Part shown: positions 1 to 64,000 of the stretch, piece by piece
How positions within the stretch are numbered: the stretch's first letter is position 1
Layout of the letters: every line of letters begins with the position of its first letter
Source: Halorhabdus tiamatea SARL4B
GTDB taxonomy: Archaea > Halobacteriota > Halobacteria > Halobacteriales > Haloarculaceae
Length of the DNA: 64,000 nucleotides
Reading direction: 5' to 3'
Assembly: GCF_000470655.1 (NCBI RefSeq)
Contig: NC_021921.1
Coordinates: forward strand, 62,001 to 126,000
Program-made: the position numbers and the translations under genes
Notes under the pieces: generated by a model
What the model was told of the DNA's origin: nothing
Database searches by the model: none
Seen by the model: the letters and a program-made list of their open reading frames with translations, nothing else

Positions 1-382
1 GGATCGTGTCGATGGCGTCTGCGAGCTCCGGGTCGTCGGTGTCCATCAGGTTGAGGAGTGACCGCATGTCCCCGGAGTCGTATGCTTTGCTGCCTTCGAC
101 TGCGAGGGCGTCTACGAGGTCCTCGTACGTGCCTGCAGCGTCGTCTCCGTCCAGTCCGTCAAGGAGTGCGGCCGCTGCCGGGTCGTCCACACGCGACCGT
201 GTAACCCCGTTCACGGCGTGTTCCGTCTCCGGTTGGTAATCATCCGGAACCGGACCGAGTTCCTCGTCAACCGCGCCGGCCTTCCCGAGGAATTCCCAGT
301 TCTGCTTCCCACCACCAAGGTGCGTGACCTTATACAAATACGGCCCGTACCCATTCACCGTCTTGCTGATTATTGCTGCCAT
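1..382 (-). CDS. VNGYGPY-domain protein, partial (C-terminus outside window)
   Basis: The gene starts at ATG 382 and runs off the left edge; 127 codons are visible. The first 35 residues contain VNGYGPYLYKVT followed by WEFLGKAG. The same short domain opens two other element genes, at 18536-19141 and 22284-22457, so this is a paralogous family. The pattern of aromatic and beta-branched residues suggests a small three-stranded sheet, but I do not recognise a described function. The remainder is acidic and probably helical. The start is supported by the element promoter signal at 416-426 and by GTTACTAAC shortly before the ATG. Confidence 0.75.
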   Translation of the reverse strand, partial: MAAIISKTVNGYGPYLYKVTHLGGGKQNWEFLGKAGAVDEELGPVPDDYQPETEHAVNGVTRSRVDDPAAAALLDGLDGDDAAGTYEDLVDALAVEGSKAYDSGDMRSLLNLMDTDDPELADAIDTI

Positions 383-426
383 TACACGTGTTAGTAACGT
401 GTAGACCGGGATGCCCGACAGATACG
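383..426 (-). promoter_or_regulatory. Element-type promoter
   Basis: On the minus strand CGTATCTGTC is followed by a CATCCC box about 31 bases before the ATG and by GTTACTAAC. It lies just after the stop codon of the upstream gene, as several other copies do. Assignment as a promoter rests on its repetition at fixed distance from starts. Confidence 0.6.
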
Positions 427-450
427 CCCGTAAAAACCACGAGCCACCGG

Positions 451-1032
451 TCAGTCAGCCGGGGATTCCGAGTACTCACACGCGTTAACCCCGGGCGCGA
501 ACGAGTCTAACCGGTCCTGCGCGCCCACGTCCCGGTCACGGAGCTTCACGAGGAACCCTTGCGACGATAAGTATTCCACTACGTCCGTGTTCTCAGCTGC
601 GTCGCCCCATACGAGCACGAGAGACGGTGCAGGCGCGGAATTCGCCGCCTCACCGAACGACAGCCGGCCTTCAACGAAACACGCTAAGTCAGCTGTCGTC
701 GCGTGGTTGTGGAACCATTGAGTACTGGTTCGGGCGAACACTAAGGAGATGATCGAGTCCACTGCACCGCGGTGGTACTCGTTGCGCGCGTACTCTAACC
801 AGTCACTGACAGTCGAATACGGCGGGTTTAGCCACACGTCACCGTGCCACGGAATAGACAGCCCATCTTCGTCTTTGGTAACGTTCCGTTCCGCGAGGTT
901 CGATGATGTGCTTGCCGACGGGTCTAAGTCGAATCCGGAGACTGCATCGATGAGCGGTTCGACGAACTCACCTGGTGTGTCGTGGTCGTCGTCGCCTTCC
1001 TCGTACACGTGCCCGACTGAACTGAACGTCAT
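451..1032 (-). CDS. Phage-type DNA N6-adenine methyltransferase
   Basis: This 193-residue protein resembles the phage Dam-like N6-adenine methyltransferases. It carries FDLDPSA (residues 34-40), matching the AdoMet-proximal motif of that family, and NPPYS (69-73), the catalytic DPPY-type motif. Length suits single-domain phage enzymes without a target-recognition extension. The likely role is methylation of element DNA, as self-protection or against host restriction. The start at ATG 1032 follows TTACCAACGTAC and an element promoter; longer frames upstream lack a promoter at the right distance. It is one of three DNA methyltransferases in the element. The target sequence cannot be deduced. 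Confidence 0.85.
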   Translation of the reverse strand: MTFSSVGHVYEEGDDDHDTPGEFVEPLIDAVSGFDLDPSASTSSNLAERNVTKDEDGLSIPWHGDVWLNPPYSTVSDWLEYARNEYHRGAVDSIISLVFARTSTQWFHNHATTADLACFVEGRLSFGEAANSAPAPSLVLVWGDAAENTDVVEYLSSQGFLVKLRDRDVGAQDRLDSFAPGVNACEYSESPAD

Positions 1033-1073
1033 GTACGTTGGTAACCCGGACACGGGTAACACCGGGAGATACG
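1033..1073 (-). promoter_or_regulatory. Element-type promoter
   Basis: Minus-strand CGTATCTCCC, then TTACCC 27 bases before ATG 1032, then GTTACCAAC four bases before the ATG. This is one of the cleanest copies of the signal. Confidence 0.65.
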
Positions 1074-1239
1074 CGGAGTGTACGGAGACCGCGTAACACT
1101 GAACGTGATCGGAAAAGCAACGGGTAGGGGTAAAGCGAATGGGAGAAGCGTTGATGGTAGCAAGCAACCCAAGCAGATGCTGTCAATCTGTGTTGGAGTG
1201 CTCCTCCCAGTTACACGTAAGTCGCGGAGGGGGATAAAC

Positions 1240-1249
1240 GACAGATACG
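1240..1249 (-). promoter_or_regulatory. Orphan element-type promoter box
   Basis: CGTATCTGTC followed by TTATCC on the minus strand, but no start codon with an open frame lies at the usual distance. The 1033-1277 gap holds no convincing gene. The box may be the relic of a lost gene or may drive a non-coding transcript. Confidence 0.4.
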
Positions 1250-1277
1250 GTGCTGCGACCGTCACTCGCGCCGCCGG

Positions 1278-1478
1278 TCACCGCATGTCGTTGTAGAGTT
1301 CGTTGGCTTGCTCGTCCACCCACGCTTCCGCAGCGAATCCTGAATCACCCCACAGGGCCAGGGCATTCAGCACCGCTTCACGGCACTCCACTCGATTCGG
1401 CGCGGTGTCAGTGTCAGTGTTGGTAAGCTGGTCAGCGGCCGCGCGTTGGACGGCACTGGGGAGGTTTTCCGGTGTCAT
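1278..1478 (-). CDS. Small hypothetical element protein
   Basis: A 66-residue acidic protein, not recognised. It is mostly helical by composition, with a Trp-containing C-terminal half and no metal motif or membrane segment. The start at ATG 1478 is chosen because an element promoter (1515-1524) lies upstream with GTTACCTAC between; the longer frame to 1604 would run through that signal. It lies between the methyltransferase and the divergent restriction-modification gene, whose TATA region partly overlaps its upstream sequence. Confidence 0.6.
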   Translation of the reverse strand: MTPENLPSAVQRAAADQLTNTDTDTAPNRVECREAVLNALALWGDSGFAAEAWVDEQANELYNDMR

Positions 1479-1524
1479 GATGTGCTCGTAGGTAACTCGT
1501 GTGATGGGGAGAACGACAGATACG
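1479..1524 (-). promoter_or_regulatory. Element-type promoter
   Basis: CGTATCTGTC with TTCTCCCC and GTTACCTAC before ATG 1478. Spacing to the ATG is a few bases longer than average (about 34 from the middle box). Confidence 0.5.
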
Positions 1525-1570
1525 CTCGGGAGAGAAGACTGAGAGATACAGCCAAACGAAGGACGCACAC

Positions 1571-1603
1571 TTATAACGCGAACGTGAGAAGAATCTCTCA
1601 TCA
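1571..1603 (+). promoter_or_regulatory. Canonical TATA promoter of the type IIG gene
   Basis: TTATAACG at 1571-1578 lies about 30 bases before ATG 1604, the spacing expected for a leaderless haloarchaeal transcript. It differs from the element-type signal on the opposite strand. Confidence 0.65.
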
Positions 1604-4600
1604 ATGAGCGGTCTCACGGAATCTCTCGCAGAACACCTCCCCGACGACTTTGACGAAAAAGTCACAGACCCGGACCACGGCGAAGAAACAGCAGCGAAAA
1701 ACTACGGCGTCCCGATACTGAAAGAACTCGGGTTAGAACACGCAGACTACGAAGAAATCATCGAATCCGGCGACCGTCCAGACTTCGTTTGGGAAGACAA
1801 AGACGGTGTCACACGAATCGTTGGTGAACTCAAGAAACCGTGGGACGAAGAACATAGTGACGATGACCCCCGGTACAAAATCGAGCAAGCGATCAGCGAA
1901 GCCCGCGTCTACAACGACCAACTCCGTCTCAAATACATCCTCGCAACCGACGGGCGGTACATCTTCTTCAGCAACGAATACGAAGACCCGCCAGTAGAAC
2001 TCGAACTCGACCTACTCCAAGTTTTCAACGACCCGGGCGACGACGACGTCGAACAGACCGCAGCGCAACTCAAAACACGTATCACCGGGACGTACGACGG
2101 CGAATGGAACGATGAACCCAGCCAACGCGATATCAGCGACCCGGAGATATTCGAGGAATTCATCGAAGCGTCACGCGCTGCACTCAACGACGACCTACTC
2201 CCGAGCATCGAACGGTTATTCGAAGTATATGAAGACCAGTACGAACAGTTCGAAGAAGAACGAGCGGAGATAGAAACGGAACGCGAAGAACTCCGTGAAC
2301 AGTACCGCGAACACATCGACTGGGGACCGTACAAGGAAGCGATTGACCATGTCGCAGACGATCTGCAATACGATTACGAAGAACACTTGTCCGGTGCTGC
2401 GTCCGGGAATCTTGACGAGGACCGGTGGATTGACGAAGTGGCAGAATTCCGCGAGGAACTACTCGGGCTCCGGAATCAACTGTCCAGTAAAGAAGCGGAG
2501 TACGAGGAAGCCCGTGCATGGCACGACAAGTGGCAGTCGTGGTTAATCCTCACCGGGAAAGACTACGAGTCCGCTAACAAATCGGATAAAGAAGACATCC
2601 GCGAAACGTTCCAGTTGCAGACGCTAAACACGCTGTACAACCGGTTGCTGCTCATCCGGACGTTCGAAGACATGGGGATTATCGGTCAGGTAATTAGTAA
2701 CGGGTTCATCAAATTCTACGACGAAAAAGTCCAACTCCGAGATAACAAGTTCCTCGAACCGTTGAGCACTGCGTCCCGGCAGGCAGAAGAAGTGTACTCC
2801 CCGTTGTTCCGGAGAGACACCCCGCACGACTGGTACCACTACGAAGAAGACGTGCTGAAAACCGTTCTCAGACGGTTTGACAACTTCAACTTCCGGGAGA
2901 TAGATCGGGATATCTTCGGTGAAATGTACCAGCAGTGCTTGGACAGTGAGAAACGAAAACGACTCGGAGCGTACTACACGCCACCGACCGCCGTTGAATT
3001 CCTGCTGGATTACTCGTCATTCACCCCGCACGAACGGAACATCAAACAACGCGACGAACCCGTCCTTGACCCGGCATGCGGCAGCGGAACGTTCGTATTA
3101 GCGGCCATGAGTCGTGTGATTGACGCGTTAAAGGACTCCGGATACGATTTGACACGGGACGACGACTTACTGGACGCGATCGAATTGGTTAACGAGAAAA
3201 TCCGTGGGTTCGACGTTGACCCGTTCGCCATTCAGCTTGCGCAGTCGAACCTCCTCATCCGTGTCCTGCAGGAACGCCGTAGCGCTGGTGACGACGCGCA
3301 CTTGGAACTCCCATCGTTCTCCACGTTCGACACAGACTCGTTGTTAACCGCGAAAGGATCAGAAACCACGAGCATCGACCGGTTCTACAGGGCACGAGAG
3401 GACAACGCAGAAGACTTGGACGAGATCATCGAAGCAAAGCAAGATGATTACACGTGGGTGATTGGTAACCCGCCGTACGTCCGGGCGGAAAACCAGGACC
3501 AGCACCGCATCGACGAATACGAACGTCTGCACGACGTGTTCGGTGAAGACCAAGCGGACATCTTCACAGCGTTCATTGAACAGGGGCTGGACTGGTTAGA
3601 ACCAGGCGGGCAGCTGGCATTCGTTGTCTCGAACGCGTTGTTGGTAACTGACCCGTCGGAACCCGCCATGAAGTACATCCGCGACAACGCGACCATTGAC
3701 CTTGTCGCTGACCTTACACGATGCAAGATATTCGGTATTGACGTCAACACGTTCCCGATCCTCATCGTACTGACGAAACGCGCAGGGGAAGACAACGAAG
3801 ACGTTCGGAAAGAGAACGAAACTGAGGTCGTGAAAGTGTTCCCGAAAGGCTCTGACGGGAACGAATGGGGGTACGCATTAGACCACGCCGCAGCAGACCT
3901 TCTCGATTGGCGTGACGAACCCGACTACGACTTTGAAACGGACTTTGAAAGCGACGAGTACCCCGGAATCACTACGGAAGACACGTACGACCGGTACACC
4001 GTCAGTCAAAACCGGTTCATTGAGGAGTGGAGTGACTGGTCTGACCGCCTCACGTTGAACTTCCAAATCACGGACGAGCTCTGGGGCGTGGCAACAGACT
4101 TGGAAGACGGTGACGAGTGCGTTCCGCTGAACGACCTGTGTAAAATGGACGGTGGTGGGCGCGGTGGACCGGTCTCTCGCGGTGAGGAACCCCGGTTCTT
4201 CCGCCCGTACACGTCCGAAGAGAAAACAGACGACCATGACACGCCTGTCGTCGGTGGGAGGAACCTCGAACAGTTCTACCTGGGTGACGCACCGGGTGAC
4301 GTTGAGGAGTACATCGATCTTGACGCCGTCGAAGCGGACGACGACACTGACGTGTCCAGTAACAAGATGGAAGCGTTCGGGAAAGACAAAATCGCGTACC
4401 GTGAGACCGCCCCGGAACTAACGTTCGTTGTGGACGCAGCGGATGAAGACCCGAAATTCTACAATAAGACGGCGTACTTCCTACAACTGCAGAACGACGG
4501 CGGATTAGCTGAATTCTCCGAATCGAGCGCCGCGCTTGATCCGCACTACATTGCTGGCCTGCTGAACAGTAACCTGCTTGACTTCTATTACAAAGCGTAC

Positions 4601-5206
4601 TACGAACACCTGAGTTTCCGTCACGCACCCGCGGTCCGAGTCCGCCCATCACACCTGCACCACGCACCCATCAAACTCCCGGACGACGACACGCGAGAGA
4701 CGATCGCCGACCACTCCAAAACACTCCACGAAGCCAAACGCGAGGTGAAGAAACTCCGGCATGAACGCGAGACGCTGTTCGAATCGTTCAAAGAAGACGG
4801 TCGTACGGTGTCATTCCGTTCGAAAATCCGGTCGGTCGAAGAGTCACGGGATTACAACATCAGGACGTTCTCCGTCGAACAAGACGGGACCGAAGTGAGT
4901 CTCAACACGCATTACACGGTGAAGATGCACAGTACGCACGAAGCCGCTGCGCTCACCGAATTCCTCGAAGAGTACGGGAACGAGTACATAGCCGGTGATA
5001 AACTCCGGAACTTGGAGTTACCGGAGAGTTTGGATTCGTTCGCTGATGAGCACAGTGATTTGGACAGTGCGATTGGTGACTTAGAAACACGGATTGACGC
5101 GGAGGTAGATGCGTTGAACGATGCCGTGTACGACCTGTACGGTGTTACGGGCCACAAGGATGAGATTGAAGCGTATCTTGATACGTTCTTGAAAGTGATT
5201 AAGTGA
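1604..5206 (+). CDS. Type IIG restriction-modification enzyme (nuclease fused to N6-adenine methyltransferase)
   Basis: This 1200-residue protein joins restriction and modification in one chain. The N-terminus (about 30-110) has a PD...ELK nuclease signature (PD at 59-60, ELK at 75-77), like HsdR-N or PD-(D/E)XK domains. A helical, partly coiled-coil region spans about 190-330. The methyltransferase core has DPACGSGTF near 488 and NPPY near 622, typical of Eco57I-like gamma-class N6-adenine enzymes. The C-terminal third should hold target recognition and ends in a second coiled coil. Length matches type IIG and BREX PglX-like enzymes; no other BREX gene is present. It is a defence cargo gene, oriented against its neighbours. 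The TBP gene follows with its start inside this stop codon. Confidence 0.85.
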   Translation: MSGLTESLAEHLPDDFDEKVTDPDHGEETAAKNYGVPILKELGLEHADYEEIIESGDRPDFVWEDKDGVTRIVGELKKPWDEEHSDDDPRYKIEQAISEARVYNDQLRLKYILATDGRYIFFSNEYEDPPVELELDLLQVFNDPGDDDVEQTAAQLKTRITGTYDGEWNDEPSQRDISDPEIFEEFIEASRAALNDDLLPSIERLFEVYEDQYEQFEEERAEIETEREELREQYREHIDWGPYKEAIDHVADDLQYDYEEHLSGAASGNLDEDRWIDEVAEFREELLGLRNQLSSKEAEYEEARAWHDKWQSWLILTGKDYESANKSDKEDIRETFQLQTLNTLYNRLLLIRTFEDMGIIGQVISNGFIKFYDEKVQLRDNKFLEPLSTASRQAEEVYSPLFRRDTPHDWYHYEEDVLKTVLRRFDNFNFREIDRDIFGEMYQQCLDSEKRKRLGAYYTPPTAVEFLLDYSSFTPHERNIKQRDEPVLDPACGSGTFVLAAMSRVIDALKDSGYDLTRDDDLLDAIELVNEKIRGFDVDPFAIQLAQSNLLIRVLQERRSAGDDAHLELPSFSTFDTDSLLTAKGSETTSIDRFYRAREDNAEDLDEIIEAKQDDYTWVIGNPPYVRAENQDQHRIDEYERLHDVFGEDQADIFTAFIEQGLDWLEPGGQLAFVVSNALLVTDPSEPAMKYIRDNATIDLVADLTRCKIFGIDVNTFPILIVLTKRAGEDNEDVRKENETEVVKVFPKGSDGNEWGYALDHAAADLLDWRDEPDYDFETDFESDEYPGITTEDTYDRYTVSQNRFIEEWSDWSDRLTLNFQITDELWGVATDLEDGDECVPLNDLCKMDGGGRGGPVSRGEEPRFFRPYTSEEKTDDHDTPVVGGRNLEQFYLGDAPGDVEEYIDLDAVEADDDTDVSSNKMEAFGKDKIAYRETAPELTFVVDAADEDPKFYNKTAYFLQLQNDGGLAEFSESSAALDPHYIAGLLNSNLLDFYYKAYYEHLSFRHAPAVRVRPSHLHHAPIKLPDDDTRETIADHSKTLHEAKREVKKLRHERETLFESFKEDGRTVSFRSKIRSVEESRDYNIRTFSVEQDGTEVSLNTHYTVKMHSTHEAAALTEFLEEYGNEYIAGDKLRNLELPESLDSFADEHSDLDSAIGDLETRIDAEVDALNDAVYDLYGVTGHKDEIEAYLDTFLKVIK

Positions 5207-5754
5207 TGAGTGAGGGGTTAGAAGTCGTTAATGTGGTCGGGTCCGGGGAGTTCGATTTGGAGCTTGATTTAGAGGTTCTTGCACGCGATTTAGGCGACGT
5301 TGCAGAGTACGACCCGGACGGGCACACAGGGATGCATATCCGCCTCTCCAACGGGGCGTTGGTAACACTGTACCGGACTGGGAGTTACCACATCGTCGGG
5401 ATTGAATCGGAGCAAGGTCTGACCGAATCGCGTGAGGAGCTCATCGAGCGATTACAGAGACTTGAGATCCAGTTCGACCCGTCGGCAGACGGGTTCGGTG
5501 TCCGGAACATCGTTTGTACTGGGGACTACGGAGAAGCTGTGAATTTGAACGCGCTCACGATCGGGTTAGGGCTTGAGAATGTCGAGTATGAGCCTGAACA
5601 GTTCCCCGGGTTAGTGTACCGGCCGGAGGGCTTCGATGCGGTCGTGTTAGTGTTCGCATCAGGAAAGCTCGTGATTACGGGTTTAACTACTCTTAACACG
5701 GCGTCCCAGGTGCTCGATTCCGTGAGTGCGGATATCAGTGAGTTACTGCCGTAG
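5206..5754 (+). CDS. tbp: TATA-binding protein with a degenerate N-terminal lobe
   Basis: The 182 residues match archaeal TBP in length and twofold architecture. The C-terminal lobe has the classic EYEPEQFPGLVYR and VFASGK segments, with the two DNA-kinking phenylalanines at F133 and F150. In the N-terminal lobe the equivalent stretch reads EYDPDGHTGMHIR and TLYRTGS, so the matching positions are H40 and Y56. Archaeal TBPs usually keep phenylalanine in both lobes, so this protein may bend or read DNA asymmetrically. ATG 5206 overlaps the stop of the type IIG gene (GTG 5203 is possible), implying co-transcription. I infer that it serves the element's unusual promoters. No TFB gene is seen in the window. 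Confidence 0.85.
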   Translation: MSEGLEVVNVVGSGEFDLELDLEVLARDLGDVAEYDPDGHTGMHIRLSNGALVTLYRTGSYHIVGIESEQGLTESREELIERLQRLEIQFDPSADGFGVRNIVCTGDYGEAVNLNALTIGLGLENVEYEPEQFPGLVYRPEGFDAVVLVFASGKLVITGLTTLNTASQVLDSVSADISELLP

Positions 5755-5813
5755 GACGAACGCCCGTCCCTGGTGTCGTTGGTATCTACGAACCTGTGCT
5801 TGTTCGAACGGAT

Positions 5814-5870
5814 GTACACAGGTACGTACACGAGAACGTACCGACGAACGTACACGAGTCCGTCAGTACA
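5814..5870. repeat. Cluster of CGTAC/GTACAC repeats
   Basis: Several copies of GTACGTAC, AACGTACC and AACGTACACGAG are packed into under 60 bases downstream of the TBP gene. A second cluster lies at 6452-6556. Together they flank two small genes. They could be iterons or protein-binding sites; nothing proves either. Confidence 0.5.
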
Positions 5871-5984
5871 CACGCCCACGCAACCAAACGGTGTTTACTG
5901 CAGAGTATCTAAACCGGCTCACGTCGGCGCGAACCCCTGGTTCGGGAGCGTGTGATCCCGCGAAAACCGGCCTGTGCGCGTCGG

Positions 5985-6212
5985 TTAGTCGTCTATCGGT
6001 GGGCGCACGTCACGCCCCCGAACGTCCACCGTCCGCCCGGAATCTAACGCGACTCGGTACAGGCGACTATCTACATCAACACCAGTCACGTCTCCGGCGT
6101 CGTCGTGGAGTACAGTCACGACCTCACCGTGCGCCCCGTGCAGATCGTGGTCCACGTCTGCTTCGTCGGGGATGTCAATCCGGACGCGGTCTCCTTCGCC
6201 TGCCTGTTGCAC
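5985..6212 (-). CDS. Small SH3-like beta-barrel protein
   Basis: A 75-residue acidic protein beginning at GTG 6212. The pattern GDRVRIDIP...HGEVVTVLHD...YRVALDSGRTVDV resembles small haloarchaeal SH3-like or KOW-like barrels that bind nucleic acid or protein, but I cannot place it in a family. GTTACTAAC lies 16 bases upstream, and no ATG occurs in frame nearer to it. It sits between the two CGTAC repeat clusters. Confidence 0.6.
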   Translation of the reverse strand: MQQAGEGDRVRIDIPDEADVDHDLHGAHGEVVTVLHDDAGDVTGVDVDSRLYRVALDSGRTVDVRGRDVRPPIDD

Positions 6213-6250
6213 ACTCTGGTCGTGTGTCGTTAGTAACGTAAATCGTTCTG

Positions 6251-6397
6251 TTACTCGTCCGCGTTGTTTCTGAGTGCTTCCCGGTGCCGGTCAATGCTCG
6301 CTTCCATTTCATCCGAGGATTCGAACGCGTCCAGTTCTTCCAGGAACGTCCGGTATTCCTCACGGGAGAGTCGGGGGACGGATTTCGGGAATGGCAT
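6251..6397 (-). CDS. Small helical hypothetical protein
   Basis: Forty-eight residues, charged and helical (SREEYRTFLEELDAFE and following), with no membrane segment or metal site. The start at ATG 6397 follows TTACCAACACAC and an element promoter with a TTATCC box 29 bases upstream, which fixes the start despite the longer open frame. Function not recognised. It may be expressed with the downstream SH3-like gene. Confidence 0.6.
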   Translation of the reverse strand: MPFPKSVPRLSREEYRTFLEELDAFESSDEMEASIDRHREALRNNADE

Positions 6398-6439
6398 GTG
6401 TGTTGGTAAGTTGCCGAGCGGGATAACGTAAGGATACGT
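6398..6439 (-). promoter_or_regulatory. Element-type promoter
   Basis: CGTATCCTTACG, TTATCC 29 bases before ATG 6397, then CTTACCAAC. Confidence 0.6.
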
Positions 6440-6451
6440 GTTCGCCTGAGG

Positions 6452-6556
6452 GTGCGTACGTGAGTACGGGCGGTCGGGCGGACTCGGGTAGGTACGGACG
6501 GGTGTACACGCGCACGTACACGGCCACGTACTCGGGTACGTACCTGCGCACGTCCA
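6452..6556. repeat. Second cluster of CGTAC repeats
   Basis: At least six GTAC-centred units (GCGTACGTGAGTACGG, GGTACGGACGG, GCACGTACACGG, CACGTACTCGGGTACGTACC) occur within about 100 bases upstream of the 6251-6397 gene, mirroring the cluster at 5814-5870. Confidence 0.5.
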
Positions 6557-6602
6557 CACACCCCGGAGAACACACGAACGGTCCTGCACCCCGTTGAGCG
6601 CG

Positions 6603-6974
6603 TTAACGAACGTACGTGAACCCGCGAGTCGGCGGTGTCTTCGTCTGCGGGGCATCGACGAACTCCACCGGGTCGAACCAGATGCGCCCGTCCTCCACGC
6701 GCCGGATGCGCGAGCGAGCGATTACACGATCGCCGTCGCTGAACAGGATGGACGCACCGCGCCCGGTTTGCCGCGGGGTGCCGTTGACGGTCCAGTAACA
6801 CTCGGTTGTGTCGGGGTTGGTAATGTTCTCACGGGCTTTGTGCTCGATGTCCTCCCGCGTCGTTCGGATGAGCACGTCTTGAATGCCGGCTGCTGCTTTC
6901 GCTTCCACTTTGAGTTGTTCTTCGGTCGCTCCGGTCACGTCTGCGAGTTCTTCGATCGTCGGAACTTTGGACAT
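6603..6974 (-). CDS. Hypothetical element protein with HTH-like N-terminus
   Basis: A 123-residue protein of unknown function. The first 35 residues (VPTIEELADVTGATEEQLK and on) look like a helix-turn-helix or small helical bundle. The middle contains CYWTVNGTPRQTGRG, and the C-terminal half has beta-type DGDRVIARSRI and DGRIWFDPVEF segments, perhaps a small barrel. Start ATG 6974 follows TTACCAACCGGT and an element promoter. It is the downstream partner of the membrane-anchored gene at 6992-7474. Confidence 0.6.
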   Translation of the reverse strand: MSKVPTIEELADVTGATEEQLKVEAKAAAGIQDVLIRTTREDIEHKARENITNPDTTECYWTVNGTPRQTGRGASILFSDGDRVIARSRIRRVEDGRIWFDPVEFVDAPQTKTPPTRGFTYVR

Positions 6975-7015
6975 ACCGGTTGGTAAGACGGTTACAGGTA
7001 TGAGCGGCAGATACG
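6975..7015 (-). promoter_or_regulatory. Element-type promoter
   Basis: CCGTATCTGCC, CATACC 28 bases before ATG 6974, then CTTACCAAC. It overlaps the end of the upstream coding sequence. Confidence 0.6.
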
Positions 7016-7474
7016 GTACACTCGGTACACGACTCGGATTGGGAGGAGTAGTGTTGCCATCACAGCAATGAGTAGAAACAGGATTGCGTTTTTCCACATA
7101 ACCAGGTTTTGTCGCACCGGCCACACGATAGTCTCTGCTGCAGTCGTCGTGCCGGTAGTGTCTTCTTCCGGTTCTGGTTCTAAGCTGGGGAGTACATCAT
7201 CGTGGAAGGTATCGACGGCGTCCGGGTCAACGAACAGCACGAATAAATCCTGGGTACACGCACGTTCCCGCATTCCTTCCCGGAGTTCTGATGAGAACGT
7301 TACGATCTCGTCAATCTTGTCGGCGTGTGTTTCGAGCAACGATTCGAATTCGTCTGCTGGGATGGTCCAGTTCAGGTCGTGTGTCGCACACCCGGAGTCA
7401 GTTGCGGGTACGGCACCCACTCCTACACGGTCAAGTTGATCTTCGAGTTCGAGGTCCTGCGGGTCTACTCTCAT
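6992..7474 (-). CDS. Tail-anchored membrane protein, hypothetical
   Basis: This 160-residue protein has an acidic N-terminal domain of about 125 residues and one C-terminal hydrophobic helix (AILFLLIAVMATLLLPI, about 133-149) followed by basic residues. The predicted topology is tail-anchored, with the acidic domain on one side of the membrane. No signal peptide is present. The start at ATG 7474 follows CTTACCAACCAAT and an element promoter. It could be an element envelope component, but there is no sequence hallmark. Confidence 0.6.
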   Translation of the reverse strand: MRVDPQDLELEDQLDRVGVGAVPATDSGCATHDLNWTIPADEFESLLETHADKIDEIVTFSSELREGMRERACTQDLFVLFVDPDAVDTFHDDVLPSLEPEPEEDTTGTTTAAETIVWPVRQNLVMWKNAILFLLIAVMATLLLPIRVVYRVYRICRSYL

Positions 7475-7514
7475 ATTGGTTGGTAAGAGACTCAGGGGGA
7501 AGGGTGACAGATAC
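7475..7514 (-). promoter_or_regulatory. Element-type promoter
   Basis: GTGTATCTGTC, TTCCCC 27 bases before ATG 7474, then CTTACCAACC. Confidence 0.6.
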
Positions 7515-7580
7515 ACCACACCGGGCGCGACACCCGAACCAGGCACCACGCTTACAGTCACGGCATGTCCCACAACAAAC

Positions 7581-8591
7581 ATGCCGCCGGTAGTATTCCT
7601 TGACCAACGAGATTGGGTGGATCTGGCCAAGGAACGAAAAGGAACGTTAGAACCACACAAATCGGATTTAGAGGATGTTTTAGAATTCGTTATTAGCACT
7701 GCAGACACCGGAGACGTCGTTTACCCGATTGATTTGACCCGGTTCAGAGAGACCGCATACCACTCACGTCCTGAGCACCGTGATTCGTTCTTTGATTTTC
7801 TGTTCGATGTATCGAACGGTTACACAATAGCACCGTACGATATCGTTCGGAAAGAAGAAATCACGTGGCGTCTTGACCGGGTACGAGGGAATGCAGGATA
7901 CATGACCGGTCGTGTCGTAAATCAAGGACTCCCGCACCTATTTGGCGGGCAAAACTACCAGATTGTCCCGACCGACGGTGAGAAGGATCCCTCGGATATC
8001 CCGGACCGAATTCTGCAGGAGATATACGACTCTATTGAGAGTCGTGATGTGTTCGACTTGGCTAAGGACCCTGATCACGGATTGATTGATATGCTCGCGG
8101 ACCAGGAGGGGTGGGAAGCTATGGCACAGGAATTGAACGAAACACGGCACGCTCATGAAGAGAAGTATAATGACAACGAAAACCGGCGGCGGCGGGAAAA
8201 GATCCGGTCCTTCATGAGTGATACCATTCCTGAGTATTTCATCCGTGGTTTTGAATCTGGATTGTCGATACAGGAGTTAGGTGTTTTTCTCGGTGATTAT
8301 TGGAGTGGTGCCCCGGATGTTGATGATGCAGAAACGTTCCTTCAGAGCTTCCCAGCGGAATACTCCTTCACAGAATTGGTGTATCAACGAGATATTCAAG
8401 GGTCGGACTGGGAGTCAAATGATATTGCGGATATTGAGTCGTTGTCGGTTGCGATTCCGTATTGTGATGTTGTAACCGCAGATAACCAGTTCGCTGATTT
8501 AGCACACCGGTCGAACCTTGATGAAATCTATCATGCTGATATCATCACGGACTTGCACGAGTTGCCGGGCGTTGTGAGTGAACGGTTGTGA
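7581..8591 (+). CDS. PIN-like nuclease domain protein (tentative)
   Basis: A 336-residue protein with an acidic N-terminal strand (VFLDQRDWVDLAK) and a C-terminal VVTADNQFADLA segment. The spacing and acidic pattern recall PIN-like metal-dependent RNases, in which N- and C-terminal acidic residues meet in the active site. The central 200 residues are charged and helical. ATG 7581 is chosen over the longer frame because coding character begins there. Codon use is more AT-rich than the surrounding minus-strand genes, and the orientation is opposite, as for the HEPN and type IIG genes. I infer a defence or toxin-like role; the family assignment is uncertain. Confidence 0.5.
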   Translation: MPPVVFLDQRDWVDLAKERKGTLEPHKSDLEDVLEFVISTADTGDVVYPIDLTRFRETAYHSRPEHRDSFFDFLFDVSNGYTIAPYDIVRKEEITWRLDRVRGNAGYMTGRVVNQGLPHLFGGQNYQIVPTDGEKDPSDIPDRILQEIYDSIESRDVFDLAKDPDHGLIDMLADQEGWEAMAQELNETRHAHEEKYNDNENRRRREKIRSFMSDTIPEYFIRGFESGLSIQELGVFLGDYWSGAPDVDDAETFLQSFPAEYSFTELVYQRDIQGSDWESNDIADIESLSVAIPYCDVVTADNQFADLAHRSNLDEIYHADIITDLHELPGVVSERL

Positions 8592-8595
8592 GCGT

Positions 8596-8619
8596 TTTCA
8601 TAGATGGGTGTCTATGAAA
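8596..8619 (+). terminator. Hairpin terminator after the PIN-like gene
   Basis: A perfect nine-base stem (TTTCATAGA / TCTATGAAA) with a six-base loop begins a few bases after the stop codon at 8591. Confidence 0.5.
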
Positions 8620-8628
8620 GACACTACA

Positions 8629-8680
8629 CCGTATCTGTTCTTTAAGTATGTATAACACGTAGTATACTATGTAACAGAAC
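8629..8680 (+). promoter_or_regulatory. Promoter and palindrome upstream of AbrB-like gene
   Basis: A plus-strand CCGTATCTGTTC (8629-8640) resembles the element box. A TATAAC sequence at 8651 lies 30 bases before ATG 8681. The perfect palindrome TAGTATACTA (8660-8669) sits between TATA and the start, a good place for a repressor, perhaps the AbrB-like product itself. Confidence 0.5.
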
Positions 8681-8875
8681 ATGGCAGAATCGTTCGAATT
8701 CACCACGAAATTGTGGCAACGATCACCAAACTCGTACGCCAGCACCATCCCCAGAGAAATCCTCGCAATCAAAGGCGCACCCACCGGCGACGACGCCCGA
8801 GTCAAATGGTCCATCAACCCGGACACCGGGAAGGTCGAAGTAGAATTCGCCGAAGAAACCGAAGGTGATGATTGA
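8681..8875 (+). CDS. AbrB/SpoVT-type DNA-binding protein
   Basis: A 64-residue protein with a swapped-hairpin AbrB pattern: KLWQRSPNSYASTIPREILA, then a second strand pair (RVKWSINPDTGKVEVEF). Proteins of this size and pattern act as dimeric repressors or antitoxins in haloarchaea. Its stop codon overlaps the start of the next gene (TGATG), and a serine recombinase gene follows. The palindrome at 8660-8669 is a plausible operator. An antitoxin role is possible, but the next protein does not look like a known toxin. Confidence 0.65.
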   Translation: MAESFEFTTKLWQRSPNSYASTIPREILAIKGAPTGDDARVKWSINPDTGKVEVEFAEETEGDD

Positions 8876-9186
8876 TGCGACAAACAACACTCAACGAAAC
8901 CGCGCCCACCGACCACGTAATCGAAACACTACAACAACTTCAGAAAGGCGACGTGATCCGAGTTGATGCAATCAACGAACCGATCCGAGTGCACAAGAAC
9001 GGAGAGTTCCTCGGGGACGCCGATATCATAGAAGCCTACCGTGAATCTGGTGCGCGGGCGAACATCGGGATTGTGAATGGTGAGGCGTGGTTCGACTACT
9101 CACAACTCCAGGGTTTTGATGAACAGCGGGACAGAATGCAGCGGATCGAGGAAGCAACCGTTATTGAGGGTGGTGGCACTGGATGA
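8875..9186 (+). CDS. Hypothetical protein in recombinase operon
   Basis: A 103-residue protein starting at ATG 8875 inside the stop codon of the AbrB-like gene and ending in a four-base ATGA overlap with the recombinase. It contains a beta-rich segment (GDVIRVDAINEPIRVHKNGEFLG) followed by a helical C-terminus. No family is recognised. Tight overlaps on both sides show that the three genes form one operon. Confidence 0.65.
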   Translation: MRQTTLNETAPTDHVIETLQQLQKGDVIRVDAINEPIRVHKNGEFLGDADIIEAYRESGARANIGIVNGEAWFDYSQLQGFDEQRDRMQRIEEATVIEGGGTG

Positions 9187-9911
9187 AACGAGCGCTCGCG
9201 TGGATTCGGAAGAGTAAGGGCAGCGACGACGACGTCGGGTTAGAGCTCCAACGCGAGGAAGTACACGCATTAGCAGAAGAACTCGGTGACGAAGTTGACA
9301 CGCTCGACCTTGGCGTCCAAACCGGGTTCAGCACACTCACCCGCGACCCGGACGCCAGCACCACATGGATCGACCAGCACCTTGACGTGCAGGACACCGT
9401 CGAAGAACTACGCAGCGGAGCATACGATGTCCTCGTGGCGTTCGATGACCGGCGGGTCGCTCGGGACGAGTACTTCTCTGTAATCGAACACGCAGCCGTT
9501 CAGGGTGGCTGCGACGTCGCCTTCGTCAGCGACGACGTAGAGACCGACGACTTAGCCTTCGACATCCAACGCCGGGTCGAACGGAAGACCAAGGACGAGG
9601 AAATCAAGAAATCGAAGGCTGCAGTGAAAGAGAAGCAAGAGAACGGGCACTTCCACGGAACCGTACCGTTCGGACTCGCGTTCACTGCCGACAAGATGCA
9701 CCTGGAAAAGCACCCAGTCGAGTGGGATCAGCTGCTTGACGCGATCGAGCGGCGAGAGAATGGTGAGACGCTCGCGTCAATCGCAGACGATATTGGAACG
9801 TCCGCGCCGACCGTGTCACGAATGACGAATCGCGGTGTTGAGTGGTATGAGGAGAAACTCCGGGAATACGGGCGGGAAGAACCGGTCCCGCACGCCTCGA
9901 ACCAGGGGTGA
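9183..9911 (+). CDS. Serine recombinase (resolvase family)
   Basis: The 242-residue protein has the resolvase catalytic fold. IRKSKG places the nucleophilic serine at S11, followed by GLELQREEV, the usual Gln-rich helix. YDVLVAFDDRRVARDEYF corresponds to the conserved arginine-rich segment. The C-terminus has a helix-turn-helix (ETLASIADDIGTSAPTVSRM, about 200-220). Length fits small resolvases or invertases rather than large serine integrases. It may resolve dimers or invert DNA. It is one of two serine-recombinase-like genes in the element, besides the tyrosine integrase. Confidence 0.8.
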   Translation: MKRALAWIRKSKGSDDDVGLELQREEVHALAEELGDEVDTLDLGVQTGFSTLTRDPDASTTWIDQHLDVQDTVEELRSGAYDVLVAFDDRRVARDEYFSVIEHAAVQGGCDVAFVSDDVETDDLAFDIQRRVERKTKDEEIKKSKAAVKEKQENGHFHGTVPFGLAFTADKMHLEKHPVEWDQLLDAIERRENGETLASIADDIGTSAPTVSRMTNRGVEWYEEKLREYGREEPVPHASNQG

Positions 9912-9957
9912 AGGGCGTGTGTCCAGTGCCCCGGGAACAGACACGCCGAATCACGGG

Positions 9958-10197
9958 CTACGGTGGCAGGTCGTCAATCGGGTAGTACTGACAGTCGCAC
10001 GTTAGAATCAAACCGTTCTCATCGGTGTCGTCGTCAAGGACAGTCAAATCCGAACGGTTGGTAAGGATGATAGCACTCCCGCACTCGTCACAGTGGACGG
10101 CGTCGATTCCTTTCCCGATCATCGAGTAAATCACATCGGACACGATTCCATCGAACCGTGGTTCGTTGTTGAGTTCTTCTCTGCTCCCCATCGTCAC
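9958..10197 (-). CDS. Small zinc-finger-like protein
   Basis: About 79 residues (GTG 10197; or ATG 10191, two codons shorter). It has HCDECGSAI in the middle and CDC near the C-terminus, together forming a likely Cys4-type zinc site. The GTG start overlaps the stop of the upstream 44-residue gene by four bases, so translation is probably coupled. Function unknown; such proteins are frequent in haloarchaeal viruses and may bind nucleic acid or partner proteins. Confidence 0.6.
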   Translation of the reverse strand: MTMGSREELNNEPRFDGIVSDVIYSMIGKGIDAVHCDECGSAIILTNRSDLTVLDDDTDENGLILTCDCQYYPIDDLPP

Positions 10198-10328
10198 TCG
10201 TCACCCCCGTTCTCTTCTCCCGTGTCGTTCACGCGGTCGGCGACGGCTTCCCGGGCTCTCTCCAACATCTCCAACTCAAACCTGGATTCAGCTACTTCTT
10301 CTGCAGTTGGTGCATCTCCCATACTCAT
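10194..10328 (-). CDS. Small acidic helical protein
   Basis: Forty-four residues, strongly acidic and helical (EEVAESRFELEMLERAREAV). ATG 10328 directly follows GGTTACTA of the element promoter, so the transcript is probably leaderless. It overlaps the next zinc-finger gene by four bases. No function recognised. Confidence 0.6.
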   Translation of the reverse strand: MSMGDAPTAEEVAESRFELEMLERAREAVADRVNDTGEENGGDE

Positions 10329-10364
10329 TAGTAACCGGTCCCAGGGTTAGAGTGAGAGATACGG
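10329..10364 (-). promoter_or_regulatory. Element-type promoter
   Basis: CCGTATCTCTC, TCTAACCC about 25 bases before ATG 10328, and GGTTACTA abutting the ATG. Confidence 0.6.
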
Positions 10365-10394
10365 CACCTGCAGACACGACACGGCCACCCGTAG

Positions 10395-10433
10395 ATATAA
10401 ATAGGATGCTTGATTACCGTTACAGTAATCAAC
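10395..10433 (+). promoter_or_regulatory. TATA box and inverted-repeat operator
   Basis: ATATAAAT at about 10395-10402 is followed by the inverted repeat TGATTAC-N7-GTAATCA at 10411-10431, directly before ATG 10434. The repeat covers the expected transcription start, as for an autoregulated repressor. Confidence 0.65.
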
Positions 10434-11051
10434 ATGCCCGACACCGACACGAGCGACAAAGACACGATCACAGAACAGGACTTAGCCGTCCTCCTCCGCG
10501 ACGGCCACAACGGACTCGATGCGAACATGTCCCGCATGGCACTCGAACGAGTCGTAGAAGACTGGGAAAACCACGCAGAGAAAGACGAGAAACTCGAATT
10601 CCTCCGCGACTCCCCGATGGACATCGATTTCGTAATCCCGGACGTCCGATGGGATGCTGACAAAGAGGAATTCTACGTCGGCACGAACCGCGGCCCCGGA
10701 ACCCTCGGAGAACTCACCGTTGGCGGCGGGTTCCACGTCGCCGGTGAATTCAGCCGTGACTACGTCGAAGCGTACCGGCAACAGTACCAGGACTTGCTGG
10801 ATGAATCGATGCTCAGTAAGAAGCAGTTCATGGCGTACGTGATGCGTGAAGCGAACAAGAACGAGCACGTAATCGCTGACGCGCTGGGCGTGAAGACCGG
10901 GACCGTGCGCAGTCACGCTGGCCGGGCTCGTGAGAAAGTGGAGAAAGCGGAAGCAACAGCGCGCATCCCGGAGTTATTCACGTTCGAAGGGTACGACGAA
11001 CTGCAGGAGAACATGGCGGAGTTGCTTGAACCGCAGCCACAGACCGGGTAA
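10434..11051 (+). CDS. HTH (sigma-70 region 4-like) regulator
   Basis: A 205-residue protein whose region 135-175 (SKKQFMAYVMREANKNEHVI, then ADALGVKTGTVRSHAGRARE) reads as a region-4-type helix-turn-helix, in which a fully helical C-terminus contacts DNA. The N-terminal 120 residues include a DGHNGLDANMSRMALERVVEDW helix and a beta region. Start ATG 10434 is chosen because the TATA box and operator precede it. The operator spans the predicted transcription start, so I infer autorepression. It is a candidate master switch of the element because it is oriented against the minus-strand operons. Confidence 0.7.
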   Translation: MPDTDTSDKDTITEQDLAVLLRDGHNGLDANMSRMALERVVEDWENHAEKDEKLEFLRDSPMDIDFVIPDVRWDADKEEFYVGTNRGPGTLGELTVGGGFHVAGEFSRDYVEAYRQQYQDLLDESMLSKKQFMAYVMREANKNEHVIADALGVKTGTVRSHAGRAREKVEKAEATARIPELFTFEGYDELQENMAELLEPQPQTG

Positions 11052-11066
11052 CACTGGGTGGGAAGG

Positions 11067-11077
11067 GAGACAGATAC
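11067..11077 (-). promoter_or_regulatory. Orphan element-type box
   Basis: CAGTATCTGTC followed by TTCCCACCC on the minus strand, just after the stop of the 11094-11504 gene. No minus-strand gene follows; the plus-strand regulator occupies the region. Confidence 0.35.
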
Positions 11078-11093
11078 TGACCGGCGAGCGCGT

Positions 11094-11504
11094 TCAGTCC
11101 TCGTTCTCGGCGACGTAAGCTAATGCGTCACGGATATCTACCAAATCCTCCATATCCTCTTCCGTGCTCATTCCCGGGGGTTCTGGCAATTCCCGAACTT
11201 CACCTATCACTTCAAGTAACTCGTCAACATCCTCAACTTGAACAGAACCGTTTTTGTCCGAGTGGGTTGCCATGTCTGCCCATTTCTCCTTGAGCCCTAC
11301 TCCCGATTCAGCGGACAAATCAGTGGGTATCCCAGCATCCGTCGTTGGGTCGTTCACATCATGCAATATCAACGACAGTGTTCCGAGTACACTGCCTTCT
11401 ACGTCTCTGATTTCCCCCATAATGAGGTTTAACTCGTCTGTGTACACCTTCGCTTGTGACGATAACCCGCCTGAGTTATCGTCTGCGTTGATCGCTCGTA
11501 CCAT
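11094..11504 (-). CDS. Hypothetical acidic protein
   Basis: A 136-residue, very acidic, helical protein with no recognised domain. ATG 11504 lies 15-35 bases after a promoter (11520-11560) that is nearly identical to the one ahead of the 15567-16004 gene: both share CGTTTATTAG preceded by GACGGCAAA and followed by GTAGTAAG before the ATG. The two promoters therefore probably respond together. The C-terminal part (DVDELLEVIGEVRELPEPPG) is coiled-coil-like. Confidence 0.65.
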   Translation of the reverse strand: MVRAINADDNSGGLSSQAKVYTDELNLIMGEIRDVEGSVLGTLSLILHDVNDPTTDAGIPTDLSAESGVGLKEKWADMATHSDKNGSVQVEDVDELLEVIGEVRELPEPPGMSTEEDMEDLVDIRDALAYVAENED

Positions 11505-11566
11505 CTTACTACACTCATACCTTACCTCCCGTCCCTAATAAACGTTTGCCGTCGTACAATCACTGA
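11505..11566 (-). promoter_or_regulatory. Promoter duplicated at two operons
   Basis: Minus-strand GACGGCAAACGTTTATTAG, then GTAGTAAG before ATG 11504. The same sequence is found upstream of ATG 16004. TTTATTAG is the probable TATA box. This is a second promoter class in the element, distinct from the CGTATCTGTC class. Confidence 0.65.
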
Positions 11567-11742
11567 TAACACAAACATAAACCACTCCCAAAACCGGACA
11601 CGCAAACAGCCGAACGGTGAAAATCACGGAGTACACGGCATCTCACGCCCGGATAACACATCACCGCGCGGAGAAGGGGGCGCGGATACCAAATGAAAAC
11701 CCGGGCACTACCCAGTGTTCTCCCAGTCCTCGTTGGTATCAC
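11560..11742 (-). CDS. Possible small Cys-rich hydrophobic protein
   Basis: A 60-residue open frame starting at GTG 11742 and ending in GFGSGLCLCYQ. It has no recognised family. Support comes from an element promoter box exactly 45 bases upstream, the same spacing as for accepted genes. Against it, codon usage is not typical and the sequence resembles the non-coding stretch at 16070-16200. It may be a real small gene or a duplicated non-coding region. Confidence 0.3.
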   Translation of the reverse strand: MIPTRTGRTLGSARVFIWYPRPLLRAVMCYPGVRCRVLRDFHRSAVCVSGFGSGLCLCYQ

Positions 11743-11787
11743 TCACAGAACACAGTACACGGCCGGCGGGTAACACGACCAGATACG
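11743..11787 (-). promoter_or_regulatory. Element-type box after the exonuclease gene
   Basis: CGTATCTGG, then TTACCC 31 bases before GTG 11742. It begins a few bases after the exonuclease stop at 11792. Confidence 0.4.
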
Positions 11788-11791
11788 CCGG

Positions 11792-12463
11792 TTACTCAGA
11801 CAAGGAATCGAGCAACCGGAACAACGGTTCGACGTCGGACTCTGCGTACTCTTTGACAGCTGCCCGTTCGTGGTCGGTCGCGTCACCAGCCAGCATCCGC
11901 AACCCGAGATCCGGCATATCCGCTCCCGACACTTCCTCCCCGTCCAACTGCACGTCGGGCGTTGGTATGTCGTGGTAATCGAGCGCTGAGTCGAGCGGGA
12001 CGTTATACCCTGCGTCCTCCTTCACTTCCCGGAACAGGTCAGTGTGCTCCACCGCATCCAGTACTAACTCTAAATCCGTTCCTGCGGTGTGTGACCCGGG
12101 GCACTCATGCGCCGTGACACCGGCACGGTGCCGGAGAATCGGGAAATCGTACGATGCGCCGTTGTACGTCACGATTCGGTCGGGGTTACGTTCGCGGATC
12201 CAGTCGGTGACGCGCTCGATGAGCTCTAATTCGTCGCAGGCCGTGGATCCGCGTCGGAAGAGTACTCGTGTCTGCACGTTGGTATCCCCGGCCGGGCGGT
12301 GTCCGAGCGGCACACAGAACACCGACCAGTGATCAGGGGATTGGAAATCGAGGTCCGGTGGTTCTACGAGGTTGATTGCTTCGATGTCGAGCGCGACTGC
12401 GCCGCCTGTCCCGGTCGGGCCGGGGCGCATTGACGGTCCTTCTGACTTGTTCGTGTAATGCAT
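11792..12463 (-). CDS. RNase H-fold 3'-5' exonuclease (PolB exonuclease-like)
   Basis: A 223-residue single-domain nuclease related to the proofreading domain of family B DNA polymerases. The DxE motif is LDIEA (D26, E28). TYNGASYDFPIL provides the second acidic motif, and YAESDVEPLFRLL contains the YxxxD-type third motif. No polymerase domain is attached. It may act in element replication or recombination, or degrade host DNA. ATG 12463 was chosen because the longer frame lacks a promoter at that distance; ATG 12430 is another possibility. GTATAAG and AATAAAT lie upstream as TATA candidates. Confidence 0.75.
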   Translation of the reverse strand: MHYTNKSEGPSMRPGPTGTGGAVALDIEAINLVEPPDLDFQSPDHWSVFCVPLGHRPAGDTNVQTRVLFRRGSTACDELELIERVTDWIRERNPDRIVTYNGASYDFPILRHRAGVTAHECPGSHTAGTDLELVLDAVEHTDLFREVKEDAGYNVPLDSALDYHDIPTPDVQLDGEEVSGADMPDLGLRMLAGDATDHERAAVKEYAESDVEPLFRLLDSLSE

Positions 12464-12555
12464 GTGGTTGTGGTTTGACAGTGGATTTATTGACTTATAC
12501 GCTCGCAAAACTATCCAGTTCAATGATTCGTTGGTAACCGCGTGACGGGGACGTG

Positions 12556-12750
12556 TTACGCAGGGTCTCGGATAGTTACTGACAGCTCGAACGCGCCGCC
12601 ACAACCCCCGCGGTCCTCCTCACACGTCAACAGGCCAGGCGACTCACCCCACCGCTCAGGAATCTCCGCGCGAGCGGTCCCGTCGCATAACGGGCAGTCG
12701 ATCGTCAACCAAACGTTCTGCTGCGTGAGTTCCAAAACCGGTTGTAACAT
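12556..12750 (-). CDS. Zinc-ribbon protein, paralogue of 21626-21910
   Basis: Sixty-four residues with CPLCDGTARAEIP and CEEDRGGCGGAFEL, a Cys4 zinc ribbon. The protein at 21626-21910 has the same arrangement (CPECGGTARTHVP and CDRDRGGCGARYEL), so the element holds at least two copies. The start at ATG 12750 follows GTTACTAACGGGTACG and an element promoter. It precedes the exonuclease gene in the same direction. A nucleic-acid or protein-binding adaptor role is likely but unproven. Confidence 0.65.
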   Translation of the reverse strand: MLQPVLELTQQNVWLTIDCPLCDGTARAEIPERWGESPGLLTCEEDRGGCGGAFELSVTIRDPA

Positions 12751-12794
12751 CGTACCCGTTAGTAACGCATACTCGGATAAGCGCGACAGATACG
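12751..12794 (-). promoter_or_regulatory. Element-type promoter
   Basis: GGCGTATCTGTC, TTATCC 30 bases before ATG 12750, then GTTACTAAC. This copy best matches the consensus. Confidence 0.65.
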
Positions 12795-12943
12795 CCGGAA
12801 CGCGGGTAGGAAAGTTCCGGACACACCCCGTCCCCCGCTGGCGAAGAAAAACACTCGTCTCAAAGGAAAACACGTCCACGCAGCCAAACGTCACCGGTCA
12901 CACAACACCAGGAATCACTCTATTAGTAACGTGAACCCCGGGG

Positions 12944-13267
12944 TTACGCCGGCACACGGTCGGGGAAACGGTCGTCCAGCGCCATCGAGACCAGGATACC
13001 CAGCGATTCCGGGACACGGTACCTCTCCATGATCTCCGTCACTGTCCGGCGGCGGCAATGGTGTTCTGCATCTAACTCAACGAGCGTTTGGACAGCGTGC
13101 TCGTGCCATTCCGGATCGCGTGACGGTCGGGCATCCCCGTCGTCGTGCAGCTGGTCATGACACTGTCTGCAGAGCTCTACACCGCGTGGCGCGGCGTACG
13201 TCCAGTGATGGTAGTCCAGCCCCTCATGCTCGCGCGACCGGCACAGCGGGCATGCACGGCGTGTCAC
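12944..13267 (-). CDS. HNH endonuclease-like protein
   Basis: A 107-residue protein with CPLCRSREHEG, the YHHW pair, and CRQCHDQLH, matching the zinc-stabilised HNH nuclease pattern. The start is GTG 13267, overlapping the stop of the cytosine methyltransferase by four bases, so the two are translationally coupled. That pairing suggests a compact type II restriction-modification unit, although phage HNH proteins also act in packaging or homing. The C-terminal 60 residues are helical and may recognise DNA. Confidence 0.7.
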   Translation of the reverse strand: MTRRACPLCRSREHEGLDYHHWTYAAPRGVELCRQCHDQLHDDGDARPSRDPEWHEHAVQTLVELDAEHHCRRRTVTEIMERYRVPESLGILVSMALDDRFPDRVPA

Positions 13268-14043
13268 GACCCCCCACCCCAGTTACTGACCGCGTCGGTG
13301 TGTCCTGGCGTGGTGTGCGCGATTTGCTGCTGTTCCGTCTCACCTTCGACCGCGTCAAGGATTGCTTCCGAGAGCCCGTACGGAACGGCTGCACGTTCGC
13401 CGTACCCGCTTGGCATGGATGCGATTGCCGAGTACCCGTCGTCCTCAGTGTTACTGTTGTGACAGTCCGCGCCCGGACTGCACGACAAGTATTCGAATCC
13501 GGGAGGGTGCTTCCCCCACAGATCGGTCGGTTTCTGATAGTTCATCCCGAATTGGCAGTACGTCACTGTTCCCTCCGGGTCACGGAACGACCATCGGAGA
13601 CGTCCGCGAGGGTTTTCGAGGAACCAGTACTCTGGGTTGAGGGCTTTGATGATGCCGACGGCGTGGTGCGCGAGCGCGATCGCGTCTCGTGCCTCATCAC
13701 TCGTTGGGGTCCCGGCTTCGAAATCCCAGTGGTCGTGATTCCCTGCAGTACTGAATTCCGTGCATGGCGGGGATGCCAAGACGACGTCCGGCTCGGTTGG
13801 TAATCGAGGATCGGACGGTTGGAGTTCGTGAACGTCCGCGACGATATCCGGGTCCAAGTCCGGGTCGATGTCCACCGTCGTCACCTCCCACGCTGGGTGT
13901 TCTTCGAACGCTTGTGAGAACCCGCCGACCCCGGCGAACAAGTCCACGCACTGCTTCTTCTCACCAGCGTCGTTGGTATCCGTGTTACTGACTGAGACAC
14001 GCCCCCCGTCAGTGTTCTGTGCTGTGATTGCGTTCTGTGTCAT
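13264..14043 (-). CDS. DNA cytosine-5 methyltransferase
   Basis: The 259-residue protein carries the C5-methyltransferase signatures: DLFAGVGGF (34-42, AdoMet binding), SPPC (91-94, catalytic Cys94) and ENP (143-145). It is shorter than most C5 enzymes, which leaves little room for a target-recognition domain, as in several phage enzymes. A tRNA-like minihelix ends 16 bases before its start codon. The HNH gene overlaps its 3' end. It is the fifth gene of the operon that starts at 16004. Confidence 0.85.
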   Translation of the reverse strand: MTQNAITAQNTDGGRVSVSNTDTNDAGEKKQCVDLFAGVGGFSQAFEEHPAWEVTTVDIDPDLDPDIVADVHELQPSDPRLPTEPDVVLASPPCTEFSTAGNHDHWDFEAGTPTSDEARDAIALAHHAVGIIKALNPEYWFLENPRGRLRWSFRDPEGTVTYCQFGMNYQKPTDLWGKHPPGFEYLSCSPGADCHNSNTEDDGYSAIASMPSGYGERAAVPYGLSEAILDAVEGETEQQQIAHTTPGHTDAVSNWGGGS

Positions 14044-14059
14044 TGCCGTTTACCTCGAA

Positions 14060-14104
14060 GCACGCCCGGGGAATCGAACCCTCGGTGAAAGCACCAGCAC
14101 GTGC
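14060..14104 (-). ncRNA. tRNA-like minihelix 1 in gene junction
   Basis: Read on the minus strand, GCACGT and GCGTGC form an acceptor-like stem. A GGTG-CTTT-CACC hairpin follows, then a T-arm with loop TTCGATT whose 3' strand runs into the acceptor strand as in tRNA. The two outer T-stem pairs are mismatched. D and anticodon arms are absent, so it is not a normal tRNA. It lies wholly between two genes, 16 bases before the methyltransferase start. Confidence 0.6.
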
Positions 14105-14120
14105 GGACCGACCCGGTGCG

Positions 14121-14558
14121 TTAAATCCCGTCGCGTCCGCGCCAATTCTCCGCGTACACTTCCTCCGTGTCAGTATCCGTGAGCGGTTTGAACTCTCCCT
14201 TGATACCTGCAGCAGATTCGATCACGTCCTCGTACAAGTGCAACACTCCCGGCATCGGGCCCTGAACCATCACGTACCCAGCGAACCCGCCTCTGGACGT
14301 TCTCTCACCGTCCTCCTTGACAGTCACAGAGTCCTCGCAACGCGGGTCTGTGTTCGTCATCAACACGAGCGGGGTGTCGAAGGCGTAGGACACGAACACG
14401 TGGTTGTGCGCTTTCGTGTGATTCGTTCGGCCTTTGTATTCGAGTCCGTTCCGGCGGCACAGTTCTTCGAACGTTGTGGCGTCGCCATAGTCCATGTAGT
14501 GCAATTCCGCTACTGCATCCCCGGTGTCCGTGCTCACGTCGTCTGTTGTTGCTACCAT
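14121..14558 (-). CDS. Hypothetical protein in tRNA-like-punctuated operon
   Basis: A 145-residue protein, not recognised. The first residues MVATTDD are nearly the same as those of two other genes in this operon (MVATQTG, MVATTDA), showing that the 5' regions share origin although the bodies differ. The body contains FEELCRRNGLEYKGRTN and a beta-rich FVSYAFDTPLVLMTN stretch. No membrane segment is seen. It is flanked on both sides by tRNA-like minihelices. Confidence 0.65.
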   Translation of the reverse strand: MVATTDDVSTDTGDAVAELHYMDYGDATTFEELCRRNGLEYKGRTNHTKAHNHVFVSYAFDTPLVLMTNTDPRCEDSVTVKEDGERTSRGGFAGYVMVQGPMPGVLHLYEDVIESAAGIKGEFKPLTDTDTEEVYAENWRGRDGI

Positions 14559-14568
14559 TGTCTTTCAA

Positions 14569-14615
14569 GCACGTCCAGAGGGAATCGAACCCTCGGTGAA
14601 AGCACCAGCACGCGC
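14569..14615 (-). ncRNA. tRNA-like minihelix 2 in gene junction
   Basis: This is the closest relative of minihelix 1. The T-arm GAGGG-TTCGATT-CCCTC is perfect. The acceptor-like stem is GCGCGT/ACGTGC: relative to copy 1 the third and sixth pairs change (A-U to G-U, and U-G to U-A) while pairing is kept. The GGTG-CTTT-CACC hairpin is identical. It ends 10 bases before ATG 14558. Confidence 0.65.
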
Positions 14616-14643
14616 AACCACACCACACCGCTCCGTGTTCGTG

Positions 14644-15048
14644 TTAGTCAGCTCCCGAGCGGATGTCCGGTTCAACCTCGAACCAGAAACACCCATCCAC
14701 GACCCGGTCCGGGTGCGCCCAGGCATCTTTCTCAACCACGTCCAAGTCACGCACATCAACCCCGTCCATCCGAACGCCTGTTTTGTTCTGCAGGTGGACA
14801 GTGTGCCATGGTCCTGTAGAGTCCACTCCCCACTCTTCACCCTGGTACTCCACGATATCCCCTACCTCAACGCCCGACTCGCGGATGATGCGCAGGCTTT
14901 TCGCCGTGTTGTCATCCCGATTCTCCAATTCCTTGCACGAGTTGCACTTCGGGTCGTCCGGGATCTGGTCCACAGGGACGCTCATCCCGCTCTCGCAGTA
15001 GTTACAGAACAGTACCGTGTGTTTCTCGCCGGTCTGTGTTGCTACCAT
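14644..15048 (-). CDS. Zinc-ribbon and SH3-like hypothetical protein
   Basis: A 134-residue protein with an N-terminal Cys4 ribbon (CNYC and CNSC, about 15-38), a charged linker, and a beta-barrel-like region (GVEVGDIVEYQGEEWGVDS) resembling KOW or SH3 modules. This may bind nucleic acid. Its N-terminus MVATQTG matches its operon neighbours. A tRNA-like minihelix lies both upstream and downstream. Confidence 0.65.
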   Translation of the reverse strand: MVATQTGEKHTVLFCNYCESGMSVPVDQIPDDPKCNSCKELENRDDNTAKSLRIIRESGVEVGDIVEYQGEEWGVDSTGPWHTVHLQNKTGVRMDGVDVRDLDVVEKDAWAHPDRVVDGCFWFEVEPDIRSGAD

Positions 15049-15059
15049 TGTCCTTCACG

Positions 15060-15104
15060 ACCACCCCAGGAATTCGATTCCCGGCATCACACCGTAGAGG
15101 TGGC
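15060..15104 (-). ncRNA. tRNA-like minihelix 3 in gene junction
   Basis: The acceptor-like stem is GCCACCT/GGGTGGT (seven pairs, two of them G-U). It abuts a T-arm CGGGA-ATCGAAT-TCCTG exactly as acceptor and T stems stack in tRNA. The primary sequence differs from copies 1 and 2, so the fold, not the sequence, is conserved. The internal arm is weak. It ends 11 bases before ATG 15048. Confidence 0.6.
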
Positions 15105-15125
15105 TCAACCGCCGGCGTGTCTGTG

Positions 15126-15515
15126 TTACTGGATTACACTGACCGTCACGTCGTCGTCCTCACGCTGCACGTACACCGCGCGAGGATACCCGTCAACGGC
15201 CAGGCCTTCGAGCGCGTCCTCCCAGTCCACCACGTCAACGTCCACAACACTGCCGTCCGCGCTGATCGTTACTGACCCGCCGTCACCGTGCACGTCACAC
15301 GACGCCCGTACATCGGGCCGGTCGAGCGACTCGTTCAACTCGCTTTCAATGTCTGCAACGACCCCTTGCAACGCGGTCTGCACAGTGTCTGCAAGTTCTG
15401 CAGGGGACGTGTTCGTCCCCACATTCCACGTGTTCTCTGCGTCGTCGTGGAACACGCTGAGTTCCACTGTGACTGTCTCTGCTTCCGTGCCGGCTGCGTC
15501 TGTTGTTGCTACCAT
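15126..15515 (-). CDS. Hypothetical protein in tRNA-like-punctuated operon
   Basis: A 129-residue acidic protein, not recognised. It begins MVATTDA like its operon neighbours. The first half is helical (PAELADTVQTALQGVVADIESEL). The second half alternates short strands (SVTISADGSVVDVDVVDW, then a YVQREDDDVTVSVI end). It has no cysteines in clusters and no membrane helix. Confidence 0.6.
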   Translation of the reverse strand: MVATTDAAGTEAETVTVELSVFHDDAENTWNVGTNTSPAELADTVQTALQGVVADIESELNESLDRPDVRASCDVHGDGGSVTISADGSVVDVDVVDWEDALEGLAVDGYPRAVYVQREDDDVTVSVIQ

Positions 15516-15520
15516 CGCAT

Positions 15521-15581
15521 GCCCGTCCGGGGAATCGAACCCCGACGTTAGCCTACCAAGGACAGGTTAGAACCGACGGAC
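15521..15581 (-). ncRNA. tRNA-like minihelix 4 in gene junction
   Basis: This has the best acceptor-T architecture: seven-pair stem GTCCGTC/GACGGGC, abutting a perfect T-arm CGGGG-TTCGATT-CCCCG. One longer hairpin (TAACCTGTC / GGTAGGCTA, one mismatch) replaces the D and anticodon arms. Its 5' strand overlaps the last codons of the upstream gene, and its 3' strand ends five bases before ATG 15515. Confidence 0.65.
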
Positions 15582-16004
15582 GACGACTGCCGTCGTAGCG
15601 TGCCACGAGTCACCAGTCACGTCCTTCGCGTACGTGTCATGAGCGTCGCGTGCTGCCACGAACAAACGCTCAGACCTGTCGAACCCAGCAGCACCAGCAA
15701 GCGTTCGGAACGCCGTGTCGTTCAGGATGAGCGCTTCATCCTCCGTCAGCGCAACGTGCGTGTCCTGCTGGTCCATGTACAATTCCAGGTTATCCATCCG
15801 AGCTTCGTGCGTGTCCGGCAGCGCCGCGTCAATCGCGTTCAACACACCGTGTAACCGCTCCGTATTCACGTTGTGATACCGCGCGACCGTCTCCACGTTC
15901 TCGACCGGAATCGCGTGAGCGATCTCGTCCTCGAACATCACGGGGAGCGCGTCGTAGTTCATGTCCTGTGCACCGTCGTCGCCTGCCTGGGTTGCTCGTG
16001 CCAT
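15567..16004 (-). CDS. First gene of the tRNA-like-punctuated operon, hypothetical
   Basis: A 145-residue acidic helical protein of unknown function, starting at ATG 16004 (the frame is open to 16022, but this ATG follows the promoter's GTAGTAAG). It resembles the 11094-11504 protein in size, acidity and promoter, though not clearly in sequence. Its last four codons form part of tRNA-like minihelix 4, so processing there could trim its message end. Confidence 0.65.
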   Translation of the reverse strand: MARATQAGDDGAQDMNYDALPVMFEDEIAHAIPVENVETVARYHNVNTERLHGVLNAIDAALPDTHEARMDNLELYMDQQDTHVALTEDEALILNDTAFRTLAGAAGFDRSERLFVAARDAHDTYAKDVTGDSWHATTAVVVRRF

Positions 16005-16062
16005 CTTACTACACCTACACATACCCCCGCGGCACTAATAAACGTTTGCCGTCACACAATCA
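16005..16062 (-). promoter_or_regulatory. Promoter of the tRNA-like-punctuated operon
   Basis: GACGGCAAACGTTTATTAG and GTAGTAAG before ATG 16004, a near duplicate of the promoter at 11505-11566. Confidence 0.65.
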
Positions 16063-16889
16063 TCCCCTACATAACACACAATCCCACCACCAACACACCA
16101 TAACCCGACACCCGCCCACGCAACCAAACGGTAACAGGCACGGGGTACAAGCCGTCACGCGCCCGTTCAGTGTCACGGGCACTCGGCAGTAACACCAATC
16201 CGAGAACCCAGAACACCACGTGAAAAACATACTGAGAACGGTTATCGCCAGTGTGAAACAACGCTCGCGCCGTAACCGACGGCCCACACCCCTTTTCAAG
16301 TGTTCTCCGTTCGGTGAGCCACACGGCGACTGAGCAAACCCAGCCCCTGCGTTAGTAACAGCTGCCACCCGGGACCACACAGTCGGAGTGATAACGAGAC
16401 CATCCGGTCTGTCGTGATGGTTGGTAAACTACGACTGGGTCTGTAAGGGAGGGCACGCAGTACTGATTCCATGGAGCACGCGCGGCGTTTGAGGGCGGCG
16501 CGTCGTGCGCCAGTAACACCCCGCCTGACCCATCTCAGATATCTAACACAGGAGGTAAATCCTCTACTATACACCAAACACCATCTTCCGACGAAAGAAC
16601 CCTGTCAGAAAGGCTCTGGGAGGGGGTATTACACCCGTTATCCCGCCAAAAAAGCTTTTTCAGGCGAATCTAAGCCCTGGCACGAAAAACACCCTCTCAG
16701 AACACTCAGTTAACTGAGATGGAGGGGGTAAACAGGGGGTCGTGAAAATCACCAATTGAAACAATGAACGAAGTTTGCCATGAGAGGGGTGAAAATCACT
16801 CTATTGAAAATCCTGCCCTGTCAAGAAGGAATGTGCCATGTCAAGAACCCCTGTCATTTATGCTTCTGTGGGTGTTATACCCAAACACA
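16063..16889. other. Gene-poor control region
   Basis: No convincing gene. The left part repeats a motif also seen near 5880, 11596 and 12876 (CACGCAACCAAACGG and variants). The right part holds the near-palindrome at 16644-16666 (CGCC, six A, GC, five T, CAGGCG), the perfect palindrome CTCAGTTAACTGAG (16705-16718), two copies of GTGAAAATCAC with a following ATTGAAA (16742 and 16789), and two copies of TGTCAAGAA (16817 and 16838). These lead into the recombinase-like gene at 16890. The cluster suggests operators or a replication control site. Confidence 0.5.
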
Positions 16890-17645
16890 ATGGCACAAGA
16901 CAAGGACTACAAAACAATCACCACAATCATCTACGTCAGCGGGGACTCCCCAGCAGAACGCAAAGACGATCTCAGAACCTGCCTCAAACACGCCACCCAC
17001 CACACCGGTGAGACATGGCTCACCGAACCCTCCCTCACGAAAAACACAGATAACGCAACGGAAGCTATCGAGAACGAAACACCAGGGAACTCAGTGACAA
17101 TCGAAGAGGGAGACTGGCACCCACCCATCAACCAGCTCCTCATCTGCCACGACAAAACCACGACCAAGAACGGACTGGACGGTATGATGCAGGGCGCAAC
17201 GAAAAGCAACCAACCATACTCCCTCATCGTCGTCCACCCCGACGAACTCATCGACCGGGCGAACGGCGCTGAGCGTATCCAGGAACTCGTGGACTGCGCA
17301 GTGGACGTACACTTGGCTGAGGCAGGGATGGTCGTCACGTCCGGCACTGCCATCAAGGGTGCGACGAAACGCGCTCTCACCACGCTCAGCGACGCTCTGC
17401 ATCCATCGCATGACCACGATACTGACGCCACGTACGCGTGGTCCGGTGGACGGCCACCACTTGGGTTTGAGGTGGATGGTGGGCGGTTGGTAGAGACTGA
17501 CGAGTACGACCGGATCTGTACTGTGTTACAGCAGGTTCGTGATTCAGAGACCAGTAAGCGTCGTGCTGCAAAGCGTCTCGGGTGTTCGCGTGGAACGATT
17601 ATCAACGCGCTTGAGGACCGACCGTCGATGTACGGATTGGTGTGA
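16890..17645 (+). CDS. Serine recombinase-like protein with divergent N-terminus
   Basis: A 251-residue protein. Its C-terminal 70 residues (GRPPLGFEVDGGRLVE, then KRRAAKRLGCSRGTIINALE) match the GRPPLGF and helix-turn-helix region typical of haloarchaeal resolvases. The N-terminal domain keeps a YVSGDSPAERK segment that could place a nucleophilic serine near 17, but the rest is strongly diverged, so catalysis is uncertain. ATG 16890 was chosen because an ATTTATG box lies about 35 bases upstream. Repeats and palindromes crowd its upstream region. It could be a recombinase or a DNA-binding regulator derived from one. Confidence 0.65.
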   Translation: MAQDKDYKTITTIIYVSGDSPAERKDDLRTCLKHATHHTGETWLTEPSLTKNTDNATEAIENETPGNSVTIEEGDWHPPINQLLICHDKTTTKNGLDGMMQGATKSNQPYSLIVVHPDELIDRANGAERIQELVDCAVDVHLAEAGMVVTSGTAIKGATKRALTTLSDALHPSHDHDTDATYAWSGGRPPLGFEVDGGRLVETDEYDRICTVLQQVRDSETSKRRAAKRLGCSRGTIINALEDRPSMYGLV

Positions 17646-17646
17646 C

Positions 17647-17672
17647 CGGGTGTACGACGGCGTACACGCCCA
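17647..17672 (+). terminator. Hairpin after the recombinase-like gene
   Basis: TGTACG-ACGG-CGTACA with outer GGG/CCC pairs directly after the stop at 17645, with a short T run about 15 bases further on. Confidence 0.4.
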
Positions 17673-17782
17673 TAACACCGATCCCGTGTTTTTCCCACAC
17701 CGAACGTCCACGAACATTGATATGAGGTAGCGCGCGTGTTATGCAACCACTCAGAGGACCCGTGGAGACCCCACGGAACACA

Positions 17783-18160
17783 CTACAGTTTATCCAGAAC
17801 AGACTCCACCACAGCCCGCCGACCGCTCACATCACGATGTACCACCAAACTCAAACGGAGGAACTCCACCTCCTCACCAGTAAGATCGACCGGGCGGCCA
17901 CGCGCTCGCTGCACTTTGAGTTTAACCCATGTGAAACTATCATCCCGCCACGGATCCCGGTAATCGCCTGGATGTCGAGCGTGGTGCTCACGTCCCTTCT
18001 CCAACGCTGCGCGCGCAACAGCTGCCTCGCGTGCTGACAGATCGAGCGTGGTTGCGGTGGCTGTCACCGCCGCTGCTTCTGACGCTGGCGGTGGGTCCAC
18101 GTCAGTGGTTCCCCCGCGTTGGTTTGCGATCTGATCACCGTCTGGAGCGTGTGTGCTCAT
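17783..18160 (-). CDS. Hypothetical alanine-rich protein
   Basis: A 125-residue protein with a disordered, Ala/Thr-rich N-terminus (about 1-45) and a helical, basic C-terminal half (SAREAAVARAALEKGREHHA and on). No family recognised; the basic helices could bind DNA. The perfect inverted repeat TGGTTC-AA-GAACCA (18173-18186) lies 13 bases upstream of ATG 18160 and is a likely operator. It converges on the recombinase-like gene. Confidence 0.55.
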   Translation of the reverse strand: MSTHAPDGDQIANQRGGTTDVDPPPASEAAAVTATATTLDLSAREAAVARAALEKGREHHARHPGDYRDPWRDDSFTWVKLKVQRARGRPVDLTGEEVEFLRLSLVVHRDVSGRRAVVESVLDKL

Positions 18161-18172
18161 ATATCATGGTAG

Positions 18173-18186
18173 TGGTTCAAGAACCA
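18173..18186. promoter_or_regulatory. Palindromic operator candidate
   Basis: Perfect palindromic half-sites TGGTTC and GAACCA separated by AA, close to the start codon at 18160. Confidence 0.5.
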
Positions 18187-18321
18187 TTAACCTTCACCAG
18201 CATAATACTTGGATTCAAATAGGAAAACGGTACTGTAGGTTGTTTCCATCAATTCTACCCACCCTACATCTACGAGTTCGAGCGGTCGCTCTTCAGAGAG
18301 ACTGGGCGAGCAGGTCTATAC

Positions 18322-18465
18322 TATACTACGGGTTCTAAGATTCTAAGCCGAGGAAGGGGGTGAGGGTTTATGTGTCTTTAAGTGTGTTCTACTATCTACC
18401 CCTATTTAATAGTATATAAACCCTCACCCCCTTATCGAATAGAAATCCTGAGAACCCGTAGTATA
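18322..18465. repeat. Nested inverted repeats around an AT-rich core (candidate replication origin)
   Basis: The outer arms TATACTACGGGTTCT (18322-18336) and AGAACCCGTAGTATA (18451-18465) are perfect 15-base inverted repeats. The inner arms GGGGGTGAGGGTTTA (18356-18370) and TAAACCCTCACCCCC (18417-18431) are also perfect. The 19-base gaps on both sides are equal, and the 46-base centre is AT-rich. Haloarchaeal origin recognition boxes end in a G string and face each other across an AT-rich unwinding region, which this resembles. No orc1/cdc6 gene is seen in the window. Confidence 0.6.
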
Positions 18466-18535
18466 CAGTACGAGAAATGATAGTGATAACGATTAGCAGA
18501 ACACCGTTTGGTAAGAGCGTCTGCGTGGGAAGGAG

Positions 18536-19141
18536 TCACCCGTCCAGGAACTGCGTCAGCTCCTCCGCGTACTCCTCCTGCAAACCTGGCCCACTCACGT
18601 CCGGTTCATCGTCTTTCATCTTCGCTACAGCCTTCTCAGCTGCCGCAACAGCTTCTTCGCGGTCTTCGGACTCTGCCACGCCGAACCCTGACCCGAGCGT
18701 ATCGTACTTCGTATCCTCATCAACCAGGCTGTTCTGAATGAACACGGTCCACATCGGTTCGTCGTAGTTCATCCCGGTGTCCTCAACAGCAATCATACCG
18801 CCTGTCCCGGGTACATCGACACCTTCGACAAGATCGGCGTCGCCGTCCGGTTTGCCGGGGTGTTCTGAGATGACGTTGAGATCGTCCCAGGATTCGATTT
18901 CAAGCCCGTCTTCGACGTCCGGTGCGTCCGGTTCTGGGAGGTCTTCGTTTTGGTAAGCGTCGCCGTCTTCGACTTTTCCGAGATACTCCCACTCGGCGTC
19001 TCCGTTCTCGCAGGTGACGCGGTACGCGTACGGACCATACCCGTTAACCAATTTGGTAATTATCGTGCCGGTGCCGGCGTCCGCCTCACATGGATCGCAT
19101 GTCTTGGTCATTGTTTTGGTAATTCCCGTGTTTCCCTGCAT
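18536..19141 (-). CDS. VNGYGPY-domain protein with zinc motif
   Basis: About 201 residues. CDPCEAD near the N-terminus may pair with the CENGD cysteine to bind metal. ITKLVNGYGPYAYRVT and WEYLGKVED form the domain shared with the genes at 1-382 and 22284-22457. The remainder is acidic, with an alternating helical C-terminus (REEAVAAAEKAVAKMKDDE). Two starts are possible: ATG 19141, 27 bases after the TTATCC box, or ATG 19111, right after TTACCAAAACA. I prefer 19141 from promoter spacing. Function unknown. Confidence 0.65.
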   Translation of the reverse strand: MQGNTGITKTMTKTCDPCEADAGTGTIITKLVNGYGPYAYRVTCENGDAEWEYLGKVEDGDAYQNEDLPEPDAPDVEDGLEIESWDDLNVISEHPGKPDGDADLVEGVDVPGTGGMIAVEDTGMNYDEPMWTVFIQNSLVDEDTKYDTLGSGFGVAESEDREEAVAAAEKAVAKMKDDEPDVSGPGLQEEYAEELTQFLDG

Positions 19142-19180
19142 GTGGGACTACCCCGGTACTCCGGATAAGCGAGGGATACG
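19142..19180 (-). promoter_or_regulatory. Element-type promoter
   Basis: CGTATCCCTCGC, TTATCC 27 bases before ATG 19141. Confidence 0.55.
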
Positions 19181-19319
19181 AGGGCTCAACGGCGTAGAAA
19201 GCACTCACCTCTCGCTCACCAGGAGGGGGTGTGTCCGGAACTCTGCACCGGCACAGAACTGTTCGACGTGGACAGGGTCACGCGCAACCATCAAGTCAAC
19301 ACGGTAGCATCAACACCGT

Positions 19320-20618
19320 ATGACCGACGCTGAATCGAACTTAGAAAAAGCCATGGACTGCATCGAACACCCACCCCACCCAGGAATCTATACCAGTCCA
19401 GGGCGGCCCTTCGCCTTCCACATGATGAAGCTCATCCGCGAGGATTTACCCATCAACGTCGAAGAAGACAAAATCGCAGTCCAAACCGTCAGCGAAAACC
19501 TCGAACCTATCCTGAAAGAAGCCGCCTTCGAAGACAATCCAGAAGACGCGTTCTACGACGAATTCGAACGGTACATCAAGGATTTACGGACACGCGACCC
19601 GGACACGTACGAGATTGCATTCCCTTTGAACCTGCAGGATTATCAAGATCCACCGGACGAGTTCAGCGTTCGAGGAACGGTTATTCACCGTATCACACGG
19701 GATGAATGGGAAAATGAGTACTTGACACCAGCCCGGTTCGAAGCAGACAAACTATCGAGTTTCCTGCGGAAAACACCGAACGACCCGTTGAACGACGAGT
19801 ACACGTTCTGGAAAGTAACAACCGAAGGGCGCGGGCGGCGATACGCAATGTTCGAAGCGAGTAATCTCGTGAAACTGATGCTCGCTAAAATCAACTACGC
19901 GTTCCGTCGATGGTACCTGCGGCCAACGAGCTCGTTACCCCGTGTCCAGTGGTCACGGTTAGAATCCCCGTTCTTCCTGGTCGCGTTCCAAGACGGTGAC
20001 TTCCAGCATTTCCACGTTTCTGACTACGATTCACGGCGACCGATGTCGATTCCGTGGGAGCACATGGACGTGTTGGACGTGTACAACTCGCTCCCGGAGT
20101 TTACTGGTGACCTATCACCGGTTGATACAGATATCGTGAACTCGTTGTATGAGTTCCAAGACGCGTTGACGGCACGACGGCAGAAAGAGTCGTTTTTCTG
20201 TTTCTGGCGGGGTGTCGAAACGTTGTGCCAAACAGAGCGCGGGCAAGCGACAGAAGACACGCTTAACCGAGCAGTGTTCGCTGCAGAGTGCCAGCAACCG
20301 CGTGAGGAATGGAATGAACCGTTCGACATTACAGCGGATGAAATCGATGATATGCGGAACGATGTCGCGCATGGAAGCGGGCGCGTTCCGTTAAGTCAGC
20401 ATCATCAAGAGTTCGTGAAACACTTGTTCGATTCATTGCTGGATTTGTACTTCGAGTATCGTGGTGAGTTCGGAGAGGATGAGTTCCGGTATTTCTTGGA
20501 GTACGGGGGGTCGGAGGATCACAGGGTTGCTGATGTGGAATCGGGAATGCAGAGTAAGCGGACGGCGTTAGACGCGTTACAGAACCGCTCTCCTTCGTCT
20601 TCCACCGGTGACCGGTGA
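19320..20618 (+). CDS. ApeA-like HEPN domain protein (putative defence RNase)
   Basis: A 432-residue protein with a beta-rich N-terminal region and a helical C-terminal HEPN-like domain. The HEPN catalytic signature R-x4-H is present as RNDVAH (about residues 345-350), after helices including FQDALTARRQKESFFCFWRG. ApeA proteins have this layout and act as abortive-infection RNases triggered by phage. Codon use is more AT-rich than the flanking structural genes, and the strand is opposite, as for other cargo genes. No clear TATA box was found. It lacks a recognisable partner antitoxin. Confidence 0.65.
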   Translation: MTDAESNLEKAMDCIEHPPHPGIYTSPGRPFAFHMMKLIREDLPINVEEDKIAVQTVSENLEPILKEAAFEDNPEDAFYDEFERYIKDLRTRDPDTYEIAFPLNLQDYQDPPDEFSVRGTVIHRITRDEWENEYLTPARFEADKLSSFLRKTPNDPLNDEYTFWKVTTEGRGRRYAMFEASNLVKLMLAKINYAFRRWYLRPTSSLPRVQWSRLESPFFLVAFQDGDFQHFHVSDYDSRRPMSIPWEHMDVLDVYNSLPEFTGDLSPVDTDIVNSLYEFQDALTARRQKESFFCFWRGVETLCQTERGQATEDTLNRAVFAAECQQPREEWNEPFDITADEIDDMRNDVAHGSGRVPLSQHHQEFVKHLFDSLLDLYFEYRGEFGEDEFRYFLEYGGSEDHRVADVESGMQSKRTALDALQNRSPSSSTGDR

Positions 20619-20691
20619 CCTTCACCGTTATCGGGCGTCCACAGGGAAGTATACGTAAAGAGACGTGGTTTTCCGGGCTGCTGTGGAAAGT

Positions 20692-20898
20692 TTAGTTTTC
20701 CTTACCCGGTTCCGGGCGGTCGCCGGACAGGTAGACAGTCTGCTCATCAAGGTCGGAGAACGAGTCGAAGAACGTCCTCTTGTGACCACAGCGGGGACAG
20801 TTGATCTCGACCCATACCTCATCACCTACCGGGTCAACGTAGGGAGTAACCGCCTCTTCAGGGTGTCCGAAAACCCAGCAGTATATTTTCTCTATCAT
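20692..20898 (-). CDS. Small Zn-finger protein, last gene of TatA operon
   Basis: Sixty-eight residues with CWVFGH near the N-terminus and CPRCGHKRTFF in the middle, which may together bind zinc. The remainder is acidic. Its ATG overlaps the stop of the upstream 48-residue membrane gene (ATGA). Function unknown; membership in the operon suggests a role in envelope assembly or export. Confidence 0.6.
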   Translation of the reverse strand: MIEKIYCWVFGHPEEAVTPYVDPVGDEVWVEINCPRCGHKRTFFDSFSDLDEQTVYLSGDRPEPGKEN

Positions 20899-21041
20899 CG
20901 GTCCTCACCGCCCTCTCTGTATCGCTGGAACCACTCCTCTTGCTGTCTGATTCGCCACATAACACCCAGTCCTAACATAACGACCAGTCCTAACTGAACC
21001 GCGGGATGGAGTGACGTAACCCACAGCTCAAAAACGGTCAT
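20895..21041 (-). CDS. Small single-span membrane protein
   Basis: Forty-eight residues with one hydrophobic helix (AVQLGLVVMLGLGVMW, about 14-29) and a charged C-terminal tail (RQQEEWFQRYREGGEDR). It overlaps the genes on both sides by a few bases, so it belongs to the TatA operon. Too short for family recognition. Confidence 0.6.
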   Translation of the reverse strand: MTVFELWVTSLHPAVQLGLVVMLGLGVMWRIRQQEEWFQRYREGGEDR

Positions 21042-21217
21042 CGCTTCTCACCGTCCTTGTCGCTCATACGATACATGGCTCCGCACTCGTCACACTGGAA
21101 CCGATAACGGTCTTGCGGGGGTGCTGACGTGAGATGACGGGGTACATACCACCACAACGGGATGCCGGCAAGCGAGGTCACGATTACTCCTCCAAGAAAC
21201 GCGGCGATTTCGGTCAT
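21038..21217 (-). CDS. Small membrane protein with Cys pair
   Basis: Fifty-nine residues: an N-terminal membrane helix (AAFLGGVIVTSLAGIPLWWYV) and a cytoplasmic tail with CDECGAMY, half of a zinc-ribbon pattern. A complete zinc site might form by dimerisation. Start and stop overlap neighbours by four bases. Not recognised. Confidence 0.6.
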   Translation of the reverse strand: MTEIAAFLGGVIVTSLAGIPLWWYVPRHLTSAPPQDRYRFQCDECGAMYRMSDKDGEKR

Positions 21218-21435
21218 CGCCCTTCACCGCTCATGTCACGCCACCGCTGCCGTTCCTGGTGCTCGCGCCAGATTGCGAGCGCGGCAAGAGCCAACGCGAA
21301 CCCACCGACTACGGCCGCGCCCGTCTGCCCGGTGTCGATCCCTACTGCAACGCACACTGCGCCGAGCACTGTCCACACTGCGGTCCACTGACGGAAGGAC
21401 GATCGGTACTCGTCAGCTGGGTCTTCCCCGGTCAT
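21214..21435 (-). CDS. Small two-span membrane protein
   Basis: Seventy-three residues with two hydrophobic helices (AVWTVLGAVCVAVGI and GAAVVGGFALALAALAI) and charged ends. It follows tatA with a four-base overlap. It does not resemble TatC, which has six spans, or TatB. It is possibly a membrane scaffold of the element; no family recognised. Confidence 0.6.
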   Translation of the reverse strand: MTGEDPADEYRSSFRQWTAVWTVLGAVCVAVGIDTGQTGAAVVGGFALALAALAIWREHQERQRWRDMSGEGR

Positions 21436-21626
21436 CGGCCCTCACCGTCCGTATCCCCGTCCAATTCGTCCTCGATCTCCTCACGACCACGTCGGAATTC
21501 ACCCATAGACTGACCGACACTCCGCGCGAGCTCCGGGATTTTGTTCGCACCGAAGAGGAGCACTGCCAGCCCGAGAACAACGATCAATTCGATACCCCCC
21601 GGGAACCCACCGATAAACGCCGTCAT
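21432..21626 (-). CDS. tatA: TatA-like twin-arginine translocase subunit
   Basis: Sixty-four residues with the complete TatA layout: a short extracellular N-terminus, one membrane helix (IELIVVLGLAVLLF), the hinge FGANKIPELARS, an amphipathic helix (VGQSMGEFRRGREE) and an acidic tail. TatA forms the pore-like part of the Tat system that exports folded proteins; TatC is needed from the host. ATG 21626 overlaps the upstream stop codon (TGATG). Two putative virion proteins encoded nearby (25416-27152 and 27336-29444) have Tat signal peptides. A mobile-element-borne tatA therefore probably supports their export. Confidence 0.85.
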   Translation of the reverse strand: MTAFIGGFPGGIELIVVLGLAVLLFGANKIPELARSVGQSMGEFRRGREEIEDELDGDTDGEGR

Positions 21627-21910
21627 CAAGCGTCTCCCTCCAGTTCTGCGGCAATCTCGTCAGCATCCACATCGGCGTACGCCAGCTGCGCTTCGATGCC
21701 CATCTGCGACGCACCGTCACGAACGGGGAGTGGCGTGAGCTCGTACCGGGCACCACACCCACCGCGGTCTCTATCGCACGTCATGACCGGCACCACGTCA
21801 CTCGGTCGGGATGGAACGTGCGTTCTCGCTGTTCCACCGCATTCTGGGCACTCAACAGTTAGATAACACTCACGACCACGGTATTCCGGCGTGATTTCGT
21901 GGAGTTGCAT
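21626..21910 (-). CDS. Zinc-ribbon protein, first gene of TatA operon
   Basis: Ninety-four residues with CPECGGTARTHVP and CDRDRGGCGARYEL, a Cys4 ribbon shared with the 12556-12750 protein. A helical C-terminal extension (AQLAYADVDADEIAAELEG) is added here. Start ATG 21910 is 27 bases after the TTCCC box of an element promoter. It heads the operon that includes tatA. Confidence 0.7.
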   Translation of the reverse strand: MQLHEITPEYRGRECYLTVECPECGGTARTHVPSRPSDVVPVMTCDRDRGGCGARYELTPLPVRDGASQMGIEAQLAYADVDADEIAAELEGDA

Positions 21911-21952
21911 ACATGATCGTAGGGTGTATGGAGGGAAGAGAGGGAGATACGC
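21911..21952 (-). promoter_or_regulatory. Element-type promoter of the TatA operon
   Basis: GCGTATCTCCC, TTCCCTCC 27 bases before ATG 21910. The TTACYAAC element is absent, so that part is not essential. Confidence 0.6.
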
Positions 21953-22283
21953 GCGCTATACCGGCATGTGTACTTGTCCATACAGCGTGTTGGGGTGCTG
22001 CAGCGCAGGCGCTTGGCAGTCGTGCCCGAGGGCAGGGTTCCGCAGTCCAGTTGACGTGCAGGCAGTCAGGCAGGCAACGCTCGTCAATTACTGACCAGGA
22101 TACCACTGGAAAGGGGGAGGGGGTTACCCCCACCCTATGCGCGCTCGCGTCGCGCCCGCGCGCGAGAACACCGAAGCGTTGGTAACGACGACCGTACCGT
22201 CTCTCACCCTACCCTCACGTCGATAACAACCGCTCCTCCCGCCTACAGAAACAGGTTATCGAGTATCGTCACGGTACTCCAAG
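21953..22283. other. Gene-free stretch
   Basis: No gene seen. A GC-rich, alternating CG run near 22138-22170 could fold strongly and may end transcription of the operon to the right. Nothing else is recognised. Confidence 0.4.
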
Positions 22284-22457
22284 TCACGCCACCTCCTCAC
22301 AGTCGCCGTCGACGTCCTCAACGAACAGAGACGTTGGTAACTCATCCACCCGTCCGAGATATTCCCAGTCCTGCTCCCCATCCCCTGCGTAGGTAACACG
22401 GTACGCGTACGGCCCGCACCCGTTCACCTCGCGTTGAACGATCGTTGGCAAGGTCAC
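22284..22457 (-). CDS. VNGYGPY-domain protein, minimal form
   Basis: Fifty-seven residues that are little more than the shared domain: VNGCGPYAYRVTYAG and WEYLGRVDELP, with an acidic tail. The start is GTG 22457, overlapping the stop of the ATPase gene by four bases, so it belongs to the morphogenesis operon. As the smallest of three paralogues, it defines the core domain at about 40 residues. The gene was not obvious because of its GTG start and length. Confidence 0.65.
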   Translation of the reverse strand: MTLPTIVQREVNGCGPYAYRVTYAGDGEQDWEYLGRVDELPTSLFVEDVDGDCEEVA

Positions 22458-23929
22458 TCACCTCCGTCCGACCCGCCAGATTGCCGGGTTAACGAGTCGG
22501 CCATGCGTTCCGCTTCCTCGTCCGTGAGGTCGTCGGGGTGTTCAGACTGGAGCGCAGCAGCGATCAACGCACGGTCGTCCTCATCTGCGTCGTGTTCCCC
22601 TGTCGCTGCTTGGAGTGCCGAGAGAGCGTCCTGTGCGCCCTGCGCGGCGTCCCGGGCATCGTCACGTGTATTGCCACTCGTTCCTGTGTCGGGCGTGTCA
22701 CGCGCTTCACGCGTCGTCTCACCGCCCGCGTCGTCAGTGGTCCGCGGGTCCGGGTCACCGCCCCACTGCGCTCGATGCGTGCCGCAGAAACCGCTCTCGT
22801 GCGTCACGTACTGATTCCCGCACTGATCCCCGTCAGTGTTCGTGCCGCGGCACTGCACGGCCTGCTGACGCGTCTCACCGCTCGCTGCATCGCCCTCACC
22901 GTCGTCATCCTGGTACTGTTCCCAGTCCTCAATCAGTTTCCCGTGGTCAATCTGATTTTCAGGGTCATCGAGATCCCATTCGAGATGCGCGAAGTAGTTC
23001 GTCTCGTACCGCCACGGTGATTCACCCGGCACGTCACGCACACCGCGGACTTTGAACCACTGATTCCCTTTCAGGTACTTCTCCCAGTGATCGTAAATCG
23101 TTGCCAGGTCCGCCATGCCTTCGTCCGCTTTCCCGTCCTTACTAATGATGACGTCCGACTGTTTTCTGACGAGCGGGTGAATGTCGCTGTCGTTCTTGTG
23201 CCCGACGTAGATCGTTCGCAGCGACCCGTTCGGGGATTTACGGAACGCGTTAATACACTTGCTCATAATCGATTCGACATCCCCCTGATTCGTGTACGCG
23301 TTCCCACTGCTACTGAACTCGTCAAACAACGCGAGCTTTTCACCAGGTTCACGCGCGAATTCGAGGAACCCAGAGATATCGCACTCAAACCGGACGTGAG
23401 GGGCGAGCGTTCCGAGCGCGTCGTTCTCGTCCTCGTCAAGCCACCAGTCCGGGATGTTACTAATCTCCCCGGCGCGTTCCAGGTCCTCACGCGACATCCC
23501 GCGGACCGGGACGTTCATCATCACCTTCTCCACCACATCCTCCCGGAACAGCCACCGGATGAGCTCTAACGCGGTCCCAGTCTTCCCAGTGCCCTTCTGC
23601 CCGCGGAACACCGCTTGCTGCGCAGCCGGCCGTAACGCGTTGATGAGCCGGTCGTACCCGGTCGCTTCCGACCGGGTTTCCGACAGTCCCGTAGCAGCGT
23701 TCATACTGCTCACGTGACCGTTCTTCCGCGCGGAACGGAGCATGTGCGTCGTCTCCGCCCGCTCAAGTATTTCTCGGAGCGGTGCGTCTTCCGGAAGGTC
23801 CGCTTGTTCCGCGGCGAGAAGCGCGTTCGCCACGGGCTTGTTATCAGTGAGAACCCCTTCAATCAGGGCTTCAACGTTACCGTCTCTGATTTCGTCAGCC
23901 GTTTTTGCGCTGTCGTACCCGCTTGACAT
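22454..23929 (-). CDS. P-loop ATPase of the morphogenesis operon
   Basis: A 491-residue ATPase. Walker A is GQKGTGKT (110-117); Walker B is KLALFDEF (about 198-205). The region between and after (about 95-330) is a RecA/AAA-like fold, comparable in context to the NTPases that close the structural gene block of haloarchaeal pleomorphic viruses, or to Zot-like proteins. A Cys/His cluster (CRGTNTDGDQC, FCGTHR, about 365-395) may bind zinc, and the C-terminal 90 residues are acidic and disordered. It likely powers assembly, packaging or DNA transfer at the membrane. No membrane helix is present. Confidence 0.7.
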   Translation of the reverse strand: MSSGYDSAKTADEIRDGNVEALIEGVLTDNKPVANALLAAEQADLPEDAPLREILERAETTHMLRSARKNGHVSSMNAATGLSETRSEATGYDRLINALRPAAQQAVFRGQKGTGKTGTALELIRWLFREDVVEKVMMNVPVRGMSREDLERAGEISNIPDWWLDEDENDALGTLAPHVRFECDISGFLEFAREPGEKLALFDEFSSSGNAYTNQGDVESIMSKCINAFRKSPNGSLRTIYVGHKNDSDIHPLVRKQSDVIISKDGKADEGMADLATIYDHWEKYLKGNQWFKVRGVRDVPGESPWRYETNYFAHLEWDLDDPENQIDHGKLIEDWEQYQDDDGEGDAASGETRQQAVQCRGTNTDGDQCGNQYVTHESGFCGTHRAQWGGDPDPRTTDDAGGETTREARDTPDTGTSGNTRDDARDAAQGAQDALSALQAATGEHDADEDDRALIAAALQSEHPDDLTDEEAERMADSLTRQSGGSDGGE

Positions 23930-23931
23930 TG

Positions 23932-25419
23932 TTACTCGTCACCTCCATCGTTGACAGTGTCACCGTCACCGGCACTGTCACCGCCGTCAACGTCTTCATC
24001 GTACGATTCCTCCTCACCGTCGTCATCACCGCCGGTGAAGTACCCGGAGAACCGCGTGCTCGCCAAGGCACGGTCAAGGATGTTGTCCATCGGTCCTGGG
24101 TCGATGTCGGTCGCTTCCGCCAGCTGCTTGTTCAACGCCACTGCAGCGGAGGAGTTGGACGCGGACCGCATTGCTCCCACACCTCCGAGGAGCGTTCGGA
24201 ACGCGTCTGACTCGTCTTCGAGGACTTCACGGTTCCAGTCGATCGCGGACTTCAGCGCAGCGATGAGTGCATCGTGAGCCGTTCCAGGCCACGTCCCTGT
24301 TGCGCGATTTCGTTTCGGATCGAACTGCCTGACTAAGTGCGTCTGTCCGCCCGGTGAACGCACGTCGGCAGGTTCGCCTTCCACGACGTCTAAGTCACTC
24401 ACACGCTCAGGTGCACCGCTGTATACGCTGATTGCGACCGAGTCGTTCCCGTTCACAACTTCCTCGATATCTTCCTCAGTTTCCGCTTCACGGACGTCAT
24501 CGAGGAATTCCTCCACGCCACCTTCAGACCCAGCGCTGACGGTGAGGGCGTCGGTGATGTCGAAGGACACGATGTATTCCTTCGCTGGCTCCCAGAGCCG
24601 TGTTGCGAGCGCGTAGACCGGGACGAACATGATGACGGTCATTGCCCCGGATCCGATTGCGATGACGCGCTGTGCGTCAGTGAGACCGGCCCAAACCTCC
24701 CCGGTGGAGGGAAGGACACCTAACCGGACGGCGACAAGGTACGCGACGACAGAGGCTGCCGTGAGCAACGCGTACCGGTGATGACTGACGAAACGCCGGG
24801 CTTTCCCGAGGACACCTTCGACTGCGTCCTCTTCAACACGGATGCGTTCCTGGGTTGTGAGTTCCTTGTACGTGTTCTCGTGCCGTCGTCGCAGATACCC
24901 GACTGCGAGACCGAGACTGAGCGTGGTGCCGATACCACCGGAGAGAACACCCCACTGTACGATTTGGACGGTTGGTGCGCTGGAAAGGACGTCGGCTGTT
25001 CCGCGGTCACCGCTCGCGGCCATCATTTCTCCGCCTTCTTGGATTGTGATGAGTGCGTCGTCACTCGCTAAGTGGAATCGAAGGACGTGCGTCCCATCAC
25101 CCGGCCGGTAGACTTCGAACGGAACGCTCGCACGTTCATTACTCCCGATATCGACCGCGCCAGAGTCTGTAACGGCGATTGGACCGGAGTGTTCCGTGGC
25201 TGTGACGGTGATTCGGACTAACCCGTCATCGGCGAATTCGACTTTGTGGACTGTCACGGTCCCGAGTTCCTGCACGATCTGAGACGTGTCCACGCTTGAG
25301 GCGTTGACCGCCTCGCTCCCCGTCGCCGTTTCATTCTCAGCCTGTGCGGCTGCAGGCGCGACTCCGGCAGCGAGCGCTAACGCCAGCACTGCGAGCGTGA
25401 GGAGTGCAACTCGTCTCAC
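23932..25419 (-). CDS. Envelope protein with Sec signal and three membrane spans
   Basis: A 495-residue protein. It has a Sec-type signal peptide (first about 26 residues, cut near AAAQAE), an extracellular beta domain to about 150, then three membrane helices (about 152-175, 214-234 and 250-272), and a long acidic cytoplasmic region rich in helices. The start overlaps the stop of the next gene upstream (ATGA). Position between the ATPase and an anchored surface protein suggests a membrane platform that links surface spikes to the ATPase. No family recognised. Confidence 0.65.
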   Translation of the reverse strand: MRRVALLTLAVLALALAAGVAPAAAQAENETATGSEAVNASSVDTSQIVQELGTVTVHKVEFADDGLVRITVTATEHSGPIAVTDSGAVDIGSNERASVPFEVYRPGDGTHVLRFHLASDDALITIQEGGEMMAASGDRGTADVLSSAPTVQIVQWGVLSGGIGTTLSLGLAVGYLRRRHENTYKELTTQERIRVEEDAVEGVLGKARRFVSHHRYALLTAASVVAYLVAVRLGVLPSTGEVWAGLTDAQRVIAIGSGAMTVIMFVPVYALATRLWEPAKEYIVSFDITDALTVSAGSEGGVEEFLDDVREAETEEDIEEVVNGNDSVAISVYSGAPERVSDLDVVEGEPADVRSPGGQTHLVRQFDPKRNRATGTWPGTAHDALIAALKSAIDWNREVLEDESDAFRTLLGGVGAMRSASNSSAAVALNKQLAEATDIDPGPMDNILDRALASTRFSGYFTGGDDDGEEESYDEDVDGGDSAGDGDTVNDGGDE

Positions 25420-27152
25420 TCCCCACCGCCCTCCTCGTTATCTGCCGCCAGCCCCAACCCGAGGAGCCCTGCAACCCCCCATGGAATCCACTTCACCACG
25501 GAATCCTGCGACGACGCGACACCGCCACCCGGGGGTATCGGTTCCTCCGTCGTCGTCTCATTCCCAGTGTCGTCATCGTCAGTTGACGGGAGGTTCGCGC
25601 CGGTACACCCGACCGACTGGATGGACTCAACAACAGGATAATCCCCGTCGCGGACACCCCACACCGAATCGAAATCCAGCGCGGGCATGTTACCCGTCGC
25701 AGTGTCACCCGTCGCCTCAGACGTCGTTAACTCGTACATCTGCCCCGTAGCCGCCCGGTCAAGGTCAGCGATAGTGTCACCGACCGTCCCGATCTCACCA
25801 GTAACACCGGCCACATCACCGTCCCAGAACACGCTCACCGCCGGGTCAGTGACACGACCACTCTTACTATACGTCCGTTTTCCGATTACACCGCCTGCAG
25901 AGTTCGCGGTGGAATCCACACTTGCAGCAACGACGACGGAATGTAGAGCCGTGGAATTGGACGACAGGTGCCCGATAAGCCCGCCTGTCGCCGTCCCGCC
26001 CGTGACAGGCGACCGGGCGGCAGCGTTCGTCACGATCGGGGCGATTGCCTTCCCAACCAGCCCGCCTACCTGACTATCCCCAGTAACACCTGCGCGTGAC
26101 GTGGCGAGCTCGATCTTGGCTGGCGTCTCAGCGAACCCAGTAACACCGCCAACGTACTGTGACCCGTTGACTGTCGCGTCCACGAATACACCACGGATCG
26201 TTCCAAGACACTCGCCAACAGCACCACCAACCATGTTCCCACCTGCCGTCACGGTGCCTTCGACATCGACCGCTTCGATTACACCTGACTCGCCGTTGAT
26301 GCCAGCCACCCCGCCTACGTCATGGGAGTCGCTTCCCATGTCGATATCCGCGGTAACGCAGCACCCCCGGATAGTGCCGTAATTCCCGCCTACGATCCCG
26401 CCAACACCGGTTGCTCCCCCTGTAATCGACCCGCTGACAATGCAGTCTTCCATCGTTCCGTCGAACGCTCCTGCAACTAACCCGACTGCACCGTTTTCGG
26501 ACTGGGCTGAAACGTCGATTGTGCACCGCTTGACCGTCTTAATCCCGCGCATCGCGGTGATTGCACCGACTTGCGTGCCTCCTGATATTGTACCGCTCAG
26601 TGTTACATCGCGTACTGTGAGCGACCCCGCACCTTGGTGCTGCGCGGCGATGATCGCCGCTTTGTAGCCTTGGCTGGTGATGTCCGCGTTGATTGTGATG
26701 TTCTCAACGACTGCTGTGGCTTTCCGGAACAGCGCGCACTGGGCGCTCCGGTCGATGTACAGCCCGTTAATCGTGTATCCGCGGCCGTTGAGGCTGCCGG
26801 TGAACTCCTGGATGGGATCCCAGCCGGCACCGGATTCCCAGGTTTCTGTCGGGGTTGCATCGATGTTGCTGGTGAGGGCGTAGTGCGCTCCCGGGGCATC
26901 ACGCATCTTATCGAGGTCATCGATAGTCTCGATCTGGTACGGGTCGGCTTCGGTTCCCGACCCCGCCAGCCCGCCCGTGGTCGTGCTGGTACTGGTTTGC
27001 GCGGCCACGCTACCAGTCACGTACTTGCTACCGAGCGCGAACGCTGACAGCGACGCGCCTGCTTTCAGCGCGTCACGCCGCGTAACACTCGTGTTCTCGC
27101 CGTCGTTGACAACCGAGCGTTCGTCGTCGTGGTCTGTATTTTCAGATACCAT
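25416..27152 (-). CDS. Tat-exported GLUG-repeat surface protein with C-terminal anchor
   Basis: A 578-residue protein beginning at ATG 27152. A Tat signal (TRRDALKAGASLSAFALG, about 24-42) is followed by a Thr-rich linker. Residues about 65-500 contain repeated units of the GLUG type (VGGIVGGNYGTIRGCC, MVGGAVGECLGTIRGV and similar), which fold as a beta-helix. The C-terminus has a low-complexity stretch and a membrane anchor (WGVAGLLGLGLAA). Bacterial and archaeal GLUG proteins are adhesins or surface proteins. This is probably a spike or fibre of the particle. Confidence 0.75.
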   Translation of the reverse strand: MVSENTDHDDERSVVNDGENTSVTRRDALKAGASLSAFALGSKYVTGSVAAQTSTSTTTGGLAGSGTEADPYQIETIDDLDKMRDAPGAHYALTSNIDATPTETWESGAGWDPIQEFTGSLNGRGYTINGLYIDRSAQCALFRKATAVVENITINADITSQGYKAAIIAAQHQGAGSLTVRDVTLSGTISGGTQVGAITAMRGIKTVKRCTIDVSAQSENGAVGLVAGAFDGTMEDCIVSGSITGGATGVGGIVGGNYGTIRGCCVTADIDMGSDSHDVGGVAGINGESGVIEAVDVEGTVTAGGNMVGGAVGECLGTIRGVFVDATVNGSQYVGGVTGFAETPAKIELATSRAGVTGDSQVGGLVGKAIAPIVTNAAARSPVTGGTATGGLIGHLSSNSTALHSVVVAASVDSTANSAGGVIGKRTYSKSGRVTDPAVSVFWDGDVAGVTGEIGTVGDTIADLDRAATGQMYELTTSEATGDTATGNMPALDFDSVWGVRDGDYPVVESIQSVGCTGANLPSTDDDDTGNETTTEEPIPPGGGVASSQDSVVKWIPWGVAGLLGLGLAADNEEGGGE

Positions 27153-27156
27153 AATC

Positions 27157-27336
27157 TTACACCCCGAACAGCGACCGGAACAGCCCGCCAGCGATACCTC
27201 CCACGTCAATCACACCAGTCGAAACCGCCACCCACGCAACAACCGCGAGCGCAACGGCGACAAACACCACCCTGACACCGAGAACCGCGGCTTTCATGTA
27301 CCAATACCCCGGATTCAGCATCTTCAAGAGTGACAC
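27157..27336 (-). CDS. Small single-span membrane protein in morphogenesis operon
   Basis: Fifty-nine residues, GTG start at 27336 sharing a base with the upstream stop codon. One long hydrophobic helix (VVFVAVALAVVAWVAV, about 22-37) with a glycine-rich tail. Small membrane proteins of this kind are the matrix-like component of pleomorphic haloarchaeal viruses, but sequence identity is not claimed. Confidence 0.6.
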   Translation of the reverse strand: MSLLKMLNPGYWYMKAAVLGVRVVFVAVALAVVAWVAVSTGVIDVGGIAGGLFRSLFGV

Positions 27337-29444
27337 TACTGGTCACCTCCGGAGTCGCGGTCTTGGAGTCCGAGTACTGCAGCGCCGGTCGCTGCAGCAC
27401 CACCGAGCACATACAGTAACGCGTTCCCACCGTCACCGCCAGCACCGCCACCACCCGGCGGGTCATACCGGCCCTTGTGCCGCGTCCGTTCAGCGGCCGT
27501 GTGGATCTGCCGGCGCATCAGTTCCTCCGCACCATCACTGGACAACTCCGCCTGCCTGCCATCTCTCATCCACAACGCGTCGATTTCCTCGCCTTCCGCG
27601 TTCGTCACGCTATGGATGTGGATTCCTTGCCCAGGGTTCGTGAGCGAGCGCCACATCGAGTCGTAATCCGCGACGACGAATTCGGCGTTCACGTCGTTCG
27701 GATCCGGGATCCGGTAGGTCTCGCCAACGAACAGGGCTTCGTCCACGCTCGCAGTGAGCGATTTAATGTCGCTCAACGCGTAATCCGCTGAATCGAGGCG
27801 GATGTAGAAGCTCGCATCCCACTCGCCCGGGTCCTCACTGGACATCCACTCCCCGCTCGTCATTAACTGCCCGTATTGGACCGCCTGAGTGGTTCCGTCG
27901 GCGAACTCGATTATGTGCTGGCCATTGGCCGGTTGGCCTTTGACGTGCAGTTCCACGCCGTCGATCTTCGCACCCTCGCTCAAGTCGTACTCAACCGTCT
28001 TCGCACTACCAGGAACCCAGCCTTCGTCACCCCCGAGAATCGGGACTGTGTCGTCAATTCGCTGCCCGTCGCCAACGCTTTCGCTGGGTTCCAGGATCTC
28101 AACGTCCGCGTTCATCTTCGTGTTCCCTCGCTTCCCGCGCTTCAACGCGCTAATGATTGCGAACCCGGTACTGCCGGTTTCCGCCCAGTCAAGCCCTAAC
28201 TCGCGTCGAACTGCAGCGTTCGACAGTGCGCTCATCGGGATGCGACCCTTCCCCTCGTACGCCGTGTACATCGTCTCAACGTACGCGTCAATCTCTGAGT
28301 CGAACGTTCTAACCAGATCCCAGAGCTTCGTGTACATCTCAGACGCCAAGTCCCCGAGTCGCTGATTGTACATCCCCAACTGGTATTCGCTATCACCCAA
28401 GAAGTCGGGTGGAGCGTACAGGACTGGCGGGATCGGGTACGTCTTGCTGTCAGTCGTGCTTGGCACCCAGTCCCAGCGTCCCTCCGCGGCGATTGCGTCG
28501 TGGAGGGGGTGGACGATCATCTCGTCAGTGTCCTGCTCTGGGATCAACTGCATGACACCGGTTTCGAGGATTCGACCATCCATCAGCGACACTCTGGCTG
28601 GATGCATGCTCGGCTGGTGGAGCGTGAAATTGGAGTGTGTGAGGTTAGCGGCGCTGTTGAAGCTCCAGTAGTCCTTGAGCGACGTGTTATCCAACTCTGA
28701 CGCAACCCGGAAGAACACGCCGTTGATTCGGATGAACAACTCCTCGACCAGGACTAACAGATTGAGTTCGTTACTGGCGAACAACTCTCTGACTGCAGCG
28801 CGCGCGTTGCTCTTCGCAACACCCATCGATTCCCCGCTGTTGAACGCTGCTCGCGTCGCTAACTCGATTTCAGCGTGTGCGAGCTGCTCGTTCTCGCCCA
28901 ACGCAGACTGCCACTGCGTAATCCCGCGCTCAAGCAACTGATGGGCCTCAGCGATATCATACCAGGCTTGCTGCAGGACAGTCCCTCCGGCAACGTCACC
29001 CGGGCTGAACGGGTCGAAGAAGACGTCGCTGAAAATGTCACGTCCTGCCTCGAACACACCAGTGTTCTTCTGCGTGATTGCTCGCGTAGTCGCCCCGCCA
29101 GCGACAGCGGCCATGCCGAGCCCTGACGCCATGAAGAACATTTCCGTGGTTTCCGCAGCTGACGGTGTTGAGAACAGAGTTTCGTGATTGTCGTTAGCGA
29201 CGTAATCACTGTAGCTGTCCTCCATCCAGTACTCCTCTGGGGGAGCGTCTGGATCCACAGTGTTACTGTCAGACGTCGTCGTGTTCTCTTGCGCAGCGAC
29301 TGTAGAGGTCAGCGATGACCCTGCAGTCGCCGTCACGCCCGCGGCTGCCATTGCCTGCATTAGTTGGCGTCTCGATACCGTCACCCCGTCACCGCTCGCG
29401 TCGCCGTCATTGACAAGTTCGCTGTCGTCTTTCTCCTTGGTCAT
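27336..29444 (-). CDS. Large Tat-exported protein with C-terminal anchor
   Basis: About 702 residues from ATG 29444. A Tat signal (SRRQLMQAMAAAGVTATAG, about 24-42) is followed by a long ectodomain of mostly helical then beta character, ending in a Gly-rich spacer and a membrane anchor (LLYVLGGAAATGAAVLGL). A second hydrophobic segment near 105-125 (FMASGLGMAAVAGGA) may be a fusion-like helix. The start after an AT-rich TTTTTTGATACAAAC was preferred over the longer frame to 29492. It has the layout of an anchored surface protein; family unknown. It probably needs Tat export, linking it to the element's tatA. Confidence 0.7.
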   Translation of the reverse strand: MTKEKDDSELVNDGDASGDGVTVSRRQLMQAMAAAGVTATAGSSLTSTVAAQENTTTSDSNTVDPDAPPEEYWMEDSYSDYVANDNHETLFSTPSAAETTEMFFMASGLGMAAVAGGATTRAITQKNTGVFEAGRDIFSDVFFDPFSPGDVAGGTVLQQAWYDIAEAHQLLERGITQWQSALGENEQLAHAEIELATRAAFNSGESMGVAKSNARAAVRELFASNELNLLVLVEELFIRINGVFFRVASELDNTSLKDYWSFNSAANLTHSNFTLHQPSMHPARVSLMDGRILETGVMQLIPEQDTDEMIVHPLHDAIAAEGRWDWVPSTTDSKTYPIPPVLYAPPDFLGDSEYQLGMYNQRLGDLASEMYTKLWDLVRTFDSEIDAYVETMYTAYEGKGRIPMSALSNAAVRRELGLDWAETGSTGFAIISALKRGKRGNTKMNADVEILEPSESVGDGQRIDDTVPILGGDEGWVPGSAKTVEYDLSEGAKIDGVELHVKGQPANGQHIIEFADGTTQAVQYGQLMTSGEWMSSEDPGEWDASFYIRLDSADYALSDIKSLTASVDEALFVGETYRIPDPNDVNAEFVVADYDSMWRSLTNPGQGIHIHSVTNAEGEEIDALWMRDGRQAELSSDGAEELMRRQIHTAAERTRHKGRYDPPGGGGAGGDGGNALLYVLGGAAATGAAVLGLQDRDSGGDQ

Positions 29445-29472
29445 GTTTGTATCAAAAAATTGGTTGAACGTG

Positions 29473-30291
29473 TTACTCAGCGCGCGCAGCAAGCCCGATG
29501 AGGACTATCACGACTGCCACACCGCCCAGCGCAACCGGGTCGCCTGCGGCGTCACTGATGACACCGCCGCCGACCGGGGCGTCGTCGGTGTTCTCCACTG
29601 TCAGCGGTGCGGACGCTGACGTGCCTGCGTACACGGCTTCAACCGTGTAATTGCCCGCGTTAACGTCTGCAGGCGCGATTGTGAACGACTCGTCTGCAGT
29701 GCTCGATGCACTGAGCGAATAGTCGTCCATCGTCTCAGAATGCACGACGCCACCGGAATCGTTGAGAACAACGAACTCAACAGGGCCAACGCGGTCCTGT
29801 CCGCCAGCGCTCAGGGTTGCGTTCACCGTCGCTGCACTGCCGTTCACGCTGTATTCTGACTGGTCAAGGGTGACTGACGGGTCAGCAACCTCGTTGACAG
29901 TCAGTGTGCTCGTGGCAGTTACACCGTCAACGTTAGCCTGCAGCGAGTACGTCCCAGGTGCAATTCCCTGCTGTTCAGGGGACACGTCGATCGTGACTGC
30001 CTTCGTCTGATTCGCTGCCACGTCCACCTGGCGTTCGTAGGTGGCAGTCGTTGAACTGGCAGACTCGTCTACGACAGCGACTGACAGCGTCTGATTACTA
30101 ATCCCGCCAGCGTCCGCCGTCACGTTGAACGTGACGCCCGCGGTGGTGGGTTCGTCAACGTCGTAGTCTGTCGCCTCGATACTAACGTTGGATGCTGCAG
30201 CCGCGGCGGGTCCTGCAGCGAAGACGCTCATGATGAGCGCTGCTACGAGCGCAAGAGCGCCGACTCTCTGCGTTACAGTTCCTGTACGCAT
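29473..30291 (-). CDS. Sec-exported Ig-like surface protein
   Basis: A 272-residue protein with a Sec signal (first about 33 residues, ending AAAAASN), two or three Ig/CARDB-like beta domains (TFNVTADAGG, FTIAPADVNAGNYTVEAVY) and a C-terminal membrane helix (VALGGVAVVIVLIGLAA). Haloarchaeal cells and viruses both make such anchored, Thr-rich glycoprotein-like proteins. It lies four bases from the upstream small membrane gene, so it is in the same operon. Confidence 0.7.
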   Translation of the reverse strand: MRTGTVTQRVGALALVAALIMSVFAAGPAAAAASNVSIEATDYDVDEPTTAGVTFNVTADAGGISNQTLSVAVVDESASSTTATYERQVDVAANQTKAVTIDVSPEQQGIAPGTYSLQANVDGVTATSTLTVNEVADPSVTLDQSEYSVNGSAATVNATLSAGGQDRVGPVEFVVLNDSGGVVHSETMDDYSLSASSTADESFTIAPADVNAGNYTVEAVYAGTSASAPLTVENTDDAPVGGGVISDAAGDPVALGGVAVVIVLIGLAARAE

Positions 30292-30294
30292 TGT

Positions 30295-30507
30295 TTACTC
30301 GTCGAAGAGATCGAACTGATCGGCGAGGTCATAACCCCCGCACAGCGCAACGACCGTACCGATCATGACTGCTGCTTGCGTACCGAGTGCGCTGAGCGGG
30401 TCAACGCCCATCGTGTACCCAAGAACGGCGATACTGGATGCACTGGTAACCGTGTTTGTGAATAGTGCCGGAAGGTCAGGTGCCATGAGTGTCCGTAACC
30501 CGTACAT
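30295..30507 (-). CDS. Small two-span membrane protein, first gene of morphogenesis operon
   Basis: About 70 residues (ATG 30507; ATG 30486 would give 63). It has two hydrophobic helices (SSIAVLGYTMGVDPLSAL and TQAAVMIGTVVALCGG) and an acidic end (DQFDLFDE). It heads the operon of surface and membrane proteins and could be the major membrane component. Upstream is a direct repeat GTCCGTGTTATT/GTCCGTGTTAGT. Confidence 0.6.
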   Translation of the reverse strand: MYGLRTLMAPDLPALFTNTVTSASSIAVLGYTMGVDPLSALGTQAAVMIGTVVALCGGYDLADQFDLFDE

Positions 30508-30576
30508 CAGTAAAACCAGAGGTAGAACCCCTCTCAAGCACTAACACGGACAATAACACGGACAGGGTCGCGCGGC

Positions 30577-30620
30577 GATGTATCTGTCACCGATACCCCT
30601 ACACCCGGTACACGAACGCA
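30577..30620 (+). promoter_or_regulatory. Element-type promoter on the plus strand
   Basis: GTATCTGTC, then GATACCCC 29 bases before ATG 30621. It is the same signal as on the minus strand, but flipped together with the gene, which supports its role as a promoter. Confidence 0.65.
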
Positions 30621-31022
30621 ATGGAACCCGCGCACACCAACGACAAGGACGGAGTGCCCCAGGCCCCGGTCCACACAAGCACACGAACCCCGCAAACCGG
30701 GAGTAGCAGCAACGCCCTTTACATCAACATCCCGCTCACAGCACACCGAACGGTAGGTTTCACGTCGGACTCCATGGTCCACGTCTCACTCCATGACGAC
30801 GGGGAACACGTCGTATGGTACGGGACACGGAGCATTCAACAACACTCAGACGGAGGGAGTCTCTACGTCAATATCCCGGCGGACGCAGCAGAATTACTCG
30901 GGATTGGGGAGAGCACTTGCTTGGATGTTGCGGGGTACCGCGACCGTGTCGAGTACACGGTCCCGGACAAAACCTACGCGTTGGTAGTACACACGGACGG
31001 GGAGAACACTCGCTCGGTGTAA
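30621..31022 (+). CDS. Protein with two AbrB-like DNA-binding repeats
   Basis: A 133-residue protein with a disordered N-terminus and two matching units: ALYINIPLTAHRTVGFTSDS (about 34-53) and SLYVNIPADAAELLGIGEST (about 81-100). Each resembles the AbrB/SpoVT swapped-hairpin motif, so one chain could form a whole AbrB dimer-like domain. ATG 30621 is set by the promoter. It is divergent from the morphogenesis operon and is a good candidate for its regulator. Confidence 0.65.
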   Translation: MEPAHTNDKDGVPQAPVHTSTRTPQTGSSSNALYINIPLTAHRTVGFTSDSMVHVSLHDDGEHVVWYGTRSIQQHSDGGSLYVNIPADAAELLGIGESTCLDVAGYRDRVEYTVPDKTYALVVHTDGENTRSV

Positions 31023-31164
31023 TGTCACCCGTTACACCTATTAGTTGGTAAGTGCCGGTGTCACGCGATTCTCTGGGACGACACGTGTTCTGCAGGACGG
31101 AGGACGAGTCATTAGTAACGCGAACCCGTGGTGTGAGGCCATGCGAACCCGTCCTCCACGCCCA

Positions 31165-32253
31165 TCACTCCCCAGCGAACCGGTCGAGGAACCGACGGCG
31201 TTGCTCCATCCGAGCTTGCTTCCCGCGCTCATCGTAATGCTTGTCGATCGTCTCCGGGTCCACGTTCGCCCGCCGTCCAACCTCAGACGGCGGTACGTCC
31301 TCGGACAACCAGTGCGTAATCGCACCCCTGCGGACCGCGTGCGGACTGACTGACACCGGGCACCCGGACGCTTTCTGCCTCTGCGCAGCGGCGTCACACT
31401 CATCGATATCCCGGCCTTCCGGGCATTCGTTGGTAGACACGCACGGTCGGGTGACGCCCCATATCCAGGATGCGATCGTCATGACGTGCGGTCTCCCGTA
31501 CCTCGTTGTTAACAGAGAGTTGCGGCCGTGGTCGTCAGTCGTGTCATGCCGATCCGGACTGTTGAGGTAATCATCCAGCAACTGCGCGGTATCGTCTCGC
31601 AGCGCCACGAACCGCTCTCCGGCGTCCTTGTTCTTCAACGGAGTATCCGTCTCGGGCCGGTGCTGGACGTCTAAGTACTTCTCATCGGCGTTGTAGTCGT
31701 CCACGTCAAGCGCCCGCAGCCCACCGCGTCGGAGGTGGCAGCGCCATGCGAGCGCGAGCGTGACGTGCTGCACAGAAGCGTACCGGTACCGTTCCATCCA
31801 GTCGAGAATGCCGTGTGCGACGTCGGCGTCCAGCATCACGTCACGGGCGTTCTCCCCCTTATCGAGCGTGGGTGACACGACTTTCGTTGATAAGTCCTCG
31901 CGGACTGCTGAAATGCTCTCACAGAACCGTATGAACACGCGTAGCGTGTCCATCTGTGTTTTCTCCGAAACCGTGTTCAGGTCACCGTCGTCGCGCCGCC
32001 AGAGTCGGTACCGGTGTAGGTCGCGCCCGGTTATGTTGTTCAGGTTGGTAACGCGTGGTTCGCTTTCGTCGTCTTCGGTTTCTGCTTCGTCGGCGTCGTC
32101 GGTGGTTCCGTTGCACCAGCGGACGAAGTGCCCTAATCGTGAGGAGTGGGAGTAGATCGTGGCTTGGGATTTGTCGCCTTCGATTGTTTGGATATACAGG
32201 TCGAGCGCGTCTTGAGGGTCGATTGGTTCCAAGTCGTCTTGTCGTCGGGTCAT
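31165..32253 (-). CDS. int: Tyrosine integrase
   Basis: A 362-residue phage-type integrase. The N-terminal 110 residues form a SAM-like core-binding domain. The catalytic half has the first arginine in WRCHLRRGGLRAL, the HxxR box in SPHAVRRG, and the tyrosine in DKHYDERG. ATG 32253 directly follows TTACCAACC, which separates it from the longer non-coding frame. Its position near the right end of the element fits site-specific integration at the nearby tRNA-3'-end-like sequence. Confidence 0.85.
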   Translation of the reverse strand: MTRRQDDLEPIDPQDALDLYIQTIEGDKSQATIYSHSSRLGHFVRWCNGTTDDADEAETEDDESEPRVTNLNNITGRDLHRYRLWRRDDGDLNTVSEKTQMDTLRVFIRFCESISAVREDLSTKVVSPTLDKGENARDVMLDADVAHGILDWMERYRYASVQHVTLALAWRCHLRRGGLRALDVDDYNADEKYLDVQHRPETDTPLKNKDAGERFVALRDDTAQLLDDYLNSPDRHDTTDDHGRNSLLTTRYGRPHVMTIASWIWGVTRPCVSTNECPEGRDIDECDAAAQRQKASGCPVSVSPHAVRRGAITHWLSEDVPPSEVGRRANVDPETIDKHYDERGKQARMEQRRRFLDRFAGE

Positions 32254-32350
32254 GGTTGGTAAGTCTTGGAACCGGTGTCCTGCGGGTCGGGAGCGGGTCT
32301 TCTGGACAAGATGCGAGAGAACCGACGGACCCAGTCGGGGTGGAAGCGCA

Positions 32351-32442
32351 ACCGGCGACGCGGTTTGTCGCCGGTGAGAACCGCGAAACCGGCCCGCGGC
32401 AGCGCTGGTCGCCCGCAGCCGCCGACGCGGGTTGTCGGCGGC
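32351..32442. repeat. Two related hairpins upstream of the integrase
   Basis: ACCGGCGAC-GCGGTTT-GTCGCCGGT (32351-32375) and GCCGCCGAC-GCGGGTT-GTCGGCGGC (32418-32442). Both have perfect nine-base stems and nearly the same loop, while outer stem pairs change in a compensatory way. They could be integrase arm sites or structured RNA. Confidence 0.55.
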
Positions 32443-32593
32443 GAGGACGCAAGGGTTCAAAGGTGGAAGCCCGCCCGGCGCGCGACGAAGGAGCGCGCCC
32501 GGCAGGACCCGCGAAATCGTCTGGAACGCTGGAGTCCCTGCAGCGCCCGTAGCATTTTGCTGCGAACAATCCGTGAGCAGCAAATGCGCCACC

Positions 32594-32660
32594 TGAGGGA
32601 TTTGAATGAGAGAACGCAGAGCAAAGCGAGGCGTTCGCGTAGTTCAAATCCATCAGCGCC
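32594..32660. other. Candidate right attachment site (tRNA 3'-end-like)
   Basis: TTCAAATCCATCAGCGCCCG on the plus strand reads as a T-loop, T-stem 3' strand and acceptor 3' strand of a tRNA whose 5' part is missing. A mirrored TTCAAATCCCTCAGGTGGCG lies on the minus strand about 45 bases to the left. With the integrase adjacent, this is the likely element/chromosome junction. The intact tRNA and the other junction would lie left of the window. Confidence 0.4.
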
Positions 32661-32820
32661 CGTCTTTTCGCGGTCGTAATCGCCCGATTGTGTCGGGTTG
32701 GATCGTGTCAAACCCAATGCTGTTGCTTTCGTTCGATGAGCAAACGGCCGAGTGGGTGTCACGGGATTTCGCGTACAGCCAAACTGGCCCCCGTCCAGAA
32801 AATCAATCGCCGATTGACAC
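32653..32820. repeat. Dispersed repeat, copy 1
   Basis: About 150 bases beginning TCAGCGCCCGTCTTTTCGCG are repeated at 36826-37075 with roughly 90 percent identity. The two copies bracket a 4-kb block with the oleate hydratase, bat-type and CobQ-like genes. No coding potential. Confidence 0.7.
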
Positions 32821-32888
32821 GACAGCGTCATATTCTGTCAGAATCAGCGTGACTGACTCAGAGGGTCTATGCAGTAGAGCGACTGCCG

Positions 32889-33045
32889 GAGCTGAGCCGT
32901 GGGATCCTACCCCGAGAGGGCGATGATAACTGAAACGGGATGACGGAAGCGCGTCCGATTCGCCACGCGAGACGATTTCGCTGACGAACTCGATACAACA
33001 ACTTCGGCGCTCTCTGAGCAGATACAGCGGGGACCACGTCGGTTG
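32889..33045 (+). pseudogene. Fragment of a bat-type HTH regulator
   Basis: The stretch matches two parts of the gene at 34931-35581: CTACCCCGA..GGGCGATGATAACTG through GCCACGCGAGACGAT, then GCTGACGAACTCGA and GCGCTCTC. About 180 bases between them are deleted, and stops interrupt the frame. It is a decayed paralogue, so the locus has been duplicated. Confidence 0.6.
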
Positions 33046-33287
33046 GCCACACGGATGATCGTCGGGTCTGCCTGCCTCTCGACGAAGGGGCTCACTCATA
33101 AGTGGTAGGATATATCCTGCAAACTGTTAGCCACAGAGCGGCTGTACTGCTATGTGTGTAGAGCCGACGGACGGCGCGAGTTGCAACCCGTCGCCATCTA
33201 ACACAAGAGACTAGCTATGATCACACTACTGACGGTCGGCCCGAGCATCGGACGTACAACCGTTAATCACGCCCTGGAGGGAGACCA
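33046..33287. other. Intergenic region before oleate hydratase gene
   Basis: No gene. GGATATATCC at about 33107-33116 is a short palindrome that could serve as a regulatory site. No clear TATA box next to the ATG at 33288. Confidence 0.35.
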
Positions 33288-34889
33288 ATGAGCGTCCGGA
33301 AGCGTCCCCGGAAGCTACGGGCCAGTGAGCGTGAGGCACATTTTGCGGGCGGTGGCATTGCGGGACTGGCTGGGGCCGCCTTCCTGATCCGGGACGGGAA
33401 CGTCCCCGGCGAGAACGTTCACGTCTACGAGAAACTCGACGTGATGGGGGGCGCAATGGACGGCGCGGGCGATCCCGAGGAGGGGTACGTTATCCGGGGC
33501 GGACGCATGTTCAACTTCCCCGCCTACGAGTGCACCTGGGACCTCTTCCGGACGATTCCCTCCCTGGAGGAGCCGAACATCTCCGTCAAGGAGGAGATGA
33601 ACGAGTTCAACCGGATCCACGAGTCCGACGCCGAGACCCGGCTGATGTCGGGAAGCCACCGAATCGACGCCGCGAAGAACCAACTGGATACCCGCCACCG
33701 ACTCCAGCTATCCCGTCTGGCGGTCATCCCGGAGGAACGCCTGGGCGACACCCGGATCGAAGAGTGGTTCAGCGACGACTTCTTCGAGACGAACTTCTGG
33801 TACGTCTGGGCGACCATCTTCGCGTTCCAGCCCTGGCACAGCGTCGCTGAAATGCGCCGCTACATGTACCGGTTCTTTCACGAATTCCCTCGCTTGCACA
33901 CCATGGAAGGCATCGACCGGACGAAGTACAACCAGTACGACTCGATGATCCTCCCGCTCCGGCGGTGGCTCGACGACAAGGGCGTCGACTTCCAGTACAA
34001 CACCGAGGTGACCGACATGGACGTCGTCACGTCGCGTGAGGGTCGGACAGTCGAGCGCATCCACATGGAGACCGACGACGGTCACGAAACCGTCGGCGTC
34101 GATCCGACGGACATGGTGTTCGTCACGAACGGCTCGATGACCGACGGATCCGACCTCGGTGCGATGGACGAAGCGCCCGAAACGAACGAGACGGGGGCCT
34201 CCTGGGAGCTCTGGCGAAATCTCGCCGAGGACAACCCGCAGTTCGGGAATCCCGAGGTCTTCGCTGGCAACGTCCAGGAGACCAAGTGGGAGTCCTTTAC
34301 CGTCACGCTGCACAACACCGACCTCTTCGACCACATCGTCGAGTTCACCCAGGAAGAACCCGGCAACGGCTTGACGACCTACGTCGACTCGAACTGGCTC
34401 CTGTCCACGGTCGTCGCCGCCCAGCCACACTTCGCGAACCAACCCGACGACGTGACGGTCTTCTGGGGCTACGCGCTCTTTCCCGATCGAAAGGGCAACT
34501 ACGTCGAGAAGAAGATGTCCGAGTGCACTGGTCGGGAGATTCTCGAAGAATTGTGCTATCACCTCGACTGCGAGGACCGACTCCCGGAGATGCTGGAGGA
34601 TGTCAACTGCATCCCTTGTATGATGCCGTTCATTACGGCACATTTCCAGCCCCGGACTCCCGGCGACCGGCCGCAAGTGGTCCCGGACGGGTCGAACAAC
34701 CTCGCCTTCCTCGGGCAATACGCTGAGATGGAGCGTGACGTTGTGTTCACCGTCGAGTACTCAGTCCGTTCGGCGATGAATGCCGTCTACGAGTTGCTCG
34801 ATCTGGACAAAGACGACATCCCGCCGGTCAGGAAACACTATCACGATCCCAGTGTCCTACTGGACGGAGTCAAAGCTGCATATCGATAA
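33288..34889 (+). CDS. Oleate hydratase (MCRA family), RGGRM-type
   Basis: A 533-residue FAD protein of the oleate hydratase family, which adds water to the cis-9 double bond of unsaturated fatty acids to give 10-hydroxy fatty acids. GGGIAGLAGA near residue 22 is the Rossmann motif, and ECTWDLF plus later FWGYALFPDRKGNYV match the family. Characterised enzymes usually carry RGGREM, with a catalytic glutamate; here the motif is RGGRMFN, as in the lower-activity RGGRM-type group. Archaeal lipids lack ordinary fatty acids, so the natural substrate is probably environmental, or detoxification is the purpose. Start ATG 33288. Confidence 0.85.
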   Translation: MSVRKRPRKLRASEREAHFAGGGIAGLAGAAFLIRDGNVPGENVHVYEKLDVMGGAMDGAGDPEEGYVIRGGRMFNFPAYECTWDLFRTIPSLEEPNISVKEEMNEFNRIHESDAETRLMSGSHRIDAAKNQLDTRHRLQLSRLAVIPEERLGDTRIEEWFSDDFFETNFWYVWATIFAFQPWHSVAEMRRYMYRFFHEFPRLHTMEGIDRTKYNQYDSMILPLRRWLDDKGVDFQYNTEVTDMDVVTSREGRTVERIHMETDDGHETVGVDPTDMVFVTNGSMTDGSDLGAMDEAPETNETGASWELWRNLAEDNPQFGNPEVFAGNVQETKWESFTVTLHNTDLFDHIVEFTQEEPGNGLTTYVDSNWLLSTVVAAQPHFANQPDDVTVFWGYALFPDRKGNYVEKKMSECTGREILEELCYHLDCEDRLPEMLEDVNCIPCMMPFITAHFQPRTPGDRPQVVPDGSNNLAFLGQYAEMERDVVFTVEYSVRSAMNAVYELLDLDKDDIPPVRKHYHDPSVLLDGVKAAYR

Positions 34890-34930
34890 GACCAGTCAGC
34901 GTAAGAGGAGCGCGAGAACAATATCCCGGT

Positions 34931-35581
34931 ATGAGTCTCGTGTGTGATTTTACGCTCGGCGGGGACGCTCTCCCGTTAACCGATGTGGCAGCCACAGTTT
35001 CGGGGACCGTCCATGTCGAACGTGTGATTGCAGATCGACCACACAATCCACATATCATCGTCACGGGGGAAGGCATTTCACCGAAACATCTTGAGACGGC
35101 AATGGCAAACGGAACACGAGTCCGTGACGTTGTCCGCTTGGAATCGTCGTTCGAAGCGACGCGTTTCCGCATCACGATTGACCAACCTGTCCCTGCTGTA
35201 TACGAACGGTTAGTTTCATTACGGACCTACCCCGAAGGAGCGACGATAACTGAAACAGGATGGCGGACGCGCGTCCAATTCGCCACGCGAGACGATCTGC
35301 TGTCTTTTCGGAACACCTGCCAGGAAATGAGCGTCAAGTTTCACCTGCACCGACTATTCCAGTCGGATTCTGATGATATCGACGAGTACGGATTGACAGC
35401 ACAACAGCACAACGCCCTAGCAGTAGCCTACGACGAGGGGTACTTCGAGATTCCTCGGGAGGCCACGCTTGAGGATCTTGCTGACGAACTCGACACCACG
35501 ACCTCCGCACTGTCGGAATTATTGCGTCGTGGCCAGCGTCGTCTAGTGGGCCGAACAGTCGCTGCGCTGGAAGGGACCTAA
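34931..35581 (+). CDS. Bacterio-opsin activator-type HTH regulator
   Basis: A 216-residue protein with the N-terminal beta-rich sensor-like half and the C-terminal HTH-10 domain common to haloarchaeal Bat-like regulators (LTAQQHNALAVAYDEGYFEI, then LEDLADELDTTTSALSELLRRGQRRL). It follows the oleate hydratase gene by 40 bases and may control it. A deleted relative of this gene survives at 32889-33045. Confidence 0.8.
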   Translation: MSLVCDFTLGGDALPLTDVAATVSGTVHVERVIADRPHNPHIIVTGEGISPKHLETAMANGTRVRDVVRLESSFEATRFRITIDQPVPAVYERLVSLRTYPEGATITETGWRTRVQFATRDDLLSFRNTCQEMSVKFHLHRLFQSDSDDIDEYGLTAQQHNALAVAYDEGYFEIPREATLEDLADELDTTTSALSELLRRGQRRLVGRTVAALEGT

Positions 35582-35669
35582 AGTGCAGGATATTTCCGGG
35601 TTATCGTTACTCGGCACCGATGGCTACCGGGCAATGCGGTGAACGCCACTCTCAGTGGTGACTCGAAAC

Positions 35670-36569
35670 ATGACTGGTGATACGATCTTTGTCAGCGGTA
35701 CCGGATTTGGAACAGGCGTTGGAAAGAGCTTCGTCACGAGTCTACTCTGTCGGCTCCTTGACGACGAAGGATACGAGGTCGCTCCATTCAAGACCCTCAA
35801 TCTCACCCCGGTCACCTACACGAAGAATGGAGCCGAGTTCGGGTATGCACAAGCGTTACAAGCGGTTGCGGCTCGGACCGATCCAGACCCGCGGATGAAC
35901 CCATTCACGCCGAAACCGAACGAGGACGGGACGATCGATTTAGTGTTTGGTGACGAAACTGTCGAAGAGAACGTCGATATCGTTGCTGGGTTCCGGGGTG
36001 AAGACGCAACTCTCGCCGACCCGGATCACCATGAAGCCGTGCTGGACACCGCGGATACGGCCCTTTCAGAACTTCGGGCCGAGAACGATATCGTCGTCAT
36101 CGAAGGGTCCGGTCCAGCACAACTGGTCGGCTTCGGCCCGATCAGCGAGTGGTTCGATCTTGCTAACATGCAGACAGCCGCCATGGCTGACGCGGCAACC
36201 TTCCTGGTGACAGACAATCTCGATGCCGTTCCAGGGACGCTCTCGGATCTGGAGCCCGAACATCGAGACCTGGTCGAGGGTGTTGTCCTCGATATCCCCG
36301 AACTCGCGCAGGATCTCGTCAATATCGGCATTGATCAGGACCTCCTCCTTGCAGCCGGTGGGGCCCAAATTCGTGAACAGCACGGAGACGAGATGCCCAT
36401 CGTCGCCACCTTGCCGAAGTATCCACAGCTCGCAGACCTTCCTGACCTCGACCCCCTTACGCTCGGCCCCAAGATCTCCTTCGAACAATGGGAGGTGACA
36501 ATAGACAGTATCGCAACGGAGGCGGCACCGTATGTTGACCTTGCTGAGATCGTACAGAAAGCCGAGTAA
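35670..36569 (+). CDS. CobQ/BioD-like P-loop ATPase
   Basis: A 299-residue protein with GTGFGTGVGKS (P-loop, about 8-18), followed by PFKTLNLTPVTYTKNGAEFG and MNPFTPKP, which match the N-terminal synthase domain of cobyric acid synthase and BioD-type enzymes. The C-terminal glutamine amidotransferase domain of CobQ is missing, so it is a stand-alone ligase-like domain. It does not look like BioD in context. ATG 35670 is preferred; a GTG at 35655 is in frame. The substrate is unknown. Confidence 0.7.
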   Translation: MTGDTIFVSGTGFGTGVGKSFVTSLLCRLLDDEGYEVAPFKTLNLTPVTYTKNGAEFGYAQALQAVAARTDPDPRMNPFTPKPNEDGTIDLVFGDETVEENVDIVAGFRGEDATLADPDHHEAVLDTADTALSELRAENDIVVIEGSGPAQLVGFGPISEWFDLANMQTAAMADAATFLVTDNLDAVPGTLSDLEPEHRDLVEGVVLDIPELAQDLVNIGIDQDLLLAAGGAQIREQHGDEMPIVATLPKYPQLADLPDLDPLTLGPKISFEQWEVTIDSIATEAAPYVDLAEIVQKAE

Positions 36570-36825
36570 GTGAGAGAGCGTTTGCCCTGCCGTACGACGA
36601 CGTTGTCCAGGATACTTCTGGAGTTCACCGGAGATCCATCGGATTGTGACCCATAAGCAACGCGAGAGAACGAGCGAAACATCTGAAAACGAGCTTGCTA
36701 AATATGCGCTGTGTATCTCGCAGCGTCACTTCAATAGACCGTTTCTGAGATCTTTTCGTTCATCAACCCTCCGAATTCGGACTCCTCACACTCTGCAATG
36801 GGATCCGTTCGACGATCGAACGCCC
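36570..36825. other. Intergenic, no gene
   Basis: No gene or clear signal found up to the start of the second repeat copy. Confidence 0.4.
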
Positions 36826-37075
36826 TCAGCGCCCGTCTTTTCGCGGGCGTAATCGCCCGATTGTGTCGGGTTGAATCGTGTCAAACGCAATGCTGTTGCT
36901 TTCGTTCGATGAGCGAACGGTCGAGTGATACTGCCGGCTGTAACAGACTGAAGGAATTCGCCACCCCGGTGTGGCGAATATCTTTACGAACTTACAGCCG
37001 GCAGTATGAGTGTCACGGGATTTCGCGTACAGCAAACCTTGTCTCCTTCCAGAAAATCGATCGGCAATTGACCGT
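36826..37075. repeat. Dispersed repeat, copy 2, interrupted by a MITE
   Basis: Same sequence as 32653-32820, split by the 80-base element at 36928-37007. The right part resumes with TCACGGGATTTCGCGTACAG. Confidence 0.7.
36928..37007. mobile_element. 80-bp MITE with perfect 16-base terminal inverted repeats
   Basis: The ends are ATACTGCCGGCTGTAA and TTACAGCCGGCAGTAT. A five-base target duplication GAGTG lies on both sides (36923-36927 and 37008-37012). An internal inverted repeat ATTCGCCAC...GTGGCGAAT lets it fold into a cruciform. It is too short to code for anything; a parent IS with the same ends should exist in the genome. Confidence 0.85.
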
Positions 37076-37186
37076 GAGTAGCCCCAGTCCCCAGGGATCC
37101 ATCGCAGTCCAAGCTATACCGACTCGATAGTATATTTATCCGTTGAGACCCCAATACAAAAGACCCAGACTAGCGAACCTCACGAC

Positions 37187-37561
37187 ATGCCAGAAGAATT
37201 CGAAAATGTTGTCGAGCACGTGAAGGCCCATGCTGGAGAGGCGTTGCAAGCCATTGTCGTCTACGACGAGACGCGCCATCGTGATGTCTACCGGCGCGAG
37301 GGCAGCGATGGGCTCCACGCTTCGGACTTAGAAACAGAGGTTCTCGAAGACGTTCGCGCGGATCGCAGGCGACGTGAGAGCCCGGCGGCCAGCGAACACG
37401 AGGGTGAATACCGCGCGAGTGCACATGTCTTCGACGAACGGGTAATCTTGCACCTCCCGCGCGGCGAGAACACAGGTACAATTCTCATTCTGGATACCAC
37501 CGCTGCTCGTAACCTTGCCGAATTCGTCGCGGACATTCGTAGCGACATTTACGACGAGTGA
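37187..37561 (+). CDS. Hypothetical haloarchaeal protein
   Basis: A 124-residue protein with mixed alpha/beta pattern (AIVVYDETRHRDVYRR; VFDERVILHLPRGENTGTILIL). It resembles a widespread haloarchaeal small protein family of unknown role. TATATTTATCC about 55 bases upstream gives a TATA candidate. The middle is highly charged (RADRRRRES). Confidence 0.65.
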   Translation: MPEEFENVVEHVKAHAGEALQAIVVYDETRHRDVYRREGSDGLHASDLETEVLEDVRADRRRRESPAASEHEGEYRASAHVFDERVILHLPRGENTGTILILDTTAARNLAEFVADIRSDIYDE

Positions 37562-37585
37562 TAGGCGACTCGAAATCGGTGGTCG

Positions 37586-37960
37586 TCACATCCGCATGAG
37601 CACGGCGAGGGCGACCATGCCAGCGTCCCAGCCCATTCCAGTCGCGACCGCGCTCCCTCCTATGTCGCCGTCCATTCCCATCCCGCTGCCGTCGTCGAGC
37701 ATCCCGTTCGCTAACAACGCCTGGTTGAGGAGCATGATCGCCGCGTAACCGATCATCAGCAGCCCGCTAGTTGTCCCGAGACGGTCGGCGTCGGCGTATT
37801 TCGTCAGCAGGACAGTGCCGTGAACCAGCACGACGCCGCCGAGGATGGGCATCAGCCAACCACCGGTCACCATTTCGTCCGTCGCACTGGCGCTCCACAG
37901 CGAATAGAGCCCTGTGGCGAAGGCGATCGACGCGCCGTACAGCCGCGTGTTCGAGATCAT
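37586..37960 (-). CDS. Four-span membrane protein, hypothetical
   Basis: A 124-residue protein with about four hydrophobic helices (LYGASIAFATGLYSLW; WLMPILGGVVLVHGTVL; GLLMIGYAAIMLLNQALL; DAGMVALAVLMRM) and a Met/Gly/Asp-rich loop (DDGSGMGMDGD). ATG 37960 is used; GTG 37972 is in frame. CTTTACG about 30 bases upstream could be the TATA box of a leaderless message. Function unknown. Confidence 0.65.
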   Translation of the reverse strand: MISNTRLYGASIAFATGLYSLWSASATDEMVTGGWLMPILGGVVLVHGTVLLTKYADADRLGTTSGLLMIGYAAIMLLNQALLANGMLDDGSGMGMDGDIGGSAVATGMGWDAGMVALAVLMRM

Positions 37961-38077
37961 GCCCGAGAGCACCGTCGGAGCACGTAAAGAGGCGCGTGAA
38001 ACGTCAACACGGTAACTTAACCGTAACCTGAAACGAGGCTTGGAACTGTCGAGCTGCGGTACCAGTGTCGTCCGTCA

Positions 38078-38431
38078 TCAAGAAGTATCCGATCGGGCTT
38101 GTACCCAGGCTAGCAGTGGTTCGAGTTGCTCACGAAGTTCTTCCCCCTCGTCGGTGAGCGCGTATTCGACCCGCGGCGGGATCTCGTCGTACTGGGTGCG
38201 TGTGACGAGCCCCGCCTGCTCGAACTCTGCGAGTCGCTTCGAGATGGTCGAAGTGCTCGCCGTCGGCAAGTGGGTCTCGATCTCGCCGAAGCGTAGCGAC
38301 TCGTGGGCACCGACGACGCTGACCAGCTGCATCGCGTATTTCCGGCTCAACGTCTCCATCAAGTCTGTCAACGGACAGTAGCACGTTCCTTCGACGTCAC
38401 ACATAGACGCCTGCGGGGTCGAATCTGCCAT
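38078..38431 (-). CDS. HxlR-type winged-helix regulator with Cys cluster
   Basis: A 117-residue protein with the HxlR layout: CPLTDLMETLSRKYAMQL, then LRFGEIETHLPTASTSTISKRLAEFEQAGLV and the wing VEYALTDEGEEL. Three cysteines close together (CDVEGTCYC, about 11-19) could sense metal or redox state. It is divergent from the merA-like gene, with 73 bases between the starts, so I infer that it regulates that gene in response to mercury or oxidants. Confidence 0.8.
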   Translation of the reverse strand: MADSTPQASMCDVEGTCYCPLTDLMETLSRKYAMQLVSVVGAHESLRFGEIETHLPTASTSTISKRLAEFEQAGLVTRTQYDEIPPRVEYALTDEGEELREQLEPLLAWVQARSDTS

Positions 38432-38504
38432 TCCTTCGTAGCCTCCAACCTACTCAATCGCTTTGGACTCCACAGTATAATAACTCTGCTATCGAAAGTA
38501 TCGT

Positions 38505-39956
38505 ATGACGACGGACAACGCGTACGATCTCGTGATTCTGGGCGGCGGGGCAGCCGCATTCGCGGCCATCACCGAAGCGAGCCGGCGTGGACTCTCGACG
38601 GCGATGGTGAACACGGGCCTACCGATCGGTGGGACCTGCGTGAACGTCGGCTGCGTCCCCAGCAAACACCTGTTGGCAGTCGCCGAACACGCCGCCGCGC
38701 CGCGAGAGAACCCCTTCGATGCCGTCCAGTACGGACACGAACCGACCGTGGACTGGGTGACCGCTCTGGACCAATCCGACGCCCTCGTCGAGCGGTTCCG
38801 GCGGACGAACTACGTGGACGTCGCCGAGCATTTCGAGATCGACATCTACGAAGGCTACGGTGAGTTCGTCGATGGCACAACCATCGCGGTCGTCAACGGT
38901 GCTGACGAGGGTGCACAGATCACCGGCGAGAACGCACTCGTCGCCACCGGGAGTTCGCCGTGGACGCCACCGATCGACGGCCTCGATGGGATCGAATATT
39001 ACACCAGCGAGACCATCCTCGAAGAACGTAATCTCCCCGAGAGCATCGTGATTATCGGGGGCGGCTACATCGCACTCGAATGGGGACAGATCCTCCACCG
39101 CGTCGGCGTCGAAGTAACCATCCTCCAGCGTTCGGACCGACTCCTTTCGGGAATGGAAGAGCAACTCGGCCGCGAAATGGAACGCGCTTTCGAAACAGAG
39201 GGGATCGACGTGCTCACCGGCAATGAATTTCGGCGCGTTCGCGGGTCAGTGGCCGACGAAGGAGACACGATGGAATCGGCCGTGACTGTCGAGACAGTCG
39301 CCGACGGTGCCGAACGCACGGTCACCGGGAAGGCGCTGTTCGTCGCGACCGGCGTCCAGCCAAACAGCGAGGACATCGGCCTGGAACCCGTGGGTATCGA
39401 AACGAACGACGACGGAACGGTCCGTGTCAACGAGCACTTCCAGACGACGAACCCTGACGTCTACGCCGCCGGCGACGTGATCGGCGACCCCGAACTCGAA
39501 ACGGTCGCTGCCAAGGAGGGCAACCACGCCGTCAAGAACGCCTTCGGGAATGCAGATATCAGCATCGACTACGACGCAGTGCCGGCAGTCGTCTTCACCA
39601 GCCCGGAGGTTGCCACGGTCGGGACGACCGAACGCGAGTACATGGACGAACACGGCACCTGTTCGTGTCGAACGATTCAGATGGCAGACGTGCCCAAGGC
39701 CAAAGCGGTCCAGGACACGCGCGGGCTCGTCCAAGTGGTCAAACACCACGAAACAGACGCAATCGTCGGCGTCCACATGGTCGGACCCCGCGCCGCCGAC
39801 ATGATTCCAGAGGCGACACTGGCGGTCAAATTCGGACTGACCGTCGATGACATCATCGACACGATCCACCCGTTCCCGACGTTCTCCGAGGCGTTCAAAC
39901 AAGCCTGCCAGGCGTTCCGTCGGGACGTCTCGACGATGAGTTGCTGTGTCGAATGA
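38505..39956 (+). CDS. merA: Mercuric reductase-like flavoprotein
   Basis: A 483-residue pyridine nucleotide-disulfide oxidoreductase. FAD site GGGAAAF (13-19), redox-active pair GGTCVNVGC (C45, C50), NAD(P)H site IIGGGYIALEWG, and the dimerisation domain with HPFPTFSEAF. The C-terminus ends SCCVE (C480, C481): this vicinal cysteine pair hands Hg(II) to the active site in MerA and is missing in lipoamide dehydrogenases. No N-terminal heavy-metal-binding domain and no other mer gene is present. The product would reduce Hg(II) to Hg(0) in the cytoplasm. AGTATAATAA about 30 bases upstream is the TATA box. Confidence 0.85.
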   Translation: MTTDNAYDLVILGGGAAAFAAITEASRRGLSTAMVNTGLPIGGTCVNVGCVPSKHLLAVAEHAAAPRENPFDAVQYGHEPTVDWVTALDQSDALVERFRRTNYVDVAEHFEIDIYEGYGEFVDGTTIAVVNGADEGAQITGENALVATGSSPWTPPIDGLDGIEYYTSETILEERNLPESIVIIGGGYIALEWGQILHRVGVEVTILQRSDRLLSGMEEQLGREMERAFETEGIDVLTGNEFRRVRGSVADEGDTMESAVTVETVADGAERTVTGKALFVATGVQPNSEDIGLEPVGIETNDDGTVRVNEHFQTTNPDVYAAGDVIGDPELETVAAKEGNHAVKNAFGNADISIDYDAVPAVVFTSPEVATVGTTEREYMDEHGTCSCRTIQMADVPKAKAVQDTRGLVQVVKHHETDAIVGVHMVGPRAADMIPEATLAVKFGLTVDDIIDTIHPFPTFSEAFKQACQAFRRDVSTMSCCVE

Positions 39957-40063
39957 GCGACCCAGGAGTTCGTCAGGAGAATACGCCGGACTGTTTTGCT
40001 ACCGTCGGTCCGAATAAGGAGAGGTTTCCGTCAACATATCGTCGTCTGTCTCGTGGTCCGTTC

Positions 40064-40336
40064 TCACGCGCAGGTCAGTTCGCAGTCGTAGGTTTTGCTG
40101 TAGAGCCAGTACCCATCGGCGGCAGGTTCCATCGGAGTCGTATAGGTCAGAGACAGCCTGGGGCCGTCCTCGCGGGCCAGCGTTTCGACGAAGTGCCACT
40201 CCTCGGTCCGTTTCGAGAGTGTAATACGATACTGCCAGACGTGAACGTGGTCGTCAGTCACGTACACGGCGTACGTTTCCGGCATCACGTTCTCCCGGTC
40301 CGGCGTGATATCGGGTCCGTTCGTGTCGGTGGTCAT
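40064..40336 (-). CDS. Hypothetical protein
   Basis: A 90-residue protein with a beta-rich body (YAVYVTDDHVHVWQYRITLS; LSLTYTTPMEPAADGYWLY) and CELTC near the C-terminus. No family recognised. ATG 40336 was taken as the start; an inner Met lies 17 codons later. Confidence 0.55.
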   Translation of the reverse strand: MTTDTNGPDITPDRENVMPETYAVYVTDDHVHVWQYRITLSKRTEEWHFVETLAREDGPRLSLTYTTPMEPAADGYWLYSKTYDCELTCA

Positions 40337-40810
40337 CGGCGTTCCTCCGGTTGGAAGCGGCCGACGTAGATGCTTCTGCCGAGCCGACCATGGTGGTCCC
40401 GTCGCCTCCCATCCGATCGAGGATCGAGCGTTGGTTCTGTCCCAAGTCAACTACCTCACCCTACTTGGCTCACCCTGACGGGTTCGCTCGTTGAGGGTGG
40501 GGCTTGTCGGTGGACTCCGCCTCTGACTCTGTAGCAGAGTACGAGACAAATCCTCGGTTCGGCTTCACAGTCCCCGACTTCAGGGCGAGTTGAACCACAC
40601 GAGAACGGAAAAGAACAAGGCGACAGACGTAACCACGAGAACACGATTGGAGTCTTTCATCGGAGACATCCAGACCACATCTCACTTTCAGACGAGAGTA
40701 CCAGCGTAACCGGCGTGGACGAACAAATGGCTGAAACATGGAGAGGCAGTTGATCCGCTCGCACCGACGATCCCAACATAAATACGAGGCAAAGATTCCT
40801 GACAGGAGGC
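40337..40810 (-). other. Gene-free region with a likely transposon remnant
   Basis: No intact gene. On the minus strand, 40450-40640 gives out-of-frame fragments ending STSEPVRVSQVG, recalling the C-terminus of haloarchaeal IS1341-type TnpB. CTCACCCTGACGGGTTCGCT nearby resembles the right-end hairpin of such elements. It is probably a decayed IS200/IS605-family end. Confidence 0.35.
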
Positions 40811-41587
40811 TTAATTGGTCGCTCCAGGACGGACACACTGAGCGATATCACTCGTGTCTTTCATTTCGAATATAAATGTGTCAGCCGGGATAGCGTCTAC
40901 GAGATGCGTATACTCGGTCAAGGGTTCGTGAGTGTCCTCGGTCCCATCGTTATCGTGCAGGTGACAAATGTGTATTCGGTCGCCAAACTGGTCTACGAAC
41001 TCTTGCCAGTGTTCACCGTTCGCTTTCGCGTGCCCGATGTCGAGAGTGACCCGAAGCGTTTCAGCCGAGACGGGGACCGCTGCAAGCATCTCGGCGAGAG
41101 CCGTTGGCGTGGTCGTATAGCGTTGCTTCGAATCGTTTCGAGGCTGATTCTCCAGGCAGAGTGGGACTCCGATGTCATCAGCGTATTCGGCGCATTCGAC
41201 CAGTGAGCGACGTGCGTTGGCAGCCGCCTCTTCACGGACCCACGCTGGGTAGCGATGCGGAACCGAGCCGCCATGGAGGACAACGCCCTCGGCGTCTGCG
41301 GCGAGTGCATCGTCGAGCGTGTCTCGGACGTGATCGACGCTTGCTTCCCGGACAGCATCGTTGAAACTACCGATATTCCAGTCCCTGAACGGCGCGTGGT
41401 ATGTCACAGAGATGTCGTACTGTTCGGCCAACTCGCCGACTGCGGCAGCCGACGGTGCGTCGGGGTGTCCTTCGAGATACTCGCGTTTGAGTTCGATGTG
41501 GTTCAGGCCTAATGAGGTGATGAGTTCGATGAACTCTTCGACCGACTCCTCGAATCGAACGTCCATTGCGGCCCCAAGTCGGGTCAT
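40811..41587 (-). CDS. Sugar phosphate isomerase/epimerase-type TIM barrel in phn operon
   Basis: A 258-residue protein of the AP-endonuclease-2/xylose-isomerase-like TIM-barrel family. Metal-binding features include HGGS, LCLENQP, TLDIGHAK and HLHDNDG. Its start overlaps phnM by four bases. PhnP and PhnN are absent from the cluster, so it may take over a late step of phosphoribosyl phosphate processing, but that is inference. Confidence 0.75.
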   Translation of the reverse strand: MTRLGAAMDVRFEESVEEFIELITSLGLNHIELKREYLEGHPDAPSAAAVGELAEQYDISVTYHAPFRDWNIGSFNDAVREASVDHVRDTLDDALAADAEGVVLHGGSVPHRYPAWVREEAAANARRSLVECAEYADDIGVPLCLENQPRNDSKQRYTTTPTALAEMLAAVPVSAETLRVTLDIGHAKANGEHWQEFVDQFGDRIHICHLHDNDGTEDTHEPLTEYTHLVDAIPADTFIFEMKDTSDIAQCVRPGATN

Positions 41588-42750
41588 TGCGTACCCTCCG
41601 CGTGATAGACTGGGTCCCCGGCGACGAACGCACGGACCACTGTCGGCGTCGGTTCCTCGTCGACCACCACGAGATCAGCCCGGGCATCTTCGACAATCCG
41701 CCCTCTATCGGTCAGTCCAACGGCTTCGGCCGGGTTCTTCGTGACGCGGGCGACTCGTGTCGGGAGCGATTCGCCTGTGTCCACAAACGGCGCCGCCAAG
41801 AGCGACATCGGGTAGTAATCTGCGACCAATGCGTCGACAGCGCCGGCCTCTATCGTATCAGCTGTTCGAAGGTTCCCCCACTGGCTCTCGCCACGGACGA
41901 GATTCGGTGCCCCCATTGTGACAGTCATGCCGATGTCGTGGGCTCGCTGTGCGGTCTCGAGCGTGATCGGGTACTCACTTATGTCGACACCGACATCGGC
42001 GAGGTGTTCGACCTCACCGGTATTTTCGTCGTCGTGTGAGGCTACGGGAATATTGTGATGGGTGGCCGTCGAGACGATATCGGTCACTCGGTCGCGTATC
42101 GTCTCGATATTCGGTCGCTGTCGCCGCTGAATTATGCTTTCTATCTCCTCGACCGAGTGATCGCGTGTGCCCTGGTAGTACTGACGAAACGCCTCCTCGT
42201 CCTCGAACTGTCCTTTTCCTGGCACGTGGCTCATCACCGAGACGAGGCTCACCGTTTCGTCGTTGATGACAGCGGTCACCGCGTCGACTGACTCCTCCTG
42301 CGTTACTTCACACCGGGCGTGGATTCGGTGATCGGCGATGAGGTCGTCGGAGTCTCGGACGGCAGCCGTGATTTCTGACGCTATTTCGGGTGACCGATCG
42401 GCCTCGTGATCGACCTCGAACGAAATCGCGTGGAACTTCGTCGTGATTCCGGCGGCGACATTCGCGCGATCACTTCCAGCCAGGGCGAGCCCCGTGTCCA
42501 TACGTGCCCCTGACCGCGGATACAGTTCGGTCTCGATGTCGTCACCGTGGAGGTCGATCAGTCCGGGGAGTACCAAACACCCTTCGGCGTCGATACGCTG
42601 GTCCGCCTGACGGTCGACGTCCCCGATGCCGGCGAGGCGGTCACCCTCGATTCGGACAGCCCCTTCGATGACATCAGTGGGCGTAACGATGCGGGCGTTT
42701 TCGATGACCGTCGTCGCGGTCGAGACTTGCTCGTCGTACTGGCTACTCAT
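41584..42750 (-). CDS. phnM: PhnM, alpha-D-ribose 1-methylphosphonate 5-triphosphate diphosphatase
   Basis: A 388-residue amidohydrolase. DLHGDDIE holds the metal ligands near the N-terminus; HDDENT and the conserved YPITLE...MGAPNLVRG segment fit PhnM. It removes pyrophosphate from the triphosphate intermediate of the C-P lyase pathway. Both ends overlap neighbours by four bases, so the operon is tightly coupled. Confidence 0.9.
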   Translation of the reverse strand: MSSQYDEQVSTATTVIENARIVTPTDVIEGAVRIEGDRLAGIGDVDRQADQRIDAEGCLVLPGLIDLHGDDIETELYPRSGARMDTGLALAGSDRANVAAGITTKFHAISFEVDHEADRSPEIASEITAAVRDSDDLIADHRIHARCEVTQEESVDAVTAVINDETVSLVSVMSHVPGKGQFEDEEAFRQYYQGTRDHSVEEIESIIQRRQRPNIETIRDRVTDIVSTATHHNIPVASHDDENTGEVEHLADVGVDISEYPITLETAQRAHDIGMTVTMGAPNLVRGESQWGNLRTADTIEAGAVDALVADYYPMSLLAAPFVDTGESLPTRVARVTKNPAEAVGLTDRGRIVEDARADLVVVDEEPTPTVVRAFVAGDPVYHAEGTQ

Positions 42751-43475
42751 ACGACCGCCTCCTGATACTCGTCAACGTCGACGATGCGTTGGAGCCGTGC
42801 CTGGTCGACGACGACGACACGGTCTGCCACTGCCTCGACGACGTCAGCGTTGTGGAAGACACCGATAACGGTGGTGCCGTCGTCAAGTGCGTCACGAAGG
42901 AGTTCGATCGCTGCTTCCCGGGTATCCGGGTCGAGGGCACTGGTCGGTTCGTCGAGGAGCAGGAGGTCTGGATCCGTGGCTAGGGCCTGTGCGAGGTTCA
43001 CTCGCTGTCGTTCGCCACCACTGAAGGTTGCAGGATATGCCTCCCACAGTTCCGACGGCAACTGTAACCGAGAGAGTAACTCTTCTGCACGCTGGCGGGC
43101 AACGTCGGTGGCCATTCCCTGCTCGCGGAGTGGACGAGCGACAACATCGACTGCGGGCACCCGCGGAATCTCTGTGAGGAACTGGGAAGTGTACCCGATG
43201 GCGTTCTCACGGAGTCGGAGAATCTCGCGCTCGTCACAGGTCGCCAAATCGACTTCACGCTCGCCGTTCTGATAGACGATCGCTCCACTCGACGGTTCGT
43301 AGGTCCGATAAATGCATTTTAGCAGCGACGACTTTCCGCTGCCGGATTCACCGACGACGGCGACGAACTCTCCATCGTCGACGGTGAACGAGATATCGTC
43401 TACCCCGACGACTCGCTTATTGTCCAGAATGTGCATCTCGAAGGTCTTGCTCAGGTTCTCGATCGATAGGGCCAT
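42747..43475 (-). CDS. phnL: PhnL, ABC-type ATPase of the C-P lyase complex
   Basis: A 242-residue ATPase with Walker A GESGSGKSS, signature FSGGERQR and Walker B LLLLDEPT. PhnL works with PhnGHI in forming the ribose phosphonate intermediate. Order KLM and the overlap with phnM confirm the assignment. Confidence 0.9.
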   Translation of the reverse strand: MALSIENLSKTFEMHILDNKRVVGVDDISFTVDDGEFVAVVGESGSGKSSLLKCIYRTYEPSSGAIVYQNGEREVDLATCDEREILRLRENAIGYTSQFLTEIPRVPAVDVVARPLREQGMATDVARQRAEELLSRLQLPSELWEAYPATFSGGERQRVNLAQALATDPDLLLLDEPTSALDPDTREAAIELLRDALDDGTTVIGVFHNADVVEAVADRVVVVDQARLQRIVDVDEYQEAVV

Positions 43476-43477
43476 TA

Positions 43478-44308
43478 TTATATCACCGAATTGATCAGCG
43501 TCTGCGTGTATTCGTGGTGTGGGTCTTCCATAATACGGTCAGTGAGGCCAGACTCGATGACGCGTCCGTGACGCATCACGAGCGTCCGGTCGGCCAGTAA
43601 CCGAACCACTTCGAGGTCGTGCGAGACGACGATCGCAGCCACATCTTGTTCGCGTTGGATACGTCGGAACGTATCCAGAACCTGTGCCTGGACACTCACG
43701 TCCAGCCCTGTCGTCGGCTCGTCGAGGACGACGAGTTCGGGATTGGTAGCGAGCGCACGGGCGATCTGGACGCGACGTTGCATCCCACCGGAGTACGTGT
43801 GTGTGGGGTCGTCCATTCGGTCGACCGGGACTTCCGTTTCTTCGAACAGCTCTCGGACGCGTGCTCGGACGTCTTCGTAATTACGCCATCCGGCAGCGAG
43901 GAGTTTCTCGGCAACGTTCCCACCGCCGGAGAACTCCAGTTGGAGCCCGTCACGGATGTGTTGGTGGACGAGGCTGATGTGGTCGTTTCGCAAACGCTGT
44001 CGCGTCTGGTAGTCGGCCTGTCGCAGGTTTCCGTCGTACTGTTCGTACCGAATGTCACCGTCGACGGTCCCCTCCTCAGCGGGTTCGAGCGCGAGCATTT
44101 CGGCGAGACTCGACTTCCCCGACCCTGACTCGCCGACGATACCGAGCACTTCGCCCGTTTCGACGGTCAGGTCGACGTCGGCACAGGCGACGATGCTTCC
44201 GCATGTCGGACACTGGTTCGTCCCGGCCGTGTCACCGGTTCGAGTGAGACAGTCCGAACAGCCGTCACCGTATCGTTTCGTCAAGCCCTCGGCTTCGAAC
44301 AGAGTCAT
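43478..44308 (-). CDS. phnK: PhnK, ABC-type ATPase of the C-P lyase complex
   Basis: A 276-residue ATPase with GESGSGKSS, YSGGMQRR and LVVLDEPT. Compared with E. coli it has an N-terminal insert with two cysteine pairs (CSDC and CPTC), a known variation in PhnK proteins, likely a metal site. PhnK binds the PhnGHIJ core. Confidence 0.9.
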   Translation of the reverse strand: MTLFEAEGLTKRYGDGCSDCLTRTGDTAGTNQCPTCGSIVACADVDLTVETGEVLGIVGESGSGKSSLAEMLALEPAEEGTVDGDIRYEQYDGNLRQADYQTRQRLRNDHISLVHQHIRDGLQLEFSGGGNVAEKLLAAGWRNYEDVRARVRELFEETEVPVDRMDDPTHTYSGGMQRRVQIARALATNPELVVLDEPTTGLDVSVQAQVLDTFRRIQREQDVAAIVVSHDLEVVRLLADRTLVMRHGRVIESGLTDRIMEDPHHEYTQTLINSVI

Positions 44309-45312
44309 CTCCCCTCACCTCCCGAACTGCCGGCCGCATCTGGCGTCCCGGGACCCCAGTCGACGCCGTCCCTGTCACAATGGTGGTCTTTGGTGAGATG
44401 AGGGGCATCCTGTCGTTTCAGGCAAAACGACGTATCGTTGCACGCATAGACGCGCTGGCCGTCGTCGGTCTCGACTTCCGTCAAGAATGTGTCCGTCGAC
44501 CCGCAGGCGTGACACGGCGTTTCGGGGAACCGCTCGACCTGAAACTCGCGGTCCTCGAAGGCCAGCGGCTCGACGTCAGTGTGCGGTGGCACGGCGTAGA
44601 TGCGGGCCTCACGGCCGGCAGCGAACACGAACAGGTTGTCAGCATCGTCCAGCTTAGGAACATCCCAGCGTGGGATCGGCGACGGATCCATCAGGTAGCG
44701 TCCGGCGACCATCACCGGGTACCGGGCTGCGATGTTGATTTCGCCGTATTCGACGACGTTCTCGTAGAGGTGCACCCACATCTTCCCGTAGTTCTTGTGG
44801 GCATGTCGCCGTCGGTTGGCCGCGTCCGAGCCATCGACCTTTCTGAGCGCGTCCGTGATCGGCACCTGTAATACGAGAATCTGATCGTCAGCCAGCACTT
44901 CCTCGGGGATGCGGTGACGGGTCTGAATAACGTCTGCGTCTGTCGCATCGGTTGTTGTCTCTACATCCGCGGTGTTGGCGGCTAATCGGCGGATATTTGC
45001 CGCGTTGACCGACTCGTCCGAGCCCTGGTCGATCACTTTGAACGTATCGTCGGGACCCAGAAGCGACAGTGATGCCTGAATACCGCCGGTCCCCCACCCG
45101 CGAGCGAGCGGCATCGGTCGCGATGCGTACGGTACCTGATGGCCCGGGAGTGCAATAGCTTTGAGAACGGCACGCCGGACCTCGCGTTTCGTGTGTTCGT
45201 CCAGATAGGCGTAGTTGTATCCCTCCAGTCCGTCACCTTTGAGCGCTTCCAGAGCCGCATCAACCGAAGCAGCGGAACCTGTCCCGTCGGAAACAGCGTT
45301 GCTGTCAGTCAT
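44305..45312 (-). CDS. phnJ: PhnJ, radical SAM C-P lyase
   Basis: A 335-residue protein. The CHACGS, ACND and SFC cysteines near the C-terminus match the iron-sulfur/cysteine cluster of PhnJ, which cleaves the C-P bond through a glycyl and a thiyl radical. RPMPLARGWGTGGIQ is the family's signature. It overlaps phnI by eight bases. The C-terminal extension after the cluster is rich in Gly and Asp. Confidence 0.9.
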   Translation of the reverse strand: MTDSNAVSDGTGSAASVDAALEALKGDGLEGYNYAYLDEHTKREVRRAVLKAIALPGHQVPYASRPMPLARGWGTGGIQASLSLLGPDDTFKVIDQGSDESVNAANIRRLAANTADVETTTDATDADVIQTRHRIPEEVLADDQILVLQVPITDALRKVDGSDAANRRRHAHKNYGKMWVHLYENVVEYGEINIAARYPVMVAGRYLMDPSPIPRWDVPKLDDADNLFVFAAGREARIYAVPPHTDVEPLAFEDREFQVERFPETPCHACGSTDTFLTEVETDDGQRVYACNDTSFCLKRQDAPHLTKDHHCDRDGVDWGPGTPDAAGSSGGEGR

Positions 45313-46435
45313 CGGCGTTCACCTCTGGGCTGTCCGCATCGGATTTGCCTGATTTGGACCCGTTCCTGAGCCCCTTCCGGTCACGAATACCGCGAATTCG
45401 GTCGAGGATCGACTGGAACGTGACGTAGTGGGGGAGTTTGAGGTGTTCGATGAACCCGAAGGAGTCCATCCCATCGATCGTGTCGAGGACGAATTCGGGG
45501 TCTTCAGCCGGTTCGTCTTCACCGTCGAGTTGCATCGACGCGTCCAGAATGGTCATCGAAATCGCTTTGCGTTCGTTGCGTCCGAACGTTAGCCCGTACC
45601 CGAACGCGAACTGCGGGTCGTCACGCTTTGCATACACCGGGACAACCGCCTCGCTTTCGCTCACCTCGATTTCGGTAACGGTCACTGAATCGCCAGTGTA
45701 CGGATGATCGATCGTCACCGGTAATCGACCGACCTTGACTTCCGCGAGTGTCGGGTGAACCTGCCCGTATCCCCGGAGCGCCGAATAGCCGAGTGCAGTT
45801 ACAGCGCCGGTTTCACCGCGAGCAAGTTCTTGTAAGATCGCATCACGACTTGTTGGGTGTGTTACGGACTCTCGTGTCGTGTCCGTTGGTGCGGATTCGT
45901 CCTCGCTATCCGGTTCGTGGACGAGCCCTTCCTCACGCAGGATGTCCATCACGTTCGTCAGTGTCTCGGGGGAGTCTTCATCGATAGCCCACTCATCTGT
46001 CGGATCTGCGGATGTATCGGTTTCAGTCTCTTCGGCAAGCTCAAAATCGAGTAAGCGCTGCGTGTAGTCCTTCGTGGGGCCGAGAATCTGTCCGCCCGGA
46101 ACGTCCTTGTATGCAGGAGAGACCCGCCTGATCGCGAACATTTCGTCGGGATCGACGGGATCTGTTTCTCCCCAGCGTTCCAACGTTGAGCGGTATGCGC
46201 GCAACAGGAACGAAGCCTCAACAGTGTCTCCCTGGGCCTGTTTCACCGCAAGGGCAGCGAGTCGCGGAGCGTAGAGACCGCTATCGCTCATGACCTGTGC
46301 ACTCAGACGCCCCAGCTGCCCCTCGATTTGTTCAAGATCGAGGACCTCTCCAGTGGTATCTAAACGCTGTTTTTCGAACAACTGCTCCGCACGATCGATA
46401 ATTTCCTCGCCGGCCTTGACGGCGACGTACCCCAT
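45305..46435 (-). CDS. phnI: PhnI, nucleosidase subunit of C-P lyase
   Basis: A 376-residue protein beginning MGYVAVKAGEE, equal to the usual PhnI start, so the longer frame to 46486 is rejected. PhnI displaces adenine from ATP and, with PhnGHL, forms the ribose-phosphonate triphosphate. The C-terminal region is charged. Its neighbours phnH and phnJ abut or overlap. Confidence 0.9.
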   Translation of the reverse strand: MGYVAVKAGEEIIDRAEQLFEKQRLDTTGEVLDLEQIEGQLGRLSAQVMSDSGLYAPRLAALAVKQAQGDTVEASFLLRAYRSTLERWGETDPVDPDEMFAIRRVSPAYKDVPGGQILGPTKDYTQRLLDFELAEETETDTSADPTDEWAIDEDSPETLTNVMDILREEGLVHEPDSEDESAPTDTTRESVTHPTSRDAILQELARGETGAVTALGYSALRGYGQVHPTLAEVKVGRLPVTIDHPYTGDSVTVTEIEVSESEAVVPVYAKRDDPQFAFGYGLTFGRNERKAISMTILDASMQLDGEDEPAEDPEFVLDTIDGMDSFGFIEHLKLPHYVTFQSILDRIRGIRDRKGLRNGSKSGKSDADSPEVNADD

Positions 46436-46436
46436 C

Positions 46437-46988
46437 TCACGCCACCTCCAGAGAGACAGACCGTGGTACTGCGACAATCTGGTCACCGACAGTGAACACT
46501 ACGTCGATACCGCGCGGATACGTCGACTGCGCTTGGCGAATCGAATCGAGTTCGGCGGCTGGTAGCCCAATGTGCACCGTCGTTGCATCTGGGACGCCCG
46601 GCCCTGACAGCGTAACGCTCGTCGAACCCTCGGTAGTGCTGTTCGAAACCGACTCGACACGATAGACCACCGTCGCCCCGTCACTGGGTTCAACGAGCGA
46701 TCCACGGTCCAGTTTACCGACATCCCACGATGGCGCGCCGTGGGTGTGAACGATGTCAGCGTCTTCTGGTTGTGCGTCCTGGAGGCGGCCCTGCTCCGAA
46801 AGAGCCTTTTGTAACGTACCATCTGACGTATGGGTTTTGATTTCGTGGTCAACGAGGGTCGCCACAACGGCATAGTCGGCCGGTTCGGTCGGCGTCTGCT
46901 GGATCGTTCCAGGCCGACTCATCGCATCACAGAGTGTTCGGAAGGTCTCACGTGTCCCGTGGACGGGATCGATACCGAGTGCTCTCAT
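46437..46988 (-). CDS. phnH: PhnH, C-P lyase subunit
   Basis: A 183-residue protein with VHGTRETFRTLCDAMSRPG near the start, a strong PhnH signature, and the family's LPAAELDSIR...YPRGIDVVF segment. It forms part of the PhnGHIJ core. Its start overlaps phnG by four bases. Confidence 0.9.
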   Translation of the reverse strand: MRALGIDPVHGTRETFRTLCDAMSRPGTIQQTPTEPADYAVVATLVDHEIKTHTSDGTLQKALSEQGRLQDAQPEDADIVHTHGAPSWDVGKLDRGSLVEPSDGATVVYRVESVSNSTTEGSTSVTLSGPGVPDATTVHIGLPAAELDSIRQAQSTYPRGIDVVFTVGDQIVAVPRSVSLEVA

Positions 46989-47428
46989 AGTTCGTCCTCC
47001 ATCGTCTCGAATTCGACTGCAGTATGCTGGCTCTCATTCCACTCCTGTGTCTGTTCGGCTCGGCGGTTCCTCCCGGCCGCTTCGAGCGCTTCCACGATTT
47101 CATCGCTCAGCTCGTGGCGGGCCGCGACAGCGGCATCGACGATAGCCCCGGAAAGTGCGGCTCGTTCGGACTTCCCAGGCTGCATCGCAAAGCCACGGTT
47201 CTGAGTGAGCTTCACCTCTGCAGGCGTCACCACGACTTCGCCCAGGTTGAACGGGCGATGCTCAACAGGCTCACGTACCTGCTGCATGAGCAACTGTGGC
47301 TTCGGTTCCTGAAGGACCGTCATATTCGGATTCGGCTCGAGAATTTCATTTGCGAATCGAGCGAGTACATCCTCATCGCATGCAGCGATGAGTTCGAACC
47401 GATCCGATCGGTCGTAGGCGTCGTTCAT
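46985..47428 (-). CDS. phnG: PhnG, C-P lyase subunit
   Basis: About 147 residues from ATG 47428. LMQQVREPVEHRPFNLGEVV and GFAMQPGKSERAALSGAIVDAA are typical of PhnG. It opens the phnGHIJKLM operon. The upstream region contains AGAGAGTACTCAGA, also found near the PhoU genes. Confidence 0.9.
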   Translation of the reverse strand: MNDAYDRSDRFELIAACDEDVLARFANEILEPNPNMTVLQEPKPQLLMQQVREPVEHRPFNLGEVVVTPAEVKLTQNRGFAMQPGKSERAALSGAIVDAAVAARHELSDEIVEALEAAGRNRRAEQTQEWNESQHTAVEFETMEDEL

Positions 47429-47469
47429 ACAAGCAACTTGAAGAACCTCCAACAATCCATTAAGACTTC

Positions 47470-47483
47470 TCTGAGTACTCTCT
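47470..47483 (-). promoter_or_regulatory. Shared 14-base motif upstream of phnG
   Basis: AGAGAGTACTCAGA on the minus strand, 42-55 bases before ATG 47428. It is identical to 51478-51491. A similar TACTCTACTCAGA lies near 47655 before phnD. Likely a phosphate-starvation operator. Confidence 0.5.
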
Positions 47484-47704
47484 ATTGGAATTCTCGAATG
47501 GAGGAAATATGGCCACCCGATAGCTGAGAGTCTATATGTCTATGTACGAAAGTTCAAGTCCCATATTCAAACCCAAATCAAATACGGTCAGTATCGAAAA
47601 CAAGTCCTGTAGACGGTGATAGTAGCATAATTTCCCAACAGGGCAGGTTGCCTATACTCTACTCAGACAACGGTTATTGGGGAATCACCTGACCACCAGT
47701 ATGT

Positions 47705-48766
47705 ATGCCCACTAACCCAGAGGGATCCGATACCGAGCCAACATCCGACACGAACATCGTATCGAGTGACCATGCAAAAATGACAACGCGGCGAGAATTC
47801 ATTGCTGGAAGTGCTGTGGCAATGGCCGGCGTTGCGGGGTGTCTCGGCAGCAGCCAAGGGTCCGCAGCGGACGATGAGACGGTAACGTTCCTCCTCAAGC
47901 CCGTCGAGAATCCACAGGACATGAAAGCCCAGTACGAGCCGGTCAAAAAACATCTCGAGGCTGAAGTCGACGGTATTACCGTCGAAACGCCGGTATCTAA
48001 TGGATACTCCGGTGTCGAGCGGTCTTTAAAAAGTGGACGTGCTGAGTTATCAATTGGCGATGTCGTCGCGTTCTCGTTTCCCGACCTGGTCGATGTTCTC
48101 GGAACCCAGTACCTCGCGGGGGCGTCATCGTTCTATTTCTCCATGCTCGTCACGAAACCCGAGTACAATATCGGGAATCTGACCGATCTCAAAGGCACAG
48201 AGATCTCATTCTGCGACGTCTTGTCGACGAGTGGATCAGTGTACCCGCTCTCTGCACTCGAGGAAGCTGGACTCGACATCGGTGATGCGCCGACCGGAGA
48301 CCCTGTCGACTTCAGCGGCACGTGGTCGAATCACGACCAATCGTTCAGGACCTTCATCGACAGAGAAAATATCAAAGCGAACGCCAACTACGGGAAGCCT
48401 GCCTATCCCTATCTGACAGAGAGTCACCTGCAGGACATCGGTGCCTTGGATCGAATTACAGCACACTCACCGTGGGCGGACAAAATCGGAACGAAGACTG
48501 ATGAGCAGGAACTCGAAATCGCCTGGATCTCCGAGCGCGTTCCCTACGAACCGGTAATCACGCGCGCTGGCTGGGACTCTCCGAAACGTGAGGCAGTCGA
48601 ACAGACTCTCCTAGAGATGACAGCGAGTGATCTCGAAGAGTACAGATCCGGTGAAGACGTGTCACTGCCCATGACGGGGCTCACAGACACGAGTATGGAG
48701 GACTACGAGGCAGTTCGGCGGCGAGTCACGGAACTCGGCGTTTTGGAGAGCAAGAAGGAGGAATGA
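47705..48766 (+). CDS. phnD: PhnD-like phosphonate-binding lipoprotein
   Basis: A 353-residue protein with a Tat signal and lipobox (RREFIAGSAVAMAGVAGCLG, cysteine near 48), followed by the PhnD-type periplasmic-binding fold. A TTATTGGGG box 30 bases before ATG 47705 supports that start; ATG 47780, just before the Tat motif, is also possible. It captures phosphonates outside the membrane for PhnCE. It is divergent from phnG. Confidence 0.88.
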   Translation: MPTNPEGSDTEPTSDTNIVSSDHAKMTTRREFIAGSAVAMAGVAGCLGSSQGSAADDETVTFLLKPVENPQDMKAQYEPVKKHLEAEVDGITVETPVSNGYSGVERSLKSGRAELSIGDVVAFSFPDLVDVLGTQYLAGASSFYFSMLVTKPEYNIGNLTDLKGTEISFCDVLSTSGSVYPLSALEEAGLDIGDAPTGDPVDFSGTWSNHDQSFRTFIDRENIKANANYGKPAYPYLTESHLQDIGALDRITAHSPWADKIGTKTDEQELEIAWISERVPYEPVITRAGWDSPKREAVEQTLLEMTASDLEEYRSGEDVSLPMTGLTDTSMEDYEAVRRRVTELGVLESKKEE

Positions 48767-48776
48767 GATTCAGCTC

Positions 48777-49556
48777 ATGTTAAATATATCAAACTTATCA
48801 AAGCAGTACGACGATACAGTCGCATTAGATGATGTCTCGTTCGAGGTCAGCAACGATGAGTTCGTAGTTCTCCTCGGACCATCCGGCGCAGGAAAATCGA
48901 CGCTCCTTCGGTGCTTGAACGGTCTCACTACCCCGACATCAGGGGAAATAACAATCGACGGGAAGACGCTAAAGGACTCCCGGGCGGACGTCGGGATGGT
49001 ATTCCAACAACACAACCTTGTCGAGGATATGAGTGCTTTCAAAAACGCGCTAACCGGCGCGTTACATGACACGCCGTTCATCCGGAGTCTCCTCGGGTGG
49101 TACGGAGCGGACTCAGAGGCTGCAGCGCTGGAAGCCCTCCAAACTGTCGGGTTATTGGAAGAATCCCATCAGTCCGTTCACAGCATGAGCGGCGGTCAAC
49201 AGCAGCGAGTCGGAATCGCCCGCGCTCTCGTTCAGGAGCCCAGCCTTATGTTGGCCGACGAGCCAGTTGCGAGCCTCGATCCGGGGAGTGCAGAGGAGGT
49301 GATGGACTGTCTCCGCAGAGCTTCCAGGGGCTGGAAAACGCCGGTGATTGCAAGCCTCCATCAAATCAATATCGCTCAGGCATTCGGAGACAGATTCATC
49401 GGCCTCCGCGAAGGCCGAGTGGTGTTCGATGGTGGTCCAAGTGAATTGACGACAGCGGTTCTCGACGATCTGTATCAAGGCGTTACAACAGTAACTGGCG
49501 CACCGTCGACAACCCCGAGCGACAAGGATCGTCCCGCTATGAAGCTCAAAACATGA
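48777..49556 (+). CDS. phnC: PhnC, phosphonate ABC transporter ATPase
   Basis: A 259-residue ATPase with GPSGAGKST, the signature MSGGQQQRV, and LADEPVASLDP. It lies 10 bases after phnD and overlaps phnE, forming one transporter operon. Confidence 0.92.
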   Translation: MLNISNLSKQYDDTVALDDVSFEVSNDEFVVLLGPSGAGKSTLLRCLNGLTTPTSGEITIDGKTLKDSRADVGMVFQQHNLVEDMSAFKNALTGALHDTPFIRSLLGWYGADSEAAALEALQTVGLLEESHQSVHSMSGGQQQRVGIARALVQEPSLMLADEPVASLDPGSAEEVMDCLRRASRGWKTPVIASLHQINIAQAFGDRFIGLREGRVVFDGGPSELTTAVLDDLYQGVTTVTGAPSTTPSDKDRPAMKLKT

Positions 49557-50518
49557 AAGAGAGGGTATTCAAGCGGATTGGTCTCAGATCAAATAACTCC
49601 GCGAGGGATCGTAAACTGGCAGAACTCAAGCGACGGGCGTTTTTGAGTTGGATCAGAACAGTTGGCATATTTATACTGTTGGGAGTTGGGCTGCTGTTCG
49701 CGTACGATCAAGTCGGCTTTTCGCTCCGCGAGCTGGCAACGTTTCTCCCTGACTTTCTGACTGCAATGGGAGACTATTTCCCGACCACAGCGGTATTCGG
49801 ACTGCCAGTCCTCGATTTCGGACGGTACTGGGCCTTTATTCAAGCGGAACAGCTGTTCCGCGCAGCCATCGTTACGGTTTCCATCGCGTTTGCGGGGACG
49901 CTAATGGGGACCCCCGGCGCATTCCTGCTGGGTGTACTCGGGAGCGAGCGCGTAACACCGTTCCCGTTCAATTTCATCTTTCGGTCGGTTATGAGCGTTA
50001 TTCGGTCGATCCCTGCATTGGTCTGGGCACTCATTTTCATCCCGCTTGGCGGCGTCTCACCGCTGACCGGGACGCTCGCGATCACTGTCGACACAATGGG
50101 GTATCTCGGGCGGCTGTTTACTGACGAACTCGAAGAGATCGATACCGGGGTAATAGAAGGGGTGGCGAGTACTGGAGCGAGCAAACCCCAGACGGTTGCT
50201 TTCGGGATGATTAGTCAGGTCGCACGTCAGTACCTTGCGTGGTTTCTCTTCATCCTCGAATTCAACGTTCGGGTGGCTGTTCAACTCGGACTGATCGGGG
50301 CTGGTGGACTCGGGTACACCTTGCTCGTCCAGCGCCAAACGTTCAACTACACCAATATGATGGCGACGATCCTGGTCGTCATCGTCGTCGTTTTGAGCGT
50401 CGAAATCACAAGTACACGAATCAGGGCTCGCCTCCGAAAGGAAGCGCCCCCCGGCATAATTGAACTCATACGTGGGTTACCAGAGCGGTTAGCGAAGGTG
50501 TCCCGTTCAAAAGATTAG
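49553..50518 (+). CDS. phnE: PhnE, phosphonate ABC transporter permease
   Basis: A 321-residue membrane protein with six or so hydrophobic helices and the EAA-type loop (ASTGASKPQTVAFGMISQV, about 204-222). It begins four bases inside phnC. It is the single permease, presumably acting as a dimer. Its 3' end overlaps the convergent PhoU-domain regulator gene. Confidence 0.9.
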   Translation: MKERVFKRIGLRSNNSARDRKLAELKRRAFLSWIRTVGIFILLGVGLLFAYDQVGFSLRELATFLPDFLTAMGDYFPTTAVFGLPVLDFGRYWAFIQAEQLFRAAIVTVSIAFAGTLMGTPGAFLLGVLGSERVTPFPFNFIFRSVMSVIRSIPALVWALIFIPLGGVSPLTGTLAITVDTMGYLGRLFTDELEEIDTGVIEGVASTGASKPQTVAFGMISQVARQYLAWFLFILEFNVRVAVQLGLIGAGGLGYTLLVQRQTFNYTNMMATILVVIVVVLSVEITSTRIRARLRKEAPPGIIELIRGLPERLAKVSRSKD

Positions 50519-51384
50519 AGTTCGACGTGGCCGGGATCGAGTCCAGTACGAATCTGGACGGCGAGTTCACCGACATTGACCCAATGGTGGATGACCCGTT
50601 CGACCGTTCTGATCAGGACCACCAGATGACCATATATGTCGACATCAAACGCAGTTGCCAGTTCGTATAATTCGGATATCTGACGATGAGTCTGCTTCTC
50701 GGTACTGTGTAGTGTTGATATCTGGGAGACCTCGCTCCCGAAAAGGATTGTCTCAACGATATCAGAAATGTTCTCACCCGATTCAAAAATGTCGATGAGT
50801 CGGGTTTTGACGGTACCAGAAGGAGCAACTGCTGCCTGGGAGACGACCTCTGAAATAAAGCTGGAACGGTCGCCGACGATTTCGAGGTCTTTCGCGATCG
50901 ATGCCAGATCTGCCGCTACCCGATTGCCTGGCCACTTAGTCGAGAGCGTGTACGATCGAAGTTCACTTAATACTGCGCCGTAACGTTCGTTTGTGACAGG
51001 CTCTAATTCCTCAGCTGTTCGTTGTGGATTATCACCCAAAAAGAGAGTCTTTGCGGCTTGATATTGTTTCCGAACGATATCGTAAAGCGATTGGAATAAA
51101 TCAAGGATATGATCCACATCGTCAGTCCCATCTGAAGTCTTGTCCCGCAGAGGTGAGACAGCGTCAGCTGTCTCGTATACCGCCTCGTTATCGATGACGT
51201 AGGACTTCGAAATTATTCCCTCTGACTTCAGCTCTTGAAATATTTCTGATACATAATGAGTGGACAAATCCAGTTGGTCCGCCAGCTCCTCCTTGGTTTC
51301 GGGGGCAGTCGCATCGATCGCTTCGATAACGTGTGCAACGGTCGCTTCTCTTCCAGTTGGCCGGTTCGATTGGTGCCAAGGCAT
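50515..51384 (-). CDS. HTH regulator with PhoU-like domain
   Basis: A 289-residue protein. Residues about 12-70 form a winged helix (TKEELADQLDLSTHYVSEIFQELKSEGIIS). The remaining 200 residues are helical and PhoU-like. Such proteins are likely phosphate-responsive repressors in haloarchaea. Its promoter region is shared with the divergent PhoU gene and contains the phn motif. Confidence 0.75.
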   Translation of the reverse strand: MPWHQSNRPTGREATVAHVIEAIDATAPETKEELADQLDLSTHYVSEIFQELKSEGIISKSYVIDNEAVYETADAVSPLRDKTSDGTDDVDHILDLFQSLYDIVRKQYQAAKTLFLGDNPQRTAEELEPVTNERYGAVLSELRSYTLSTKWPGNRVAADLASIAKDLEIVGDRSSFISEVVSQAAVAPSGTVKTRLIDIFESGENISDIVETILFGSEVSQISTLHSTEKQTHRQISELYELATAFDVDIYGHLVVLIRTVERVIHHWVNVGELAVQIRTGLDPGHVEL

Positions 51385-51587
51385 CTCTGTTACCTAGCAT
51401 TCATCCATCGAGTGTTAACAGTGACCTGTAGAGAGTATAGAGAGTATGTACCGCAGAACTCGATCTGGGGCAAACACAGAGAGTACTCAGAAATAAGTAT
51501 ACCTATGGTACTATTAGAGAGATATGTACAGTACTATATTGGTGTTATAAGATTTTAAGGATAATCCTTCGAGAGTGTAGAGTATCT
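51385..51587. promoter_or_regulatory. Divergent AT-rich regulatory region with AGAGAGTA repeats
   Basis: Repeats of AGAGAGTAT, AGAGAGTACTC and AGAGAGATATG occur over about 150 bases. AGAGAGTACTCAGA at 51478-51491 is identical to the phnG site. GTTATAAG near 51543 is the TATA candidate for the PhoU gene. Confidence 0.55.
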
Positions 51588-52610
51588 ATGGAGACACGAA
51601 AGGCGCAGTTAACCGGCGGCACGACGTACACAGTCTCACTGCCAAAGCCGTGGGCTTCTGAACACGGCATCGAGTCCGGATCGCTGTTATATCTGTATCC
51701 GAACGAGGACGGGTCCATTCTTATCGAACCTGAAGCGTCTTCTGAAGGCGGTGCATACACAGCAACCGTCGATATTCAATCATACAGCGAAGATGAACTA
51801 ATCCAAGCAGTCTATGCGTTGTATCTTTATGGATCCCATTCAATCACGCTCGTCGATTCAACAGGAGATGTGTCTGACCGAAAACAAACTGTTCAGTCTT
51901 TTCTCCCCCATCTCATCGGCTTCGAGATCATGGAATCCTCAAATGAAAAGTTAATTTTAGAGAACCTTACTAATGCGGAGAGTATTTCTGTTCGGAAGAG
52001 CGCACTACGCCTACGACTTATCGTCCTCTCCATGCAAAAAGATGCACTCGTCGCTTTCGTTGAAAATGATCATGAACTAGCTGAACAGGTTATTGACCGT
52101 GATGATGAGGTCGATAAACTCCTTGCACTCGTAATGAGGCATTTTCAACGGTCCCTGGAGAGTCTGGATGAGATCACACAACTCGATATATCGCGTGCAG
52201 AACTCTTCGAGTATTATTATACCACACGACAACTTGAACGCGTAGGCGATCATGCTGAAAAAATAGCTGAGTTAGTCATGAGCCAATCGGAACCGAGCCC
52301 GGACGAGTTATGTGAGAAAATTCATCATCTTGGAGAGGAATCACGCAAAATAATAGAGGAATCATCAAACATCATCTTATCCGATGTTACTATTTCAAAA
52401 TCATTCGATATATTGCAGAAGCGAAATGATGTCGTATCCGAAATCACGCAGTTGGATCGCGAACTCTACGATCACGAGAGTTCGAAAATCGCGCATCAAC
52501 TCGGACTAATTCTTGATAGTCTCCGGAGGAGTGCTGACTATGGGGCGAATATTGCTGAAGCAGCAATTCAAAATGCAGCCCGTACTGGCACGCTTCCGGA
52601 CCAACGGTAA
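51588..52610 (+). CDS. phoU: PhoU-domain phosphate regulator with AbrB-like N-terminus
   Basis: A 340-residue protein. The first 45 residues (TYTVSLPKPWASEHGIESGS) form an AbrB-like DNA-binding domain; the rest contains two PhoU repeats (RQLERVGDHAEKIAELV is the classic metal-binding helix). This fusion is common in archaea and links phosphate status to transcription. Base composition is clearly more AT-rich than for the neighbouring genes, suggesting transfer or relaxed selection. Confidence 0.85.
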   Translation: METRKAQLTGGTTYTVSLPKPWASEHGIESGSLLYLYPNEDGSILIEPEASSEGGAYTATVDIQSYSEDELIQAVYALYLYGSHSITLVDSTGDVSDRKQTVQSFLPHLIGFEIMESSNEKLILENLTNAESISVRKSALRLRLIVLSMQKDALVAFVENDHELAEQVIDRDDEVDKLLALVMRHFQRSLESLDEITQLDISRAELFEYYYTTRQLERVGDHAEKIAELVMSQSEPSPDELCEKIHHLGEESRKIIEESSNIILSDVTISKSFDILQKRNDVVSEITQLDRELYDHESSKIAHQLGLILDSLRRSADYGANIAEAAIQNAARTGTLPDQR

Positions 52611-52924
52611 GTGGTGACGATTCAGGTATACTTTGTCCAATAGTCAATATAAAGTGGCAATGCAGGATTGACAATCGTAATGGGTAATCGCGACGGGCAT
52701 CCCGTCACAGGACACCGGCTCGACTCGCCCCGACGGGAGTTCTCCGGGATCGAGTGCCTTGTGCCAGTGGATCTCCCTCGCCTCGTCGCAAGTGTTATTT
52801 GAGGACATATACCCCGATACACGCCGACAACCCAACTAAATCCCTGGTTACGGATGGGTTAGTGACCCGTCTTACCAGATGCTACCATGAATATACATAT
52901 AGTAGTCGGGAGTCACATGTCGGT
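52611..52924. other. Intergenic, no gene
   Basis: No gene found. The stretch at 52680-52800 is GC-rich and non-coding on both strands; TATACATATAGTA near 52895 may be the promoter of the broken kinase gene. Confidence 0.4.
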
Positions 52925-54590
52925 ATGGACATCCCTTCCGGATTCTCTCGGTAGGCGATGAGCCGGCGTTTGTAGATGTAGTCGTGGATGGGCTACGGCG
53001 GAACGAGGACCGGTTCGACGTATTGGAGACAACGAATCCACACGAGGGGATCGAATACATCGAGGCGGAAGCGATCGACTGTGTGGTCTCAGCGTACGAA
53101 TTACCCGACATGGACGGTATCGAATTCCTCGACACTGTCCGTGAAACGTATCCCGAGCTGCCGTTCGTGCTCTTCGCCGGAGACGGCTCGGCAGCGACCG
53201 CTCGTAATGCGTTCCTCGCGGGCGCAACGGACTACCTCCAGAAAGAAGCGCTACGCGACACGTCTACGTCGCTCTCCGACCGGATCATGGACGCCATCGA
53301 CCGAGGCGATCGGACCGGACGCCGCTCGCAACGCTCACACGAGAGGGACCATCGGACAGCACTGTTCGACAACTCACCCGATCCGATCATTGAAATCGAA
53401 TTCGACGGCGAGACGCCGATCATCACGGACGTCAACGCCGCATTCGAGGAGACGTTCGGATTCGATACGGCCGATACCGTCGGCCAGCCAGTCCGCGAGG
53501 TCGTCGTTCCGGAGGCGGAAGGTGCCGAACACGAGCGGCTGAAACGCCAGGTGTTCGAACGAAATTCCGTCGAGACGGACGTCCGCCGGGAAACGACACG
53601 CGGGATTCGGGAGTTCCATCTCCGGGTCATGCCGATCGACATCGGCGACGTTTCCGATGGCGCGTACGCCTGGTACACCGATATCACCGAACGAACGGAG
53701 CGTGAACGAGTGCTCGGCGAACTCCATGACGTGACCCGAAAATTCGCCCGAGCATCCTCGTCCGAAGAGATTGCTACTCTGGCCGTCGAAGCGGGGCGTG
53801 ACATCCTCAAGCTACCGTACACACACTTCTACAAATTGACCGATAACGGGCAGAAACTGACGCCGATGGCGGCGACGCCAGAAATGGACGACCGATTCGG
53901 CGACCTTCCGTCGTTTGATCGAGGCGATGGATTACTGTGGAAGGCACGTGCGGCGGGCACGATCCAGCGGTACGACGACGTACAGGCGGAGGACGACCTG
54001 GCGAGCAACCTGCCGATCAGGGGCGCAATCATCGCACCGGTGGGTGACTTCGGGGTATTGGGGAGTGCATCGCCAGTGCCGGCTGAATTCAACGCGTTCG
54101 ATCGGGAACTCGCCTCGATCCTGATCACCCAGATGGAAGCCGCGCTGGAAGCAGTACAACGACGAGAATCGCTCCGTGTCCACGAGCAGGAACTCGAACG
54201 ACAGAACGAGCGCCTCGATGAATTCGCCAGCGTCGTCGCCCACGACCTTCGAAATCCCCTGAACGTGGCCACCGGTCGCGTCGAATTGGTACAGGCGGAG
54301 TCCGATTCAGACCATCTCGATGTCATCGATCGGGCGCTCGATCGGATGGACGCATTGATCGACCAGACGCTGACGCTGGCACAGAGCGGACAGGTTATCG
54401 GTGAGACTGAATCGGTGGATCTGTCCACCCTCTCCGAACAGTGCTGGCGTAACGTCGAGACGACCGATGCGACGTTGCGAACGGAAAACGCCCCGGTGAT
54501 CGACGCCGATCCGGAGCGGTTACAGCATCTCTTCGAGAACCTCTACCGAAACGCGATCGAACACGGCAGCGACGACGTTACCGTGAGAGT
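52925..54590 (+). pseudogene. Histidine kinase, 5' part (broken by IS and a frameshift)
   Basis: From 52984 the frame encodes a receiver domain (DCVVSAYELPDMDGIEFL), a PAS domain (about 135-250), a GAF-like domain (about 255-395) and a HisKA region (VVAHDLRNPLNVATG), then the N box (LYRNAIEHGSDD). The insertion at 54591 cuts the ATPase domain. The first strand of the receiver (ILSVGDEPAFVDVVVDG) is encoded just upstream in frame but has no start; ATG 52925 is one base out of frame. So there are two lesions. Joining the flanks of the IS restores the frame. Confidence 0.8.
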
Positions 54591-55993
54591 CATGCGTCTT
54601 TAGCTAAGCGAAGAACCGCCTGACAGCAGCGGCTTATCGAGGTACCTTTGCAGGAGGATTGAGGAGGTTGCGAGTGTGCACAACGCTCCCTCCTCAGATC
54701 AGATTGAACGTCGGCTCACTACCCTCTTTCCCTCTGCTGCGCTGGAAGATCACGCCGAGGCTGTCGGCGTGATCGAACGAGACGGAAAGCTCCAGATCCC
54801 GCCGCTCGTGTGGTCGTTTGCGTTCGGCTTCGCCACTGGCGAGAGCCGAACGCTCGCAGCCTTCCGTCGGAGCTACAACTCCACAGCTGACAAACCGCTG
54901 TCTCCCGGTGGGTACTACCAGCGATTGACGCCGACGTTGGCAGAGTATCTCCACGACCTCGTCGAGTACGGCCTCGACGAGGTCGCTGTCCCCCACACTG
55001 TGACCGACCAGTTCGACCGATTCAGAGACGTGATGATTGCTGATGGGACGGTGTTGCGCCTGCACCAGTTCCTCTCCGATGAGTTCGAAGGACGCAACGA
55101 GGAGCAGGCTGGAGCACGGCTCCACCTGCTCCACAACCCGAGCGATCAGATGCTGGAACGATTCAGCATCACCGACGAGAAAGCCCACGACAGCACGGAG
55201 TTCAACACCGGCTCGTGGCTCGAACAGCGGCTGGTACTGTTCGATCAGGCGTATTTCAAATACCGGCGGTTCGCGTTGATCGACGAGAACGATGGCTACT
55301 TTGTGAGTCGGCTGAAACCCGACGCAAATCCGGTTGTAACGGACGAGTTACGGGAATGGCGTGGCGACGCCATTCCCTTGGAAGGAGAGAAGATCCACGA
55401 TGTCGTTGAGGATCTCTACCGGAAATACATCGATGTGGAAGTCGAGGCTGAGTTCAAGCGCGGGCCGTACAACGGAACACGGTCGCTGGACTCCAAGCGG
55501 TTCCGCGTCGTCGGCGTCCGCGACGAGGACGCCGACGACTACCATCTGTACATCACGAATCTGCCGCGTGAGGAGTTTCTCCCGGAAGATTTAGCGACGA
55601 TCTATCGGTGTCGGTGGGCTGTCGAGCGGTTGTTTCGGGAGCTCAAGACGCAATACGGACTGGATGAGTTCGACACAACGAAAGAGCACGTTGTGGAGAT
55701 TCTGGTGTATGCGGCGTTGTTGTCGCTGTTAGTGAGTCGTGAGTTGCTGTCGCTGGTGACAGAGTGCGCCGATGATGAAGCTGTCTTCCCTCCAGGGCGT
55801 TGGGCGGCGACCTTCCGGTCGCACGCCCAACTCATTCTCAACGATTTGGGTGAATTCCTCGGCTACTCGCCACCTCCGCTGTTGGAACGGCTGATCGAAG
55901 ATGCACAGAAAATCCATAGCCAACGACCGATACTACAGGAGACGCTCGCTACCGCTACACAACCGAGGACTGAGGCTTAGCTAAAGACGCATG
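54591..55993 (+). mobile_element. IS4-family element, ISH8-like
   Basis: A 1403-bp element with terminal inverted repeats CATGCGTCTTTAGCTAAGC at both ends. The flanking target duplication CCGTGAGAGT is 10 bp (54581-54590 and 55994-56003). Length, duplication size and transposase fit the ISH8 group. Perfect ends and an intact gene suggest recent insertion. Confidence 0.92.
54676..55980 (+). CDS. IS4-family transposase
   Basis: A 434-residue DDE transposase from GTG 54676. DGTVLRLHQ and LFDQAYFKYRR hold the two aspartates; YRCRWAVERLFRELK holds the glutamate and the YREK-type signature. It fills the IS, and the reading frame is complete. Confidence 0.9.
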   Translation: MHNAPSSDQIERRLTTLFPSAALEDHAEAVGVIERDGKLQIPPLVWSFAFGFATGESRTLAAFRRSYNSTADKPLSPGGYYQRLTPTLAEYLHDLVEYGLDEVAVPHTVTDQFDRFRDVMIADGTVLRLHQFLSDEFEGRNEEQAGARLHLLHNPSDQMLERFSITDEKAHDSTEFNTGSWLEQRLVLFDQAYFKYRRFALIDENDGYFVSRLKPDANPVVTDELREWRGDAIPLEGEKIHDVVEDLYRKYIDVEVEAEFKRGPYNGTRSLDSKRFRVVGVRDEDADDYHLYITNLPREEFLPEDLATIYRCRWAVERLFRELKTQYGLDEFDTTKEHVVEILVYAALLSLLVSRELLSLVTECADDEAVFPPGRWAATFRSHAQLILNDLGEFLGYSPPPLLERLIEDAQKIHSQRPILQETLATATQPRTEA

Positions 55994-56235
55994 CCGTGAG
56001 AGTGGGCGGACTGGACGACGGCTTCTACGTCGCGGACGACGGGCCGGGAATTCCAGTCGAAGAGCGCGAAGACGTTTTCGAGACCGGGTACTCGACGAAC
56101 GAAGACGGGACGGGCTTCGGATTGAGTATCGTCCAACAGATCGTCGAATCCCATCACTGGGAAATCCGGTTGACAGCGGGGGCAGAAGGGGGCGCACGAT
56201 TCGAGATTACCGGTGTCGAATGTAGTGCGGCTTAG
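55994..56235 (+). pseudogene. Histidine kinase, 3' part
   Basis: Encodes the rest of the ATPase domain: [12 protein letters not shown] (G1), the F box FETGYS and [13 protein letters not shown] (G2). It lies downstream of the IS and continues the frame of the 5' part after precise removal of IS plus one target copy. Confidence 0.85.
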
Positions 56236-58403
56236 TCAGTCGAGAACACGATTCGGACAACGCTCCCACGGGGCTCGTTCTCGTCAAACTCCAGGACTCC
56301 ATCAGCACGCCGAACGACAAGGTTAACGAACCATAGATCCAGGCCGCTCCCGTGGTACAGTGGTTCGATGCGTTTCTCTCCAGTCAGTACCTCTTGTTCC
56401 ATTTCCGGGATTCCGGGGCCGTCGTCTGTAATGATCACTGACGTCTCGTCCGCAGACCGTTCGAGTGTTACCTCGACCGACGGCTGTACTCGATCGGAGT
56501 GTTCGATGGCGTTTTCGATCAACTCTCTGATCGCTTGCTCAATCTCCGGAGGGACACTCACTTCACAGCTTTCCGGTGCGTGGAGCCTCACGTCTGCAGC
56601 CGAATGACTGTCAGCAATAGCCGAGACGAGCGTCTCGAGCAGCAGGGCAAGATCGATCGCCTCGGGGGCAGGCGGATCAGCCAGCAGATTCGTCACCTGT
56701 CGCTCCTTATCGACGGCATCGAGGAGGTTCTCACCTGTCCTGAAAATCCGTTTTGCACTGTCTGCAACCGACCCCGACGTTTCGTTCTGGATAAACTCCG
56801 AATTCCCCAAAATGACTGTCAGGGCATTGTGGAAGTTGTGGCGAAGGACTCTATCGAGAATTTGCAACTGTGTCACGCGTTCTTGCTTGTCGGAAACATC
56901 ACGGATAAGGCCAATAAATCCAGTCACTTGCCCCTCGTGATCGCGCAAATAATACACGTTCGTCTCGCCGGGAAACATCTTCCCCGACTGTTTCTCGTAC
57001 CTGACGATGGTGGTGAATTGCGGATCGCCGAAGTGGCCATCGATCGCCTCGCCCATCGCTTCGTATTCCTCTGCACTCTCGTAGACACATCTCGTGTGCT
57101 TCCCCTTGATGTCGTCCGGTTCGTATCCGAACAGCTCGGTGAATGCTGGGTTGCAGTCGACGATTTGACGATCCGTATTGGCGACCAGGATTGCATCACG
57201 GATACTATCGAACAATGATTCGTAGCGCTCTTTTTGTGCCTGTAAATTGCGTTCCTGCTGGATCCGGTCGGAGATATCCCTCTGGATAGCGACGAACCCC
57301 CGGGCCTGTCCGTTGGCGTCGGTAATCGGTGCGATCGTTTGATAAGCGTGATACAGCTTGCCGTCCTTCCGTTGATTCACCAACTCCTCTTCCCAAATGT
57401 CGCCGGAACGAATAGTTCCCCAGAGTGACTCGTAGTAGTCCTCGGACATCTCCCCGGAGTTCATGATCCGGGGATTCCGTCCAATCGCATCTGACGAGCT
57501 AAATCCAGTGATCGACTCGAAGGCAGGATTGACGTATTCGATACGTCCGTCAGCGTCAGTGAGGTATATTGCGTGACCAGCCGCTTCGGCCACCCGCCTG
57601 AAGCGGCGTAATTCGAGTTGCATGTCCTCCTTTTCGCTAATATTTCTAAAAATCAATAGTATCGCATCTGACCCATCCCACTCGATCGATATTGCAGTGA
57701 TTTCGACTGGTGTCCGTGTCCCTTTGTGACCGGTAGCAGTCACGTCGAACCGATCCACGCGAGCGTCGCCGGTCCGTATTGCGTTCAGGCTTCGAGCGAC
57801 GGTCGCTCTGTCAGCGGCCGCGATATACGCAGTAACGCTGTTGTCAGCTATTGCTCCGAGTGACGTGACCTCAAACAAGTCGAGTGCACATTGATTCACA
57901 TAGGAAAAGGCAGCGTCTTGAACAATCGCTATCGAATCTGGACTGGCTTCAAGCAGTATCTTGATACGTGACGCAGAATCCGTAAGTGATCGCTGTTTCT
58001 GTTGATAGGCAATCGAATCATTGATCAGTGTCGCAAGTTCGTCCCATTGATCCTGAAATCGATCTTTAATTAGATACTCAGTCACGCGCGCGCTGACCGC
58101 TTCACTCGCAACCCGCTCGTTGCCTTCGCTTGTAAACAGCACAAATGGAATATCGGGATACTGTGCTCGAACCGAACGGAGCAATGCCAATCCATCGACT
58201 GCGGGAACAGTGTAGTCACTGACGATACAATCAACGGGGTCTCTCGCGTCAAGTATATCGAGTGCGGCGGTGACAGTCGGCGCTGTGGAGACGGTGAAAT
58301 CGCCCGAAGCAGATATTTCGCGAGCGAACACGTCGGCCCACGCAGTGTCGGCACTAACGTGAAGGATTGATCGCGCCTCGGATCGTTGACCCACCGGACC
58401 CAT
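56232..58403 (-). CDS. PAS-rich histidine kinase with receiver domain
   Basis: A 723-residue soluble kinase: receiver-like domain (about 12-125, [19 protein letters not shown]), three PAS domains (about 145-260, 270-385, 390-510), a phosphoacceptor helix ([16 protein letters not shown]) and an ATPase domain ([32 protein letters not shown]). No membrane helix is present, so it likely senses an internal signal. The G2 box is slightly altered (SGLDLWFV). It converges on the broken kinase. Confidence 0.85.
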
Positions 58404-58521
58404 AGTCTAAATTTACGTGGTCGTGGATCATATAATCCGGGGACGTATCAGAAGAACACGTATAGTCCACGATACATACAGATACAACGCTTATGCGGGG
58501 CCAGCGTTGAAGCGGAAACGG

Positions 58522-59727
58522 ATGAACCTCAGCAGATACCGGGTCCTCCTCATCGTCGCTATCGCCGAACTCCTGGCGATGGCGCTCTGGTTCAGTGTGT
58601 CGGCAGTCGGCCCGGAACTCGAAGCGGCCTGGAATCTGTCGAGCGCCCAGACAGCGTGGTTGACCAACGCAGTGCAACTCGGCTTCGTCCTCGGTGCCGT
58701 CCTGTCCGCGACGCTCACCCTCTCGGATACGATTCCGCCGCGGTATCTCTTTGCAGTCTCGGCTGCCATCGGTGCCGGAGCGACGGCGGTTATTGCACTT
58801 GCGGTGTCGTCGTTCCTTCCCGCGGTATTTTTGCGACTGCTGACTGGTGTCGCACTGGCCGGTGTGTATCCGACTGGGATGAAAATCATGGCGGGCTGGT
58901 TTCAGGATGGTCTCGGGTTTGCCATCGGCACGCTCGTCGGTGCATTGACAGTCGGATCGGCATTGCCGCATCTGCTTCGAGCGATCGGGGGCGTCGGCCG
59001 CCCGCGTGCCGTCCTCCTGGGTGCGAGCGTGCTTGCAGCGGTCGGTGGTGTGCTCGTGCTCCTGGTAGGGCCAGGCCCCTACCAGGCACCGGCAGCGCCG
59101 TTCGATCCCGGTGCCGTTCGGCGGATGCTCGGCGACCGCGGGACGATGCTCGCAAACATCGGGTACTTCGGGCACATGTGGGAACTGTATGCCGTTTGGG
59201 CGTGGATTCCGGTGTATCTGACTGCGAGTTTCGCGGCTCGGGGCGAGCCAGCACCCACACTCGCTTCCCTGCTCGCGTTCGGAACGATTGCAGTGGGAGG
59301 TATCGGCGCGCTCGTCGCTGGTGCCTTCGCCGACCGGATCGGACGGACCAGCGTCACGAGCGCAAGTATGATTGTCAGCGGCGCTGCATGTCTCGGTGCC
59401 GGTTTCGTGTTCGGTGGCCCTCTGCTCGTCCTCGTCCCGTTCCTGATGATTTGGGGCTTCGTGATTGTTGCTGACTCCGCGCAATTCTCGGCGGCCGTCT
59501 CCGAACTCGCCGAGGACAGTTACGTCGGCTCGGCCCTGACACTGCAGACTGCCATCGGCTTTCTCCTCACGGTGGGGTCGATCCAGGTCACCCCGATCAT
59601 TGCGGACGTCGTCGGTTGGCAGTGGGCGTTTGCACCGCTGGTCATCGGCCCGCTCGTCGGGACCGTCGCAATGCTGTGGCTCCGTCGGCTTCCCGAGGCA
59701 ACCGCGTTAGCTGGCGGTCGGCGCTGA
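58522..59727 (+). CDS. Major facilitator superfamily transporter
   Basis: A 401-residue protein with about 12 hydrophobic helices. ADRIGRTSVTSAS is the A-like motif after the central loop; MALWFSVSAVGPELE is typical of the first helix in this group. ATG 58522 is chosen because the sequence before it is non-membrane. The substrate is unknown. Confidence 0.8.
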   Translation: MNLSRYRVLLIVAIAELLAMALWFSVSAVGPELEAAWNLSSAQTAWLTNAVQLGFVLGAVLSATLTLSDTIPPRYLFAVSAAIGAGATAVIALAVSSFLPAVFLRLLTGVALAGVYPTGMKIMAGWFQDGLGFAIGTLVGALTVGSALPHLLRAIGGVGRPRAVLLGASVLAAVGGVLVLLVGPGPYQAPAAPFDPGAVRRMLGDRGTMLANIGYFGHMWELYAVWAWIPVYLTASFAARGEPAPTLASLLAFGTIAVGGIGALVAGAFADRIGRTSVTSASMIVSGAACLGAGFVFGGPLLVLVPFLMIWGFVIVADSAQFSAAVSELAEDSYVGSALTLQTAIGFLLTVGSIQVTPIIADVVGWQWAFAPLVIGPLVGTVAMLWLRRLPEATALAGGRR

Positions 59728-60017
59728 TCTCGGCCGATGGTGCGATGAGCGGTCCCTTCCGCGGACGGTGATCCAATTCCCGGCGGAACAGCCTGTGAGT
59801 ATGCATGGCGCTCGGTGAGACGAACCAACCGAACAGCTACGTGAGTGTGTTCAAACCGTCCGACCGTCCCAATTGCATGGTGAGGACGCCGACAGCGACG
59901 GTCATTTCCTGCCGAAGCGAGCGACGAACTCCTCAGAGAAGGGAACAAGCGATCTGACTGGGAGACACTGTCTCGCTCGAAAGTCGATCGGTTGGATTGG
60001 GTCCCGGCGCTGAGGAA
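59728..60017. other. Intergenic, no gene
   Basis: Nothing recognised on either strand. Confidence 0.4.
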
Positions 60018-60392
60018 CTACCCCTCGCGTGCCCATTCGATAGCGTCCGAACGGTCATCAGTGACGGTGATATCCAGGCCGCTCGTGTGCATCTTGCCTC
60101 GGAGAGACAACGCTTTGATCCCGTCTGCGACAGTCGCCCAGCGACTGATTCCACCGGTGACTGCCCGTTCGGCCGTCCGCTCCCAGACGTCAAACGTCTC
60201 GGGCGTAAAGGGATCCGCAAGTTCGACGACGGTCACTAACCCATCGGCGTCGTGCTCTGTGAGTAGCCGTTCGTACGTCTCGTAGGCTTCTTCGCCGAAC
60301 GTCTCCAGGTCCATCCCCAGGAGGAACTCGAAGACGATGACGCCATCGTCGAACTCCGCGGTCCATCTGTCGCCTCGCTCGGCCTCGGACAT
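60018..60392 (-). CDS. Hypothetical STAS-like haloarchaeal protein
   Basis: A 124-residue alpha/beta protein (GVIVFEFLLGMDLETFGEEA; GLVTVVELADPFTPETFDVW; GLDITVTDD). The pattern resembles SpoIIAA/STAS-like small domains, but the link is weak. Starts at ATG 60392. Confidence 0.6.
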   Translation of the reverse strand: MSEAERGDRWTAEFDDGVIVFEFLLGMDLETFGEEAYETYERLLTEHDADGLVTVVELADPFTPETFDVWERTAERAVTGGISRWATVADGIKALSLRGKMHTSGLDITVTDDRSDAIEWAREG

Positions 60393-60529
60393 ACGTCTAG
60401 AGTGCGGTGGCCCGCCATTTCAACCCTCTTGAGGGACGGGAAAGCGAGTTACGACGCCGTTACATGGAGGCTCTTTGTGCGTGCAGTCACTGACGATGGT
60501 CCTATTGTCCAGGCGGTCATGGGCGCAGT

Positions 60530-60766
60530 ATGGAACAACAGATACAAATCTCGGATGATCTCGCCAGTCATATCAACAGGTTCGCGGCGGACAACGACAT
60601 TGGAGTTGACGACGCGTACGAGTTGCTCATCGCGGTCGGGTTCGAGACGATCGACGGGATCGCCTTCGACGTGTACGTGGAGGACGACCGACTGTTGTTC
60701 GAATGCCCGGCGTGTGGGGAAGCGTTCGAACATCCGGAGAGGGCCCTGTCACACACGTGTGAATAG
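60530..60766 (+). CDS. Small protein with C2H2-like zinc finger
   Basis: Seventy-eight residues. The N-terminal half has a ribbon-helix-helix-like pattern (IQISDDLASHINRFAADN); the C-terminus has CPACGEAFEHPERALSHTC, a zinc-finger pattern. It could be a DNA-binding regulator. Confidence 0.65.
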   Translation: MEQQIQISDDLASHINRFAADNDIGVDDAYELLIAVGFETIDGIAFDVYVEDDRLLFECPACGEAFEHPERALSHTCE

Positions 60767-60860
60767 GTAAGGCTCGATCGCTAAGTGATCAGTCTCTCCA
60801 CGTTCGGCCTTACTTCGAAGTAGCCACACTGTTTAGCAGCGTGGTGTCGTAGCAAGACGC

Positions 60861-61646
60861 ATGCTCTCGGCGTTCACGCCTGAATTGATCGTCGCTATGG
60901 CCGTCGTCATTGTCGTCGCCGGGGCGGTTAACGGCCTCGCTGGCTTTGGGTTCGCCCTCGTCGGAACGATGGCGCTGGCGACGGCCATCGACCCGACGAC
61001 GGCCGTCGTGTTCATGATCGCGCCGATTCTGGGCGTGAACCTCTCGCTGCTGGGCGACCTCTCGATCGAAGACCTCCAAACGTGCGGCCGTCGGTTCTGG
61101 CCGCTCATGCTCGCAGCGCTGGTCGGGACGATCACCGGTCTCGTCGTCCTCGACCGTGTCCCCCAGGGCCCACTGAAGCTCGGCCTGGGCGTCATCTCGC
61201 TGGGGTTCGTCCTCAGCACCCAGCGAATCGTTCCGATTCCGGGCCTCGATCGCGCCAAAGACGGCTGTTTCGTCGAATCGACCGCGGGCATGCTCGGCGT
61301 GGGTGCCGTCTCGGGCCTGCTCTTTGGTGGGACGAACGTCGGCGTCCAACTGGTCGCGTACCTGCGCAGCTGTAACCTCTCTCACGGCCTGTTCGTCGGC
61401 GTCGTCGCGATGGTCTTTCTGGGCCTTAACGGGATTCGGATCGGTGCTGCGGGTGCACTCGGACTTTACCCCAGCGCCGGACTCGCCGTTGCCTCGTTCG
61501 TTGCTGTCGTCCCGGCCGTCGCCGGCGTCGCCGTGGGGAAGCGACTGCGGACGGCTGTGGACGAACGCGAGCGCCGGATCGTGGTTCTGGCACTCCTGAC
61601 CGTGATCGGTGTTCGACTGGTTCTCGGTGGCCTGGGAATCGCCTAA
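60861..61646 (+). CDS. TauE/SafE-family transporter
   Basis: A 261-residue membrane protein with about eight helices. GAVNGLAGFGFALVGTMAL in the first repeat and GLLFGGTNVGVQLVAYL in the second are the paired family motifs. Members export sulfite, sulfoacetate or related anions; the substrate here is unknown. Confidence 0.8.
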   Translation: MLSAFTPELIVAMAVVIVVAGAVNGLAGFGFALVGTMALATAIDPTTAVVFMIAPILGVNLSLLGDLSIEDLQTCGRRFWPLMLAALVGTITGLVVLDRVPQGPLKLGLGVISLGFVLSTQRIVPIPGLDRAKDGCFVESTAGMLGVGAVSGLLFGGTNVGVQLVAYLRSCNLSHGLFVGVVAMVFLGLNGIRIGAAGALGLYPSAGLAVASFVAVVPAVAGVAVGKRLRTAVDERERRIVVLALLTVIGVRLVLGGLGIA

Positions 61647-61710
61647 GCAATCCTCCAAACCAACCCACTCCCAAGCAGTTACCGCAGGTGATGCAGAGAA
61701 GATGGCGAGA

Positions 61711-62487
61711 CTACGTCCGGGAACCGTCGAGACGCTCGTCGAGTTCGTTCGCCTGGCTGATGGCGTCGATGACCTTGCTCGCAAGCGCTTCGATGTCGTC
61801 CGCATAGGTCTGGGTCGTCTCGGCCATCGAATCGACACTTTCGGAGGTCTCGACCGCACTGTTGGCGATGGCGTCAAGATCCCCGACAGTTTCGGAAATG
61901 GACGCAGTCGCGCTCGCAGTCCTGTCATCGACGGTGTCGATGTGTTCGATGGTGTCGGTCGTTTCCTCACGAACGTCCGCGACGATCTCCTCGATACTCC
62001 CAGCGTGGCTCTGTGCTTCCTCTGCCAGGTTCTTGACCTCATCTGCGACAACGGCGAACCCCTCGCCGGCCTCGCCGACCCGGGCGGCCTCGATCGAGGC
62101 GTTCAGCGCCAGCATGTTCGTCTGGTCGGCAATCTCGTCGATGACGGCGACGATCTCGTCGATCTCGGACATCGTCTCCCGAAGTTGTTCGAGTTCTGCA
62201 CAGGCCGTGGCCGCCGCCTGCTGGGCGTCGCGTACGTCGGCGTGTGCCTCGTGGGCCGAGGACTGGGCGCGCTCTGCCAGGTCGGCCGTCTCCGAACTGG
62301 ACTCGTTGGCCTGTGCGGCGTTACGAGACAGCGAGTCGATAGCGTCGCTGGACTCGCTGAGTTCCGACCCGATGATAGATAGCAGTCGGGAGTGTTCCGT
62401 GGCGAGTTTGCCGAGACGGTCGTCGTCAATGCCCGCAGTGTGGCCCCTGTCATCAGCTGACGGGAGAGTCGCTCCTGGATCGCTCAT
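61711..62487 (-). CDS. Soluble methyl-accepting transducer
   Basis: A 258-residue protein made almost wholly of the coiled-coil signalling domain. The hairpin tip [36 protein letters not shown] is clearly present (about 120-155). There is no membrane segment or recognised sensor domain, so it likely senses a cytoplasmic signal or partners with another sensor. ATG 62487 is used; a longer frame to 62634 is not supported. Confidence 0.8.
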
Positions 62488-62587
62488 CGACGCGCGCCTC
62501 CGATTCTCACGGGATTCAGGAACGTCGAACCGGGTAACCCGGACCTCAGTCCCGCTTTTATCTGCCGTGTGTGAACGTCCAACAGTA

Positions 62588-62701
62588 ATGTCCGACGACG
62601 AACACGCCTGCAAGTGCGGCGAGACGTTCGACACCCTCGATGAACTGAAAGCACACGCCGAGGAGAACCATCCCGACCGCTACGAGGAGAAGTTCGAGTA
62701 G
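62588..62701 (+). CDS. Very small zinc-finger protein
   Basis: Thirty-seven residues with [20 protein letters not shown] and a following His, a C2H2-like finger. CTTTTATC about 34 bases upstream is a TATA box consistent with a leaderless message. Such single-finger proteins are common in haloarchaea and generally regulatory. Confidence 0.65.
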
Positions 62702-62881
62702 ATCCCGAACAGTCGGCGTCGGAGTGTTCTTCTCGCTGGTGCCACTGGCCGGGGCGCATCACGCCCACCTCGTTCTGTGACGGTTGAAATGCATGAGCTA
62801 CCCGAACCGACGGTGAACGCCATTCTAAAGATGGCTCCGATGGGTAACTCGCCGACAGATCTCCGGTAACTATATAAGAGG

Positions 62882-63499
62882 TTACTGATCGTCGGCTCGC
62901 GCGCCGTCGAACTCTTCCCAGAAGACGGTGTCAAGCGACTCCTCGTGGTCGGCGTCGAGATACTCCGCCTTGGTGAGATTAGCTTCCTCAATGAGCGCGG
63001 CGGCTTCGCCGGCCCAGGCGTAAAAGCCCGTCAGCGTCTCACGGCGCATTTCGTCGAGATCCACCGAGTGAAACACGGAGACGAACCCGCCCCCCTCGCG
63101 GTTGAGCTGGGATTTCTGGAGCAAGCCCAGATCGACGAGCTCGTTCAGATACGACCGGATCGTACTCTCGTCGTAGTCCAGTTCAGCGGCCACCTCCGCC
63201 GGCGAGAGCGGTCCCTCGCCGATGACGCACAGACAGATGTCCAGGCCAGCCTTAGGAAGCCCGAAGGCGTCGAGCAGCACCTCCCTGATGTCCGGCGGCT
63301 CGATGTCCATCGTCGTCTCGGTGACGCGTTCCATCGGTTCGTCGTGGCAGGTCATGCCGCCCTCGCAGTCCTGCATCGAGAGGACGACGTTCCGGCAGTC
63401 GGTACAGCGATAGATCGCGTACGGACGGTCGCTAATGTCGCTGTTCTCGCCCATCTGGGAGCGAAACGCCATTGCTTCCTCGGAGTTTTTGTGACTCAT
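62882..63499 (-). CDS. Zinc-ribbon/winged-helix regulator
   Basis: A 205-residue protein. The N-terminus has CTDCRNVV and CEGGMTCHDEPME, a metal-binding ribbon. A winged helix follows (LSPAEVAAELDYDESTIRSYLNELVDLGLL, about 98-127), then a helical C-terminus. ATG 63499 is used; an inner ATG gives MGENSDISD. Likely a TrmB/ArsR-like regulator; its target is unknown. Confidence 0.7.
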   Translation of the reverse strand: MSHKNSEEAMAFRSQMGENSDISDRPYAIYRCTDCRNVVLSMQDCEGGMTCHDEPMERVTETTMDIEPPDIREVLLDAFGLPKAGLDICLCVIGEGPLSPAEVAAELDYDESTIRSYLNELVDLGLLQKSQLNREGGGFVSVFHSVDLDEMRRETLTGFYAWAGEAAALIEEANLTKAEYLDADHEESLDTVFWEEFDGARADDQ

Positions 63500-63561
63500 C
63501 GATCGTCTCAGCGTACCTATATCACTAAGTGGATCGCGTAAAGAGTTTTCGTGCACATCGG

Positions 63562-63822
63562 TCAGCCGGAGTCCTTGGTATCGACAATTATCGGCCCGCA
63601 TTCGACATCGAGTTCAAGGAACTCCCGACCGGTCACCGTCGGTCGATATCCGTCATCGACGACGGCGAGTAACTCACAGTCGACCAGTTGGCGAAATCTC
63701 GTCGCGATCGCAGCCTTGGAACGGTCAAGATTCCCCGTGATAGCCGCTGGAGTGACTGGCTGGTTGGTGCTGTCGAAATATTCGACGGCAGCAGCCAGTA
63801 CCGGGCAGTTTTCGTGTTGCAT
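63562..63822 (-). CDS. Small winged-helix protein
   Basis: Eighty-six residues with a winged-helix pattern (VTPAAITGNLDRSKAAIATRFRQLVDCELL, then a wing GYRPTVTGREFLEL). Similar proteins occur singly in haloarchaea. No further function can be given. Confidence 0.7.
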   Translation of the reverse strand: MQHENCPVLAAAVEYFDSTNQPVTPAAITGNLDRSKAAIATRFRQLVDCELLAVVDDGYRPTVTGREFLELDVECGPIIVDTKDSG

Positions 63823-63883
63823 TAGCGGTCTCTAGTGTAAGCCATTGGTCGTGGGCAGTAGCTATCGTTTGTCAGCTGTCCAC

Positions 63884-64000
63884 TTAGACGACACCCGCGC
63901 CGAGGATGCCCCCGAGGATGACCCCGTAGACCAGATGGAAGAAGAGGAACAACCCGACATCCTTCGGCTCGGGATCCAGCGCGAGGACGACATTCATCCA
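63884..64000 (-). CDS. Membrane protein C-terminus, partial
   Basis: Thirty-eight residues at the right edge, ending in GLFLFFHLVYGVILGGILGAGVV. It is the last helix of a probable membrane protein whose start lies beyond the window. Family unknown. Confidence 0.5.
   Translation of the reverse strand, partial: WMNVVLALDPEPKDVGLFLFFHLVYGVILGGILGAGVV

Follow-up and report, generated by a model that had tools for sequence, protein, structure and literature searches.

The locus raises the question of whether tRNA-like folds at the gene junctions of a haloarchaeal operon act as cut sites that separate its messages. The window, as the term is used here, is the whole 64-kb stretch of Halorhabdus tiamatea DNA that was analysed. 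The operon occupies positions 13264-16004 on its minus strand; gene A, with its ATG at 16004, comes first and gene E last. A first-pass annotation had placed a T arm joined to an acceptor-like stem at each junction, and such an acceptor/T-arm minihelix of 45-47 nt was indeed found at all four (A/B, B/C, C/D and D/E), on the minus strand. The features are listed below in the direction of transcription.

16035..16042, minus strand: probable operon promoter, TATA-like TTTATTAG within the GGCAAACGTTTATTAG motif
15567..16004, minus strand: gene A, ORF, the first gene of the operon, unknown function
15521..15567, minus strand: minihelix copy 4 (A/B junction), acceptor CCUGUC/GACGGG, GG linker, T arm CGGGG-TTCGATT-CCCCG
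15126..15515, minus strand: gene B, ORF starting MVATT, unknown function
15060..15104, minus strand: minihelix copy 3 (B/C junction), atypical loop ATCGAAT
14644..15048, minus strand: gene C, ORF starting MVATQ, four CxxC cysteines
14569..14615, minus strand: minihelix copy 2 (C/D junction), acceptor GCGCGT/ACGTGC, T arm GAGGG-TTCGATT-CCCTC
14121..14558, minus strand: gene D, unknown function
14060..14104, minus strand: minihelix copy 1 (D/E junction), acceptor GCACGT/GCGTGC, loop TTCGATT
13264..14043, minus strand: gene E, C5-cytosine DNA methyltransferase (PF00145, 1.5e-11; phrog_757, 5.5e-31)

Genes A and B had no Pfam match above the cut-off. Domain searches with gene C gave weak matches only, and its four CxxC cysteines possibly form a zinc ribbon. 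Relatives of genes A, C and D were absent from the phage set, those of gene A also from the plasmid set, and those of genes A, D and E from IMG/VR. The sole match to the DNA of the whole operon was the methyltransferase of HFTV1. Distant homologues of gene D occur in a few haloarchaea, and the minihelix is absent there. We noticed that an identical sequence, ATGGTAGCAAC (MVAT), opens unrelated genes in the window (14548-14558, 15038-15048 and 15505-15515), at locus L134 (789-799 and 1531-1541) and in Natrinema thermotolerans, as if these 5′ ends were modular.

Structure of the four minihelices

The loops are as first described, TTCGATT in three copies and ATCGAAT in the fourth. Within the 64-kb window there are exactly three mismatch-free occurrences of GGTTCGANTCC, all of them in the operon and on the operon strand. 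The D and anticodon arms are missing from all four copies, as claimed, and a short GG-bearing linker takes the place of both. From the 3′ acceptor strand to the next ATG there are 16, 10, 11 and 5 nt in copies 1, 2, 3 and 4, which is the range of 5-16 nt given earlier. The distance from the upstream stop codon to the element is −1, 21, 28 and 16 nt at the A/B, B/C, C/D and D/E junctions, respectively.

The overlap of copy 4 with the upstream coding end, raised as a caveat by the first-pass annotation, depends on the 5′ acceptor strand chosen. An alternative 7-bp strand, GTCCGTC, extends into gene A, and the overlap mostly disappears with the nearer strand CCUGUC, which begins at the stop codon and is the one selected by the covariance models. 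Copy 3 reads GCCACCT-CTACGGTGTGATGC-CGGGA-ATCGAAT-TCCTG-GGGTGGT; its loop lacks T54, and the copy is divergent and may be a weak element. Copies 1 and 2 form a recent pair that agrees at 90% over 49 nt. It had been claimed that they keep pairing through changed base pairs. The pairing is kept, but the acceptor changes are one-sided (A-U/G-U and U-G/U-A). Copy 1, moreover, has an imperfect T stem of only 3 pairs, or of 6 with a bulged A. For these reasons the two copies alone are weak evidence of covariation; the real signal lies in the orthologues and in the wider family described below.

When a perfect 5-bp T stem, a perfect 6-7-bp acceptor, a linker of 10-35 nt and an ATG within 18 nt were all required, the operon contained 2 matches. 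The expectation for 2.9 kb of Markov-shuffled sequence was 0.015, and none of 1500 shuffles reached 2. Lax pattern searches gave many chance matches within the window. The thermodynamic z-scores were modest, from −0.6 to −2.4 for the copies and −1.1 for the 5S t-element.

A related operon in Natrinema thermotolerans

A search of 391 haloarchaeal genomes with a pattern of a T arm joined to ATGGTNGCNAC led to contig 42 of N. thermotolerans. On that contig, genes A and E enclose a middle gene that differs from those of the window operon. The gene A protein is 85% identical to that of the window, the gene E homologue (86% identical) sits behind a minihelix, and the promoter region is common to both operons. 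As the GGCAAACGTTTATTAG motif precedes gene A in both, the inner genes probably rely on read-through.

Minihelices are present at both equivalent junctions, so that related operons do carry such elements, as the first-pass annotation would have it. The first reads GCCCGGT-CTCTGGTGAGGGTAA-CGCGG-TTCGATC-CCGCG-ACCGGGT, and the second, the orthologue of copy 3, reads ACTGCCT-CTACGGCGTGATGC-CGGCG-CTCGAAC-CGCTG-GGGTGGT. Between copy 3 and this orthologue there are two compensatory changes in the T stem (A-U to G-C and G-C to C-G) and three acceptor positions altered one-sidedly with pairing retained, while the linker is nearly unchanged. A third element is located 3.3 kb downstream.

A family of elements across the haloarchaea

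Two covariance models were used. R1 was built from six sequences, copy 3 among them; to bring these into alignment, linkers were padded or shortened and copy 2 was entered without two of its bases. R2 was built from 49 natural elements alone, excluding those of the window, of Natrinema and of the 5S rRNA genes. Copy 1 was outside the training of both models and was found by both; copy 4 was outside that of R2. With R1, 218 of the 391 haloarchaeal genomes were matched at E≤1. The surroundings of 130 distinct top matches were read, 40 of them adjoining a 5S rRNA gene and 90 not.

The 90 non-5S elements lie mainly between co-directional genes. By an ORF rule (one ORF ending at most 150 nt upstream and another starting at most 60 nt downstream, each of at least 70 codons, the upstream one measured from stop to stop), 58 were intercistronic, compared with 11 of 90 in the antisense control (paired sign test 50/53, p = 5.5e-12). 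An ARAGORN tRNA call overlapped 4 of the 90. Candidate processing elements at successive junctions, found at four of four here, also follow one another in groups of two or three on the same strand in Natrinema and at twelve other loci. In three-gene DUF1102-type operons (L310, L319) there is one element per junction, and further multi-element operons are those at L308, L358 and L394. The downstream genes are diverse (DUF1102, camelysin-like, PolB, methyltransferase and phage genes), and for this reason a role in regulating a single gene family was rejected. A BLAST search of plasmids with one DUF1102 element returned nothing. In one haloarchaeal genus (L282-L292, L328, L329, L393) each genome has several near-identical copies; they precede a gene for a coiled-coil protein that starts MPRQT, and this gene may belong to a multi-copy plasmid or mobile element.

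The fold of the 49 natural elements covaries. In an alignment fitted to the model, which as such leans towards the model structure, 92% of the cells were paired and double changes were present at 10 of 12 pairs; the covariation score of the same alignment was 0.535, compared with 0.169 for shuffles and at most 0.112 for slid controls.

R2 recovered copies 4, 1 and 2 (44.6, 36.3 and 30.4 bits), the Natrinema elements other than the orthologue of copy 3, and all 5S elements offered, none of which was in its training. Neither copy 3 nor that orthologue was recovered by R2; R1, with copy 3 in its training set, does recognise this copy. Across the entire 3.1-Mb genome of the window's own strain, R2 gave only four matches at E≤1, namely copies 4, 1 and 2 and the 5S t-element. 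In 34 genomes from other classes of this phylum than Halobacteria, the places examined were 3′ halves of tRNA-Gln and tRNA-Arg, plus two that were unlike the elements; outside the class R2 finds essentially only ordinary tRNAs.

The linker carries GG(T/C) 2-4 nt after the acceptor nearly always. GG is present in all four copies and in all 40 sampled 5S elements, an enrichment among matches that is partly circular, as GG was partly built into the training of R1. Its place fits that of the D-loop GG, which docks on the T loop. Two layouts were seen downstream. In the window operon the element is followed by a short spacer and the ATG; in the other layout, seen in HF2 among others, a GC hairpin stands between element and ATG, beginning within 8 nt of the predicted cut in 54 of 88 cases compared with 16 expected, as if it capped the predicted new 5′ end. 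The expectation of nearly leaderless mRNAs suits the window operon, where 4-15 nt would remain past the expected cut, but not for many relatives, where 20-35 nt with a GC hairpin would remain.

The 5S rRNA t-element

A t-element upstream of the 5S rRNA of Haloferax volcanii was reportedly described by Hoelzle and co-workers in 2008 and 2012. Cutting of this element by tRNase Z makes the 5′ end of the 5S rRNA, and paired t-elements, acted on by RNase P and tRNase Z, have served to free a crRNA in vivo (PMC4326828, PMC3296008, PMC4946936). The 5S rRNA in the genome studied here is preceded by ACCGATC-GCTGGCCTCG-CGTGG-TTCGATT-CCACG-GATCGGC-GT, and the crRNA-construct primer ACCGATATTGGTATGGCAACC, which apparently begins at the t-element, is close to the start of a 5S element found in this analysis, ACCGATATTGGTATCACAACGG.

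The resemblance is extensive. Both kinds have an acceptor stem, a short GG linker and a TTCGAUU T arm and lack D and anticodon arms, and the same covariance model matches both. The 6-7-bp acceptor stacked on a 5-bp T arm with a 7-nt T loop is found in the operon too, with the imperfect T stem of copy 1 as noted. Each immediately precedes the RNA that it would set free, the 5S elements adjoining the 5S rRNA and the window copies standing 5-16 nt before an ATG. The operon elements differ in that they would release protein-coding cistrons, up to four per operon, and are diverse in sequence. The evidence thus supports placing the operon minihelices in one structural class with the 5S t-element, for which cutting by haloarchaeal tRNase Z has been published, and the idea of processing is well founded because of this shared class. 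Since the elements match the signal that is cut before 5S rRNA, they probably mark sites at which messages are cut.

Haloviruses and chromosomal loci

The first-pass annotation saw tRNA punctuation in a mobile element. This was too narrow, as the class is also found in chromosomal operons and in known haloviruses. Unannotated intercistronic elements were detected with R2 in HF2 (2905-2945 and 4375-4414), in HFTV1 (35057-35097, before PCNA) and in HCTV-2 (42520-42560). Pattern scans of IMG/VR gave mostly ordinary tRNAs and chance matches.

In HF2, a 5′ end at T-4384 was interpreted as a promoter start, and processing of long transcripts has already been proposed (PMC8707807). T-4384 falls inside the element at 4375-4414 (L408), at its position 10 and not at the 3′ edge. 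Transcripts starting there would lack the 5′ acceptor strand, and only read-through RNA could therefore be processed. The class I and II intergenic repeats of HF2 (PMC8707807) resemble the present elements in being repeated between haloarchaeal virus genes, but they are AT-rich promoter elements, unlike the HF2 t-elements. An interpretation of the minihelices as promoter repeats was rejected on account of this AT-richness.

Three further loci were seen. In HGTV-1 (NC_021328, 45441-46774) co-directional protein genes have true tRNA genes between them, possibly a case of punctuation by real tRNAs. On the chromosome of the strain studied here, C2:995010-995387 (L033, about 9923-10390, minus strand) holds, one after another, tRNA-Ser (GCT), a tRNA-like gene of 73 nt to which no anticodon was assigned, and another tRNA-like piece. 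At C2:534436-534619 (L034) on the same chromosome the 3′ end of a tRNA-Gln is present once more behind the gene, an arrangement resembling an integration scar.

Interpretation

We consider it probable that the four elements are intercistronic t-elements at which the operon is split into single-gene mRNAs by tRNase Z and, probably, RNase P. The sequence of events may be depicted as follows. Each element would fold in the polycistronic transcript as the top half of a tRNA, a 6-7-bp acceptor stem stacked on the T arm, with GG(U/C) of the linker standing in for the D-loop GG. The host tRNase Z would cut right after the 3′ acceptor strand, so that the following cistron would keep some 4-15 nt of leader, and RNase P would probably cut on the 5′ side, beside the upstream stop codon. 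The operon transcript would thereby be split into single-gene mRNAs, with a putative benefit for translation or stability. The same device would serve other haloarchaeal operons and viruses, the same structure maturing 5S rRNA. The HF2 5′ end inside an element and the atypical copy 3, missed by R2, count against this reading, as do the H. volcanii elements reportedly left uncut in vitro that are taken up below. With slightly less assurance, and only a little above even chances, we extend this to tRNA punctuation throughout the haloarchaea and their viruses, in which tRNase Z and RNase P would cut at the 5S-type signal and release single-gene mRNAs, some of them hairpin-capped.

An uncut role is the best surviving alternative and in our judgement an unlikely one. 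The minihelices would then be structured intercistronic RNAs acting in cis, as stability barriers, as translation insulators or enhancers, or as sites for tRNA-binding proteins. Strong structural conservation beside start codons needs no cleavage, and the extra hairpin is often present. Moreover, Hoelzle and co-workers are said to have found, in 2012, 47 further tRNA-like elements in H. volcanii, of which the selected ones that they tested remained uncut in vitro. On the other hand, the conserved features of the fold (acceptor stacked on T arm, T loop, elbow GG) are just those that tRNA end-processing enzymes recognise, the fold is common to the 5S element, whose function is cleavage, and the genes downstream are unrelated to one another.

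It is improbable that the elements are primarily boundary repeats for recombination, with gene cassettes of mobile elements shuffled at a joint made of element and ATGGTAGCAAC. Most elements are unlike in sequence and keep their pairing by compensatory changes, which DNA homology does not need. This reading draws on the common 5′ end ATGGTAGCAAC of unrelated genes, on the intervening genes that differ between the two operons, and on the Natrinema element before gene E, which resembles the window element before gene C rather than that before gene E; such reuse as joints can be a by-product.

An origin as decayed or captured tRNA gene ends (remnants of attachment sites), or as degenerate real tRNAs, is very improbable. 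Haloviruses carry such sequences, an example being the attP tRNA-like gene of HF2 (PMC8707807), and ARAGORN names copy 4 a tRNA-Pyl. This call was rejected, as the Rfam tRNA family RF00005 matched no copy at the gathering cut-off, nor at E≤10 across the operon. Captured host tRNA ends were rejected as well, since a DNA search of the whole genome with copy 1 returned copies 1 and 2 only and no host tRNA. The compensatory changes argue for selection, and the position is the same at every junction.

Chance pairing around a few TTCGATT words, for which the abundant lax matches and modest z-scores might be cited, can practically be discounted, being refuted by the shuffle control and the independent recovery with R2, by the restriction of GGTTCGANTCC to the operon within the window, by the excess of intercistronic over antisense positions and by the four R2 matches in the strain's own genome.

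If cleavage as proposed is true, mRNA punctuation by tRNA mimics would be a regular expression device of a whole archaeal class and its viruses. Short mRNAs from long haloviral and operon transcripts would be explained, tRNase Z and RNase P would gain a role in mRNA metabolism, and unannotated elements could be found with one covariance model.

Comparison with known systems

The fold and the enzymes are already known. A literature search, whose scope left two key t-element papers outside, brought up no account of regular intercistronic use throughout haloarchaeal operons and viruses. Punctuation of mRNA by tRNA mimics is best known from organelles, and in mitochondrial transcripts it is mostly functional tRNAs that serve. 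Between mitochondrial cistrons, tRNA and tRNA-like folds are excised by RNase P and RNase Z (PMC8437803). The operon elements resemble this arrangement, and the t-elements of plant mitochondria, in that tRNA or tRNA-like folds stand between cistrons; they differ in being minimal folds, in an archaeal genome and in viruses. A tRNA-like top half is likewise cut by RNase P and RNase Z in the mascRNA and menRNA of MALAT1 and NEAT1. The mascRNA model RF01684 matches copy 4 weakly and without significance (20.4 bits, gathering cut-off 42.5, E 0.72), and mascRNA and menRNA differ from the present elements in belonging to the 3′ ends of eukaryotic lncRNAs.
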